A stretch of 48,253 nt of DNA. It comes from Phycisphaerales bacterium. Its GTDB lineage: Bacteria > Planctomycetota > Phycisphaerae > Sedimentisphaerales > Anaerobacaceae. Location of the stretch: assembly GCA_030602885.1 (NCBI GenBank), contig JAUVYV010000027.1, positions 1 through 48,253 of the forward strand, read 5' to 3'. Numbering within the stretch: position 1 is the first letter of the stretch; the number at the start of each line of letters is the position of its first letter. The position numbers were made by a program, and so were the translations under genes. The notes beneath the pieces were generated by a model. The model searched no databases. It was not told the origin of the DNA and saw only the letters and a program-made list of their open reading frames with translations. Of this stretch, positions 1-48,253 are shown piece after piece.

Positions 1-139
1 AAAATAGTCGCTGGTCGCTGGTCTCTCGTCGTTAGCTCACCTTGGGGGGCGGGCAAAGACACTAAGAAACAAAAAAAGGTTCGAACCACGGATTGACACG
101 GATTTGCACGGATTTTTTATCGCCGAGGACGCCGAGAGC

Positions 140-179
140 ACCCTCTGTTGAAAAGCCGAGGTAGTAGGCACTCGAGGGT
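140..179. repeat. CCTCTGT hairpin element, copy 1
   Basis: A 40-nt dispersed element with core CCTCTGTTGAAAAGCC and GTAGTAGGCACTC. Its ends pair as ACCCTC (140-145) with GAGGGT (174-179). Further copies lie at 801-840, 1249-1288, 8571-8608 and 12676-12711. Confidence 0.65.
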
Positions 180-190
180 AAACTTCGGGA

Positions 191-298
191 TTCAGTCAGC
201 AGGTGTACTCGGCGCGGGCCTTGCTCCAAACGTGGCTTGTCCGCAGGCCCTTCGCCTTCGTCCACAAGAGCTTCGCTCTTTATAAAAAGCCGACTGAA
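191..298. repeat. Cloverleaf structured element, copy A
   Basis: A 108-nt stretch able to fold into a multi-arm junction. The closing helix is TTCAGTC (191-197) with GACTGAA (292-298). Arm 1 is GGGCCT (216-221) with AGGCCC (245-250), enclosing a CCAAACGTGG tip. Arm 2 is AAGAGC (266-271) with GCTCTT (275-280). The joining strands hold CTCGGC before arm 1 and GCCTTCGTCCAC between the arms. Four other copies in the window fold the same way with different helix sequences. Whether it is transcribed is unknown. Confidence 0.7.
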
Positions 299-800
299 AT
301 GCGTTTGTTTGCTTATAAGTAGGATGGGCGCGGATTGGGTTCGTATCGCGTATTGCGTTCCGCCAAACGTCCGGCGGATAAATTTCAGTAGATGGCAATG
401 AGACCTAGCGCCGGGAGGGGGAACCGCGAATTAGTACAAAGTTTTTTTAGACACTGATTCACACTGATTGACACTGATTCTTGAAAAAGTTCAAGGGCTA
501 AGAGGCAAAAGATAACATCTTGTAAATACGACGTGGCCATGGTTTAGTCCTCCCCGGCTACGGCTTCGGCCTTCGCCGAGACGAGCGAGTTTTTGATATT
601 ATATTCACTTTCTATATGTTCGGTGGGTATTATACAACATGGGAAGTTAGATGTCAAGGGAAAAATAGTCGCTGGTCGCTGGTCTCTCGTCGTTAGCTCA
701 CCTTGGGGGGCGGGCAAAGACACTAAGTAACAAAAAAAGGTTCGAACCACGGATGGACACGGATTTGCACGGATTTTTTACCGCCGAGAACGCAGAGAGC

Positions 801-840
801 ACCCTCTGTTGAAAAGCCAAGGTAGTAGGCACTCGAGGGT
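801..840. repeat. CCTCTGT hairpin element, copy 2
   Basis: Copy of the 140-179 element within the second large direct repeat. Ends ACCCTC/GAGGGT are retained. Confidence 0.65.
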
Positions 841-851
841 AAACTTCGGGA

Positions 852-959
852 TTCAGTCAGCAGGTGTACTCGGCGCGGGCCTTGCTCCAAACGTGGTTTG
901 TCCGCAGGCCCTTCGCCTTCGGCCACAAGAGCTTCGCTCTTTATAAAAAGCCGACTGAA
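852..959. repeat. Cloverleaf structured element, copy B
   Basis: Sister of copy A carried in the second large direct repeat. Closing helix TTCAGTC/GACTGAA, arm 1 GGGCCT/AGGCCC and arm 2 AAGAGC/GCTCTT are unchanged. One substitution turns the tip of arm 1 into a perfect CAAAC/GTTTG stem, where copy A has a mismatch. Confidence 0.7.
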
Positions 960-1248
960 ATGCGTTTGTTTGCTTATAAGTAGGATGGACGCGGATTGGG
1001 TTCGTATCGCGTATTGCGTATCGCGTATTGCGGGTTGTGGACACGGATTGGGTTCGTATAGCGTATAGCGTATCGCGTATTGCGTTCCGCCACACGAATG
1101 GCGGGCAAGCGGCCGGTAAAAGGCGGGCAAGGCAAGCTTCAGTAGATGGCAATGAGACCTAGCGCCAGGAGGGGGAACCGCGAATTAGTACAAGGTTTTT
1201 TTAGACAGGATAGACAGGATTAACATGATCTGGTTAGCCAGAGAGGGC

Positions 1249-1288
1249 ACCCTCTGTTGAAAAGCCAAGGTAGCAGGCACTCCAGGGT
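1249..1288. repeat. CCTCTGT hairpin element, copy 3
   Basis: Third copy. The core TCTGTTGAAAAGCC and GTAGCAGGCACTC are conserved and the ends pair as ACCCT/AGGGT. It lies outside the large duplication, so the element disperses independently of it. Confidence 0.65.
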
Positions 1289-1371
1289 AAACTCCGGTCA
1301 CGAAGAAATTGGAACCACGGATTGACACGGATTATCACGGATTTTTCTTTTTGGGGTTACGGATTTAGGGC

Positions 1372-1477
1372 AGATTGTCTTTGTGTTCTCGGCTTGCACT
1401 GCTTGCCAAGCGAGCTTGTCCACAGTGCCCTGCCTCGTCCACTGAATCGCTTCGCGTTTCTCCTTTGGAGTCAATCT
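1372..1477. repeat. Cloverleaf structured element, copy C
   Basis: A 106-nt copy with helices unlike A and B. The closing helix is AGATTG (1372-1377) with CAATCT (1472-1477). Arm 1 is GCACTG (1396-1401) with CAGTGC (1423-1428), tipped by CAAG-CGAG-CTTG. Arm 2 runs from 1444 to 1460, pairing GAA with TTC and CG with CG around one T-T mismatch and a CTTCG loop. The linkers CTCGGC and GCCTCGTCCAC match the other copies. Its 3' flank (CCGGCTGAACGAAGTCTGGG) matches the flank of copy D. Confidence 0.7.
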
Positions 1478-1734
1478 TTTGAATCACCGGCTGAACGAAG
1501 TCTGGGGCAGGAGTTGGTCCCCTGCTGCTGGGCCGAAGTAAGTAGCTTCGCGGGGATAAATGCGAGAGAGTTGGAGTTAGAGGATTCGTGAATTGAGCCA
1601 CGAAATAAATGTTGTAGTTTTTGACCAGAAGGGTATAATTTGGGTGCCCGCCAGTGGCGGGTAAACATCGCCAGAACGCTTTGAAGATAGCCTCCCCCAA
1701 TAAGCTGGGTTCGAGAGAGTTAGGGTTGGAATAC

Positions 1735-2379
1735 TTAACTAAAGTTTGTTAGTAAGAACTGCTCTGTAAACCCAATTACACTGCTAACACTTTCTTTGTC
1801 GAACTTGTCCCACTCTGCGTGAAAAGCTTTATTCCTGAGTTTAACATAGCTTTGAACTATTGGTACTTGTGCTCCTTTAATTACACCTTTAGCTTTAAGC
1901 GCATTTATAACTTCGGACATGTCTTTATCATCCACATCCAAATTTTCTTTTATCGCCACACGCTTCAAAGCATCCTCAAGCGCAGCACACGCAAGAACCG
2001 CTGCAACATCTTTGTTGTCATCCAATGCCTCTTTTGCCAAAGCTATAAAATCTGCAAATATCTCAGCGGATACCTGACCTTCTACCGTAAATAACCAACC
2101 TCCCTCAATTTCTGCTTTAGCAGCCTGAAGTATATTTATTCCAACTTCGGTATGAGATGGCCAATTGTTTCTCACATGTTCAATAAATTCTTTATAATAT
2201 GTCTGGCTGGTCCCAAAGATACGTTCCAGAAACGAAAGCGAAGCAGAACGAAAACCTCTAAATTTACCGTTATCTACAGAGGCGGATGAGTACGCCATCG
2301 CAGGAATTTTTGCTGCCAGCACTGCATTCCCAAGCCCTATCAATTCATCAATTCTTTTCAGTATATCTTCTGTCGTCAT
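1735..2379 (-). CDS. HEPN-motif protein of unknown function
   Basis: A 214-residue protein, mostly predicted helical. Near the C-terminus (about residues 180-190) it reads LRNKAFHAEW, which contains the R-x4-H signature of HEPN domains, preceded by a helix rich in Ala, Leu and Asp (AALEDALKRV). HEPN proteins are typically RNA-cleaving or nucleotide-modifying factors in toxin-antitoxin, abortive infection and RNA-processing systems. No membrane segment or signal peptide is seen. It starts at an ATG about 10 nt after an AAAGGA sequence. It is second in a minus-strand pair, 61 bp after a deoxyribosyltransferase/TIR-like gene. The HEPN assignment rests on the motif and helical context only. A non-catalytic DUF4145-like role is also possible. 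Confidence 0.75.
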   Translation of the reverse strand: MTTEDILKRIDELIGLGNAVLAAKIPAMAYSSASVDNGKFRGFRSASLSFLERIFGTSQTYYKEFIEHVRNNWPSHTEVGINILQAAKAEIEGGWLFTVEGQVSAEIFADFIALAKEALDDNKDVAAVLACAALEDALKRVAIKENLDVDDKDMSEVINALKAKGVIKGAQVPIVQSYVKLRNKAFHAEWDKFDKESVSSVIGFTEQFLLTNFS

Positions 2380-2440
2380 ATTATTTTGTCCTTTTCACTT
2401 TCTTGCAGTAACAACTGGCTAAATCAACTCACTGACACGT

Positions 2441-3205
2441 TTATAATAAACCAAGTTCACCTCTCAAATGATCACTCTCTTCTTCCGGGATGAAGTCGGC
2501 TTCTTCAACATACATCAGCAGGCGCTTAGGATTTATGCCTCTTCTTCTCCAACGACGTAACCATTTATCAAGTTCTTCGGTGCTACTAACATCTCTGAGT
2601 TCAAATGCCGGTCGTGACTCAGTACTTGACTGGCGGGAGAGACGATTTCTCAGTCTCAATGAACGTATTTGGTCTTCCAGAATTTGGATTCTCGCAATAG
2701 TCGCTTCCTGTTCCGGCGCCTGGCTTTTCAGTTTTTTACGAAAGATACTTGGAACAGCTTCAACTGGCGAAACTAACGTTTCATTGATTGAGGATGTGAT
2801 GTCTGCCTTCAGTTTGTCTCCCCAGTTAGGATCATCCTTATCGTACAGCAACACTCTTAACTGTTGGAGGTCAAAAGGAACATCGTCCATTGTCTCTGAA
2901 ACCAAGATGACAGGTTTACCAACAGCGTGCGATAGTCCGAGTTCATAGAACACATTGGCATTCTTTGTAGTGAGTTCAGCCAGAATAACTTTGGCATCTT
3001 GGATCATTTGCCACAAATCAGAAACAATAGCACTTGGCCTAAACAGGTCGTCTGCACGAACAGCCACCAATTTGGAATTCTTGATTGCAGGCTTATAAAT
3101 GCTCGTATAGTATACGTCGAAAGGGGATTTAAAGGGCATCATCACAAAGCATGTTTCTTCCGGCTTCTTAGCTACCTTCTTCTTAGCTACCTTCTTCTTA
3201 GCCAT
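2441..3205 (-). CDS. Nucleoside 2-deoxyribosyltransferase/TIR-like protein
   Basis: A 254-residue protein starting with a lysine-rich stretch (two AKKKV units). A Rossmann-like domain follows from about residue 20 to 140, with CFVMMPFKSPFD, then an IQDAKVILAEL strand and NANVFYELGLSHAVGKP. The FYELG glutamate and the following helix are typical of the nucleoside deoxyribosyltransferase/TIR-like fold, whose members hydrolyse or transfer nucleosides or act as nucleotide-sensing effectors. The C-terminal part (about 150-254) has an Arg-rich helical stretch and an unrecognised small domain. The ATG at 3205 is preferred because AAAGGGG lies just upstream; an in-frame TTG six codons earlier overlaps that sequence. 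It precedes the HEPN-motif gene on the same strand. The real substrate is not evident. Confidence 0.75.
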   Translation of the reverse strand: MAKKKVAKKKVAKKPEETCFVMMPFKSPFDVYYTSIYKPAIKNSKLVAVRADDLFRPSAIVSDLWQMIQDAKVILAELTTKNANVFYELGLSHAVGKPVILVSETMDDVPFDLQQLRVLLYDKDDPNWGDKLKADITSSINETLVSPVEAVPSIFRKKLKSQAPEQEATIARIQILEDQIRSLRLRNRLSRQSSTESRPAFELRDVSSTEELDKWLRRWRRRGINPKRLLMYVEEADFIPEEESDHLRGELGLL

Positions 3206-3439
3206 CTCAAACCCCTTTCCCAAAATAACTGTTCATATTTACATAAAACACGCTTCGGAAGCCAGCCAGACGTGGAAAGCGGCGTGTATGCGGGTTTTAG
3301 CCCCTGATAGTAACTCAAAGTCCGCCCCGACGATCCATCGTCTGATGGCCGTCCTTGTCTTATACTTTGACGGCAAAAGGGATATTTGTCAAACAATTTC
3401 CATGAAATCTGCGGTTAAATCAGTTGACTTTGCGGCAGT

Positions 3440-3486
3440 AATTCGTATCTCGCATCTCGTATATCGTATATCGTATATCGCATCTC
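3440..3486. repeat. Short tandem CGTATATCG-type reiterations
   Basis: Repeats of CGTATCTCG, CGCATCTCG and CGTATATCG in direct succession. Similar words (CGAGATACGA on this strand) occur at about 47025-47061 next to the tRNA gene. Confidence 0.7.
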
Positions 3487-3522
3487 GTCAATGGCCTTAG
3501 CCCGTTAGGCCGTTGACGTGGC

Positions 3523-3653
3523 GGGGGGCAAGGAAGTGAGAAGTGGGATTGTTAATTTACGATTGCCGAAAGGGAAGGACGGAGGGAATATCGAATTAAG
3601 AAGTGGATTCCCGCCCTGCCAAACAGACGGCGGGTAAATCTCGCGGGAATGAC
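3523..3653. repeat. 131-bp direct repeat, copy 1
   Basis: Nearly identical to 3970-4100 (offset 447 bp, one mismatch noticed). It begins with a G run and GCAAGGAAGTGAGAAGTGGG and ends with a GC hairpin (CCGCC...GGCGGGTAAA) and CGCGGGAATGAC. Part of its start resembles a stretch inside addB near 12712. No gene is seen here. Confidence 0.85.
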
Positions 3654-3720
3654 AAAGTCGTTGTGAAGATGCCAGTGTTTTCGGGTGTGCCCTCGGCCAA
3701 AGGCCGAGGCTATATATTTC

Positions 3721-3790
3721 GCCTGTGGGCAGGCGAATTTGGGTAAGCATACCTCACGCCTGCAACCCACCGGTGAAACCGGGGGTTATA
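3721..3790. repeat. Two-hairpin GCCTG element, copy 1
   Basis: Starts with a GCCTG...CAGGC hairpin, continues AATTTGGGTAAGCAT, and ends in a CCGGT-GAA-ACCGG hairpin. It is nearly in tandem with copy 2 (offset about 77 bp). A separate perfect hairpin CCTCGGCC-AAA-GGCCGAGG sits immediately upstream (about 3691-3709). Confidence 0.7.
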
Positions 3791-3796
3791 TACATC

Positions 3797-3866
3797 GCCT
3801 GCGTGGCAGGCAAAGTTGGGAAAGCATACCTCACGCCTGCAACCCACCGGTGAAACCGGGGGCTAA
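3797..3866. repeat. Two-hairpin GCCTG element, copy 2
   Basis: Same layout as 3721-3790: GCCTGCGTGGCAGGC hairpin, GGGAAAGCATACCTCACG linker, CCGGT-GAA-ACCGG hairpin. It is followed by a further isolated GCCTGCGGGGCAGGC hairpin at about 3871. Confidence 0.7.
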
Positions 3867-3969
3867 GGTCGCCTGCGGGGCAGGCGAAGGGATTTACGAT
3901 TTACGATTTACGATTTTCGATTGGGGATGGCCCCGGTGAGATAGATGAATCATCTCACGGGGCAAGCAG

Positions 3970-4100
3970 GGGGGGCAAGGAAGTGAGAAGTGGGATTGTT
4001 AATTTACGATTGCCGAAAGGGAAGGACGGAGGGAATATCGAATTAAGAAGTGGATTCCCGCCCTGCCAAACAGACGGCGGGTAAATTTCGCGGGAATGAC
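3970..4100. repeat. 131-bp direct repeat, copy 2
   Basis: Second copy of 3523-3653. The rest of 3206-5560 contains no recognised gene, only repeat families and short spurious open frames. Confidence 0.85.
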
Positions 4101-4231
4101 ATCTTCGCTTTGCTTGTGCAGCAACGTTCCATTTAATATTCAAAGGTCAATAATATGGATATCGGTGGCGGAGGTGTTGTATTATGTTCGTAGTTGTTTG
4201 GCTTAATCAAAAGGACTACGAACCTTTTGGG

Positions 4232-4325
4232 TCGGCAGGTGCGGCTGTAGTCTTAAAGACTAATCGAAAGGACTACGAACATGCTGGGCCGACAGGGAAG
4301 TTTTGGCTGGTAGGTTTGGAGGGGC
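4232..4325. repeat. GTAGTC repeat, copy 1 of 2
   Basis: Repeats at 4367-4460 with offset 135 bp and almost no difference. It includes an inverted pair GTAGTCTT...AAAGGACTAC. The open frame spanning both copies (4184-4573) gives a protein that merely repeats itself with the DNA and matches no family, so it is not called as a gene. Confidence 0.8.
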
Positions 4326-4366
4326 CGGGTGGCGCCGGGCCGATTCAGGTGGTTCGAAGAGAGAAC

Positions 4367-4460
4367 TCGGCAGGTGCGGCTGTAGTCTTAAAGACTAATC
4401 GAAAGGACTACGAACATGCTGGGCCGACAGGGAAGTTTTGGCTGGGAGGTTTGGAGAGGC
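4367..4460. repeat. GTAGTC repeat, copy 2 of 2
   Basis: Second copy of 4232-4325. Downstream, 4461-5560 holds CACGGATT reiterations (about 4740-4770), cloverleaf copies D and E, and a GC-rich piece at about 5316-5360 shared with 545-590. Confidence 0.8.
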
Positions 4461-4840
4461 CGGCCCCTGCTGGAACTTGCGTTCCAAGATGCAGGGGTCT
4501 ACGCTTCACTACGAGAGGCGGGGAGATGGATGGGTATTCGGTGACGGTGCGATGGGGGATTACACGGGCTTGATTGCCGGGACGGAGAGGTTCACGAAGG
4601 CAGGCCGTTTGCTATTCAGTGCCAGCCCCTTAGGGACAAGCTCACCTTAGGGGCAGGTGAAGAGTGAGGTAAAGAGTTTTTCATCGCGGATTTTCACCAC
4701 TAAGACACTAAGGCACGAAGTAACAAAAAAAGGTTCAAACCACGGATTTTCACGGATTACACGGATTAAGGATAGATTATAGCCACAGAGAACCCAGAGA
4801 TTTCACCACGAAGCACACGAAGGTCACGAAGAGTTCAGGT

Positions 4841-4948
4841 GTTCAGCCGGTAGGTGCTCTTGGCGGGCGTTCTTCTCAAAGCGAGCTTTTTCAGAACGCC
4901 CCGCCTTCGATCACGGAAGCGTGCGCTTCCATTTTTGACCGGCTGAAC
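4841..4948. repeat. Cloverleaf structured element, copy D
   Basis: The most perfectly paired copy. The closing helix is GTTCAGCCGGT (4841-4851) with ACCGGCTGAAC (4938-4948), 11 bp without mismatch. Arm 1 is GGGCGTTCT (4865-4873) with AGAACGCCC (4893-4901), 9 bp, tipped by AAAG-CGAG-CTTT (4878-4889). Arm 2 is GGAAGC (4915-4920) with GCTTCC (4925-4930) around a GTGC loop. Perfect pairing with helix sequences different from the other copies argues that the fold is selected or was recently generated. Confidence 0.75.
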
Positions 4949-4990
4949 GAAGTCTGGGACAGATGAAGAGGCACGAAGATTTCAGCGGGC

Positions 4991-5098
4991 AGATTGGCTT
5001 TGTGTTCTCGGCAGGTTACTCTCTGAAAGCGAGCTTTCTCCGAGTAACCATGCCTGCGTCCACGGAATCGCTTCGCGCTTCTCTTTGAGAGCCAATCT
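4991..5098. repeat. Cloverleaf structured element, copy E
   Basis: Closing helix AGATTGGCT (4991-4999) with AGCCAATCT (5090-5098). Arm 1 is GGTTACTC (5014-5021) with GAGTAACC (5042-5049), tipped by GAAAG-CGAG-CTTTC (5025-5038). Arm 2 (5065-5081) pairs GAA with TTC and CG with CG around a CTTCG loop and one mismatch. The linkers CTCGGC and GCCTGCGTCCAC are shared with the other copies. It lies 42 bp downstream of copy D. Confidence 0.75.
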
Positions 5099-5560
5099 GT
5101 CCTATGAGTGGGTGAATGGGGTTGCGGCGGAGGGGCTTGAGCGGCTACATACTAACGAGTAAAAAGGACTTGCTTTCTCGGGCTATTTAGATATTATTTG
5201 GGCACGGATTGGGTTTAAGCTCTAAATGCTAAGCAGTAAATCCTAAACAATATCGAAATTCGAATGTTCAAGTGATCTAAACGTGGTTGTTTGCCGGGCG
5301 GATCCGGCTTCGCCAAGGGCTACCCGGCTACGGCTTGGCGCCTACGCCGAGACGAGCGCCGCGACAAGGGGCGATATGGTCGATGAAGGCAGTTTGAAAT
5401 CGATGAATGAATTAGAATGGAGAAGAAAAATAGGTACTGTGTCCTTAGTTTTATAGAGGAAGTAGAAATAAGTATGGTGTCCCCGGATTAACCGGATTAC
5501 TCAAAAATGTACCTCCTATGGGGCAGGCGGACACCTTTAATTTCCTGATTGGAGAGAAAT

Positions 5561-7090
5561 TTGAGTAACTCTTTTTCAAGACGGCGTTTCTTGCAGGCGG
5601 TTGGGGCCGGTACAGTGTATTCCATTCTTCCGGGCCATGTCATGGGTGCTGATGAGAAGGTTAATATGAGACCGGCTTATCATATCATCTCTGACAGCGA
5701 GGTGGCCTGGCCCTTTGACCCCAACGCGGCTATCTACTGGAAGGGCCGATATCACCTGATGTATATCAGGAAGAGCCCCGGGGGTTGGGGGCATATTTCC
5801 AGTGTTGACCTGATCCACTGGAAAAAGCATCCCAACGCCACCATCTTTGACCTCAGCGGCAACGCATTTATCAATAAGCAGGGGACTCCCACAATTATCT
5901 CCGGCCATGGGGGCGTTTCGGTGGCCGTTGCCCAGGATGACGAACTGAATGTGTGGAAGTTTGTGTCGATAAAGCGAGGCCATGAATTCGGCGATCCGCA
6001 TCCCTCAAAATATAACCTCTGGGATCCGCACGGCTGGCTGGAGGGGGATACCTATTTCGCGATCTTCGGCTGTCATCCGTTCAAGCGTCCGACTCCGGCG
6101 ACGGTCTGGAAGTCGTCGGATTTGAAGAAGTGGGAGTACATCGGCCCATTGCTCAGTCGCGAGATGCCGGACGTCGAGCCCTTCGAGGATATTTCCTGCC
6201 CCGACATGTTCAAGCTCGACGACAAACACATGCTGCTGTGCATAGCTCATATAAAGGGAGCCCGTTACTATCTCGGTGAGTTCAAGGACGGTCAGTTTCA
6301 TCCTGAATCGCATGCTCGCATGAACTGGCCCGGCGGAGCCTGCTTTGCTCCCGAGACGCTGGTCGATGATAAGGGACGACGCATTATGTGGGCCTGGGCA
6401 ACGGACGACCATAAATACCCCAAGCGACAAATAGCGACCGGCTGGGCCGGGACGATGACGATGCCGCGTGTGCTTTCATTGGCCACCGACGGCACGCTGC
6501 TCATTCAACCCGTAGAAGAATATGAGAATCTGCGGCGCAAGCCACGGAAATATGAGAATATTACTGTTTCCGCCGGCAGTGACAGTGTCCTTGGAAATAT
6601 CAGTGGCGATTGCTTGGAACTGATGGTCGAGATCGCACCCGGCGTTACCGCACCATGCGGCGTGAAAGTCCGGCGAAGTCGGCAGGGACAGGAGGAAACC
6701 GTCATTTCCTACGATCCCGGGAAGAAGCATCTTCGCATTGAGGTTGAGAAGAGTTCCCTGGATGAGGAAATTGTATACCATACCTACGTTCAGAATTATG
6801 GCGGCAAGTACAATACACCCAAAGCAAGCGAAAACCTTTTGGTGACTGCCCAGGAGGCGCCTTTTGAGCTTAAGGCGGCAGAGTCGCTGCGCCTGCGGAT
6901 ATTCCTCGATCGCACAATCCTGGAGGTCTTTGCCAATGGTCGTCAATGTCTGACACAACGCATTTATCCCACCCGCCCGGACAGCATGGGTGTATCTCTG
7001 TTCAGCGCCGACGGCAAAGCCGAGTTCACATCGATCAGAGCTTGGGATATGGCTCCAATTGAGGTTCCGGCGGAGACTAAAGAAAAGTAG
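5561..7090 (+). CDS. Tat-exported GH32-like glycoside hydrolase
   Basis: A 509-residue protein of the five-bladed propeller GH32 group (fructan- or sucrose-acting enzymes). The N-terminus carries SRRRFLQAVGAG, a twin-arginine signal, so the product is probably exported folded. FDPNAAIYWKGRYHLMY matches the nucleophile region of GH32 (usual form NDPNG), and WGHISSVDLIHWKKHP matches the next blade. The other two signatures are altered: WDPHGW replaces the RDP triad, and EDISCPDMF replaces the usual ECPD, leaving Ser where the acid/base Glu normally sits. The C-terminal beta-sandwich is evident from DRTILEVFANGRQ. The TTG at 5561 is chosen because GGAGAG lies just upstream; another in-frame TTG is at 5549. 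Substrate is uncertain. Confidence 0.85.
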   Translation: MSNSFSRRRFLQAVGAGTVYSILPGHVMGADEKVNMRPAYHIISDSEVAWPFDPNAAIYWKGRYHLMYIRKSPGGWGHISSVDLIHWKKHPNATIFDLSGNAFINKQGTPTIISGHGGVSVAVAQDDELNVWKFVSIKRGHEFGDPHPSKYNLWDPHGWLEGDTYFAIFGCHPFKRPTPATVWKSSDLKKWEYIGPLLSREMPDVEPFEDISCPDMFKLDDKHMLLCIAHIKGARYYLGEFKDGQFHPESHARMNWPGGACFAPETLVDDKGRRIMWAWATDDHKYPKRQIATGWAGTMTMPRVLSLATDGTLLIQPVEEYENLRRKPRKYENITVSAGSDSVLGNISGDCLELMVEIAPGVTAPCGVKVRRSRQGQEETVISYDPGKKHLRIEVEKSSLDEEIVYHTYVQNYGGKYNTPKASENLLVTAQEAPFELKAAESLRLRIFLDRTILEVFANGRQCLTQRIYPTRPDSMGVSLFSADGKAEFTSIRAWDMAPIEVPAETKEK

Positions 7091-7200
7091 GCAGAAAGGC
7101 ACAGGGACTCAAACCAATAGTTTTCGGCATCAAGCAGCTAGTGCTTTGTTACTGATAATTTGGTGGGTACATAACTAAATTAGCTGATTATACTCTCACT

Positions 7201-7491
7201 TTAACTGGTACAGTTTTCGAGGAGCAGACCATTTCTGCTTTGCACCATTTTATTGTTCTTGCTACCAAAGAAATATTCCTTTGCGAATAAAACACCGATA
7301 ATCAGAACAGCGATTATTAAGAAAGCACCTGCACCGCCCAGCCCACCCGCCATCTCCGCAAGCTCGCTGTCAGCAACCGCCAGATTGAGCTTGGCCGGTG
7401 CCAATACCAGCAGGCCGTTATCGGTTGATGTGAATTGCTCTCTGTCACTCATGGCTGAGCGTTTTCTATGGATTTCAATGGTTGTTGACAT
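7201..7491 (-). CDS. Possible small membrane protein
   Basis: An open frame of 96 codons, with an internal ATG at 7452 that would give 83 residues. Residues about 45-70 form one clear hydrophobic segment (GAGAFLIIAVLIIGVLFAKE) preceded by a Gly-rich run. The rest is polar. It matches no family I recognise and has no strong ribosome binding site. The opposite strand here is open only as a spurious extension of the pentapeptide gene. Codon choice looks protein-like, but the call is tentative. Confidence 0.45.
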   Translation of the reverse strand: MSTTIEIHRKRSAMSDREQFTSTDNGLLVLAPAKLNLAVADSELAEMAGGLGGAGAFLIIAVLIIGVLFAKEYFFGSKNNKMVQSRNGLLLENCTS

Positions 7492-7576
7492 TGTGCACGT
7501 CCGGCCTTATTTTAAACATCAAAATCAGCCACAGAGCTCACAGAGAAAAAGTAAAAATCAAAACGCAAAAATCAAA

Positions 7577-8521
7577 ATGACAAAGGAAAATTCAAAAAGA
7601 GAGAATAGTCAACGGCGGTTCAGCCAGCAGCAGTACGAGATGCTCAAACGCTGCTCAGATAAAAAAGATATGACAGAGTGGAATGAGTGGTGTGAGAAAA
7701 ATCCTAATGAAAAGATTTGGCTTGAAGGAGCAGGCCTCACCGAAGCACACTTGGAAGGAGCGGACCTCGCGTTTGCCCATCTGGAAGGAGCGTACCTCAG
7801 CAAAGCCCATCTGGAAGGAGCGGGCCTCACCGAAGCGCACCTGGAAGGAGCGGACCTCGAGTTTGCCCGTCTGGAAGGAGCGAATCTCGTGTATGCCCAT
7901 CTGGAAGGAGCGAATCTCCGGTTTGCCTATCTGGAAGGAGCGGATTTTGCAGTAGGTGTTGTTGATGGTTCAACCTTATTATGGGAATGCACTATTGACC
8001 GCGAGACGAATTTCCGCGGTGTTGGTCTGGGCGGCGTGCGGATAGACTCGAGGACAAAACAGCTTTTGGAATATAACATTAGGCGGATGAATTGGGAGGA
8101 TTGGTATAAGGGGCATGCGAAGCTGAAGTGGTTAGTGAAACCTTTTTGGTGGATGAGCGACTACGGCCTTTCGACAGGGCGGATAATCGCCACGTTTTTT
8201 GTTTTGGCGTTTGTTTTTGCGAATATTTATTACCACTGGGGGAGGATTGCTCGGCCGGGGATTGTGGAAAACCTTTTCGTTGACCATAACGGCGTTGCAA
8301 TACAGTGGTGGCTTGTTCCACTCCGGACTCTCTATTTTTCCATTGTCACCCAGACAACCCTCGGGTTCGGCGACATGTATGCAAATGCGCACAGCATATT
8401 CGGGCACATATTGTTAAGTATTCAGGTGATGTTAGGGTACGTTCTTTTGGGGGCGCTGATCACACGATTTGCGGTACTGTTTACGGCAGGCGGGCCTGCT
8501 GGTAGGATTGATGATCGATGA
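7577..8521 (+). CDS. Pentapeptide-repeat ion channel protein
   Basis: A 314-residue protein. Residues about 45-130 are a run of pentapeptide repeats of the form A(D/N/G)LxxA(H/R)LEG, which would fold as a right-handed beta-helix facing the cytoplasm. The C-terminal part has a hydrophobic helix (GRIIATFFVLAFVFANIYY), a pore region with TLYFSIVTQTTLGFGDMY, and a final helix (ILLSIQVMLGYVLLGALI). TTLGFGD corresponds to the K+ channel selectivity filter (usual TVGYGD), so this is a two-helix pore of the Ion_trans_2 type. The frame is open back to 7253, but that part is proline-rich and overlaps a possible minus-strand gene, so the ATG at 7577 is taken. Ion selectivity and gating stimulus are not known. 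Confidence 0.85.
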   Translation: MTKENSKRENSQRRFSQQQYEMLKRCSDKKDMTEWNEWCEKNPNEKIWLEGAGLTEAHLEGADLAFAHLEGAYLSKAHLEGAGLTEAHLEGADLEFARLEGANLVYAHLEGANLRFAYLEGADFAVGVVDGSTLLWECTIDRETNFRGVGLGGVRIDSRTKQLLEYNIRRMNWEDWYKGHAKLKWLVKPFWWMSDYGLSTGRIIATFFVLAFVFANIYYHWGRIARPGIVENLFVDHNGVAIQWWLVPLRTLYFSIVTQTTLGFGDMYANAHSIFGHILLSIQVMLGYVLLGALITRFAVLFTAGGPAGRIDDR

Positions 8522-8570
8522 TTGATCCCCCTGCCGGTTACCGGCGGGATAAATTATTGATGAATGTGGG

Positions 8571-8608
8571 TCCTCTGTAGCGAAGCCATAGTAGAATGCA
8601 CTCGAGGA
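8571..8608. repeat. CCTCTGT hairpin element, copy 4
   Basis: Core TCCTCTGTAGCGAAGCC and GTAGAATGCACTC. The ends pair as TCCTC/GAGGA, whereas copies 1 and 2 pair as CCCTC/GAGGG. The closing pair has changed on both sides. Confidence 0.65.
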
Positions 8609-8652
8609 TTCGGCGGGATGTGGAAGCAAGCAGAGCTTGCGGTTTTTTATAA

Positions 8653-8680
8653 CCCGCGCAATAAAATTGCGGGGCTAAAT
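8653..8680. repeat. GC-AT hairpin element, copy 1
   Basis: CCCGCGCAATAAAATTGCGG followed by GGCTAAAT. The CAAT and ATTG arms and the flanking CCCG/CGGG form a hairpin. The same element occurs at 12081-12146 (interrupted) and 12155-12182, at the front of addB. Confidence 0.7.
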
Positions 8681-8685
8681 ATTTC

Positions 8686-8756
8686 GCCTGCGGGGCAGGC
8701 GAATTTGGGAAAGTATTCCTAACGATTGCAACCCCAGGTGAAACCTGGGGCTAAAT
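8686..8756. repeat. Two-hairpin GCCTG element, copy 3
   Basis: GCCTGCGGGGCAGGC hairpin, GAATTTGGGAAAG linker, then CCCCAGGT-GAA-ACCTGGGG, a perfect 8-bp stem. The 3' stem differs from copies 1 and 2 (CCGGT/ACCGG), with both arms changed together. The rest of 8522-8944 holds GGAGGGCA tandem reiterations (about 8765-8801) and a CCGGTC-AGAA-GACCGG hairpin (8867-8882), but no gene. Confidence 0.7.
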
Positions 8757-8944
8757 ATGTCGGCAGGAGGACAGGAGGGCAGGAGGGCAGGAGGGCAGGT
8801 GGGATTGCCTACGGAGACGATTTATGGTATTGCTTGCAGGGTGCAAGTTGGTATGATGATTACTGTCCGGTCAGAAGACCGGCTGGTGTGACTGGATTGG
8901 ACTGAGCGGTGAAGTTGAGGCAAGAATATTTAGGAGGACTTGTT

Positions 8945-9694
8945 ATGAAGAGAGTAATGATAGTTGCGGGTATTCTGCTTAGTGTTTTGCTGATTGCGGG
9001 CGGTGCTTACGCGCGTGGCGGCGGCGGCGGTGGCGGCGGCGGGTCAGGCAGGCGAGCAGAAAGGGTTGAGGCAGAGAAGAAGAGGAATTCAGAAAAGTCA
9101 GAAAAGTCCGCGGAGAAGGGCAATGAGGAACAAGAGCGAGAGAGAGCGCGTATAGAGGAGGAGCGGCGTGAGCAGATTCGCGAGCGGGCGCGGGTACGAA
9201 CGCGGGAGAAGAGAGAGCAAGTGCGGAACGAGATGCGCGCGAAGGTGCGTGAGGCGAAAAAGAAGGCCGAAGGCGCCGAAGGCGCAGGGAGTGGAGGGGC
9301 AAAGGCAGAGAAGGGCAAGGGCAATGAAAAGGAAGCGGGTCGCGGGGAGGGACGTGGTCAGCAATTATCGGCGGCTGTAAGGCAAAGGGCGCATGAAGAG
9401 GCGAAGCACCGCAGGCGTGTGGCTCGGCTGAAGCGGATTCGCAAGCTTGCGAAAGCGAAAGGGGGCACGGAGGCGGTGCAGCGAGTTGATAGGCTTATGG
9501 CTAAGGAGCAGAAGCGTTACGAGGTGAAGATTGGCCGGATGAGTGAGAAGGGCGAGAGGGTTTCGGAGTCGGTGGAAAAGGCCGGGCGCGAGAAGGTGAA
9601 TATCAGGCCGCCGGGCAGAGGACGCGGTGGTGATGGTGACGATGAGCAAGAGGGTGGTGATGGTGACGATGAGCAAGAGGGTGGTGAGGAGTAG
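8945..9694 (+). CDS. Secreted Glu/Arg/Lys-rich coiled-coil protein
   Basis: A 249-residue protein. It begins with a signal peptide (KRVMIVAGILLSVLLIAGGA), followed by a run of nine glycines. Residues about 40-215 are extremely rich in Glu, Lys, Arg and Ala with heptad-like spacing, suggesting a long charged helix or coiled coil. The C-terminus contains a GDGDDEQEG motif twice in tandem. The start ATG follows AGGAGG by 7 nt. The gene is followed 59 bp later by a small lipoprotein gene and then arfB on the same strand. No family is recognised. It may be an envelope scaffold, but nothing in the sequence proves a role. Confidence 0.75.
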   Translation: MKRVMIVAGILLSVLLIAGGAYARGGGGGGGGGSGRRAERVEAEKKRNSEKSEKSAEKGNEEQERERARIEEERREQIRERARVRTREKREQVRNEMRAKVREAKKKAEGAEGAGSGGAKAEKGKGNEKEAGRGEGRGQQLSAAVRQRAHEEAKHRRRVARLKRIRKLAKAKGGTEAVQRVDRLMAKEQKRYEVKIGRMSEKGERVSESVEKAGREKVNIRPPGRGRGGDGDDEQEGGDGDDEQEGGEE

Positions 9695-9753
9695 AGGTCT
9701 TGAAGGTTGGGTAAGGTGGTCGGAACGAGGTTTATTTTTGAGAGGTTAAAGAG

Positions 9754-9969
9754 ATGTTGCGGAAAGTGGTTTTGATAATAGCGATTGCGGCGATAGTGTT
9801 TTCCGTGAGCGGTTGCAAGAGGAGCTCGGAGGAAGGGGCTTTGGGCGAGGAAGAAGTGAAGAGCGCAGCGGAGTATGAGGCGGAGGCGGAGAAGGAGATC
9901 GACGAGGAGAATATGGCAGAGGAGCTTGACAGGATAGAGCAGGAGATGGAAGCGGAAGCCGGTGGTTAG
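9754..9969 (+). CDS. Small acidic lipoprotein
   Basis: A 71-residue product with an N-terminal hydrophobic segment (VVLIIAIAAIVF) ending in the lipobox VSGC, so Cys becomes the lipidated first residue. The mature part is about 50 residues, rich in Glu and Ala and probably helical. It follows the secreted charged protein and its stop overlaps the potential GTG start of arfB by one base. Function unknown. Confidence 0.7.
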   Translation: MLRKVVLIIAIAAIVFSVSGCKRSSEEGALGEEEVKSAAEYEAEAEKEIDEENMAEELDRIEQEMEAEAGG

Positions 9970-10001
9970 TGGGCGTTTTGGCTGCGATTGTGGATGCGGC
10001 G

Positions 10002-10433
10002 ATGATTAAAGTCACGGACGATATTGCGATTGCGGAGGGGGACATTGTCTTTAAGTTTTCTCGCAGCAGCGGGCCCGGGGGACAGAATGTCAATAAGGTG
10101 AATACGCGAGTGACGCTTCTGTTTGATTTGGCGAAGTGCAATGGCTTGAGTGATGAGCAGAAGCGGCGTGTTGCGAGACGGCTGAGCGGTCGTGTCACTA
10201 AAGATGGGATTTTGCGGGTTGTTTCGCAGCGGCATCGGACTCAGAAGGCGAATCGGGAGGCGGCTTTGGAGCGATTAGTCGAGCTTTTGCGAGGGGCGCT
10301 TGCGAAGAAGCGGGTGCGGAAGCAGACTTCGGTGTCGTGTGCAGAAAAGCAAAGGCGATTAGCGGAGAAGAAAAGACGCTCTTTGCTCAAGCAGCAGAGG
10401 AAGCCGGTGTCCTCCGGTGATATTGACGGGTAG
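10002..10433 (+). CDS. arfB: ArfB-type peptidyl-tRNA hydrolase (ribosome rescue)
   Basis: A 143-residue protein of the release-factor-like ArfB (YaeJ) family, which frees peptides from ribosomes stalled on mRNA lacking a stop codon. The catalytic loop SGPGGQNVNKVNTRV (about residues 23-37) contains the GGQ tripeptide that hydrolyses the ester bond. The C-terminal tail is strongly basic (KKRVRKQ, KKRRSLLKQQRK), as needed to occupy the empty mRNA channel. Length fits the family (about 140). The ATG at 10002 is chosen because family members start 20-25 residues before GGQ. A GTG at 9969, overlapping the upstream stop, would add 11 residues and suggests possible translational coupling. Ends 35 bp before the convergent RraA-like gene. 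Confidence 0.9.
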   Translation: MIKVTDDIAIAEGDIVFKFSRSSGPGGQNVNKVNTRVTLLFDLAKCNGLSDEQKRRVARRLSGRVTKDGILRVVSQRHRTQKANREAALERLVELLRGALAKKRVRKQTSVSCAEKQRRLAEKKRRSLLKQQRKPVSSGDIDG

Positions 10434-10468
10434 TCTTTATCTGTACCTGTCGTATCCCGTCCGCTGTT

Positions 10469-11314
10469 CTATTTTACGGAGTCGTCTTCGGGCAGGCCGA
10501 GGCGTTTGTACAGGTTTCTGCGGCCTGCTTTGTCGGCATCGAGGATGGAGTGGGCGCATTCGGCGACTTCTTTTGCCTTTTCGCGTGGGACGCAGATGAC
10601 TCCGTCACCGTCGGCGACGATGACATCGCCGGGTCTTACGAGTACGCCGCCGCAGACGATGGGTCTGTTGACGGATTCGATTTCATTTCTTCCGGGTCTG
10701 ATTCCACGGCCTACTTTTCTAAAGTAGAGGGGGACTTTTTCGGTGATGATTTCGTCGGTGTCTCGTGCGGTGTTGTTTGTGACGACTCCGACACAGCCGG
10801 CAACTTTCCAGCCCATGATGTTGTTTGAGCCGATGGTGCCGACGTCGGAATCGGGGGCGTCGTCGAAGACGAGGATGGTGCCGGGTCGGATTAGTGGGGT
10901 GAAGGGTTCGGGGGTGAGGGTGTTGTATGTGGAGCTTACCCATTCATCGAACTGCTTCGTTTCCATCGCGGGTGCGTGGGGCTTATTTGTGGGGACGTAG
11001 CGGGTGGTTACGGCGACGCCGATAATGCGATGGGTGTAGTGGGTGGTGTCTTTCCAGAGGGGGTGTATTTCGGGAGACATGAGGCCTATGTTTTTGAGGC
11101 CTGCTTTGTCCATTCCGTCTGAGACGTCGGCGACGCGGAGCCGTTCGAAGAGCTTGATGATTTCGGTGTCCTCTTTTTGTGAGTAGATTTTTGTGGGAAT
11201 GAAGTTTTTGCCTTTTCTCAGTTGTTCGACGGCGGGGTCTTTCTGTTGGGTCAGTGCAGGCGCGGTCAGGATGAGCAGGGTGGTGACGGCCAGGGCGATT
11301 GTTTTGGATTTCAT
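10469..11314 (-). CDS. Secreted RraA-like family protein
   Basis: A 281-residue protein with an N-terminal signal peptide (IALAVTTLLILTAPALT). The rest matches the RraA / 4-hydroxy-4-methyl-2-oxoglutarate aldolase-like fold: RVADVSDGMDKAG near residue 60, then GWKVAGCVGVVTNNTARDTDEI around residues 165-190, which keeps the Arg-Asp pair of the divalent-metal site, and the closing GDVIVADGDGVICVP. Cytosolic relatives are metal-dependent aldolases or RNase E regulators. Export makes a role in extracytoplasmic sugar-acid breakdown conceivable, but the substrate cannot be read. Its start codon overlaps the stop of the upstream flavoprotein gene by 4 bp, indicating coupled translation. Confidence 0.85.
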   Translation of the reverse strand: MKSKTIALAVTTLLILTAPALTQQKDPAVEQLRKGKNFIPTKIYSQKEDTEIIKLFERLRVADVSDGMDKAGLKNIGLMSPEIHPLWKDTTHYTHRIIGVAVTTRYVPTNKPHAPAMETKQFDEWVSSTYNTLTPEPFTPLIRPGTILVFDDAPDSDVGTIGSNNIMGWKVAGCVGVVTNNTARDTDEIITEKVPLYFRKVGRGIRPGRNEIESVNRPIVCGGVLVRPGDVIVADGDGVICVPREKAKEVAECAHSILDADKAGRRNLYKRLGLPEDDSVK

Positions 11315-11946
11315 TTTTGGGTCTCCTTATGTGTCAGTTCGATGTCGATGGTTTTTTGGGGTGGTGGGTTGTTGGGGTCGGCGATGTTTTGGGCGAGGCG
11401 GAATGCTTCGTCGAGTGCGGTTGGGTGTTTTTGGATTTGGCCGAGGTCGTCGATTTGATTGACGAAGAGGTTTGCGGCGGGGGTGATGTCGAGTGCGTTG
11501 AGGAAGTATTTCATAGTGAGTCGGACGGAGTCGAACATTTTTTTGCCTTTTGTGGCGCCTACGGCGATGACCATAGCGCGGCGGTGTGGGGGCAACGATT
11601 CGGGAAGGGGTTTTTTGAGGACGTACTTGCGTACCCAGAAGCACTGGCAACGGTCGATGAGGATTTTTGCCTGTGAGCAGACGGTCATAAAGAAGATGGG
11701 TGTTGCGAAGATGAGGAGGTCGGCGTTGAGGATTTTTTCGATGAGCGGCTGATAGTCGTCTTCGAGGGTGCAGTCGCCTGCTTTGCAGCAGTTGTTGCAT
11801 TCGTTGCATGGGGCGATGTCGAGGTCGGCGAGGCGGATATATTCGGTTTGGGCGCCGGCGGATTCGGCGCCTTCGAGCGCGCGGCGGAGAAGCAGGTCGC
11901 TGTTTCCTTTCAGGCGTGGGCTTGTTGAGATACCAAGAGCTTTCAT
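11311..11946 (-). CDS. NADPH-dependent FMN reductase / iron-sulfur flavoprotein
   Basis: A 211-residue flavodoxin-fold protein. The N-terminal GISTSPRLKGNSDLLL is the FMN phosphate-binding loop of the FMN reductase family. PCNECNNCCKAGDC at about residues 46-59 provides clustered cysteines as in Isf-type iron-sulfur flavoproteins, which carry a 4Fe-4S cluster and FMN. FATPIFFMTVCSQAKILIDR is the second flavin-contact region. Cytoplasmic, with no signal peptide. First gene of a two-gene minus-strand unit with the RraA-like gene. Electron partners are unknown. Confidence 0.85.
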   Translation of the reverse strand: MKALGISTSPRLKGNSDLLLRRALEGAESAGAQTEYIRLADLDIAPCNECNNCCKAGDCTLEDDYQPLIEKILNADLLIFATPIFFMTVCSQAKILIDRCQCFWVRKYVLKKPLPESLPPHRRAMVIAVGATKGKKMFDSVRLTMKYFLNALDITPAANLFVNQIDDLGQIQKHPTALDEAFRLAQNIADPNNPPPQKTIDIELTHKETQK

Positions 11947-12080
11947 TACGAGTATCCTTCGGGCGTTGGGTTTTGTTACTTCATAGGGTATCGGTTGTGG
12001 GGTGGAAAAGCAATGGTGAATGTGGTAGAAGGGTTGTTTAGAGGCGGGAGTGAGAAGTTGCGGCGGTGGTGTTTTGAGGA

Positions 12081-12146
12081 CCCGCGCAATAAAATTGCCG
12101 GCCCGCCTAAGGCGGGTAAAAGGCGGACAAGATTGCGGGGCTAAAT
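12081..12146. repeat. GC-AT hairpin element interrupted by a GC-rich element
   Basis: The GC-AT hairpin element begins at 12081 and its 3' part (GGGGCTAAAT) resumes at 12137. Between them lies about 33 nt (GCCCGCCTAAGGCGGGTAAA plus AGGCGGACAAG) flanked on both sides by ATTGC (12094-12098 and 12132-12136). This is the pattern expected of a small element inserted with a 5-bp target duplication. Confidence 0.7.
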
Positions 12147-12154
12147 GTTTGAAG

Positions 12155-12182
12155 ACCCGCGCAATAAAATTGCGGGGCTAAA
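12155..12182. repeat. GC-AT hairpin element, copy 3
   Basis: Intact copy (CCCGCGCAATAAAATTGCGG then GGCTAAAT) immediately upstream of the addB start. It is read in frame with addB, so start calling from 12145 would add about 18 residues encoded by the repeat. Confidence 0.7.
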
Positions 12183-12198
12183 TGCGCGGAATGATAAT

Positions 12199-15100
12199 AT
12201 GTCGGTAGAGTTTATATTGGGCAGGAGCGGGACGGGCAAGACGCGGTATTGCGTTGCGGGGGTGGTGGAGGGTCTGTGCCGTGAGGGGGACGGGCGGGGG
12301 ATTATATTACTTGTTCCGGAGCAGGCGACGTACCAGGCGGAGCGGGCGATATTAGGTGGAGGGGAAATCAGCGGCTATCACAGGTTGAGTGTTCTGTCGT
12401 TCAGCAGGCTCGAGTATATGCTGTTAGGCAGTCGGACGGCAATGGGGTCGGTGTCGCGGATTGGGCGGGCGATGATAGTTCAGCGGATACTGCGTGAGAA
12501 GCGTGACCAATTGGCGCTGTTGGGGGCCAGTGCCGAGCGGAGCGGCTTAGGGTGGGAGATTGCGGAGGTGATTGGGGAGATTTATCGCTATGGGTATGGG
12601 GCGGAAGACTTAGAGCGGGTATCGGGTGAGCTGGAAGCAGGAAGTAAGAAGTTAGAAGTGGGAAGTGAGAATGGATCCTCTGTAGCGGGCCAAGTTAGCA
12701 GCACTCTAGGACAAGGAAGTGGGATTGCAGGATTGAAGTTCGGCGAGATTGCGCTGGTAGTGGAGGAGTATCGGCAGAGAATAGAGGGTAGGCGAGTGGA
12801 TCCGGATATTCAGTTGAAGGAGGCCTGCGAGAAGGTTGCAAAGGCGGAATGGCTGGCCGGGGCGGAGGTATGGGTGGATGGTTTTTCGGGCTTTACGGGC
12901 AGCGAATCGGCGATGCTGACGGAGCTTATGAAGGTTGCGTCGGCGAGTCATATTGCGCTGTGCCTTGAGCCGGCGAGGATGGATTTACGGGGGACGAGGC
13001 GGGAGCAGGGCGATGTGAGTATCTTTTCGCCTACGGAGCGGACTTATTATGATATTTTTGATCGGGCGAAGAAGTGTAAGTTGAAGATTAGGCGGCCTGT
13101 TGTATTGACTGGGGCCAAGAGGTTCGATGGTAGCGGTGAGCTGGCGCATATCGAAAGGGAGATTTTTTCAGGTTCGCAGAAGAAGGCGGTGTGCGGCGGG
13201 GCGGCGGGGGTGGCAAAGACAGAAGTCAGAAGTCAGAAGTCAGAAGTTAGAAGTCAGGAGTCAGGAGTCAGGAAGGCCGGCGGTGGGGACAGGTTGGAAG
13301 TAAGAAGTAAGAAGTTAGAAGTGGGAAGCGGAGATGTGGAGAATGTTCGTATTGTGTGTGCGGCGAATGCACGGGGGGAGGTGCAGTTTGTTGCGAGGCA
13401 AATACTCGAATTAGTGAGGGAGAGGGGGTATCGATATCGTGATATTGCGGTGGTTGCGTCGGATATCGGGAGTTATGAGCATTATGTGATTGCGTGTTTT
13501 GAGGACTATGGGATTCCGTTTTTTATTGATAAGTGCAAGGTGCTGAGCCGGCACCCGGTGGTCGAGTTGATATGCTCGGCTTTGAGTGTAGTGACGGAGG
13601 GCTTTTCGAGCAGCGATGTTTTTGCATATCTGAAGACGGACCTTGCAGGCGTTGAGCGGGAGATGGGTGATTTGTTAGAGAACTATTGCGTTGCGTTCGG
13701 GGTGAGGGGGGCGGACTGGGTGCGGGAGAAGGGGTGGGAGTTTGCCGGTGGAGACGATGCGCGCTTCGATGAGGCGAAGGTCAACGAGATTAAAGGGCGG
13801 GTGCGGGGGCCTTTGGTAAAGCTGGCCGAGCGGTTAGGGGCAGGTGAAGGTGAGGGGATTTGTGCAAGGGAGTTTACAGAGGGGGTATTTGAGTTTTTGG
13901 ATGAGCTTGGGGTAAGCGGTACACTTGCAGGGTGGATTGAGCAGGCGAGCGATGGTGGGGACATTGGTGCCCGCCAAGGGAAGGGCGGACAAGCTGCGGA
14001 TGAGCATGGTCAGTTCTGGGAAAGGTTTGTGGATGTGTTTGACGAGCTTAGCGAGGCGTTCGAGGAGTGTAAGTTAGTTTGCGAGGATTATCTTTCGATA
14101 TTGAAATCTGCGTTTTCCGAGATGACGATGGCGTTTATACCGCCTACGCTTGACCAGGTTTTAGTCGGTTCGATAGAACGGAGCAGGCATCCGGATTTGA
14201 AGGCGGTGTTTTTGCTTGGTGCGACGCAGAAGGAGTTTCCCGTGCCGATTGAGTCGGTGGGTATCTTAGGTGACGAGGACAGGGCTTTGGCTGAGCGGGC
14301 GGGGATGGAGCTTGGGAGCAGCAGGCGTGAGAGCATGGTGGAGAGGCAGTACCTTGCGTATATCGCGTTCACGCGGGCATCGGAGTATTTGTGTGTGACG
14401 TATCCGGCGGTTAATGAAAAAGGCGGCGGGGTTGTTCGGTCGCAGTTTGTGGATAGTCTGGAAGGGCTTTTTGAGAATCTGCAGGCCGAGTCGATCGGGG
14501 CCGAGGAGATTTGCGTTGAGCGGATTTACAGTGCGAGTGAATTAGAGGATATGCTCTGCTGCGGGCTTGGGAGAGATGCAGAGGCGCAAACGGGCGCGCA
14601 TGGCGAGTTGTTGGCTGCAATGTGCGGTGATGCGGAGCTTGGTGAGCTGGCCCGGAGGGTGACAAGCGCGATAGGTTACGAGAATCGTGCTGAGTTAGGT
14701 GCGGAGGTGGTGGGAGGACTTTTCGGTAAGTGCCTGCGGAGCTCGGCGAGCCGACTTGGTACGTTTGCGAGGTGTCCGTATCAGTATTTTTCGCGGTATG
14801 TTCTGGATTTGAAAGAGCGGGCGGAGTTTAAGTTGGAGCCATTGGACGTAGGGGACTTTTATCATCGGGTGCTGGATGCGGTCGTCAAGAGATTGGTTGC
14901 GGAGAAAAAGGATATAGCGGCTGTCGAGGAGGGGCGGCTTGTGCAACTTGTGCGGGAGGTGACAGGGCAAGTAATGGAGAGCGATTCGTTCATGGTGAAT
15001 TTTGGCCGGCACGGCGGTCATAATGCGTTTGTTTTGAATTGTGCGTGCGAGAATGTGGAGCGGTGCGTTACGGCTGTAGCTGAGATGATACGGGCGGGTG

Positions 15101-15822
15101 TGTTTCGGCCTGTGCGTTCGGAAGTGGGGTTCGGGACTATTGCCGGGCAGCGCGGAGAATTAGGTGATTTGCGGATTGAGTTAGGGGAGGGGCGTGAGCT
15201 GAATCTTCGCGGCAAGATAGACCGGGTTGACGCAGCCCAGACGGATGAGGGGAAATTAGCGGTAGTGTTTGATTATAAGCGCAGCGGAAAGTCGTTTAGC
15301 TGGGACGGATTGCTCTACGGGCTTGATTTGCAGTTGGTGGTTTATCTTTTGGCGCTGAGTGATTCGCAGAATGGTCGGCAGATAGGGGGCCGGCCGGTAG
15401 GCGCATTCTTTGTGCCGGTGGAATCACGGCCTGGAAGGCCGTGGTACGCGAAGGGGATATTTAACGGGGAATTCTGGGAGCAGTTGGACAAGGGGTGTTC
15501 AAGGTGGAGCAGGTATTATAATTTTGATGTCACGGCGAAGGATGGTCAGTACGGCAACTACGGCAAGAGCGGAGCGCTTAGGGGCGGGGATTTTGAGAAG
15601 GTGATTGAGTTCGGGAAGGGTAAGGTTGTGGAATTGGCGGAGGGGATAGTTTCGGGAGGGATTGATGTTCGGCCTTACCGGCTCAGGGGCAAGAGCGCGT
15701 GCGGGTGGTGTAAGTATAAGTCGGTGTGCAGGTTTGACTGGCAGGTGAACGAGTACAGGTATCTTGAGGGGATGGGTAAGACGGAAGTGCTTGGGCGGAT
15801 AGGCGATGGCAAAAAAGATTAA
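12199..15822 (+). CDS. addB: AddB, helicase-nuclease subunit B
   Basis: A 1207-residue subunit of AddAB, which resects double-strand breaks for RecA. FILGRSGTGKTRY at the N-terminus is the Walker A motif. A UvrD-like C-terminal region follows (RQYLAYIAFTRASEYL). The C-terminal nuclease has VVFDYKRSGKSF (PD-(D/E)xK type) and the four-cysteine iron-sulfur site: one Cys in FARCPYQYF and three in SACGWCKYKSVC. The ATG at 12199 is chosen because upstream in-frame codons are a dispersed repeat. Oddities: three internal stretches look repeat-derived, at residues about 144-179, 338-379 and 589-599 (SEVRSQ-like units, a CCTCTGT element and a GC hairpin), yet the frame stays open. Overlaps addA by 17 bp. 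Confidence 0.92.
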   Translation: MSVEFILGRSGTGKTRYCVAGVVEGLCREGDGRGIILLVPEQATYQAERAILGGGEISGYHRLSVLSFSRLEYMLLGSRTAMGSVSRIGRAMIVQRILREKRDQLALLGASAERSGLGWEIAEVIGEIYRYGYGAEDLERVSGELEAGSKKLEVGSENGSSVAGQVSSTLGQGSGIAGLKFGEIALVVEEYRQRIEGRRVDPDIQLKEACEKVAKAEWLAGAEVWVDGFSGFTGSESAMLTELMKVASASHIALCLEPARMDLRGTRREQGDVSIFSPTERTYYDIFDRAKKCKLKIRRPVVLTGAKRFDGSGELAHIEREIFSGSQKKAVCGGAAGVAKTEVRSQKSEVRSQESGVRKAGGGDRLEVRSKKLEVGSGDVENVRIVCAANARGEVQFVARQILELVRERGYRYRDIAVVASDIGSYEHYVIACFEDYGIPFFIDKCKVLSRHPVVELICSALSVVTEGFSSSDVFAYLKTDLAGVEREMGDLLENYCVAFGVRGADWVREKGWEFAGGDDARFDEAKVNEIKGRVRGPLVKLAERLGAGEGEGICAREFTEGVFEFLDELGVSGTLAGWIEQASDGGDIGARQGKGGQAADEHGQFWERFVDVFDELSEAFEECKLVCEDYLSILKSAFSEMTMAFIPPTLDQVLVGSIERSRHPDLKAVFLLGATQKEFPVPIESVGILGDEDRALAERAGMELGSSRRESMVERQYLAYIAFTRASEYLCVTYPAVNEKGGGVVRSQFVDSLEGLFENLQAESIGAEEICVERIYSASELEDMLCCGLGRDAEAQTGAHGELLAAMCGDAELGELARRVTSAIGYENRAELGAEVVGGLFGKCLRSSASRLGTFARCPYQYFSRYVLDLKERAEFKLEPLDVGDFYHRVLDAVVKRLVAEKKDIAAVEEGRLVQLVREVTGQVMESDSFMVNFGRHGGHNAFVLNCACENVERCVTAVAEMIRAGVFRPVRSEVGFGTIAGQRGELGDLRIELGEGRELNLRGKIDRVDAAQTDEGKLAVVFDYKRSGKSFSWDGLLYGLDLQLVVYLLALSDSQNGRQIGGRPVGAFFVPVESRPGRPWYAKGIFNGEFWEQLDKGCSRWSRYYNFDVTAKDGQYGNYGKSGALRGGDFEKVIEFGKGKVVELAEGIVSGGIDVRPYRLRGKSACGWCKYKSVCRFDWQVNEYRYLEGMGKTEVLGRIGDGKKD
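12676..12711 (+). repeat. CCTCTGT hairpin element inside addB
   Basis: Copy 5 of the element (TCCTCTGTAGCGGGCC then TTAGCAGCACTC), ends TCCT/AGGA. It is translated in frame as part of a Ser/Gly-rich linker of AddB. It is bordered by GAAGT reiterations (about 12643-12672) and by GGAAGTGGGATTG, a word shared with the repeat at 3523. Confidence 0.65.
13219..13325 (+). repeat. GAAGTCAGAAGT-type reiteration inside addB
   Basis: Tandem AGAAGTCAGAAGT/TCAGGAG words translated as repeated SEVRSQ-like units, ending with a second block of GTAAGAAGTTAGAAGTGGGA that also occurs at about 12644-12664. Both blocks sit between conserved AddB regions and keep the frame. Confidence 0.75.
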
Positions 15823-18800
15823 ATGGACGAAGCAGCAGGGGCGTGCGATAGGCGAGCAGGGGCGGGATGTGTTTGTGACGGCGTCTGCGGGGACTGGTAA
15901 GACGGCGGTGCTCAGCGGGCGGTGCGTTAGTATTGCGGCGAAAAGGGGTGTGTGTCCGGATGTGTGGAGCCAGCTTGTTTTGACGTTTACGGATATGGCG
16001 GCGGAAGAGATGCGGTCGCGGATAGCGGAGCAGTTGCGGGCGGCGATGGCGGCAAGCAGGGATGGGGAGGAGCGTGGACATTTGCGGCGGCAGCTTCTGC
16101 TTTTGGGCGGGGCGGATATCAGTACGATACATTCGTTTTGCAAGCGGCTGATAACGGAGTACTTTTATGAGGTTGGTCTTGACCCGAGTTTCGGGGTGCT
16201 GGATGGGGACGAGTCGCGGCTGTTGAAAATGGAGTCTCTTGAGAAGACGGTTGACTGGGCGTGGGAGCAGGGGAATCTGGCGCAGGGGTTGGGGGAGCTT
16301 TTGGGCAGGCGGGATTTGCGTGTAAATGAGGGCTTCTTATCGCAGATAGTCGAGATAAGCGATTATTTAGATGGGGTGGTAAATCGGGACAGTTGGTATG
16401 AGCGGGCGAGGGCGCTTGCGGAAGAGGTGAATCCGTTTGATGGGGACATGGGCAAAGAGCAGAAGAGAATGGTTGCGCAGAGAATCGAGGCCACTGTTGA
16501 CCGAATCAGACGTGCTCAGCAATTGTATCGTCAGAGTGGAACAGGTAAGTGGGCCCAGAGTTGGGATAGAGAGTTTGTGCAGCCACTAAGTGAGTGTCTT
16601 GAGGTTTTGAAGAAGGGGGATTGGGAACGTTTTGTAGGGCTTCTCAGTGAAGTCAAGCCTCCGAAGAGTAACAAGCCCGATGCCATGGATGGTGCCGCGG
16701 TGGAGGTTATCAGAGTAAACGCTGAGACGGCAAAGAAGGAACTGAAGGGGCTTTGGCAGCTTGCCGTTTTGAATCCGGAGTATTTAGACAGGATTGGGGG
16801 TGCTGTCGGTCTGCAGACGATGGTGATGCTTGAGCTTGTTAAGAGGTTCGAGCAGTTTTACGGGGAGGCGAAGGGGGCGATAAATTGCCTGGATTTTGCG
16901 GATTTGCAGCGGTATGCGGTGAAGCTGCTTTGTGCGAGCTTTGATGAGGAGGGTAGGGCGGTTCCTTCGGAGACGGCGAAGGCGCTTAGGGGGCGGTATA
17001 AGTATATCTTTGTGGATGAGTATCAGGATATTAATGCGGTGCAGCAGACGATTTTGGATATGCTGAGCGAGGGTGGTAATGTTTTCGGGGTGGGGGACGC
17101 CAAGCAGAGTATATATTCGTGGCGAGGGGCGCGGCCTGCGATATTTCTTGAGCGGGTCGATGGAGCGGTTGTCGAGCCGGTGAGCAGCGATGAGGGTCTG
17201 CGGGTGGATTTGAATGTGAATTTCCGGTCGGATTCGAGAATCCTGGAGTTTGTGAACGCGGTGTTCTCGAAGGTGATGACTAAAGAGTTGTGTCATATCG
17301 AATACGATGAGTCGGCACAGCTCAGGGCGGGTGAGCAGGACAGCGAAAGAGCCGGAGATGGGGACAAGATTGTCGAGGTTCATATATTAGATGAGCGGAG
17401 ACGGCAGGAGGGGCAGAAGCAGGAGGAAGCTGAGGGTAATGGGAACGATGATTTGGCGGAGGGGACATACAGCGGTCGGCAGAGGCAGGCGGCGCTGATA
17501 GCGCAGCGGATAAGGCGGATGGTGGGGGCGGATATAGATAGGGCGGAGTTTCAGATATTCGACAAGGGCGAGCAGCGGTACAGGGACGTTGAGTACAGGG
17601 ACATTGTGATATTGATGCGGTCGGTGGCGAAGAAGGTTGATTTTGTGGAGGTGCTGCGATTGGCGGGGTTGCCGGTGAGCTGTGAGGCGACGGCGGGGTA
17701 CTTTGAGGCGACCGAGATAAGTGATATGCTGTGTTTATTGTGCGTGCTGGACAATCCGCGACGTGACATCGAGCTTGCGGCTGTTCTGCGGAGTCCACTC
17801 TTCGGGATAACCGATACGGAGTTAGCGAAGATACGGCTGTGCGGGCGGACGGGCGATGAGGAGAGGAGCTTTTTGGATTGTGTTGTGGAGTATAGTGAAA
17901 GTAGGGACGATACTGCGCTATCGGAAAAGCTGAGGGGTGTGCTGGGGCGGCTTGAGGGTTGGCGGACGGAGGCGAGACGTGGTAAGTTGGCTGATTTGAT
18001 ATGGCGGGTGTATCGAGATACGGGTTATCTTTCATTTGTGTGTGCCTTGCCGAGCGGTATGGGCAGGAGGGCTAACTTGCTGAAGCTGCACGAGCGGGCG
18101 ATACAGTTCGAGGGCTTTGCGAGCAGCGGCGGGGTTGCATCTTTGAGCCGGTTCATAGATTTTATAGAGAAGCTTGTGGAATTAGGTCAGGACTGGTCAG
18201 CGGCGGGGCCTGAGACGGCGGCGGGCAATACGGTTCGGGTGCTGAGTGTGCACAAGAGCAAGGGGCTCGAATTTCCGGTCGTGTTTTTGGCGGATTTGAA
18301 CAACAGGTTTAATATGGCTGATGCGAGAGGGGAGTGTTTAGTTGATGATGAATATGGGCTGGGGTTGAAGGTCATAGACGACGAGGCGGATGCGAGGTTC
18401 AGCTCGCCTGGCTTTGAGGTTATCGCTGAGAAGCGGAGGGACATGTCGCTTGCTGAGGAGATGCGGATACTTTATGTGGCGATGACGCGGGCGAGGGAGC
18501 GGTTAGTCTTAGTGGGGGCTCAGAAGGCGAAGCGGTGTCGTGAGATTCTGTGTAACGGTTTGCTGAGTGTGGGCAGGATAGCGGAGTGGCAGCTTCGGTC
18601 ATGTAAGAGTCATTTCGAGTGGGTGCTCTACGGACTGAGTGACAGCAGCGAGCTGGCAGAGATGTTTGAGACCGGACTTGGGGGCAGGGGCGATGGTGAT
18701 AAGCTGTTTTGTGCGAAGCTGTATGGGGAGGGGGAGGAAAGGCGGTTGAACAGTTATGTAGAAAAGACACGCAAGAGTAAAGGAAAGGGGGCAGGGAAAA

Positions 18801-19555
18801 GGAAGGTGAAAGCCGGTAAGGGGACACGGGGCGCGAAGCTTCCGGCGGGATTGAAGGAGAGACTTGGCTGGCGATATGGGTATGGTGATGCGGCGGTTCT
18901 GCCTGCGAAGCGGTCGGTTACTCAGTGGACACACAGGGACGATGAATTTGTGCAGCGGGATTACTCGCGGGCGCTGGAACGGAGGCCGAGGGCTTTGTCT
19001 GAGGGTGTTGTGGAGGACTCTGTACAGGGTCGGCTTGTTGGAACGGCGACGCATCTTGTGCTGTCAAAGCTGGAGCTGACTGAGCGAATAAGCGAAGGTG
19101 CGGTGCGGGCGGTGTTGGAGGAAAAGGTCGGGGAAGGTGCAATCACGGCGTCGGCAGGGGGATGCGTTGATGTCGGGGCGATAGTCGGGTTCTTTGAGAG
19201 TGATGTTGGTCGGGTGGCGCTTGATAAAAGCAACACGGTTTTTCGTGAGTGGCCTTTTACGTTTGCTGTGCCTGCGTCAGAGTGGTTGAGTGAAACCGGA
19301 GTTGTGGCGGTTGGCGATGATGAAACCATTATCGTGCAGGGTATAATTGATATGGTGATTGAGACGGCGGGGAGATTGGTCATCGTTGACTTCAAGACGG
19401 ATGCGGTGAGTGTTGATGAAGTAGCTGAGCGGGCGCAAGTTTACAAACGGCAGTTGGAGCTGTACGGCAGGGCGGCGGGTGCGATTCTAAAGCAGAATGT
19501 TGCAGGCAAGTGGCTGTATTTTCTTGGGCCTGGTTGTGCGGTTGAGATTGAGTGA
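15806..19555 (+). CDS. addA: AddA, helicase-nuclease subunit A
   Basis: A 1249-residue UvrD-family helicase fused to a C-terminal nuclease. Helicase motifs in order: Walker A TASAGTGKTAVL (about residue 25), LTFTDMAAEEM, VDEYQDINAVQ (motif II), GDAKQSIYSWRGA (motif III), NVNFRSD (motif IV), SVHKSKGLEFPVVFL (motif V) and YVAMTRARERL (motif VI). The nuclease has QGIIDMVIE and VIVDFKTD, the catalytic Asp and Asp-x-Lys. Length matches the family (about 1200). With AddB it unwinds and degrades broken ends. The start overlaps addB by 17 bp, so the two are translated together. It carries no obvious repeat-derived insert, unlike its partner. Confidence 0.95.
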   Translation: MAKKIKWTKQQGRAIGEQGRDVFVTASAGTGKTAVLSGRCVSIAAKRGVCPDVWSQLVLTFTDMAAEEMRSRIAEQLRAAMAASRDGEERGHLRRQLLLLGGADISTIHSFCKRLITEYFYEVGLDPSFGVLDGDESRLLKMESLEKTVDWAWEQGNLAQGLGELLGRRDLRVNEGFLSQIVEISDYLDGVVNRDSWYERARALAEEVNPFDGDMGKEQKRMVAQRIEATVDRIRRAQQLYRQSGTGKWAQSWDREFVQPLSECLEVLKKGDWERFVGLLSEVKPPKSNKPDAMDGAAVEVIRVNAETAKKELKGLWQLAVLNPEYLDRIGGAVGLQTMVMLELVKRFEQFYGEAKGAINCLDFADLQRYAVKLLCASFDEEGRAVPSETAKALRGRYKYIFVDEYQDINAVQQTILDMLSEGGNVFGVGDAKQSIYSWRGARPAIFLERVDGAVVEPVSSDEGLRVDLNVNFRSDSRILEFVNAVFSKVMTKELCHIEYDESAQLRAGEQDSERAGDGDKIVEVHILDERRRQEGQKQEEAEGNGNDDLAEGTYSGRQRQAALIAQRIRRMVGADIDRAEFQIFDKGEQRYRDVEYRDIVILMRSVAKKVDFVEVLRLAGLPVSCEATAGYFEATEISDMLCLLCVLDNPRRDIELAAVLRSPLFGITDTELAKIRLCGRTGDEERSFLDCVVEYSESRDDTALSEKLRGVLGRLEGWRTEARRGKLADLIWRVYRDTGYLSFVCALPSGMGRRANLLKLHERAIQFEGFASSGGVASLSRFIDFIEKLVELGQDWSAAGPETAAGNTVRVLSVHKSKGLEFPVVFLADLNNRFNMADARGECLVDDEYGLGLKVIDDEADARFSSPGFEVIAEKRRDMSLAEEMRILYVAMTRARERLVLVGAQKAKRCREILCNGLLSVGRIAEWQLRSCKSHFEWVLYGLSDSSELAEMFETGLGGRGDGDKLFCAKLYGEGEERRLNSYVEKTRKSKGKGAGKRKVKAGKGTRGAKLPAGLKERLGWRYGYGDAAVLPAKRSVTQWTHRDDEFVQRDYSRALERRPRALSEGVVEDSVQGRLVGTATHLVLSKLELTERISEGAVRAVLEEKVGEGAITASAGGCVDVGAIVGFFESDVGRVALDKSNTVFREWPFTFAVPASEWLSETGVVAVGDDETIIVQGIIDMVIETAGRLVIVDFKTDAVSVDEVAERAQVYKRQLELYGRAAGAILKQNVAGKWLYFLGPGCAVEIE

Positions 19556-19579
19556 GGGGGGGTGAGTGTTTTTTTGTGC

Positions 19580-19637
19580 TTGTGTGGAGGGGCGGTATCC
19601 GTATAATCACCTCAAACTGACCGATGGTCAGTTTGAG
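19580..19637 (+). promoter_or_regulatory. Putative promoter with operator palindrome
   Basis: A perfect TATAAT lies at 19602-19607, with a weak -35 (TTGTGT, 19580-19585) 16 bp upstream. Starting 3 bp after the -10 is a perfect inverted repeat: CTCAAACTGACC (19611-19622), spacer GAT, GGTCAGTTTGAG (19626-19637), covering the expected transcription start. The right arm occurs again alone at 19769-19780. It could be an operator for the phosphofructokinase gene, or a hairpin ending addA transcription, although there is no T run. Confidence 0.5.
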
Positions 19638-19823
19638 AGTGTAAAAATCAAAACCCAAAATGCAAAATTGTTGAGTCCGCCTGCGGCGGATAGCTGATTT
19701 TATCGTATTTTTTGTAACGCAGGACATATCAGCGAATAAAAGGTTACGTTAATTTTTGTCTGCAAAGCGGTCAGTTTGAGTTAGTTAGAAAGAGGTCGGT
19801 TATCTTTTTGGAGAAGTTTTGAA

Positions 19824-21035
19824 ATGTCAGGAGCACCGAAAGCTAATGCGGTAGTGGCGCAGTCTGGCGGGCCCACGGGCGTGATAAATGCATCGTTGGT
19901 CGGGGTGATTGAAGAGGCGCAGAAGCATGCGGAGATTGAGACACTGTATGGGGCGATGCACGCCGTGGCGGGTATGAAGAAGGACGATTTCATCGATTTG
20001 ACGAATCTTTCTGCTGATGTGCTGGAGACGGTGGCGGGTTCGCCTTCGTCGGCAATCGGCACGAGCAGGGCTAAGCCGGATGAGGCGTACTGCGAGGAAA
20101 TCATCGAGGTATTCAAGAAGCGCAGTATCGGGTACTTTTTCTATATCGGGGGAAATGACTCGGCCAATACGTGCTACATCATCAACAACGTGGCAGCAAA
20201 GGCAGGTTATGAGCTGCGTGCGTTTCATATTCCCAAGACGGTTGATAACGATTTGCTTGTGACGGACCATTGTCCGGGTTTTGGGACGGCGGCGAAGTTC
20301 GAGGCGTGTGCGCTGATGGGCGATGACCTTGACAACCGTGCGCTTCCGGGTGTGAAGATTGATGTGATAATGGGCAGGCATGCAGGATTCTTGACGGCTG
20401 CGACGGTATTGGGCAGGAGGAAAGACGACGACGGGCCTCACTTAGTGTATGTTCCTGAGAGGGGCGTTTCGATGGATAAGTTCATATCGGATGTTGACGG
20501 TGTTTGCAGGAAACTCAATCGCTGCGTGATTGTGGTGAGCGAGGGGATGTGCGACGTTGACGGGGTGGTGTGGACGAAAAAAATCGCAGACACGGGTGAG
20601 AAGGATGCGCACGGTAATATCCAGCTTTCGGGAACAGGTACACTGGCGGATTTTTTAGCGGGGCAGGTGAAGGAGAATCTGAAGATTGGGCGAGTTCGAG
20701 CGGATACATTCGGTTATCTGCAGCGGAGCTTTGCGGGTTTGCAAAGCGAGGTTGATAAGCGTGAGGCGAGATGGTGCGGCAGGCATGCGGTGCAGTATGC
20801 GATGGAAGAGGTAAGCGGCTCGGTTGCGATCAAGCGGGTAGGGGACGGCAAGGATTACAAGGTTGAGCTGTTCAGGACGGAACTTATAAATGTTGCGGAG
20901 AATACCAAGTCGATGCCGGATGAGTTCATCAATGCAGAGGGCAACGGTATTACGCGGGCGTTTGTGGATTATGCAATGCCTTTGGTTGGCGGTCTTCCTG
21001 AGACGGAGTATTTAGGCGGCTATCCAAGAGTATAA
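19824..21035 (+). CDS. pfp: PPi-type 6-phosphofructokinase
   Basis: A 403-residue phosphofructokinase. SGGPTGVINASL at the N-terminus is the phosphate-donor loop. YIGGNDSANT replaces the GGDGT of ATP enzymes, as in pyrophosphate-type members. FHIPKTVDNDL carries the Lys of PKTVDND, typical of PPi-dependent enzymes, plus the catalytic Asp. DVIMGRHAGFLTA binds fructose-6-phosphate. It interconverts fructose-6-phosphate and fructose-1,6-bisphosphate in the cytoplasm, using PPi instead of ATP and working reversibly. It stands alone between addA and ftsY, with its own probable promoter and a terminator 26 bp downstream. Donor specificity is inferred from the motifs only. Confidence 0.92.
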   Translation: MSGAPKANAVVAQSGGPTGVINASLVGVIEEAQKHAEIETLYGAMHAVAGMKKDDFIDLTNLSADVLETVAGSPSSAIGTSRAKPDEAYCEEIIEVFKKRSIGYFFYIGGNDSANTCYIINNVAAKAGYELRAFHIPKTVDNDLLVTDHCPGFGTAAKFEACALMGDDLDNRALPGVKIDVIMGRHAGFLTAATVLGRRKDDDGPHLVYVPERGVSMDKFISDVDGVCRKLNRCVIVVSEGMCDVDGVVWTKKIADTGEKDAHGNIQLSGTGTLADFLAGQVKENLKIGRVRADTFGYLQRSFAGLQSEVDKREARWCGRHAVQYAMEEVSGSVAIKRVGDGKDYKVELFRTELINVAENTKSMPDEFINAEGNGITRAFVDYAMPLVGGLPETEYLGGYPRV

Positions 21036-21060
21036 CCGGAAGATGTTTTCCGGAGGGGAC

Positions 21061-21098
21061 AAGGCCTGGGGGTTTAGAGACCTGCAGGCCTTTTTTTG
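21061..21098 (+). terminator. Rho-independent terminator after pfp
   Basis: AAGGCCTG (21061-21068) pairs with CAGGCCTT (21085-21092) and is followed by a T run. A smaller hairpin CCGGAA/TTCCGG directly follows the stop codon (21036-21053). It lies between converging pfp and ftsY. Confidence 0.8.
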
Positions 21099-21107
21099 TT
21101 TTTTGGT

Positions 21108-22031
21108 TTAGTTGAAGAGTGCTTCGACGAATGTATCGGGGTCGAATTCTGCGATGTCTTCGGGTTTTTCGCCGAGGCCTATGAATTTTACGGGGATGTC
21201 GAGCTGGTCTTTTATTGCGACGACTATTCCGCCTCGTGCTGTTCCGTCGAGCTTTGCGAGGAATATGCCGGTAACATCAATGGCCTGGGTGAACATTTTT
21301 GCCTGTGCGATTGCGTTCTGGCCTGTTGTGGCGTCGAGTACAAGCAAGACTTCATTGGGAGCGTCCGGGATTTTTCGTGTGACGACGTCGCGGATTTTAG
21401 TCAGCTCTCTCATGAGGTCTTTCTGGGTATGGAGCCGTCCGGCGGTATCGAGGATGAGGAAATCGGCATTTCTGGCGACGGCTGCTTCGCAGGCGTCGAA
21501 AGCTACGGCGGCTGGGTCAGAGCCCTGTTTGTGTTTTACGATTTGCACGCCGATACGGTCTGCCCATATCGATAACTGCTCGACGGCTGCTGCTCTGAAG
21601 GTGTCGCAGGCAGCTACGATAACTTTGCTTTTGTTTTGGCTGAGAATATAGGCAAGCTTGGCAATAGAGGTAGTTTTTCCGGAGCCGTTCACGCCGGCTA
21701 CGAGGATTACTGTAGGGCCTGATTGGGCGGTGTGTAATTGCCTGTCGTGATGTGGCCAGTAGTCCTTTATGTGCTCTTTTAGAAAGGGGATGATATCTTC
21801 AGCGGTTGTGATCTGCCTGTTGCTGTAAGCACTGCGCAGGTCTGACATTAGCTTTGCGGTGGTCTCAACGCCGATGTCATCGCTTATCAGGGTCTCTTCG
21901 AGCTCATCGAGGAGGAGGTCGTCGATATTTCTGCCCAGGGAGAGGACAGATGAGAGAGAGGAGCTGATTTTGTCGCGAGTTTTGCCGAGGCGCTGCCTGA
22001 TATATCCGAGGGTTTTGGAAAAGATTCCCAT
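21108..22031 (-). CDS. ftsY: FtsY, signal recognition particle receptor
   Basis: A 307-residue SRP receptor GTPase that brings ribosome-SRP complexes to the Sec translocon. The N domain is followed by the G domain: GVNGSGKTTSIAKLA (G1), DTFRAAAVEQL (G2/insert), DTAGRLHTQKDLM (G3) and AKLDGTARGG (G4/G5). The protein lacks the long acidic N-terminal extension of some homologues. The ATG at 22031 is chosen over an in-frame TTG six codons upstream because it begins the usual MGIFSK-like sequence. Divergent from dnaA. Confidence 0.95.
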   Translation of the reverse strand: MGIFSKTLGYIRQRLGKTRDKISSSLSSVLSLGRNIDDLLLDELEETLISDDIGVETTAKLMSDLRSAYSNRQITTAEDIIPFLKEHIKDYWPHHDRQLHTAQSGPTVILVAGVNGSGKTTSIAKLAYILSQNKSKVIVAACDTFRAAAVEQLSIWADRIGVQIVKHKQGSDPAAVAFDACEAAVARNADFLILDTAGRLHTQKDLMRELTKIRDVVTRKIPDAPNEVLLVLDATTGQNAIAQAKMFTQAIDVTGIFLAKLDGTARGGIVVAIKDQLDIPVKFIGLGEKPEDIAEFDPDTFVEALFN

Positions 22032-22191
22032 AGCATTTTCCCAGAGCAAAGAAATCGCGTTCAGTTAGTCACAGGAGCCAGCAGTTTCTCAAAAAGCGTC
22101 GGCAAATTCAAGGGCAATTGCGTGGTTTGCGAGTGTGGAAGAAAAAATTGTTCAACCCGGCTTTTTTTGCGTAGAAGGCGGCTAATTTCTT

Positions 22192-22220
22192 TTGACAAAT
22201 CGGGCGTGTGCGGTTAGAGT
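22192..22220 (+). promoter_or_regulatory. Probable dnaA promoter
   Basis: A perfect -35 TTGACA (22192-22197), 17-bp spacer and TAGAGT (22215-22220) sit about 140 bp before the dnaA start, giving a leader of about 135 nt. In the 329-bp ftsY-dnaA gap only one weak DnaA-box-like word (TGTGGAAGA at 22134) was seen, so an origin is not claimed here. Confidence 0.6.
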
Positions 22221-22360
22221 CCGGCTATCGTTTTCTTTCATAGAAGGTTTTCCCAGGACTGCAGAGGGTGGCGTATTTCGGCCATACAGAAACCAGGGAA
22301 GATTTTTGCATCGGGTGATTTCTGTTTGTTGACAGCACGGATAGACAAAAGGAGTGCACG

Positions 22361-23683
22361 TTGGCAACTGGTGGAGTCGAGAGGATTTTTACAGATATTC
22401 TGGATCGTGCCAAAGCCCTTGACCCGGTCAATACTCGGAAGTGGTTCGATAATCTGAGGTTATTAGACTTTACCGGCGGCTCGCTGGAGATAGGTTGTCC
22501 CGACGAGTCGTGCGTTTACTTTTTGAATAAGAACTGCCGGGGGAGTTTTACGCGTGCATCTCAGCAGATAACGGGTCACTTAGTCACAGTACAGTTTTCG
22601 GTTGACGGTCACATTAAGCGTGACAGTGATGGGCGGTCGCAGGAGTATGAGCTTAGTCTTCATCCGGACTACACGTTTGAGAATTTCGTGGTTGGTCCGA
22701 GCAACCGTCTTGCTCACGCAAGCTGCGTTGCAGTGAGTCAGTCGCCCGGCAGCACTTACAATCCACTTTTTATTTACGGCAACAGTGGTTTAGGCAAGAC
22801 GCATCTGCTGCATGCAGTCTGCTGCGAGATGAAGTCCCGGTGTGCCGGGGGTGCGGTGATTCAGCTCCTTAGCTGTGAGGATTTTATCAACCGGTTCATA
22901 CGTGCGATTGAAGTGGGTGACGTGCTCGGTTTTCAGAGTCAGTTTCGGTCTGCCGATGCACTTGTGATTGATGACGTTCAGTTTTTGCGTGAGCGTGAGC
23001 AGAGCCAGGAGGAATTCTTCCATACTTTTAATGCTCTTTACAACAACGGCAGGCAGATAATCCTGAGTGCGGACAGTCCACCGAGCGAGATACCGTCTTT
23101 GGAGGAGCGTCTGATTAGCCGATTCAACTGGGGATTAGTTGCGAGGATCGACCCGCCGAGCTACGAGACGCGGGTTGCAATCGTGCAGAAGAAGGCGCAT
23201 CTGCGCGGTCTTAGTATCAATGATGATGTGGCCGAGTACATAGCACGGAAGGTCCATGCGAATATCCGTGAGCTTGAGGGTGCGCTTACGACGATTTACG
23301 CGGTGGCGATGACGAGCGGCAATGAGATAAATCTCGAGCTTGCTCGTGTGGCTCTTGAGGACCAGCTTGAATCGGCGAACAGGCACATAAGTATTACGGA
23401 TATAATCGACGTTGTCACAAGGCATTACAACGTTCGGCTTGCGGATCTTCAGAGCAAGAAGCGGAGCAAGAGCATTGCCGAGCCGCGTCAGATTTGTATG
23501 TATTTAGCGAGAAATCTGACGAAGCACAGTCTGGAAGAGATTGGGGGGCATTTAGGGGGCCGGGACCATACCACAGTTATGCATGCGTGCAGCAAGATTG
23601 GCCGTGTGCGGACGGGGGACGCTGCGATGCACGCTACACTCGATGAACTGGCGAGGCGGGTCACGCAGGGAACAAGGGGTTGA
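22361..23683 (+). CDS. dnaA: DnaA, replication initiator
   Basis: A 440-residue AAA+ initiator. Domain I is short and diverged (first about 90 residues). Domain III has YTFENFVVGPSNRLAH, Walker A YGNSGLGKTHLLHAV, Walker B ALVIDDVQFL and the LEERLISRFNWGL sensor region. Domain IV ends with the helix-turn-helix signature GGHLGGRDHTTVMHACSKI, which binds DnaA boxes. It starts at TTG 22361, seven bases after AAAAGGAG. It neighbours ftsY rather than dnaN, so the classical dnaA-dnaN arrangement is absent in this window. Confidence 0.95.
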   Translation: MATGGVERIFTDILDRAKALDPVNTRKWFDNLRLLDFTGGSLEIGCPDESCVYFLNKNCRGSFTRASQQITGHLVTVQFSVDGHIKRDSDGRSQEYELSLHPDYTFENFVVGPSNRLAHASCVAVSQSPGSTYNPLFIYGNSGLGKTHLLHAVCCEMKSRCAGGAVIQLLSCEDFINRFIRAIEVGDVLGFQSQFRSADALVIDDVQFLREREQSQEEFFHTFNALYNNGRQIILSADSPPSEIPSLEERLISRFNWGLVARIDPPSYETRVAIVQKKAHLRGLSINDDVAEYIARKVHANIRELEGALTTIYAVAMTSGNEINLELARVALEDQLESANRHISITDIIDVVTRHYNVRLADLQSKKRSKSIAEPRQICMYLARNLTKHSLEEIGGHLGGRDHTTVMHACSKIGRVRTGDAAMHATLDELARRVTQGTRG

Positions 23684-23758
23684 GGTCGCAATGGCAGGTC
23701 CGAAATGTGCGTGAGAAGGGGGCTTGAGCGATGCCTTTATAATTGGCAGAGGCAGTAA

Positions 23759-24103
23759 TTCGGGGCAGAGGGGGTTGACAGGGTAGTTTACAGCGACGGT
23801 TTCCATCCGGACAATCCATGGGAGACAGACCCGTGGCCGAAGAGTCCTGATGCGGGCGGCGATTCGCTGAACCGGACAACTGCCAGTAATTACGGCAATG
23901 ACATAGCCAACTGGCACGCAGCGGCGCCATCGCCGGGAACTGCCAACTATTGGGGCTGGAAATTCATAATTATAGGACGTAACATACAGCTGTGGCCGCC
24001 GATTCCTGGCGAGATGGCGAGTGAAGCAGTCAGGTATGGGTGCGGCGGATTTGTGTGCTTCGGCTGGGCCAAGAATGGGATTGACTTGACCATCCGGATA
24101 TGA
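23759..24103 (+). pseudogene. Decayed lamin-tail-domain gene, C-terminal remnant
   Basis: Between dnaA and the VTC gene, one frame is open from an in-frame stop (23756) to TGA at 24101 with no plausible start. Its translation includes RVVYSDGFHPDNPWETDPWP, NRTTASNYGNDIANWHAA and PSPGTAN, the typical end of a lamin-tail domain in planctomycetal secreted proteins. After PSPGTAN the sequence loses similarity. The 5' part is missing. In this phylum such domains are often joined to CotH kinase domains next to VTC and DUF4956 genes, which fits the position. Confidence 0.65.
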
Positions 24104-24109
24104 TAGAAT
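24081..24109 (+). promoter_or_regulatory. Probable promoter of the VTC operon
   Basis: TTGACT (24081-24086), 17-bp spacer, TAGAAT (24104-24109). It overlaps the end of the decayed lamin-tail gene and leaves a leader of about 230 nt before the VTC start, in which no gene or riboswitch was recognised. Confidence 0.55.
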
Positions 24110-24345
24110 AATGTTAAAATAGGTAAGCTTGGTTTGAACGGCTTGGTAGGGCTCGGAGGAGTTTTGTTTTTGAGCCGCTGAGCTCATCGAACGGTCTTTG
24201 GTTGCTTCGGGGGCGCGAGCATGCCCTGTCGGTCCGTTCAATTACCAGGTGGTGTGTTGATGCCTGGTGTCTTTGCGGAGGTGTTGCGGTTGGGTGAAGG
24301 GGGGTAGTTGGAGCAGGTGGAACGGGCAAGGAGGAGCGGTATCTA

Positions 24346-25206
24346 ATGGCTGGTGACCTGGAAAAAGAGATTTCGAAAGGGAAGGCGAGTAAATCGGCTG
24401 GCGGTGAGGGTTTAGGTGCGGCGAGGATGCCGGATTTATCGGTGGACCGTACTTTAAGGTTTCGTTATGAGCTGAAGTATCTGATAAGCAAATCGAAGGC
24501 GAAGGCGATTGAGCAGTACGTCGCGGCGTACATAGAGCAGGACCGGTATACGAAGCTGCAGCCGAGTAGCTTCTATCCGATAGTGAGCTTGTATGTGGAC
24601 TCGGAGGAGATGCAGCTTTGCAGAGAGAGCTTGACGGGGAAGCTGAATCGTTTCAAGCTTCGTATCCGCAGCTATACGGATGACCATTCTTATCCGCGTT
24701 TTTTGGAGATTAAGCGTCGGGCGAATAGCGTGATTATGAAGAGCCGTTACAGGATAAAACACCGTGATATAAAGCCGCTGCTTGCGGGTGAGTTTACCGA
24801 CCCGCAGTATTACGGCACGGATGAGAAGATACTTCGACAATTTCAGTTATACGTGAGAAGTATCAACGCGAAGCCGGCTGTGCTGGTACGGTACAGGCGG
24901 AGGGCATACGAGGGTGACAGCCATACGAGGGTTCGTGTGACTTTCGACAAGGAACTGAGTTATAACGTGACGGATGAGCCGCAGGTCCGGTTTAACGGCG
25001 GTGGCTGGCAGCTTCATAAGCTGTCGCTTGACAGGACAATTTTAGAGATAAAGTTTACGGGTCGTTATCCGGCGTGGCTTTCGACGATGGCGAAGGAGTT
25101 TGAGCTGCGTCAGCAATCCATGTCGAAGTATGCGAACTCGATAAAGGAGTCGTGTCTGCTGGGATTTTGTTCGCCGAGGATATCTTTGGGGATGTGGGAG
25201 CTATGA
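24346..25206 (+). CDS. VTC-domain polyphosphate polymerase
   Basis: A 286-residue protein of the VTC family, whose catalytic tunnel domain makes polyphosphate from ATP. Basic tunnel strands are visible in order: RYELKYLISK, KLNRFKLRIRSY, RFLEIKRRANSV, AVLVRYRRRAYEG, RVRVTFDKELSY and ILEIKFTGRYP. The glutamates in FLEIK and ILEIK correspond to metal ligands of the tunnel fold. It starts at ATG 24346, about 12 nt after AGGAGG. It overlaps the DUF4956 gene by 4 bp (ATGA), so the pair is translationally coupled. No transmembrane helix lies in this protein; the neighbour probably anchors it. Confidence 0.88.
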   Translation: MAGDLEKEISKGKASKSAGGEGLGAARMPDLSVDRTLRFRYELKYLISKSKAKAIEQYVAAYIEQDRYTKLQPSSFYPIVSLYVDSEEMQLCRESLTGKLNRFKLRIRSYTDDHSYPRFLEIKRRANSVIMKSRYRIKHRDIKPLLAGEFTDPQYYGTDEKILRQFQLYVRSINAKPAVLVRYRRRAYEGDSHTRVRVTFDKELSYNVTDEPQVRFNGGGWQLHKLSLDRTILEIKFTGRYPAWLSTMAKEFELRQQSMSKYANSIKESCLLGFCSPRISLGMWEL

Positions 25207-25901
25207 ACCAGTTGTGGGAGATACTTAACGCCCCGGCTTCGATGGGTACGGCATACTCGGCGGAGAGTGTACTGTCGTCGCTGCTGCTGGCGTTTGTATT
25301 GGGGCAGGTCCTTGCGTGGGTATATTACTTTACTCACGTTGGTCTGTCTTATTCGAAGGGTTTTGTGCAGTCCATAATTGTTGTGACAATTGTTGTGTCG
25401 CTGATAATGGTTGTGATAGGCAACAACATCACGCGTGCGTTCGGATTGATGGGTGCTTTGTCAATTATACGTTTTCGTAACGTGGTTAAAGACACGCGTG
25501 ATATGGTATTTATATTCTGTGCTTTGGTGGTGGGGATGGCGACGGGGACTCAGGCACATTCGATTGCGATAGTAGGGACGATAGTACTGAGCCTGACGTT
25601 ACTGTATCTGCATGTGACGGGGTTCGGCACGCATCTGTCGCACAACGGGTTTTTGCGTTTTACATTCGAGGGACGTGTCGGGCCCGACCATCCGGTGACC
25701 GGTGTGCTGAAACGATTCTGCAGGAATTTTTCGCTGATATCGACGAGCGGCGGCGCCGAGGGCGGACCTGAGGCGGAGTATGCGTATCATTTGATGATTC
25801 GAAACTCGAGCAAGAACGAGGAGATGCTTGCAAAGCTTGAAGCAATTAAGGGAATCGGCAATATCAACCTGACGATGCAGGAACGGCTGTTAGAGGTTTA
25901 A
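25203..25901 (+). CDS. DUF4956 membrane protein
   Basis: A 232-residue protein with four or so hydrophobic helices in the N-terminal two thirds: SSLLLAFVLGQVLAWVYYFT, SIIVVTIVVSLIMVVIGN, MVFIFCALVVGMATG and IAIVGTIVLSLTLLYL. Between helices 2 and 3 lies GLMGALSIIRFRNVVKDTRD, the hallmark of DUF4956. The C-terminal about 70 residues form a soluble domain. DUF4956 proteins commonly sit beside VTC enzymes and are thought to help place polyphosphate synthesis at the membrane, but the biochemical role is not established. Confidence 0.88.
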   Translation: MNQLWEILNAPASMGTAYSAESVLSSLLLAFVLGQVLAWVYYFTHVGLSYSKGFVQSIIVVTIVVSLIMVVIGNNITRAFGLMGALSIIRFRNVVKDTRDMVFIFCALVVGMATGTQAHSIAIVGTIVLSLTLLYLHVTGFGTHLSHNGFLRFTFEGRVGPDHPVTGVLKRFCRNFSLISTSGGAEGGPEAEYAYHLMIRNSSKNEEMLAKLEAIKGIGNINLTMQERLLEV

Positions 25902-25909
25902 GGGTGGTT

Positions 25910-27094
25910 ATGAAGAGCGGCAGAGGTCAAAGAAGCGGCAGTTTGCGTATGCACATCGTGCCGGTGGTTGTGTGGCTGGCGGCTGTGGCGGTGGTATTTT
26001 TCATGTTTCACAGTCGTTCGCAGCGTTTTGAAGTCTTAGGTATAGCTCAAGGCCAGGTACATCAGATTGCCGCCACATGCGACGGTCGCCTGAGAAGCGT
26101 CCCTGTTCAATTGTTTGAAGAAGTCACCCTCGGGCAGACATTGGCAGTCGTCGATACAGTTCTGGAGAATGAAACGGTAGGGGCTCAATTGGGTACAATT
26201 CAAGCAGAAATTGCGCATTTAATGGCCCAATTGATTACTATCGAAGACAGTTACTTAGCTGAAAAAACCGATCGACAAATCAACTATGTTACGGACAAGA
26301 GAAGATTTGTAGTCGATATCGAAAACGCAAGACTGCGCATACTTGAGTTAAAAGCACTTCTTGCATCCGACCGGATACTGCTGGGAGACTTGAATACGGA
26401 GCTGAAGATTGCCGAGAAACTCCTGGAGCAAGATGTAATCGAACCTTATGAACTGGAGAAAGCAAGGGTACAGTACGAAACTTTAGCAAAGAAGGTTGAG
26501 GAGAATGAACACCTTCTCGAACAGGCCCAAAGTGATCTAAAACAATCCTCGCAGCGACACGATGAATATGAGCGACACGAACCCTACTACCCCTCTTCCG
26601 ATAGTGCTCTCGATGTTGTGCACCAGGCAATAAAGGTTCAAGAGCAGTTAATGAATGAATTGCTTGCAAGGCTCAAGCCGTTGGAATTGAAGTCTCCAAT
26701 CGACGGTGTCGTCATCCCGGTTCTGGGAAATGCAAACGAAGCAGCTTTACGCAGGCCGGGTGAAAATGTCTTGCGAAGGTCCGGTGAGGTCATCACTGCG
26801 GGAGAACCGATATTCGCCGTGGCTGAAATTGAGCCGCGTGAGATTGTTGCCTATGTCGAGGAAATACAATTGTCTCACATTCGAGAAGGAATGGTGGTTG
26901 AAGTTGTCAAGAACAGTGAGCCGGTACAGATAGCGAGGTCTCAAGTAACGTACGTTTCGCCGGTCGTTGAACAAATGCCGGAGCGATTATGGGCAAACCC
27001 TGCGACCCCTCAGTGGGGCCGGGCCATATTGATAAGAAAACATCCGGATTTGAAACTGGCTTGCGGCGAGTTAGTGAGGATAAGGATTTTGTAA
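25910..27094 (+). CDS. HlyD-like membrane fusion protein
   Basis: A 394-residue periplasmic adaptor. Residues about 15-35 form a membrane anchor (VPVVVWLAAVAVVFFMF). A lipoyl half-motif follows (CDGRLRSVPVQLFEEVTLGQ), then about 170 residues of helical hairpin rich in Glu, Leu and Gln, the second lipoyl half (LKSPIDGVVIPVLG) and a beta-barrel domain. Such adaptors bridge inner-membrane pumps and TolC channels. No pump gene is adjacent: upstream is DUF4956 and downstream a TolC-like protein. The ATG at 25910 has AAGGGTGG just upstream; a GTG at 25904 is also in frame. Confidence 0.82.
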   Translation: MKSGRGQRSGSLRMHIVPVVVWLAAVAVVFFMFHSRSQRFEVLGIAQGQVHQIAATCDGRLRSVPVQLFEEVTLGQTLAVVDTVLENETVGAQLGTIQAEIAHLMAQLITIEDSYLAEKTDRQINYVTDKRRFVVDIENARLRILELKALLASDRILLGDLNTELKIAEKLLEQDVIEPYELEKARVQYETLAKKVEENEHLLEQAQSDLKQSSQRHDEYERHEPYYPSSDSALDVVHQAIKVQEQLMNELLARLKPLELKSPIDGVVIPVLGNANEAALRRPGENVLRRSGEVITAGEPIFAVAEIEPREIVAYVEEIQLSHIREGMVVEVVKNSEPVQIARSQVTYVSPVVEQMPERLWANPATPQWGRAILIRKHPDLKLACGELVRIRIL

Positions 27095-27213
27095 CCCTAT
27101 TTTCCATACAAAGCCACGGCAAATCAGGGCGTCTTAAATGCAAAATAGCATGGCCGGCGAGACTGGGAAGGGAAAAGAAGATTCAGAGACTCCTAAGGCA
27201 GATACGGGAATAT

Positions 27214-29052
27214 ATGATTTACAATTGTTTTAGCCAAAAACCGATTCACCTGGTTATATGCGGCTTAGCTTGCATCTGTAGTCTGGCCGGGTGCAGCAGT
27301 CCCGCTGACTATAAAGTGGATGCCGACGAACAGGTGTATAATATTATTGACGAAAAATGGAAGGAAGAGTTCGGCACCAAAGCCAACTACAAGATCAGTG
27401 ACACCACACCAACGCCCAACGACATACAAGTCGAAAAATCCATTCCATCCTCCGGTGTTCTGACGCTGCCGCATGCGGTCGCACTGGCGACCGATTGTAA
27501 TCGCGCATATCAATTGGAGAAAGAATTACTTTACACAATGGCTTTGGATCTGAGATTGACGCGGCATGAGTTTGAAACCCGGTTTTTCAGCGGGGGAAGA
27601 GAAGGGTACGGCAAAGAGGGTGACACCGAAGGAATCGGCGGGGAAGCAGACTTCGGTTTTGACCGGCTGCTCGCCAACGGTACGAGAATCGGCACAAGAG
27701 TTGGTATCGCCTGGTTCAGGGTGCTCACCGGCGACATTAGTGGTGGGCTGGCCTCCATCCTGGGCGCAACCGTAACACGACCTCTGCTTCGCGGAAGCAA
27801 CCGAGAGGTTGTGATGGAAAATCTCACGCAAGCTGAACGGAACACGCTATATCAGGTGCGTTCGTTCAATCGGTTTCGCAAAACGTTCGTTGTGTCAATT
27901 ATCAGCGAGTATTACCGTGTCCTGGAGCTGGCTGATATAGCCGAGAACGCGAAGGGGAATTGCCGTACTTTGGATTGGCTTTGTGAGCGAGTGGAGAAAT
28001 TGGCAGCCGTTGGGCGTGTGCCCAAGGAGGAGCTGGAGCGGGTTCGTCAGGATGCGCTTCGAGCTTTGGACTTATATATTCAAGCCGAGAAAGACTACAA
28101 ACAAGCGCTTGATGAATTCAAGATAGATTTGGGTCTGCCTACAACAGCGGAATTTCGACTGGATGAAAACGAACTCAAGGCTCTAAGTTTCAGTGAAATG
28201 GCTTATCCGGATTTCGATGAGAGCGAGGCCATCGAAATAGCATTGGTCGAGCGTCTGGACCTTGCTAACAGCGGCGACGCCATCGCTGATGCCGAGCGTA
28301 AGATTCTTGTTGCCGCCGATGGTCTTCGTGGCGAATTGAACCTTTTCGTCGGTGTGGATGCCACCTCACTTTCAAGCTCTTCAGAACTATCCGGCGTAGG
28401 TGCTTTAGATGATGACTTTACCGCCGACCGAAATCGTCTCAGTCCGCTGAGACGTTTGCGTGACAACAACCCGCTGAGAAGTTTTCGTGACGAGTCCGAG
28501 ATTGGTATCGATTTGGAGCTGCCGTTAGACAGAGTGCTCGAGCAAAACATATATCGCAAAGCTTTGATAACCCTGAGCTGGCGTCATCGCGAGTATGAGG
28601 AAATGACCGATTGGGTGACATTGGAAGTGCGTCGGGCCTATCGCGACCTCATCGAAGCAGCCGAGCGTCACAGGGTGCAGTTAGAAAACCTTGAATTGGC
28701 CAAGAAGCGCCTTAAAGATACGTATCTTCTGCTTCAATACGGGCGAGCAAGCAGCCGTCGCGTCCTTAACGCCCAGGATGACTTGTTTGACGCTCAGAAC
28801 GCCGCTACAGAGGCTCTGGTGGGTTATACTATCGCAACCTTGAATTTTTTTCGCGATACCGGAGTGCTTCAGGTTCGCCCGGATGGTATGTGGCAAACTG
28901 CGAAGATTGTTGACAAAAAACCGCTACCCGCTGATTTGCCGGTTGCGGAAAGTTTATTCGTACTCGGAACTATAGAAAATCAACTTGAGACGGGAGAATT
29001 TATCGACATCGAGACGACCAAAACAGAATCACCTAAGTATGATAATCAATAG
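27214..29052 (+). CDS. TolC-family outer membrane lipoprotein
   Basis: A 612-residue protein starting with a lipoprotein signal (HLVICGLACICSLAGCSSP; lipobox LAGC). Long helical stretches typical of TolC channels follow, e.g. LPHAVALATDCNRAYQLEKE near residue 90 and the C-terminal WVTLEVRRAYRDLIEAAERH with LQYGRASSRRVLNAQDDLFD, the two halves of the helical barrel. It is larger than usual TolC proteins (about 450) because of an N-terminal extension and a central insert rich in Asp and Ser. It starts 119 bp after the adaptor gene. The frame is open further upstream, but that part overlaps the adaptor gene and has no signal sequence. Likely partner of the HlyD-like adaptor. Confidence 0.82.
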   Translation: MIYNCFSQKPIHLVICGLACICSLAGCSSPADYKVDADEQVYNIIDEKWKEEFGTKANYKISDTTPTPNDIQVEKSIPSSGVLTLPHAVALATDCNRAYQLEKELLYTMALDLRLTRHEFETRFFSGGREGYGKEGDTEGIGGEADFGFDRLLANGTRIGTRVGIAWFRVLTGDISGGLASILGATVTRPLLRGSNREVVMENLTQAERNTLYQVRSFNRFRKTFVVSIISEYYRVLELADIAENAKGNCRTLDWLCERVEKLAAVGRVPKEELERVRQDALRALDLYIQAEKDYKQALDEFKIDLGLPTTAEFRLDENELKALSFSEMAYPDFDESEAIEIALVERLDLANSGDAIADAERKILVAADGLRGELNLFVGVDATSLSSSSELSGVGALDDDFTADRNRLSPLRRLRDNNPLRSFRDESEIGIDLELPLDRVLEQNIYRKALITLSWRHREYEEMTDWVTLEVRRAYRDLIEAAERHRVQLENLELAKKRLKDTYLLLQYGRASSRRVLNAQDDLFDAQNAATEALVGYTIATLNFFRDTGVLQVRPDGMWQTAKIVDKKPLPADLPVAESLFVLGTIENQLETGEFIDIETTKTESPKYDNQ

Positions 29053-29229
29053 GAAATTACAGGGATTGTGGGAAATATATGGACTGGATTAAGCCGGGGC
29101 CAACCGTGAGGGAAAAGTAAATGCCACGATGGTTCCGCGGTTAGCTGCTGTCAAGTGTGTTTCTTTTTTGTGGGGCGTATCACATAACGTTTTTATGAGC
29201 AATGTTTAACTGAAAGAGGATGATGAAAA

Positions 29230-30351
29230 ATGTTTAGAGTTAAGGAATTGCTGACGGCTTGTTTAATCCTGAGTTTTTCAGGAAATATTTTCGGAGCCGA
29301 TGCTATCCTTAACGAATATAACGCCGTAGCTAATACCGAGTTTCTTAACGGAGGAGACGCATCTGCCGATGAGGACGGCGGGAGAGCATCTGATTCATAT
29401 TTCGGGAGGGTTCAGGGTAACGGCGGCGATTGGTTTGAATTAGTCGTGATTACCGACCACCTGGATATGCGTAACTGGAAGCTTGATATCTTCAGCGACG
29501 GCATATTCGACGAAACTCTGGATCTCACTAACCACCCTATTTGGGCTGACCTGCGAAGCGGAACAATTATTACTGTTTCCGAAGACCTCCCGAGCGACAT
29601 CAGTTACAATCCTGGTGCAGGTGACTGGTGGATAAATGTCCAGGCGGAAAACAACGCCAATGGTTTTTACATCGAAGCTTCGAACTTCAGAGTCAACAAT
29701 AGTAACTGGCAGCTTAGAATAAGGAACTCCGGCGGCGCTGTTGTATTCGGTCCTGCTGGTGAAGGGGTTATTCCTGATGGCCCCGGGGTTAGTAGTATAG
29801 AGATATTCCGGCTTGAAGCCGATCCAAATGCTTCAATTACGGCGGATTCAGTTGATTATGACGATGGCAGAAATTTAAGTACTTTCGGCTTGCCCAATCG
29901 ATGGGGTCTGCAGGATTTTAATCAGTTACGCAGTGTTGTTGCCGAACCTTCAACATTGACCTTGTTGTCTCCCAACGGTTCAGAAATTATAGTTGGCGGC
30001 ACTACATGCACGGTTGCATGGGAGAATCTGGGAATCGTTGATAATGTCCTTATCGAATTTTCGATTGACGACGGCGATACATGGTCGGAGGTCTATCCAC
30101 CAAATCTCGGAAACACCGGCAGCTATAAGTGGCTTGTCCCAATAATTGATTCCGAACAGTGCATTGTGCGCGTTGTAAATATTGCCGACCTATCTGTTTA
30201 TGATACGAGTGACGGAGTCTTTTTTATATATGAATGCATACTGGATGGTGACTTGACGGGTGACTGTATCATAGACCTAGCCGATTTTGCGGTTATGGTA
30301 GCTTCCTGGCTTGACTGCGGCAACCCTTATGACCCCAATTGCTCAGAATAA
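29230..30351 (+). CDS. Secreted lamin-tail-like protein with dockerin-like tail
   Basis: A 373-residue exported protein with a signal peptide (LLTACLILSFSGNIFG). Residues about 23-225 resemble a lamin-tail domain (ILNEYNAVANTEFLNGGD, DWFELVVITDHLDMRNWKL). An Ig/Ser-Thr-rich repeat-like domain follows (LLSPNGSEIIVGGTTCTVAWE, with EFSIDDGDTWSEV). The last about 35 residues, DGDLTGDCIIDLADFAVMVA then SWLDCG, form the Asp-rich dockerin-like tail common on planctomycetal surface proteins. GAGG lies upstream of the ATG. It probably ends the VTC/adaptor cluster, though a 177-bp gap precedes it. Ligand unknown. Confidence 0.82.
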   Translation: MFRVKELLTACLILSFSGNIFGADAILNEYNAVANTEFLNGGDASADEDGGRASDSYFGRVQGNGGDWFELVVITDHLDMRNWKLDIFSDGIFDETLDLTNHPIWADLRSGTIITVSEDLPSDISYNPGAGDWWINVQAENNANGFYIEASNFRVNNSNWQLRIRNSGGAVVFGPAGEGVIPDGPGVSSIEIFRLEADPNASITADSVDYDDGRNLSTFGLPNRWGLQDFNQLRSVVAEPSTLTLLSPNGSEIIVGGTTCTVAWENLGIVDNVLIEFSIDDGDTWSEVYPPNLGNTGSYKWLVPIIDSEQCIVRVVNIADLSVYDTSDGVFFIYECILDGDLTGDCIIDLADFAVMVASWLDCGNPYDPNCSE

Positions 30352-30606
30352 ACTACTTTGGATGGCCTCAATTTGTGGGGGGATAGGGGCGAGGGGAAAG
30401 CCGCTGCCGGCGACAAGCGGGGCTGGATGTGAGTCTTGATGGGGGGTGGTATTGAGGAGGCCGAGGAGGTGGTTTGGCGGAGCTATGTTGTTTTTCTGTT
30501 GAATTTTGGCGGAATTGTGGTATCGTAGCTGCCTGCTGTTGACGAAGGATTGCAAGATTGAGTGCGGTTTTGCGGCTGAGAGGTTTTTGCAAGGAGATTT
30601 TGGGAT

Positions 30607-31419
30607 ATGGGTTCAGAACTATCGCAGCTTGACAGGTTGGAAAACCAGAGCATTTTCATAATAAGGGAGGCGTACAGCCAATTCAGGAAGGTGGCGATGC
30701 TCTGGTCGATAGGTAAGGATTCGACGACGCTGCTTTGGCTTGTGCGGAAGGCATTTTTCGGCGAGATACCTTTTCCGGTGATGCATATAGACACGTCTTA
30801 CAAATTCAAGGAGATTTATGAGTTTCGGGACAAGTATGCCAAGGAATGGGATTTTAATCTGATTATTGCGAGGAATGAAGAGGCGCTGAAGAATGGGATG
30901 AGCCATGATAAGGGGGCGCTTCAGTGCTGCAATGAATTGAAAACCAATGCGCTCAAGATGGCAATAGCTGAACACAAGTTCAAGGCGCTTTACTTAGGGA
31001 TACGACGTGACGAACACGGTATTCGAGCAAAGGAGCGGGTGTTCAGTCCGCGGGATGAAGATTTTGAGTGGGACTACAAGAACCAGCCACCTGAGCTTTG
31101 GGATCAGTACAAGACAAAGGCGACGGAGGAAGAGCACCTGCGGGTTCATCCGCTGCTTGGCTGGCGTGAGCTTGACGTTTGGGAATATGTCAAGCGAGAG
31201 AATATTCCTGTGGTGGAGCTGTACTTTGCGAAGAACGGCAAGCGGTACCGCAGTATCGGCTGTGAGACGTGCTGTATGCCTGTTGATTCGGACGCCGACA
31301 CGATAGAGAAGGTGGTGGAGGAGCTGAAGACCACGAGGATTTCAGAGAGGAGCGGGCGGGCGCAGGACAAGGAAGATGATTATATGATGCAGAAGCTGCG
31401 GGCATTAGGGTATATGTAG
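30607..31419 (+). CDS. cysD: CysD, sulfate adenylyltransferase subunit 2
   Basis: A 270-residue PAPS-reductase-like ATP pyrophosphatase subunit that makes adenosine 5'-phosphosulfate from sulfate and ATP, driven by CysN. The PP-loop reads WSIGKDSTTLLWL (usual SGGKDS). VMHIDTSYKFKEIYEFRD, GIRRDEHGIRAKER and the C-terminal RSIGCETCCMPV and RISERSGRAQDKEDDYMMQ are CysD signatures. Followed by cysN after a 71-bp gap on the same strand. Confidence 0.95.
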   Translation: MGSELSQLDRLENQSIFIIREAYSQFRKVAMLWSIGKDSTTLLWLVRKAFFGEIPFPVMHIDTSYKFKEIYEFRDKYAKEWDFNLIIARNEEALKNGMSHDKGALQCCNELKTNALKMAIAEHKFKALYLGIRRDEHGIRAKERVFSPRDEDFEWDYKNQPPELWDQYKTKATEEEHLRVHPLLGWRELDVWEYVKRENIPVVELYFAKNGKRYRSIGCETCCMPVDSDADTIEKVVEELKTTRISERSGRAQDKEDDYMMQKLRALGYM

Positions 31420-31490
31420 CATCTGTGAAGCTGCGAGAGTGTTTTATCAGTGTGGTTTGATTATCAGGTAAAGATTGACGGGATTTAGGA

Positions 31491-32714
31491 ATGGACGTAC
31501 TTGGTTTTGTGATTGTGGGTCATATAGATCACGGCAAATCGACGTTGATTGGCAGGTTGCTTTATGACACCGATTCACTTGCGCCGGATAAGATCGAGGA
31601 GATGAAGAAGGCCTCGGCGGGTCGTGGCAGGGAGACCGAGTTCGCCTTTCTGCTGGACCATCTCGAGGAAGAGCGCAAGCAGGGGATTACGATTGACACG
31701 ACGCAGGTTTTCTTCAAGAGCGATAAGAGGCGATACGTAATAATTGATGCGCCGGGACACGTGGAGTTTGTGAAGAACATGATTACGGGCGCATCTCAGG
31801 CGGAGGCGGCTGTGCTGATTATCGACGTTGCGGAAGGAGTTATGGAGCAGACAAAGCGGCATTCGTATATGCTGTCGCTGCTGGGCCTGCATCAGATTGT
31901 TGTCGTGCTGAATAAGATGGATTTGGTGGGATTTTCTCAGGAGCGGTTTGAGGCGGTCAGGGCGGATGGCGAGGAATGGCTGAAGTCAATAGGTATAGAG
32001 CCGATTATGTACATTCCGATTTCGGCGATTCGAGGCGACAATGTTATGAGACGGTCTGAGAACATGGGCTGGTACACTGGGGCGACATTTTTGGCCAGTC
32101 TTGACACCTTAAAGAATAAGCTTCCGGCTGAGAATAAGCCGCTGCTGATGCCGGTGCAGGATGTGTACAAGATTGATGACAAGAGGATTAACGCAGGCAG
32201 GGTCGAGGCCGGTGTCATCGAGAAAGGTATGGAGGTCAAGGTTTTGCCGACGGGACAGGTGACACGGGTTAAGTCTATTGAGAAGTTTCTTGCCGAGCCG
32301 ACGAGGGCGGTGGCGAGCGAGTGTATCGGGGTAACGACGTCGGATGCGGTGTTTCTTGACCGTGGGAACGTGATTTGCGTGCCGGGTTCGGAGCCGGAGC
32401 TGACGGACAGGATAGCTGCGAGTATTTTCTGGATGACCAAGCACGATTTATCGAAGGATGAAAAACTGACGATACGCTGCGCGACGCAGGAGACGAGCTG
32501 CAGGATAGAGAAGATAAAGAAGAGGATAGATTCTTCGACACTTGAAGTTATCGAAGAAAATGCGACCACATTGAAGAATCTTGAAGTGGCTGAGGTTGTT
32601 ATTAAGACGAAAAAGCCGGTGGCTGTGAAGAATTTCAATGATGTTCAGGAATTAGGGCGGTTTGTCCTTGTTCACGACGAGAACATCTGCGCGGGGGGAA
32701 TCATTGCTCAGTGA
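31491..32714 (+). CDS. cysN: CysN, sulfate adenylyltransferase GTPase subunit
   Basis: A 407-residue EF-Tu-like GTPase that couples GTP hydrolysis to sulfate activation by CysD. GTPase motifs are GHIDHGKST (G1), ITIDTTQ (G2), DAPGHVEF (G3) and NKMDLVGF (G4). Two beta-barrel domains follow. It stops before any APS-kinase (CysC) domain, so unlike some planctomycetal fusions this copy would make APS only. The phosphodiesterase gene starts 9 bp after its stop. Confidence 0.94.
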
Positions 32715-32723
32715 GCCGGGACT

Positions 32724-34001
32724 ATGAGTGAGAGCGGCAGAACCGTCATAATAGGTCTGGACGGCGTGCCTTATGGGATGCTGAAGGGCTTTGCCGACAG
32801 CGGTGTCATGCCCAATACGGGCAAGCTGATAAAGGAGGGCATATTCAGGCAGATGCACTCTTCAGTTCCGGAGGTATCTTCCGTTGCGTGGTCTTGTATG
32901 ATTACGGGCAAGAACCCCGGCGAGCACGGCACGTATGGTTTTATGGATTTGGTGCCCGGCTCTTATAAGATGAAATTTCCGAACTTCACGGACCTTAAGG
33001 CGGCGCCATTCTGGGACGAATGGGACGGCAGATCGATTATTGTGAACGTGCCGTCGACCTATCCTGTTCGGCAAATGAACGGGGTTCACATCTCAGGTTT
33101 TGTTTCGATAGATTTTGACAAGAGCGTCCATCCACAGTCGTTGATTCCAGAATTGCAGAAGCTTGACTATCGGCTGGACGTTAATTCCGAACTGGCCCAT
33201 AAGAATATGGATCTGTTCCTGCAGGACGTTGACAATACATTGGCGGCGAGGGTCAAGGCCGGTCGATATCTGTGGGATTACACCGACTGGCAGACGTTTA
33301 TGTTTGTGTTTACCGGGACGGACCGGCTTATGCATTTTCTGTGGGATGCCTACGAGGACACGGGCCACAAGTATCACTATCTGTTCTGCGATCACTTCAA
33401 GAAGATCGATAAGGCAATTGGTGAGATGGCTGAGAAAGCCGGTGACGGTGATTTGATTGTGATGGTTTCGGATCACGGATTCGAGCGGCTCGATTACGAC
33501 GTGTATCTTAATTTCGCACTTATGGAACACGGCCTGCTGTATTTTGCCGATGGGGTCGGGCTGAATAACATCAGCGAAGGTACAAAAGCGTTTGTGCTTG
33601 ACCCAGGTAGGGTGTATGTGAACTACAAGGACAAATATCCGTGCGGGACGGTTGAGGAATCGGAGAGTGAAGCGTTACTGTCGGAGTTGGAGGCGCTCTT
33701 CGGGTCGCTTGAGGTTGATGGTCGCAAGGTGGTACGGGATATGTACCGCAAAGAGCAGCTTTATTCGGGGCCTTACGTTGACAGTGCGCCCGATTTGATA
33801 TTAGTCGGTGACGATGGTTTCAACCTCAAAGGCAGCGTTAAAGCCGAGCAGTTGGCGAGCAGGGGGGTGTTTACGGGCAAGCACACGCAGGACACGGCCT
33901 TTTTAGTCGTCAGCGGGGCATTTGACGAGACTGTATTGCCTGAGGTTCCTACAGTTTCGGATGTTCGGGGTATAATAGAGAAAAACACAAGCCGAGCTTA
34001 G
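32724..34001 (+). CDS. Type I phosphodiesterase / nucleotide pyrophosphatase family protein
   Basis: A 425-residue alkaline-phosphatase-superfamily hydrolase. VIIGLDGVPYGML supplies the first metal-binding Asp. SVAWSCMITGKNPGEHGTYGF carries the nucleophile region and downstream metal loop. FTGTDRLMHFLWD and VMVSDHGFE provide the Asp/His metal ligands. No signal peptide, so cytoplasmic. Nine bases after cysN and probably co-transcribed with it, suggesting it acts on a sulfate-activation or nucleotide intermediate. The substrate is not evident. Confidence 0.85.
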   Translation: MSESGRTVIIGLDGVPYGMLKGFADSGVMPNTGKLIKEGIFRQMHSSVPEVSSVAWSCMITGKNPGEHGTYGFMDLVPGSYKMKFPNFTDLKAAPFWDEWDGRSIIVNVPSTYPVRQMNGVHISGFVSIDFDKSVHPQSLIPELQKLDYRLDVNSELAHKNMDLFLQDVDNTLAARVKAGRYLWDYTDWQTFMFVFTGTDRLMHFLWDAYEDTGHKYHYLFCDHFKKIDKAIGEMAEKAGDGDLIVMVSDHGFERLDYDVYLNFALMEHGLLYFADGVGLNNISEGTKAFVLDPGRVYVNYKDKYPCGTVEESESEALLSELEALFGSLEVDGRKVVRDMYRKEQLYSGPYVDSAPDLILVGDDGFNLKGSVKAEQLASRGVFTGKHTQDTAFLVVSGAFDETVLPEVPTVSDVRGIIEKNTSRA

Positions 34002-34055
34002 ATAATCCAGGCCCGGCTCGTGAATGGTTCGAGATATTTATTTCAACTAACAACC

Positions 34056-34073
34056 TTGGCCTGAACAGGCCAA
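34056..34073. terminator. Hairpin between converging genes
   Basis: TTGGCCTGAACAGGCCAA is an 8-bp perfect inverted repeat around AA, in the 81-bp gap between the converging phosphodiesterase and SAP-domain genes. It has no long T run on either side, so a terminator role is plausible but weakly supported. Confidence 0.45.
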
Positions 34074-34082
34074 AGTATAATC

Positions 34083-34295
34083 TTACCATTTGACTTTGGA
34101 GCAGTCCGCCATAAAGCAACACTCAGTCCAGGGGCAGTTGCCGTCGTTCGTACCGTAGCAGGGGTTATTGCTTTCGGCCGTTTGAATGGCACGGACAAGG
34201 TGGACCTTCTTCATTTTTCCGGGGTTGATACCGACGTTCCTCGCTTTTTGCTTTATCTCGGTCATTGTCATGGGTTTTGTCAGTACAGCAGCCAT
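34083..34295 (-). CDS. Small SAP-domain Cys-rich protein
   Basis: A 70-residue protein. Residues 8-35 (TMTEIKQKARNVGINPGKMK) fit the SAP helix-loop-helix found in nucleic-acid-binding proteins. The C-terminal part holds four cysteines (NPCYGTNDGNCPWTECCFMADC has five), possibly a metal site. AGGAG lies 6 nt before the ATG. Upstream (34296-34569) no gene was seen. Its role is unknown; small proteins of this type occur singly in varied bacteria. Confidence 0.8.
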   Translation of the reverse strand: MAAVLTKPMTMTEIKQKARNVGINPGKMKKVHLVRAIQTAESNNPCYGTNDGNCPWTECCFMADCSKVKW

Positions 34296-34569
34296 TGTTT
34301 TCTCCTAATTTTCCACAATTACTGTTTCCGCCCGCATAACAGCTTTTTTAATGCTTTAACGAGCAAGTTGAGCCCTTTATATATTTCGGTTTTTTTGTCG
34401 TGTTTCATTACAGGACGTGGCAAAAAAAGCATCTGAGTTTGCCGGTTTGATTATTGCGTTGTTATGCCCACATTTTTCGGACTAAAGTGCTTCAATCAAC
34501 ATCGGATGGCAGCGACAGAGTCAAATAAGGCAGATAGGTCGGGGGCTGTCGATTTGGTTGAGGTTAATC

Positions 34570-36234
34570 TCAAGATGTCCTCCATGTCTCGCGCGACATG
34601 ATTTCGCGGACTTTGGGTGCAGGTGGTTTTTGCCCCTTTTTTCGGAGCTTGGGCTTTATTTCGTGAAATCCTTTCATGACGAATATAGCTATCCAATATG
34701 CGCCCCATACGAAGCCGAAGCCAGCTACGCAAAACAGGAACAGGGTGACGGGCAGATAAACGGGCCTGTTCATAAACGGCAGGGTGACGAGTGTGTCGAG
34801 ATGGCCGCTGAGGAAGTAGCCACCTCTGGCTGCGAGGATTCCGCCTATTATAGCGCCCAGGGCAGAGAGTATCCAGGTCAAACGTTTTAGGCCCTTGTTT
34901 ACATTGGCCGGTCCTTGCGTGTTCAGGTGCCCATTTGTGCCTGCTGCGACATTGCTGAGCTTAAGCTGGGCCGTAGCGGCTTCGTCTTCAGCTTTTGCTC
35001 TGGCTTCAGTTTCTGCCTCGACCTGGGCCTGTGCTCTGAGTCGGGCTTCGGTTTCGGCCCTGGCCTGTGTTTCGGCTTTGGTACGTGCGTGTATCTCGGC
35101 CTTTAGCTTTTCTTCGGTTTCTTCTCTTGCTTCGGTTTGGGCCTTGAGTTGTATTTCAAGTTCGATTTTGGCCTTGTGTTCTGCCTGCGTCTCTGCCTCT
35201 GCCCTTGATCTTGCCTCGATTTCGGCTTTCAGCTTCTTTTCTACGGCGGCCCGTGTTTCGCTTTCGGCCTTGAGCTCTTCTTTAGCTTCAATTATGGCCT
35301 GGGTTTCTCTCTCTGCTTTTGTTTCAGCCCTTGACCTTGTCTTGATTTCGTTGTGCAGTTTCTCCTCTGCTTCAGCTCTTTTTTCAATTTCGGCTTTGAG
35401 TCTTTCCTCGCTGTCGATTCTGGCCTGAGATTCATGCTGTGCCTGAGTTTCGGCCCTTGACCTTGCGGCGATTTCGCCCTTGAGCTTGTCTTCAAGCTCG
35501 GTCCGGGCCTGGGAAATTGCTCTTAGTCTTTCTTCTGTTTCTCGTCTGGTGTTCATTTCGGCCTTGGCTTGTTCTTCGGCTCTGGACCTGGCTTCGATTT
35601 CGGATTTGAGGTGTTGTTCGGCGGTGATTCTGGCTTCAGTTTCGGTCTTGAGTTTTTCCTCGAATTCATCTTTTTCGCGGACCTGTATCTGTGCGAGCTG
35701 TTCGGCTCTGGATCTTGCCTCAGTTTCGGCTTTGAGCTTTTCCTCCAGCTCGGCTTTTGCTTCGGTTTCGGTCTTTAGTTTTTCTTCAGTTTCGGCAAGG
35801 GTTTTTGCATAAGCTCCGATCTTCTCATCGGTTTCGTTTCTTATCCGGCGTTCGAGCTCGGTGCGTAATTGTTCTTCGTCTTTTGTGTTGCTTTCGGGTT
35901 GCGTTTTGAGTTTCTCTTCGAGCTCTGCTTTTATTTGCGTTTCGGTCTCTAATTTTTCTTCCAGTTCGGCCTTGGCCTGGATTTCGGCCTTTAGCTTCTC
36001 GGCGAGCTCGTGTTTTTCTTCGGTCGCAACTTTCAGTCGCTCTTCCAGCTCGGCCTTTGTTTCCGCCACGATTGCTACAGGGATACCGTCGTTCGGTGGA
36101 TTGTCGGAGCTTATGCCGCCGCGTCGGTCCGGTGCCCTGACCTGCTTATTACATCGCGAACAGGTAACGACTTTGCCGACCATGTCGGAGGTGATGTAGA
36201 AACCGTGCCGGCAATGTGGACAGTCTGCTATCAT
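34570..36234 (-). CDS. Zinc-ribbon coiled-coil membrane protein
   Basis: A 554-residue protein. The N-terminus (MIADCPHCRHGFYITSDMVG, then CSRC) is a CxxC...CxxC zinc ribbon. About 340 residues of near-continuous coiled coil follow, made of imperfect 11-residue reiterations like AELEEKLKAE and SRAE, dominated by Glu, Lys, Ala and Thr. The C-terminus holds two hydrophobic helices (LTWILSALGAIIGGILAARG and FLFCVAGFGFVWGAYWIAIF), so it is probably anchored in the membrane by its tail. The ATG at 36234 is chosen since the upstream open frame lacks the zinc ribbon and runs through the antisense of the thi leader. Function unknown. Confidence 0.8.
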   Translation of the reverse strand: MIADCPHCRHGFYITSDMVGKVVTCSRCNKQVRAPDRRGGISSDNPPNDGIPVAIVAETKAELEERLKVATEEKHELAEKLKAEIQAKAELEEKLETETQIKAELEEKLKTQPESNTKDEEQLRTELERRIRNETDEKIGAYAKTLAETEEKLKTETEAKAELEEKLKAETEARSRAEQLAQIQVREKDEFEEKLKTETEARITAEQHLKSEIEARSRAEEQAKAEMNTRRETEERLRAISQARTELEDKLKGEIAARSRAETQAQHESQARIDSEERLKAEIEKRAEAEEKLHNEIKTRSRAETKAERETQAIIEAKEELKAESETRAAVEKKLKAEIEARSRAEAETQAEHKAKIELEIQLKAQTEAREETEEKLKAEIHARTKAETQARAETEARLRAQAQVEAETEARAKAEDEAATAQLKLSNVAAGTNGHLNTQGPANVNKGLKRLTWILSALGAIIGGILAARGGYFLSGHLDTLVTLPFMNRPVYLPVTLFLFCVAGFGFVWGAYWIAIFVMKGFHEIKPKLRKKGQKPPAPKVREIMSRETWRTS

Positions 36235-36456
36235 GTATCTGTACCCTTTAAGAAAGTATACAAATATAATTTCGTGCATCAAAACGCCCGACTTTACGAG
36301 AAAAGGGCCAAGGCCGCGATTTCGGGCTAAAAAGGGCGTTTGTGTGAGCGAAAGGGCCTGTAATATAGGCGCTGCTCGTACTGTTATGATGTTCGGGGCC
36401 GATCTCGGCTGAGTGTGCCGGTAAAGCAGTCGGTAGCAGGCGCCGATTGAACGCAT

Positions 36457-36485
36457 TTGACATTGGTTTGCTGTTGTGGTATGGT
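36457..36485 (+). promoter_or_regulatory. Probable promoter of the thi operon
   Basis: TTGACA (36457-36462), 17-bp spacer, TATGGT (36480-36485). It would start transcription about 180 nt before the TPP aptamer. The leader also contains a CCCCGG-TGTA-CCGGGG hairpin (about 36600-36615). Confidence 0.5.
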
Positions 36486-36667
36486 GGCGACCGTTGGCAT
36501 TGTGATAGCGCAGACTGTGAGCGAGTGAAACGAAGTTTGTTGCAATGTGTTTGAGAGCGTCTGTATGAGCCAGGGGAGCCGGCCCTGTACCTATTTTGGC
36601 CCCGGTGTACCGGGGGTGCAAGCAGGTCTTTGCACTCAGTAGTGAATGTTGCTTCAATGTCAAAATA

Positions 36668-36777
36668 GGTGCGGGGTGAGCGGCTGAGAAATGCAGCACG
36701 TATTGAATATTGGCTCAGGGCCAATAGGTGCTGGATGACCCTACGAACCTGATCAGGTTAACACCTGCGAAGGGAGG
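36668..36777 (+). promoter_or_regulatory. TPP riboswitch (THI element)
   Basis: The aptamer has GGTGCGGGGTGAGC, then the invariant GGCTGAGA (36682-36689), an extended P3a-type hairpin (AGCAC...GTGCT enclosing TATTGG/CCAATA), ACCC pairing with GGGT, and the conserved second half CGAACCTGATC, GTTAACACCTGCGAAGGGA. It binds thiamine pyrophosphate. It sits directly before a strong terminator and thiF, so binding of TPP should promote termination and shut off thiFSGH. Confidence 0.93.
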
Positions 36778-36794
36778 CTGAAGAGAGATTGGCG

Positions 36795-36825
36795 AAAAGC
36801 ACTCCTTTTGCGGGAGTGCTTTTTG
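36795..36825 (+). terminator. Riboswitch-controlled terminator
   Basis: AAAAGCACTCC (36795-36805) pairs perfectly with GGAGTGCTTTT (36813-36823) around TTTTGCG, followed by T residues. It ends just before thiF and is the likely expression platform of the TPP aptamer. Confidence 0.88.
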
Positions 36826-36835
36826 TTTGCAAGCG

Positions 36836-37420
36836 ATGAGTTCGATGACCGAAAAAGTTAAACGGGCCACGGTGGGTATTGCGGGGCTTGGCGGGCTTGG
36901 TTCCAACGTGGCGATTGCCCTGGCCAGGACTGATATCGGCAAACTGATAATCGTGGATTTTGATGACGTTGAGCAGAGCAATCTGAACAGGCAGCAGTAC
37001 TTCTTTGACCAGATTGGCAAAGCCAAGGTCGATTGTATGATTGAGAACCTGCGCAGGATAAATCCGGATGTTAAGGTAGAGGGACACAAGGTCAGGTTGG
37101 ATGCGGAGAATGTGCCGGAGATTTTTGCCGGGGCGGATGTGATTGCAGAATGTTTCGATACCGCCGAAGCCAAACAAATGATTGTCGAAGCTGTACTAAG
37201 CAGGATGGATGTGCCGATTGTCTCAGCCAGTGGTTTAGCCGGCTACGGAAACAGCAACGCGATACACACGCGGCGTATTTCATCTCGACTTGTATTAGTT
37301 GGCGACGGGGAAAGCGGTATCGATTCGGTAAAGCTCCTCACCGCTGCCAGAGTTGGTATCGCGGCCATGCACCAGGCGAATGCGATAATCGAATTGATAG
37401 TCGATGGGATTAAGGTGTGA
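36836..37420 (+). CDS. thiF: ThiF, sulfur-carrier adenylyltransferase
   Basis: A 194-residue E1-like enzyme that adenylates the C-terminal glycine of ThiS for thiazole synthesis. VGIAGLGGLGSNVAIALAR is the nucleotide-binding loop, and IIVDFDDVEQSNLNRQQYF holds the ATP-contacting Asp and Arg. It is shorter than E. coli ThiF (about 250), as in the ThiF family 2 type, and lacks the CxxC zinc pairs. The ATG at 36836 is preferred; 36845 is also possible, and the TTG at 36827 lies against the terminator. First gene behind the TPP riboswitch; thiS follows 6 bp later. Confidence 0.9.
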   Translation: MSSMTEKVKRATVGIAGLGGLGSNVAIALARTDIGKLIIVDFDDVEQSNLNRQQYFFDQIGKAKVDCMIENLRRINPDVKVEGHKVRLDAENVPEIFAGADVIAECFDTAEAKQMIVEAVLSRMDVPIVSASGLAGYGNSNAIHTRRISSRLVLVGDGESGIDSVKLLTAARVGIAAMHQANAIIELIVDGIKV

Positions 37421-37426
37421 TCGAAG

Positions 37427-37639
37427 ATGGGTGTTTTGAGGGTAAATGGACAAGATAAAGAGTTCGCGGCAGAGAAGTTTCCTCTGACGGTGGCAGCGCT
37501 GCTTGGAGAGCTGGGCGTTGAGGCGGCGACTGTTGTGGCGGAGGTTGACGGTCAGATTGTCGAGCGAGAAAAATTCACAGCTACGGAGCTGCGTAACGGG
37601 CAGAGGATTGAATTAGTGCGATTTGTGCCGGGAGGTTGA
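37427..37639 (+). CDS. thiS: ThiS, sulfur carrier protein
   Basis: A 70-residue ubiquitin-like protein ending in VRFVPGG. The terminal Gly-Gly is adenylated by ThiF and carries the thiocarboxylate sulfur to Thi[13 protein letters not shown] is the helix typical of the fold. It lies between thiF and thiG with gaps of 6 and 4 bp. Confidence 0.92.
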
Positions 37640-37643
37640 TTGT

Positions 37644-38417
37644 ATGGATAGGCTGGTTGTTGCCGGCAGGGAGTTTAATTCGCGACTGCTTGTGGGGACG
37701 GGCAAATTTGCGTCGAGTGAGATTATGGCGAAGGCCATCGAGGCGTCGGGGACGGAAATTGTCACGGTTGCGCTTCGGCGGGTTGATATCGAGAATGAGA
37801 ACGACGACATGCTCAGTGCCATAGACCGCAATAAGTATCTGCTTCTGCCGAATACATCGGGTGCTCGCGATGCTAATGAGGCGGTTCGGCTGTCAAAGCT
37901 GGCACGGGCTGCAACAGGGATTAACTGGGTGAAGCTCGAGGTGACTCCCGACCCGTACTACTTGCTGCCCGACCCGGTGGAGACGCTCAGGGCGGCGGAG
38001 ATTTTGGTCAAGGACGGCTTTATTGTCCTACCCTATATCAATGCGGACCCGGTGTTGAGCAAGCGGCTTGAGGATGTGGGCACTGCCACCGTGATGCCGC
38101 TGGCGAGCCCTATCGGCTCGAACCAGGGGCTCAGGACCCGTGCGTCGCTGGAGATAATAATCGAGCAGGCCAACGTCCCGGTGGTTGTCGATGCGGGCCT
38201 GGGTTTGCCTTCGCACGCAGCCGATGCGATGGAGATGGGCGCCGATGCGGTTCTGGTTAATACGGCGATTGCTACGGCTGAAGAACCGGTGAAAATGGCC
38301 GAGGCGTTCAAGCTGGCGGTCGAGGCGGGTCGGACGGCTTACATATCAGGCGCAGCCGGCGCCGGTAAGCGCGCGAGCGCGTCGAGTCCACTGACCGGTT
38401 TCTTGAGGGACGAATAG
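37644..38417 (+). CDS. thiG: ThiG, thiazole synthase
   Basis: A 257-residue TIM-barrel enzyme that condenses 1-deoxyxylulose-5-phosphate, dehydroglycine and ThiS-thiocarboxylate into the thiamine thiazole. [13 protein letters not shown] at the N-terminus, [11 protein letters not shown] (with the Schiff-base Lys), [14 protein letters not shown] and [21 protein letters not shown] are family hallmarks. It starts at ATG 37644 behind GGGAGG; the frame is open upstream only into thiS. Confidence 0.95.
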
Positions 38418-38419
38418 AA

Positions 38420-39586
38420 GTGGCTGATACTGATAAACATCAAGGTGGTGACATCAAGACCATACTGGCCGAAAAGCGTCTTGATGATGACATTGAGTTC
38501 CGGCAGGAGCGAATAAAGACAGTCGGTAGGGGGGATGTTGAACGTGCCTTGTCGGAGCCGGCCGGCTCATACGGGAAAGAGAAACTGCTTGCGCTGGTGT
38601 CGCCGGCGGCCGAGGGTTATATCGAGCAGATGGCGCAGTTGGCGCATCAGCTTACGCTGCAGCGGTTCGGCAGGACAATTCGACTTTATGCACCGCTGTA
38701 TCTTTCGAATTTCTGTGTGAATGACTGTGTGTATTGTGGTTTCAACAGGGAGCATCATTTCGACAGAATACGCCTGAGCGTTGAGCAGGCGGTCGCTGAG
38801 GCGGATATTATTGCTTCGGAGGGTTTCAGGGACATCTTGCTGGTCAGCAGTGAAGACCGTGATTTTGTGAGTGTCGATTATCTTGCTGAGCTTGCGAGAA
38901 AACTGCGTGAGAAGTTCTGCTGTATCTCTGTAGAGGTGTATCAGATGAGTGAGGCCGAGTACGCTCGGCTGTTTGCCGCGGGTATCGAGGGGGTCACTCT
39001 CTATCAGGAGACGTATAGGCGAGACAAATACAGCCATTATCATCCGGGAGGGCCGAAAGCGGACTACGACGTGCGATTGGGCGGGCTGGATTGTGTGGCT
39101 GCGGCGGGGATGCGAGAGGTTGGGTTGGGTGTTCTTTTGGGATTAGCTGACTGGCGGGTGGAGACACTTGCTCTTGCCGAGCATGCTCATTATCTGATGA
39201 AGCGCTACTGGCAGAGCCATGTATCCATTTCATTTCCCCGTCTTCGACCTGCAAGGGACGTTGAGCGTTCTCAGTTCAAGTATCTGCTGACCGACAGGAA
39301 TCTTGTTCAGATGATGCTGGCGCTTCGGCTGTGCTTTGCGGATGTGGGTCTGGTTCTCTCGACTCGCGAGCGGGCCGAGCTGCGAGACCATTTAGTTAAA
39401 CTCGGCATAACGAAGATGAGCGCGGGCAGCAAGACGAATCCGGGGGGGTATTCGGGCAGGACGGGTGCGGTGGAGCAGTTCGAGATTGACGATACACGGA
39501 CGCCTGCAGAGATTGCCGAGATGTTGAAATCACAGGGGCTTGAGCCGGTCTGGAAGGACTGGGACGAGGCATTTATCGAAAGCTGA
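38420..39586 (+). CDS. thiH: ThiH, tyrosine lyase (radical SAM)
   Basis: A 388-residue radical SAM enzyme that cleaves tyrosine to dehydroglycine for ThiG. LSNFCVNDCVYCGFNREHH contains the CxxxCxxC that binds the 4Fe-4S cluster. VEVYQMSEAEYARL and GVTLYQETYRRDKY match the ThiH core, and KTNPGGY near the end is conserved. It starts at GTG, 2 bp after thiG stops, preceded by GAGGGA. It ends the riboswitch-controlled operon at a strong terminator. Glycine oxidase (ThiO) is not needed when ThiH is present, consistent with an anaerobic or microaerobic life. Confidence 0.95.
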   Translation: MADTDKHQGGDIKTILAEKRLDDDIEFRQERIKTVGRGDVERALSEPAGSYGKEKLLALVSPAAEGYIEQMAQLAHQLTLQRFGRTIRLYAPLYLSNFCVNDCVYCGFNREHHFDRIRLSVEQAVAEADIIASEGFRDILLVSSEDRDFVSVDYLAELARKLREKFCCISVEVYQMSEAEYARLFAAGIEGVTLYQETYRRDKYSHYHPGGPKADYDVRLGGLDCVAAAGMREVGLGVLLGLADWRVETLALAEHAHYLMKRYWQSHVSISFPRLRPARDVERSQFKYLLTDRNLVQMMLALRLCFADVGLVLSTRERAELRDHLVKLGITKMSAGSKTNPGGYSGRTGAVEQFEIDDTRTPAEIAEMLKSQGLEPVWKDWDEAFIES

Positions 39587-39598
39587 GAATTCCTATGG

Positions 39599-39630
39599 GG
39601 TGCCGGCTGATGCATCAGCCGGGCCTTTTT
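39599..39630 (+). terminator. Terminator after thiH
   Basis: The perfect palindrome CCGGCTGATGCATCAGCCGG (39603-39622), extended by GG/CC pairs, is followed by TTTTT. It also covers the stop codon of the converging cusA gene. Confidence 0.82.
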
Positions 39631-42600
39631 GTTATTCTAAGCTTCAACTCTTTCACTGCACTGTAAAGAACCGGAACGACCAGTACGGTCATTATCTGAA
39701 TTGTCATTCCGCCGAACGATGGTATGGCCATTGGCACCATAATATCCGAACCCCGGCCGGTAGAGGTGAGAACCGGGATAAGCGCAAGTATCGTCGTGGC
39801 TGTCGTCATAAGCGCGGGGCGAATCCTCCTCTGGGCCGCCAGGACGACCTTGTTGCGTATTTCGTCAATGCTGTTCTGCTTTGCGGCTGCAAACTGCTGT
39901 TCGATGTACGTGCATACTACCACCCCGTTGTCCGAGGCGATACCGAACAGGGCAAGGAAGCCGACCCAGATGGCAACGCTGAGGTTTATGGGATGTATCT
40001 GGAAAAGCTCGCGCATGTGCATGCCAAAGACACTGAAGTTGAGGAACCACGGCTGGGCGTAGCACCATATCATCAGAAAACCGCCCGCCCAGGCGACGAT
40101 TATGCCGGAGAAAACGAGCATGCTCGTGGCAACGGATTTGAACTGGAAGTACAAAATCAGAAAGATGATGAATAGCGCCAGCGGAACGACAATCGTAAGA
40201 GTCCTTTGTGCGCGAATCTGGTTCTCATAACTTCCGGCGAATTTGTAGCTGACACCCGCCGGTATGACAAATTCGCCGGCGGCGATTTTGTCTTTGAGGA
40301 ATTTTTGGCACTGCTCGACGACATCGACCTCTGCGAAGCCGGCCTTTTTGTCGAAGAGGACGTAGCCGATGAGGAAGGTGTCCTCGCTTTTGATTGCCTG
40401 CGGGCCTCTTACGTAACGAATCTCGGCAAGCTGGATGAGCGGTATTTGCGCACCGTCGGCGGCGGGGACAAGAATCTTGCCTAAGGTTTCTATTCGGTCT
40501 CGCAGCTCCCTCATATATCTGACTCGAACCGGATAGCGTTCTCTGCCCTCAACCGTTGTGGTGATGCGTCGGCCTCCCACAGCTACCTCGATTATGTCCT
40601 GGACTTTGCGAATACTGATTCCGTATCTGGCTATCGCTTCGCGGTCGATATCTATCTCGAGGTATGGTTTTCCGACAATCCTGTCTGCAATGACGGCGGA
40701 TGGTTCAATGCCGGGCACCTGCTTTAGCAGTTGTTCGAGCTGCAAGCCGACCTTTTCAATTGTCTCAAGGTCGGGACCCTTCACCTTTATTCCCATAGGC
40801 GCCCGCATTCCACTTTGGAGCATAACGAGACGAGCAGCGATGGGCTGGAGTTTCGGTGCGCCTGTTGTGCCGGGGATTTGGCCTGCCTTTACGATTTCGG
40901 CCCAGATATCATCGGGACTTTTTATGTGGTCGCGCCACTGTCGGTATAGTTTGCCGTGTTCGTCCGGTATCAGGTCATCGTTTTCATCGTGAATGAACTC
41001 GCCTTTTGTCTTGTCGTATTTGAATCGAACCCTTCTGCCGTGCTTATCAAGAATGTACTCAGATTTGTAATTGATGACGGTCTCAATCATTGATATGGGG
41101 GCAGGGTCCAGCGGCGTCTCTGCCCTGCCGATTTTGCCCACGACCGAGTCAATCTCCGGTATTGATTGAAAAGCTGCATCCTGCTTGGCGAGGATGTCCA
41201 GTGCCTCGCCGATGGATGCGTGCGGCATTGTAGTCGGCATGTAGAGGAATGAGCCCTCATCCAAAGGCGGCATAAACTCCTTGCCGAGCCGGGACCAAAC
41301 AAGAGCGCCGAGAATGACAACGACTATGGGTATCGACATGAAGATAAGCTTGTGTCTGAGGCACCAGCCTAAGATTGCCGAATAGTAACTCTGGAAGATG
41401 CGGAAGAACAGCAGCAGTCCCCCAATCAGAATGGCGACAAAAATCAGATTCAGCACCGTTCCCTTTTCCGGGCCGAGTGGCAGCCAGTGCTTCGTGAGCA
41501 TTATTCCGACCAGTGCTACGGCTGCTATATTGGCCGCCAGAGGTCCCCAGCTCTTTGCCCTCTCGGGCAGATGGCGGCTGAAGAGATGATAAATGCCGAT
41601 TCCGATTACAATAACACCGATCCACCAGGTCAGCATAAACCATGCCGCGATCCCGGCGCCGATTGAGGCCAGCCCCAGAGCGTATCTTGCCGCCTTTCTG
41701 AGGCTGAATTTTTTAGTGAACAGGATGTGTGCGGCAGGGGGGATTATCGTCAGTGCGACGATTACCGATGCGACGAGGCAGAACGTCTTCGTAAACGCCA
41801 GGGGTTTAAAAAGCTTGCCTTCGGCGCCGGTCATCGTAAAGACGGGCAGGAAGCCGACCACCGTTGTCGAGACCGCTGTCAGAATCGCGCTGCCCACTTC
41901 ACTTGCGGCCCGGTAAACAACCTCCAGCTTATTCTCCTCCGGTTCCGCTCTTTCGAGATGGCGCAGGATATTCTCGCAGATTACTATACCCATATCGACC
42001 ATTGTTCCGACTGCAATCGCGATGCCGGACAGCGCTACGATGTTGGCGTCAACGCCGAATATCTTCATTGCGATAAAGCACATCAGCACCGCCAAAGGCA
42101 GCAGGGCGCTAATCAGAACCGAGCTTCGAAGGTGCACGACCAGGACGATAACCACAATGATGGTGACAAGGATTTCTTCTGTGAGAGCACTTTCGAGTGT
42201 CCCTAAGGTTTCGTAGATAAGCCCTGTTCGGTCGTAGAACGGGATGATTTTGACCTGTGAGACGGTTCCGTCGGGCAAAGTCTTTGTGGGGAGTCCCGGT
42301 GATATTTCTTCGATTTTATTTTTTACGTTTTTGATGGCCTCGAGCGGGTTGTAGCCATATCGCACTACTACTACGCCGCCAACGGCCTCGGCTCCTCCCT
42401 TGTCGAGCGCCCCGCGGCGAAGGGCAGGGCCGTAAGATACGTGAGCGACGTCCTTGATGTGTACGCCGACATTGTCGTTGACCTTTATTACGGTGTTTTC
42501 TATGTCGGAGAGCTTCTTGATAAAGCCAAGACCGCGTATGACGTACTCAACCCTGTTTATCTCGATTGTTCGGGCGCCGACGTCAACGTTGGACATCTTG

Positions 42601-43313
42601 ACGGCCATAAATATTTCGTCGAGCCCAACACCAAAAGCGCGCATCGCGTCAGGGTCGACATCAATCTGATATTCCTTGACGAATCCGCCGACAGATGCCA
42701 CCTCGCTTATACCCTTGGCGCTCGTCAATGCGTAGCGGACATACCAGTCCTGGATGCTGCGGAGCTCGTCGAGGTCCCAGCCGCCCGTAGGTTGGCCGTT
42801 TGCGTCTCTGCCTTCGAGCGTGTACCAGAATATCTGGCCCAGGGCGGTGGCATCGGGGCCTAAGGTCGGCTGAACACCTTCGGGCAGTGTCCCTGCGGGC
42901 AGGGAGTTGAGTTTTTCCAGGACCCTGCTGCGAGACCAGTAGAAGTCCGCCTTTTCGTTGAATATGATGTATATGCTGGAGAAGCCAAACATCGATTGGC
43001 TTCGGATGGTCTTGACTTCAGGGGTGCCGAGCAGCGAGACGGTCAAGGGGTAAGTTATCTGGTCGTCGATGTCCTGGGGCGAGCGTCCGGGCCAGGCAGT
43101 GAAGACAATCTGCTGGTTCTCACCTATGTCGGGTATAGCATCTACGGGGACGGGGTTTCTCGGCAGTGCCTTTAACTGCCAGTCGAAGGGGGCGACCAAA
43201 ATGCCCCAGCCGACCACGAACACTACAAACAGTGCAACCACCAGCTTGTTCTCAAGGCAAAACCTTATCAGCCGGTCTGTGATAGACGGTCTCTGCAGGT
43301 TCGGTTCAACCAT
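39615..43313 (-). CDS. cusA: CusA/CzcA-family RND metal efflux pump
   Basis: A 1232-residue inner-membrane proton-driven pump for heavy-metal export, most like the Cu(I)/Ag(I) CusA branch: PVDAIPDIGENQQIVFTAWPG, SMFGFSSIYIIF, GTMVDMGIVICENILRHLE in TM4 with the proton-relay Asp, and RLVMLQSGMRAPMGIKVKG. It is about 190 residues longer than CusA (1047). One added part, about residues 535-650, lies between the two halves and contains roughly four extra hydrophobic helices (e.g. WFMLTWWIGVIVIGIGIYHL). Another is a polar insert near 755-790 with DENDDLIPDEHG. Fourth in a minus-strand run after cusC, cusB and a lipoprotein. Confidence 0.93.
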   Translation of the reverse strand: MVEPNLQRPSITDRLIRFCLENKLVVALFVVFVVGWGILVAPFDWQLKALPRNPVPVDAIPDIGENQQIVFTAWPGRSPQDIDDQITYPLTVSLLGTPEVKTIRSQSMFGFSSIYIIFNEKADFYWSRSRVLEKLNSLPAGTLPEGVQPTLGPDATALGQIFWYTLEGRDANGQPTGGWDLDELRSIQDWYVRYALTSAKGISEVASVGGFVKEYQIDVDPDAMRAFGVGLDEIFMAVKMSNVDVGARTIEINRVEYVIRGLGFIKKLSDIENTVIKVNDNVGVHIKDVAHVSYGPALRRGALDKGGAEAVGGVVVVRYGYNPLEAIKNVKNKIEEISPGLPTKTLPDGTVSQVKIIPFYDRTGLIYETLGTLESALTEEILVTIIVVIVLVVHLRSSVLISALLPLAVLMCFIAMKIFGVDANIVALSGIAIAVGTMVDMGIVICENILRHLERAEPEENKLEVVYRAASEVGSAILTAVSTTVVGFLPVFTMTGAEGKLFKPLAFTKTFCLVASVIVALTIIPPAAHILFTKKFSLRKAARYALGLASIGAGIAAWFMLTWWIGVIVIGIGIYHLFSRHLPERAKSWGPLAANIAAVALVGIMLTKHWLPLGPEKGTVLNLIFVAILIGGLLLFFRIFQSYYSAILGWCLRHKLIFMSIPIVVVILGALVWSRLGKEFMPPLDEGSFLYMPTTMPHASIGEALDILAKQDAAFQSIPEIDSVVGKIGRAETPLDPAPISMIETVINYKSEYILDKHGRRVRFKYDKTKGEFIHDENDDLIPDEHGKLYRQWRDHIKSPDDIWAEIVKAGQIPGTTGAPKLQPIAARLVMLQSGMRAPMGIKVKGPDLETIEKVGLQLEQLLKQVPGIEPSAVIADRIVGKPYLEIDIDREAIARYGISIRKVQDIIEVAVGGRRITTTVEGRERYPVRVRYMRELRDRIETLGKILVPAADGAQIPLIQLAEIRYVRGPQAIKSEDTFLIGYVLFDKKAGFAEVDVVEQCQKFLKDKIAAGEFVIPAGVSYKFAGSYENQIRAQRTLTIVVPLALFIIFLILYFQFKSVATSMLVFSGIIVAWAGGFLMIWCYAQPWFLNFSVFGMHMRELFQIHPINLSVAIWVGFLALFGIASDNGVVVCTYIEQQFAAAKQNSIDEIRNKVVLAAQRRIRPALMTTATTILALIPVLTSTGRGSDIMVPMAIPSFGGMTIQIMTVLVVPVLYSAVKELKLRITKRPG

Positions 43314-43366
43314 GGCTCTATGCGCCCGAATCCAACTTCAATGTCACAACTGGTTCAGATTTTGCG

Positions 43367-43687
43367 CTATTGTTTGAACTGCGGCAGCTTGACCAGGTAG
43401 TCTTCCGGGGCGGCCTCGAACTTTTCCTTGCAGCCGGCACAGCAGAAATAGACCTTTTTGCCCTTGTACTCGGTGTAGATGCTTTTGTCTATCTTGGCGC
43501 CCATTATCGGACAGGTTGTCTGTTCGACGGACTCGGCTGCTGCGGCCGCAACTGCCTCAATATCCGCAGCCGATGGTGCGGCGGGCGGTGCAGCTGGCTC
43601 TTCCTCCTTCTTGCAGCCCGCCAGCCCGATCAGCAAGAGACCGGCCAGTGCGATTATTGTGATTAATGCTATTCTTCTGGCGTTCAT
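43367..43687 (-). CDS. Metal-binding YHS/TRASH-type lipoprotein
   Basis: A 106-residue lipoprotein. The signal segment (LITIIALAGLLLIGLAGC) ends in the lipobox LAGC. An Ala/Pro/Glu-rich linker follows, then a C-terminal domain with TTCPIMGAKIDKSIYTEY and KKVYFCCAGCKEKFEA, the Cys pattern of YHS/TRASH heavy-metal-binding domains. Located between cusB and cusA, it is likely a periplasmic metal-handing or buffering partner of the pump. The metal identity is inferred only from context. Confidence 0.85.
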   Translation of the reverse strand: MNARRIALITIIALAGLLLIGLAGCKKEEEPAAPPAAPSAADIEAVAAAAAESVEQTTCPIMGAKIDKSIYTEYKGKKVYFCCAGCKEKFEAAPEDYLVKLPQFKQ

Positions 43688-43721
43688 TGTCTTGTCCTTT
43701 CAAAAAAGAGTTTTCTTTCGT

Positions 43722-45206
43722 TTAGTGATTATGACCTTCATGTCCCGCGGGCATACCCCGACCCTCGGGGCTCATCATACTGGGCTTGGCCTCTATCTGC
43801 AGGGCCGAATCAATCTTGAAGTTGCCTTTCGTTACGACGATATCACCTTCGTTTAGACCTTCGGTGACTAAGTAGTAGTCCGCCGCTCGCGGCCCGAGGA
43901 CGACCTGACGTCCCTCAAAGGTGGGCTTTTCCGTACCCGGCACGCGGACGTACACGACGGCTCGTTTGCCGGTTATCAGGGGCGCCGAGGCAGGTATTAC
44001 GAGCGGAGGCTTGCCTGCGGCGTCGGCTTTGACATAACCGAGCGACTCGGTCGTCACAAGGTCCATTCCGCAGATATCACACTTTCCGGGTTGTGTTTTG
44101 ACAACGGAAGGATGCATAGGGCATATCCACTTACCGGCCATGTTCGGGTCCATCACCATTCCCCCGGCGGCGACTTTTGACCGGACAATCGCCCGAACAA
44201 ACATGCCGGGTTTGAGCCGCCCGTCGCGATTGGGGACATCGACGCGAAGTTTGACCGTCCGTGTCTTTGGGTCGAGAATCGGGTCGATGAAGCTGATTCT
44301 GCCCTTAAAGGTCTCTCCCGGATATGCTTCGGCGGTGAATTCCACCTCCTGTCCGTACCTTACCCACATCATGTCGGACTCATACGCGTCCAGCTTGACC
44401 CATACCTGAGAGAGGTCTGCCACCGTATATATTTTTGTCCCCGTGTTGACATACGTTCCTTCCGTTACGTGCTTGGCTATAACGATGCCTCCCATTGGAG
44501 CGTAGATGGTCAGATGGTCGGTCGGTCGGCCCGTCTTTTCAATTTCTTCAATTTGCCGGTTCTGCAAGCCGAGCAGTCTGAGTTTTTCCTTAGCTGCATC
44601 CAGCGTCGCTATGGTTGAGCGGCGCATCAGGTCGGAAGTGTCAGGGCGCATATTCTGAACCGCCTTGACTGCCTGGAGCAGCTCGGCCTGGGTACTCAGC
44701 AGCTCGGGGCTGTACAGATAGACCATGTGGTCATTCTTGAGGATATGGGTGCCGGTGAAATCGACGTAGAGCCGGTCTATTCTGCCGGGGACCCAGGCGG
44801 TGATATGCCTGACTTTTGTCTCGTCGTAATCAATCTTGCCGACCATTCGAATCTTGGCTTCGACGAACTTTCTCTCGACAGGGGTGGTCCGGACTTCCAT
44901 AAGCTTGAGTGCGTCTTCGGAGAACTCGATTTGCCTTTGGCCTATATCGCCGCCTGCGCTTGATATGGGTATCAGGTCCATAAAACAGATAGGGCACTTG
45001 CCGGGCTTTGGCTGTCTTATCTGTGGGTGCATCGAGCACGTCCACCACTGTGCGGCCGGCTGGGCATGTTCGGTGCCATCGCCGTTGAGCTGTACGGCTG
45101 GGCTCTGATGTGTGAGGCCGCGAATTATATAACCTGCTGACAGCGCCAGAAGCAGAGCTATCAGAATCTTGACGTTTAGCCGAGATATAATCGCAGTACC
45201 TTTCAT
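43722..45206 (-). CDS. cusB: CusB-like periplasmic adaptor with two metal-binding domains
   Basis: A 494-residue RND adaptor with an N-terminal anchor (ILIALLLALSAGYII). It has a first heavy-metal-binding module at about residues 54-82 (WTCSMHPQIRQPKPGKCPIC), then the beta-barrel and lipoyl parts (MVYLYSPELLSTQAELLQA, MGGIVIAKHVTEGTYV). A second complete module near 362-390 (WICPMHPSVVKTQPGKCDIC) is inserted before the last domain. The tail is His/Met-rich (GHEGHNH). It joins CusA to the outer-membrane channel and may load metal from the periplasm. Promoter and operator-like sequences lie just upstream. Confidence 0.92.
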   Translation of the reverse strand: MKGTAIISRLNVKILIALLLALSAGYIIRGLTHQSPAVQLNGDGTEHAQPAAQWWTCSMHPQIRQPKPGKCPICFMDLIPISSAGGDIGQRQIEFSEDALKLMEVRTTPVERKFVEAKIRMVGKIDYDETKVRHITAWVPGRIDRLYVDFTGTHILKNDHMVYLYSPELLSTQAELLQAVKAVQNMRPDTSDLMRRSTIATLDAAKEKLRLLGLQNRQIEEIEKTGRPTDHLTIYAPMGGIVIAKHVTEGTYVNTGTKIYTVADLSQVWVKLDAYESDMMWVRYGQEVEFTAEAYPGETFKGRISFIDPILDPKTRTVKLRVDVPNRDGRLKPGMFVRAIVRSKVAAGGMVMDPNMAGKWICPMHPSVVKTQPGKCDICGMDLVTTESLGYVKADAAGKPPLVIPASAPLITGKRAVVYVRVPGTEKPTFEGRQVVLGPRAADYYLVTEGLNEGDIVVTKGNFKIDSALQIEAKPSMMSPEGRGMPAGHEGHNH

Positions 45207-45224
45207 AGTACGGTCCTTTCGGAT

Positions 45225-45253
45225 ATTATACTAATCCTATAGGAGTAGGTTCA
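45225..45253 (-). promoter_or_regulatory. Probable metal-regulated promoter before cusB
   Basis: On the minus strand a perfect TATAAT (45230-45225) lies 17 bp after a weak TGAACC. The spacer is almost entirely an 18-bp near-perfect dyad, CTACTCCTATAGGATTAG on the minus strand (45248-45231; 8 of 9 pairs match). A dyad inside the promoter fits a repressor or MerR-like metal sensor; the CCTATAGG core recalls CsoR-type sites. No regulator gene is in the window. Confidence 0.55.
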
Positions 45254-45367
45254 GAAAAAACACCTCATTCTCTGTAACTTCCTGTCTAAAAAGAAGTTGC
45301 AGGTGTGGTGGATACGCTTTTGGGGCCCATAGTATTAACTACAGATACAACCAAACGTTTCCTTTAG

Positions 45368-46657
45368 TTATTTTGCAGCCAACCGGACGCCGATGAGCAT
45401 CTCGAGCTCAGCTAACTTCTGTTGATTGTTGACAAGAGCCCTTTCGTAAGCGAGTTGATATTGGAGCAGCATTCGCTGTGCATCCACCAGACTGAGGAAG
45501 TCTATAGTGCCGGCCTTGTATGCCGCCTCCGAGCTTTGGAGTAGTTCCTCGGCTTTTGGAATAAGGGTATCTCGATAAAGTCGAATCTTTCTAATGCTGT
45601 CGTCGTAGTCATAGAGTACCTGGGTGACTTTGGCCAGCAGGGAGTTTTCTGTTTCGATTCTCTGCTGCTCTGTCTTTATCAGCTCCGCCCTGGCCTGGCG
45701 TTCGCCGGCCCTGTAGCTGTCCTGCCAGAGTGGCAGATTCATCGAGAACATGAGGATAACGGCGTCCTTTCCGCTGTCGGCGGCTCCCGAGGACATGGCT
45801 CTATCGGTTTGGATCCAGTCCACTCCCACGCCGATGTCCGGATAGAATTTTTTCTTTGCCAGTTCGATTCTGCTTCTTGCCGCTTCGGCTTCGTGGCTCA
45901 GCTCTGCGAGCTGAGGGTTCTTTTGTATGAGCGTGTCCATTAAGGCACGCTGTTCCAGCCGGATCGGCTCGAAGGATTCCGTCCCCGGCCAGGGCAGGTT
46001 TGCGTCGGCAGGGCGGTTCAGCGACGCGTTGAGTCTCGCGACGGAGGGTTTCCTCATCTCCTGCAGACTCCGCAGGATATCTTCCAGTTTGGCCATCTCG
46101 ACCTGTGCACGTATCAGGTCTGGGTGACCCGCAGCGGCGGCAGTGTATTTCATCCGGGCGACGTCCTCGAAATGTTTGACCAGCTCGAGATTCTCGTCTG
46201 CTATTCTTATCGCATGGCCGAGGTACGCGAATTCGTAGAACGCGTTCTTGACATCGTTGAAAAGCTTCAGCTTCGAGGCCTCGTATCTCTGCCTTGCGGC
46301 CCGGGCTTTTGCCGCTGTTGCATCGGTTTTGGCCTCGATCTTGCCAAACCAGGGGAACATCTGACTGATGCCAACGCGTTGCTTTTGGGGTCCGACGCGA
46401 GTTTCTACTTCCTCGATATAATAGCCGTATGTAATCCTTGGGTCCGGCAGTGCCTCGGCCTGCGGGACCTGCTGCAAAGCCGCCTGCCATTGTTCAAACT
46501 CTGCTTTAAGCCCCGCATTATTCAGCGCAGCATACCGCAGGTAATCCTGGATTGTCAACAGCTCAGCAGGTGCGTTTGGCTCTTCAGCAGCGACCGCAAA
46601 CTGCGCCGCGCCGATTAACATTACCCCCAGTATCAGTTCTCGCACTCTCCACGCCAT
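45368..46657 (-). CDS. cusC: CusC-like outer membrane channel
   Basis: A 429-residue TolC-family protein with a signal peptide (LILGVMLIGAAQFAVA). The two structural repeats are visible: LRYAALNNAGLKAEFEQWQA with ALPDPRITYGYY in the first half, and ELSHEAEAARSRIELAKKKF then SLVDAQRMLLQYQLAYERAL in the second. It forms the outer-membrane exit duct for the CusAB pump. The ATG at 46657 follows GAAGGGGG. First gene of the minus-strand efflux set; 161 bp, with a further promoter, separate it from cusB. Confidence 0.9.
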   Translation of the reverse strand: MAWRVRELILGVMLIGAAQFAVAAEEPNAPAELLTIQDYLRYAALNNAGLKAEFEQWQAALQQVPQAEALPDPRITYGYYIEEVETRVGPQKQRVGISQMFPWFGKIEAKTDATAAKARAARQRYEASKLKLFNDVKNAFYEFAYLGHAIRIADENLELVKHFEDVARMKYTAAAAGHPDLIRAQVEMAKLEDILRSLQEMRKPSVARLNASLNRPADANLPWPGTESFEPIRLEQRALMDTLIQKNPQLAELSHEAEAARSRIELAKKKFYPDIGVGVDWIQTDRAMSSGAADSGKDAVILMFSMNLPLWQDSYRAGERQARAELIKTEQQRIETENSLLAKVTQVLYDYDDSIRKIRLYRDTLIPKAEELLQSSEAAYKAGTIDFLSLVDAQRMLLQYQLAYERALVNNQQKLAELEMLIGVRLAAK

Positions 46658-46749
46658 ATCGACCCCCTTCAAGCTAATCGGTTAGTTGAATGGTGTCTGG
46701 TCAGAAAACATCTCTGATTGTACGTCTGCGGAGGTTATGTGTCTATAGG

Positions 46750-46905
46750 GAAAAAGCTGCCGGAAAGATGATTCTCGAGGCGGCGATGGAGTACATTCAG
46801 GACGACGAGCTGGTTGAGATTTGTCCTAATTCGATTAGAATCCGCAAACGCCTCCTGAAAGAAGGCGACCGCCGCCGCCACGGGAGCGCGGGAAAAAACA
46901 CGTGA
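46750..46905 (+). pseudogene. typA C-terminal fragment
   Basis: About 50 codons on the plus strand translate to KMILEAAMEYIQDDELVEIC and SIRIRKRLLKEGDRRR, the typical end of the ribosome-associated GTPase TypA/BipA (usual form EYI.DDELVE..P.SIRLRK). Nothing of the remaining 550 residues is upstream, where cusC runs the other way. It is therefore a stranded 3' fragment, probably left by a rearrangement. Confidence 0.7.
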
Positions 46906-47067
46906 TACCCTGAAGACCGCACAGCCCGCTCGTGGATTATACAATATCAATGCGAGCAATCTTCAACTTCGCCCACCTTCTCACGAATGAACTCTTTCAG
47001 TTCTGCGGTTAGCGACGAACACGGCAATACGAGATACGAACGACGAGATACGAGATACGAAAATGAC

Positions 47068-47140
47068 TGGGCCCGGGAGGATTCGAACCTCCGACCAATG
47101 GATTATGAGTCCACTGCTCTAACCGCTGAGCTACGGGCCC
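47068..47140 (-). tRNA. tRNA-Ile(CAU), lysidine-type
   Basis: A 73-nt cloverleaf on the minus strand. The acceptor stem is GGGCCCG (47140-47134) with CGGGCCC. The D arm is GCTCAGCGGTTAGAGC, the anticodon arm GTGGACTCATAATCCAT gives CAU, and the T arm is GGAGGTTCGAATCCTCC. The GGGCCCGTAGCTCAGC start and CTCATAA loop match the isoleucine tRNA read after lysidine modification (AUA codon) rather than initiator or elongator Met. CCA is not encoded. Short CGAGATACGA reiterations lie just beyond its 3' end. Confidence 0.9.
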
Positions 47141-47225
47141 GAACGGGCAAATAAGTTTACTGATAGTGCGGTCGTGCTGCAAGGAAATTTGACTTGCGAA
47201 TATGCGCAGATGAGTATCGGACCGA

Positions 47226-48005
47226 TCAGCAGCTCTGTTGTATGTATTTTTCGGCGTTGCTGAAGATGGTCATACCGTCGGCGTCGGTCTTGTCTTTCTG
47301 GCGGGTCCAGCGGGGGTGTTGCGTAGGTCGGACGTGCCTTTCGGGGTGGGGCATCAGGCCTAAGACTCTGCCTGTAGTGTCCGTAAGTCCTGCGATTGAA
47401 TCGACCGAGCCGTTGGGGTTGATAGGGTAGTTGCCCTCGCTGCCGTTTTCATCGACGTACTTGAATGCAATCCGGCCGGCTGCCTTTAGCTGCTCCAGCG
47501 TCTGCTCGTCCTTCGTAACGACCTTACCCTCACCGTGTGCTATGGGCAGGTAGATTCTTCGGCCCGGCTCGATAAAAACGCATTTGTTTGTCTGCGGCTG
47601 CAGATAGACCCAGCAGTCCTCGAACTTATTGCTGTCGTTATAGGTTATAGTGACCGCCCCTTGGCCGTTGTCGCCGCCCGGAAGTATGCCGCATTTTACC
47701 AACACCTGAAAGCCGTTGCAGATACCGAGCACCAATTTGCCGTCGTCGATGAATTTTCTGAGCTGCTCGTAAAGGTGGTGTCTGATTTGATTGGCAAGTA
47801 TCTTGCCGGCGGCGACGTCGTCGCCGTAGCTGAACCCGCCCGGCACAACGAGTATCTGATACTTGTCGAGCAGTTGCCTGTCTTCGATTATCCGGTTAAT
47901 GTGCACGCGGTGAGCTTCGGCAGCGGCCAGCTCGAGTGCATATTCCGTTTCCACATCGCAGTTTATACCTGCCGCCCGAAGGATTATTGCCTTTACCTGT
48001 GACAT
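47226..48005 (-). CDS. purQ: PurQ, FGAM synthase glutaminase subunit
   Basis: A 259-residue class I glutamine amidotransferase that feeds ammonia to PurL in the fourth step of purine synthesis. ILRAAGINCDVETEYAL at the N-terminus, VPGGFSYGDDVAAGKI, the nucleophile in VLGICNGFQVLVK, and the catalytic His and Glu in LMPHPERH are all present. It follows purL by 18 bp on the minus strand, the usual pairing in genomes with separate PurQ and small PurL. PurS is not visible. Confidence 0.95.
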   Translation of the reverse strand: MSQVKAIILRAAGINCDVETEYALELAAAEAHRVHINRIIEDRQLLDKYQILVVPGGFSYGDDVAAGKILANQIRHHLYEQLRKFIDDGKLVLGICNGFQVLVKCGILPGGDNGQGAVTITYNDSNKFEDCWVYLQPQTNKCVFIEPGRRIYLPIAHGEGKVVTKDEQTLEQLKAAGRIAFKYVDENGSEGNYPINPNGSVDSIAGLTDTTGRVLGLMPHPERHVRPTQHPRWTRQKDKTDADGMTIFSNAEKYIQQSC

Positions 48006-48023
48006 CGGTTTTCTCGTTTGCTG

Positions 48024-48253
48024 TTACCAATCAAAAGTTTTTTGCCACGCCTGTTTCAGCGGTTCCAGCTCTGCGTTGATGACGTCTGCGTCGTTTTCAG
48101 CTTTGATTATCAGGTTATTGCCGTTGGTGACCTTGCCGATTTGGCCGAACGGCAGATTCAGCATCAGCTTGGCAAACGCGTCGAATTTTTCCGGCTCAAC
48201 TTCAACGATGTAGCGAGAGTTCGATTCGCTAAAGAGCTGGGCATCCGTTCTTG
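48024..48253 (-). CDS. purL: PurL, 3' end (cut by window edge)
   Basis: The last 76 codons of a minus-strand gene running off the window. AQLFSESNSRYIVEVEPEKF is the start of the C-terminal phosphate-binding part of FGAM synthase (usual form LFSES.SR). The product ends in LKQAWQKTFDW before TAA. Its position just before purQ supports the call. Length and catalytic residues cannot be judged. Confidence 0.88.
   Translation of the reverse strand, partial: RTDAQLFSESNSRYIVEVEPEKFDAFAKLMLNLPFGQIGKVTNGNNLIIKAENDADVINAELEPLKQAWQKTFDW

Follow-up and report, generated by a model that had tools for sequence, protein, structure and literature searches.

Among short mobile repeats, the small dispersed repeats (SDRs) of Nostoc, which Elhai et al. 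are said to have described in 2008 in a study that PMC3116915 cites, are reportedly hairpins of 21-27 nt that are self-nested and lie in tandem heptamers; they are said to form eight families, to be regarded as mobile and to be among the smallest mobile elements. The palindromic elements of Rickettsia (RPE) are about 100-150 nt long and occur in frame in protein genes. The hairpin units described here, which carry a YAAR tail, resemble a class that has so far been described in cyanobacteria, and the Nostoc SDRs are the closest known kind. Compared by description, the two share size, hairpin fold, self-nesting and heptamer context: the YAAR units are a short dispersed hairpin repeat (63 units) that nests in its own copies. 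Unlike the SDRs, they occur in Planctomycetota instead of cyanobacteria, have the YAAR tail, share one fixed hairpin-loop site among units with unrelated stems, are present once in frame within a gene, and have a host without a detectable reverse transcriptase. The sequences of the Nostoc SDRs are reportedly also different.

The second group to be compared is that of the REP sequences. In P. fluorescens, excision was seen for REP doublets only and not for singlets (PMC3116915). The insertion sequences ISPsy8, IS1397 and IS621 target REPs, and ISPsy8 inserts at the symmetry axis and leaves a 3-bp repeat (PMC1525189). The locus described here also has an insertion within a hairpin-forming repeat, but, whereas these three are complete insertion sequences that encode a transposase of their own, the inserted sequences here are hairpins of 19-25 nt.

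The window, i.e. the whole stretch of 48,253 nt analysed here, is contig 42 of a genome of 3.2 Mb (128 contigs, 97.6% complete), of which the stretches around matches were read directly. The features of the locus under study are the following.

12081-12146, + strand: split copy of a CTAA-tagged hairpin, with halves 12081-12093 and 12132-12146
12094-12131, + strand: insert of 38 nt, two nested 19-nt hairpin units according to length bookkeeping and unit lengths
12094-12101, + strand: 5' portion of the outer unit (19 nt), reading ATTGCCGG where canonical composites read TCCGCCGG, by comparison with L064 and L072
12102-12120, + strand: inner 19-nt unit, CCCGCC-TAA-GGCGGG-TAAA, by family comparison
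12121-12131, + strand: 3' part of the outer unit, AGGCGGACAAG, with a CAAG tail, by comparison with other composites
12156-12183, + strand: intact CTAA-tagged hairpin with a similar left flank, adjoining the split copy and forming a built-in empty site
8653-8680, + strand: intact CTAA-tagged hairpin, by sequence match
12199-15822, + strand: addB, encoding subunit B of the helicase-exonuclease AddAB, by profile matches

The intact hairpin, CCCGCGCAATAAAATTGCGGGGCTAAAT, is 28 nt long and has 15 copies in the genome when up to 3 mismatches are allowed, 12 of which are exact (control, 0). An earlier note on this DNA had placed intact copies at two sites of the window, and they are indeed found at 8653-8680 and 12156-12183. 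The note had also claimed that the copy at 12081 is split by an insert of about 33 nt. The split is borne out, but the size is not: at 66 nt, this copy exceeds the 28-nt hairpin by a net 38 nt (12094-12131), and 33 nt would follow only on the assumption of a 5-bp duplication. Exact matches to the right half, TTGCGGGGCTAAA, are found at 15 places in the genome, and only at 12133 does the left half stand apart from it. Because an intact copy with a similar left flank lies directly downstream, the 12081 locus has its own empty site; both hairpins are located just upstream of addB.

The gain of 38 nt corresponds to 19 + 19, exactly two unit lengths. When the inner CCCGCCTAAGGCGGGTAAA (12102-12120, 19 nt) is taken away, the remainder is ATTGCCGGAGGCGGACAAG, also 19 nt, and the outer hairpin, which ends in GGCGGA-CAAG, contains the inner unit within its loop. 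On our reading, a 19-nt TAAA unit occupies the loop of a 19-nt CAAG unit, and the pair sits at the loop edge AATAAA|ATTGCG of the larger, TnpA_REP-type hairpin. As the gain equals two units, AATAAA and ATTGCGGGG were probably parted by the entry of a complete composite. Taken alone, a nested insertion without target-site duplication is very probable.

The family pattern CCGCCN{1,14}GGCGGRYAA has 86 matches in the genome against 4 for the reversed pattern, which served as control. It also matches all the GC hairpins listed earlier at other places of the window (1087, 1648, 3611, 4058 and 13971). A length census that permitted loops of 2-12 gave 63 units of 19 nt (28), 24 nt (25) or 25 nt (10). 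Their tails are TAAA (44), CAAG (14) or mixed (5), and 58 of the 63 are closed by a C-G or T-A pair. A unit consists of a single stem-loop, closed by a Y-R pair and followed by the four bases YAAR (TAAA or CAAG) as a tail. The YAAR-tailed hairpin units are a real family. As a family marker, GGCGGACAAG was rejected, since its 27 matches are mostly ordinary coding sequence. The following units of the window lie upstream of the split hairpin.

359-382, + strand: 24-nt unit with a TAAA tail, after a heptamer array
1086-1109, + strand: 24-nt unit with a CAAG tail, at the corresponding place in a diverged duplicate
1647-1665, + strand: 19-nt unit with a TAAA tail
3615-3638, + strand: 24-nt unit that occupies a GGATTCCCGC/GCGGGAATGACA hairpin loop
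4062-4085, + strand: 24-nt unit that occupies another hairpin loop of this GGATTCCCGC/GCGGGAATGACA type, in a duplicated segment

Several repeats surround these units. A long repeat is present in two copies (1-460 and 662-1207) that are 97% alike over 300 nt and differ at the hairpin site (359-382 versus 1086-1136). Tandem heptamer-like arrays (CGTATTG/CGTATCG) at 1003-1085 and 3446-3490 are insertion sites of units, in one orientation, and heptamer-like flanks also surround the units in L075, L084, L092 and L097; the YAAR units therefore do occur in tandem heptamer arrays. Elsewhere in the window, 30-nt repeats resembling those of pentapeptide-repeat proteins are present in an ORF at 7253-8521, and a 42-nt repeat is present in a long ORF of the reverse strand at 34570-36699, which probably encodes a coiled coil.

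Nesting of one unit in another is not confined to 12081. The exact nested pattern has 6 matches in the genome, and 7 of the 148 genomes from the order contain it, the controls giving 0 in both cases. In the genome, 13 nested units were listed, besides more in others. With few exceptions, a single base separates the inner unit from the outer 3' arm that follows it, and the orientation is the same throughout; a pattern search for inverted nesting gave 0, nesting and orientation both being scored with patterns that favour one geometry. In several genera, units also occupy loops that belong to other hairpins, again in a constant orientation. Arms enclosing units were observed 9 times against a mean of 5.9 with shuffled flanks, a comparison that says little because the flanks are themselves repeats. 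In a public genome set, the nested pattern is present mainly in Planctomycetota, plus one marine bacterium. Matches in Betaproteobacteria and Oscillospiraceae were discarded, as the YAAR tail of the outer unit is missing from them and they appear fortuitous. There is also a match in one viral contig (L189, 5056-5092), which may be a misassigned bacterial contig.

Filled sites can be compared directly with empty ones. Exact pairs with a gap of 0 are L069 and L107 versus L046, L035 versus L025, and L042 versus L023 and L035, and a fourth pair, L047 versus L062, has one substitution. The exact junctions are AGTCCGCCGT|AGGCGGATAAATATTG, CCGCCAAAAAGA|CGGGGGG and ACTGAT|TAACGCAGATTAACACTG, with an ambiguity of 0-1 nt. 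Most of these pairs are paralogous repeats, for which the empty copy may instead have lost a unit precisely.

The hairpin GGATTCCCGC-TTTC-GCGGGAATGACA has about 17 empty copies with a 4-nt loop in the genome. At its CCCGC|TTTC|GCGGGAATGACA site, clear fillings of 24 or 22 nt are present at 3610, 4057, C84, C19 and C96, besides other forms. In the filled copies of the genome, CCCGC is directly followed by CCTGCCAAACAGACGGCGGGTAAA, CCCGCCACACGAATGGCGGGTAAA or TCCCCGCCTGCGCGGGGACAAG; in relatives, TCCCTTGGGGATAAA, TACCCGCTTTCGCGGGCACAAG and TCCTTCGACTTTGCTCAGGACAGG occur at the identical point, and other hairpins fill it in the genomes G015 and G009. These different fillings at one CCCGC point mean that units of unrelated stem share one site and have similar tails. 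Because this site adjoins the 5' arm, the position one base before the 3' arm is not a general rule. Sequences like TCCTTCGACTTTGCTCAGGACAGG were also seen at the CCCGC loop site of G009 and G005, so that this repeat may belong to the unit class.

A further unit is located inside a gene.

13970-13993, + strand: 24-nt unit in frame in addB, 8 codons (ARQGKGGQ), by alignment with relatives

For addB, the profile TIGR02773 matches with an E value of 3e-193 but below its cut-off, while PF21445 and PF12705 are above theirs; the gene likely starts at ATG 12199. The 8 residues from the unit are absent in alignable relatives, which gives the polarity: the insertion in addB is derived. This unit lies outside any recognised hairpin. 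Other in-frame stretches missing in relatives come from the GAAGTTAGAAGTCAGAA-type repeats at 13199-13330 and 12632-12665, which add about 43 residues (near 327-369) and about 12 residues (near 150-165), respectively. Several repeat kinds have thus invaded addB. As in the RPE, a palindromic repeat stands in frame in a protein gene, although it is just 24 nt. REPs within repair genes have been reported for other bacteria (PMC3733652).

The earlier proposal that one small hairpin element has entered another and that such elements are mobile thus agrees with the exact filled/empty pairs and with the addB insertion. Judging from these comparisons, hairpin loops of this genome appear to have repeatedly taken up other hairpins of 15-25 nt, by clean insertion and without target duplication, and a DNA-repair gene to have taken up one.

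Which enzyme might be involved was approached through the Y1 genes, of which the genome has six. CTAA-tagged hairpins lie within 400 nt of a Y1 gene at 16 of 26 loci, and at 5 of the 6 genes of this genome, against 22 of 1000 random segments (2.2%). Their stems vary from gene to gene. Next to the Y1 gene in L129 there is an exact copy of the split hairpin, and L130 has a diverged copy next to its own Y1 gene; the split hairpin belongs to the CTAA-tagged group that flanks TnpA_REP-like genes. The best model for the Y1 proteins is the REP-associated tyrosine transposase NF047646, with 33.7 and 27.8 bits, below the cut-off of 80. At L129, L130, L131, L128, L132 and the related loci L169-L187, the Y1 genes encode about 150-240 aa and are flanked by CTAA hairpins with differing stems; these are REP-type systems with a TTAG instead of a GTAG tag. 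Accordingly, the split hairpin is like the REP/TnpA_REP/RAYT systems in its 3' CTAA tag (5' TTAG on the other strand), in flanking Y1 genes and in that each gene has its own stem (PMC2817692, PMC6006769, PMC8266576, PMC3733652), and unlike them in its tag, CTAA/TTAG, the canonical GTAG being absent.

The inserting units behave differently: they occur as singlets and do not flank Y1 genes, being found beside such a gene at 1 of 26 loci against a background of 30 in 1000. Adjacency thus gives no support to regarding them as RAYT products, and the TnpA_REP link that the earlier note had suggested holds for the hairpin that was hit and not for the units that hit it. Across 41 genomes, the number of units does not track that of Y1 genes (rho 0.06), and G019 (genome 74% complete) has 20 units and no Y1 match. 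On the opposite strand, both hairpin kinds show TTTA at or beside the 5' foot of the GC hairpin; in TnpA_REP systems, the guide tetranucleotide sits at the 5' foot (PMC8266576).

The units insert without target duplication, in a fixed orientation and with a mild target preference (purine at -2, G/T at +3, G/C at +4 in the flanks), often in the loop of another hairpin. We propose that they would move as folded single-stranded DNA into single-stranded targets, e.g., hairpin loops exposed during replication, and a Y1 (HUH) transposase acting in trans would probably move them. Because of the TTTA at the 5' foot, the lack of duplication and the fixed orientation, strand-specific single-strand transposition in trans is the leading, but unproven, model. 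Taken as one statement, stacked mobile units that nest without duplication and move as single strands by means of Y1 seem to us slightly more probable than otherwise; the Y1 step, judged separately, is tentative and falls short of probable. That hairpin loops would be attachment sites for a strand-specific trans-acting system, which stacks 15-25-nt hairpins of unrelated stem recursively and recognises them by fold and YAAR tail, is a rather doubtful extension.

The main rival of single-strand transposition is polymerase template switching, in which a stalled nascent strand would copy another hairpin and return, no dedicated enzyme being needed. The preference for hairpin loops would suit it, as would the lack of an enzyme gene linked to the units and some repeats whose arms are replaced instead of inserted (L105 versus window 360). 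Yet units of unrelated stem (CCGCC, CCCCGC, CCC) have ends alike in form, the 4-nt tail included, junction homology is just 0-1 nt, orientation is fixed, and the addB unit lies outside any recognised hairpin, and we consider switching unlikely.

Less likely still is the entry of a 33-nt element in the manner of a classical transposon, with a staggered cut that led to the duplication of ATTGC. As had been noted earlier, ATTGC does stand at 12094-12098 and 12132-12136 and only once in each intact copy; one exact 5-mer match has a probability by chance of about 0.1%, and a duplication would account for it without an altered left arm. As a trait of the units, however, the duplication fails, because the other exact filled/empty pairs show none; among the insertions compared, only that at 12081 has a direct flank that is single in the empty site. 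The 33-nt insert would be the unit pair minus exactly the 5 nt supplied by duplication, and a non-exhaustive search found no transposase with matching ends. When the intact hairpin is scored with a flank profile of the other units, the highest-ranking position is AATAAA|ATTGCGGG, whose score of 3.33 is among the top 2.8% in the window, and ATTGC|GGGG scores -3.5, although the profile mainly fixes the right junction and is by itself compatible with duplication. The left ATTGC is more likely an altered 5' arm of the outer unit: ATTGCC differs from the canonical arm TCCGCC at three bases (3/5 against TCCGC), and T-G pairs would let it still pair with GGCGG. Its match to the target ATTGC may be due to conversion from the adjacent arm or to chance.

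RNA-mediated insertion of short folded transcripts has reportedly been proposed for the Nostoc SDRs, and a stable hairpin, fixed orientation and no duplication would fit that route. It is nevertheless very unlikely here, as a search for reverse transcriptase (RVT_1) in the 97.6%-complete genome found none and unit number did not correlate with such genes across the 41 genomes. Finally, that GC-rich hairpins arose independently and only appear nested is practically refuted by the controls (4 versus 86 and 0 versus 6) and the exact empty sites, even if single weak motifs such as GGCGGACAAG are chance.

Units of this kind are among the smallest mobile sequences known, and the addB case is one of a YAAR unit entering a coding gene in frame. 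Single insertions are seldom found together with their empty site, and the way in which REP-like and other tiny repeats spread is therefore still an open question. The hairpin GGATTCCCGC-TTTC-GCGGGAATGACA is one attachment site with many empty and several filled copies across genera, holding units that differ in sequence. Such sites are a defined substrate with which a TnpA_REP-like enzyme, polymerase switching and other routes could be told apart, and on which the needs for tail and loop could be determined.
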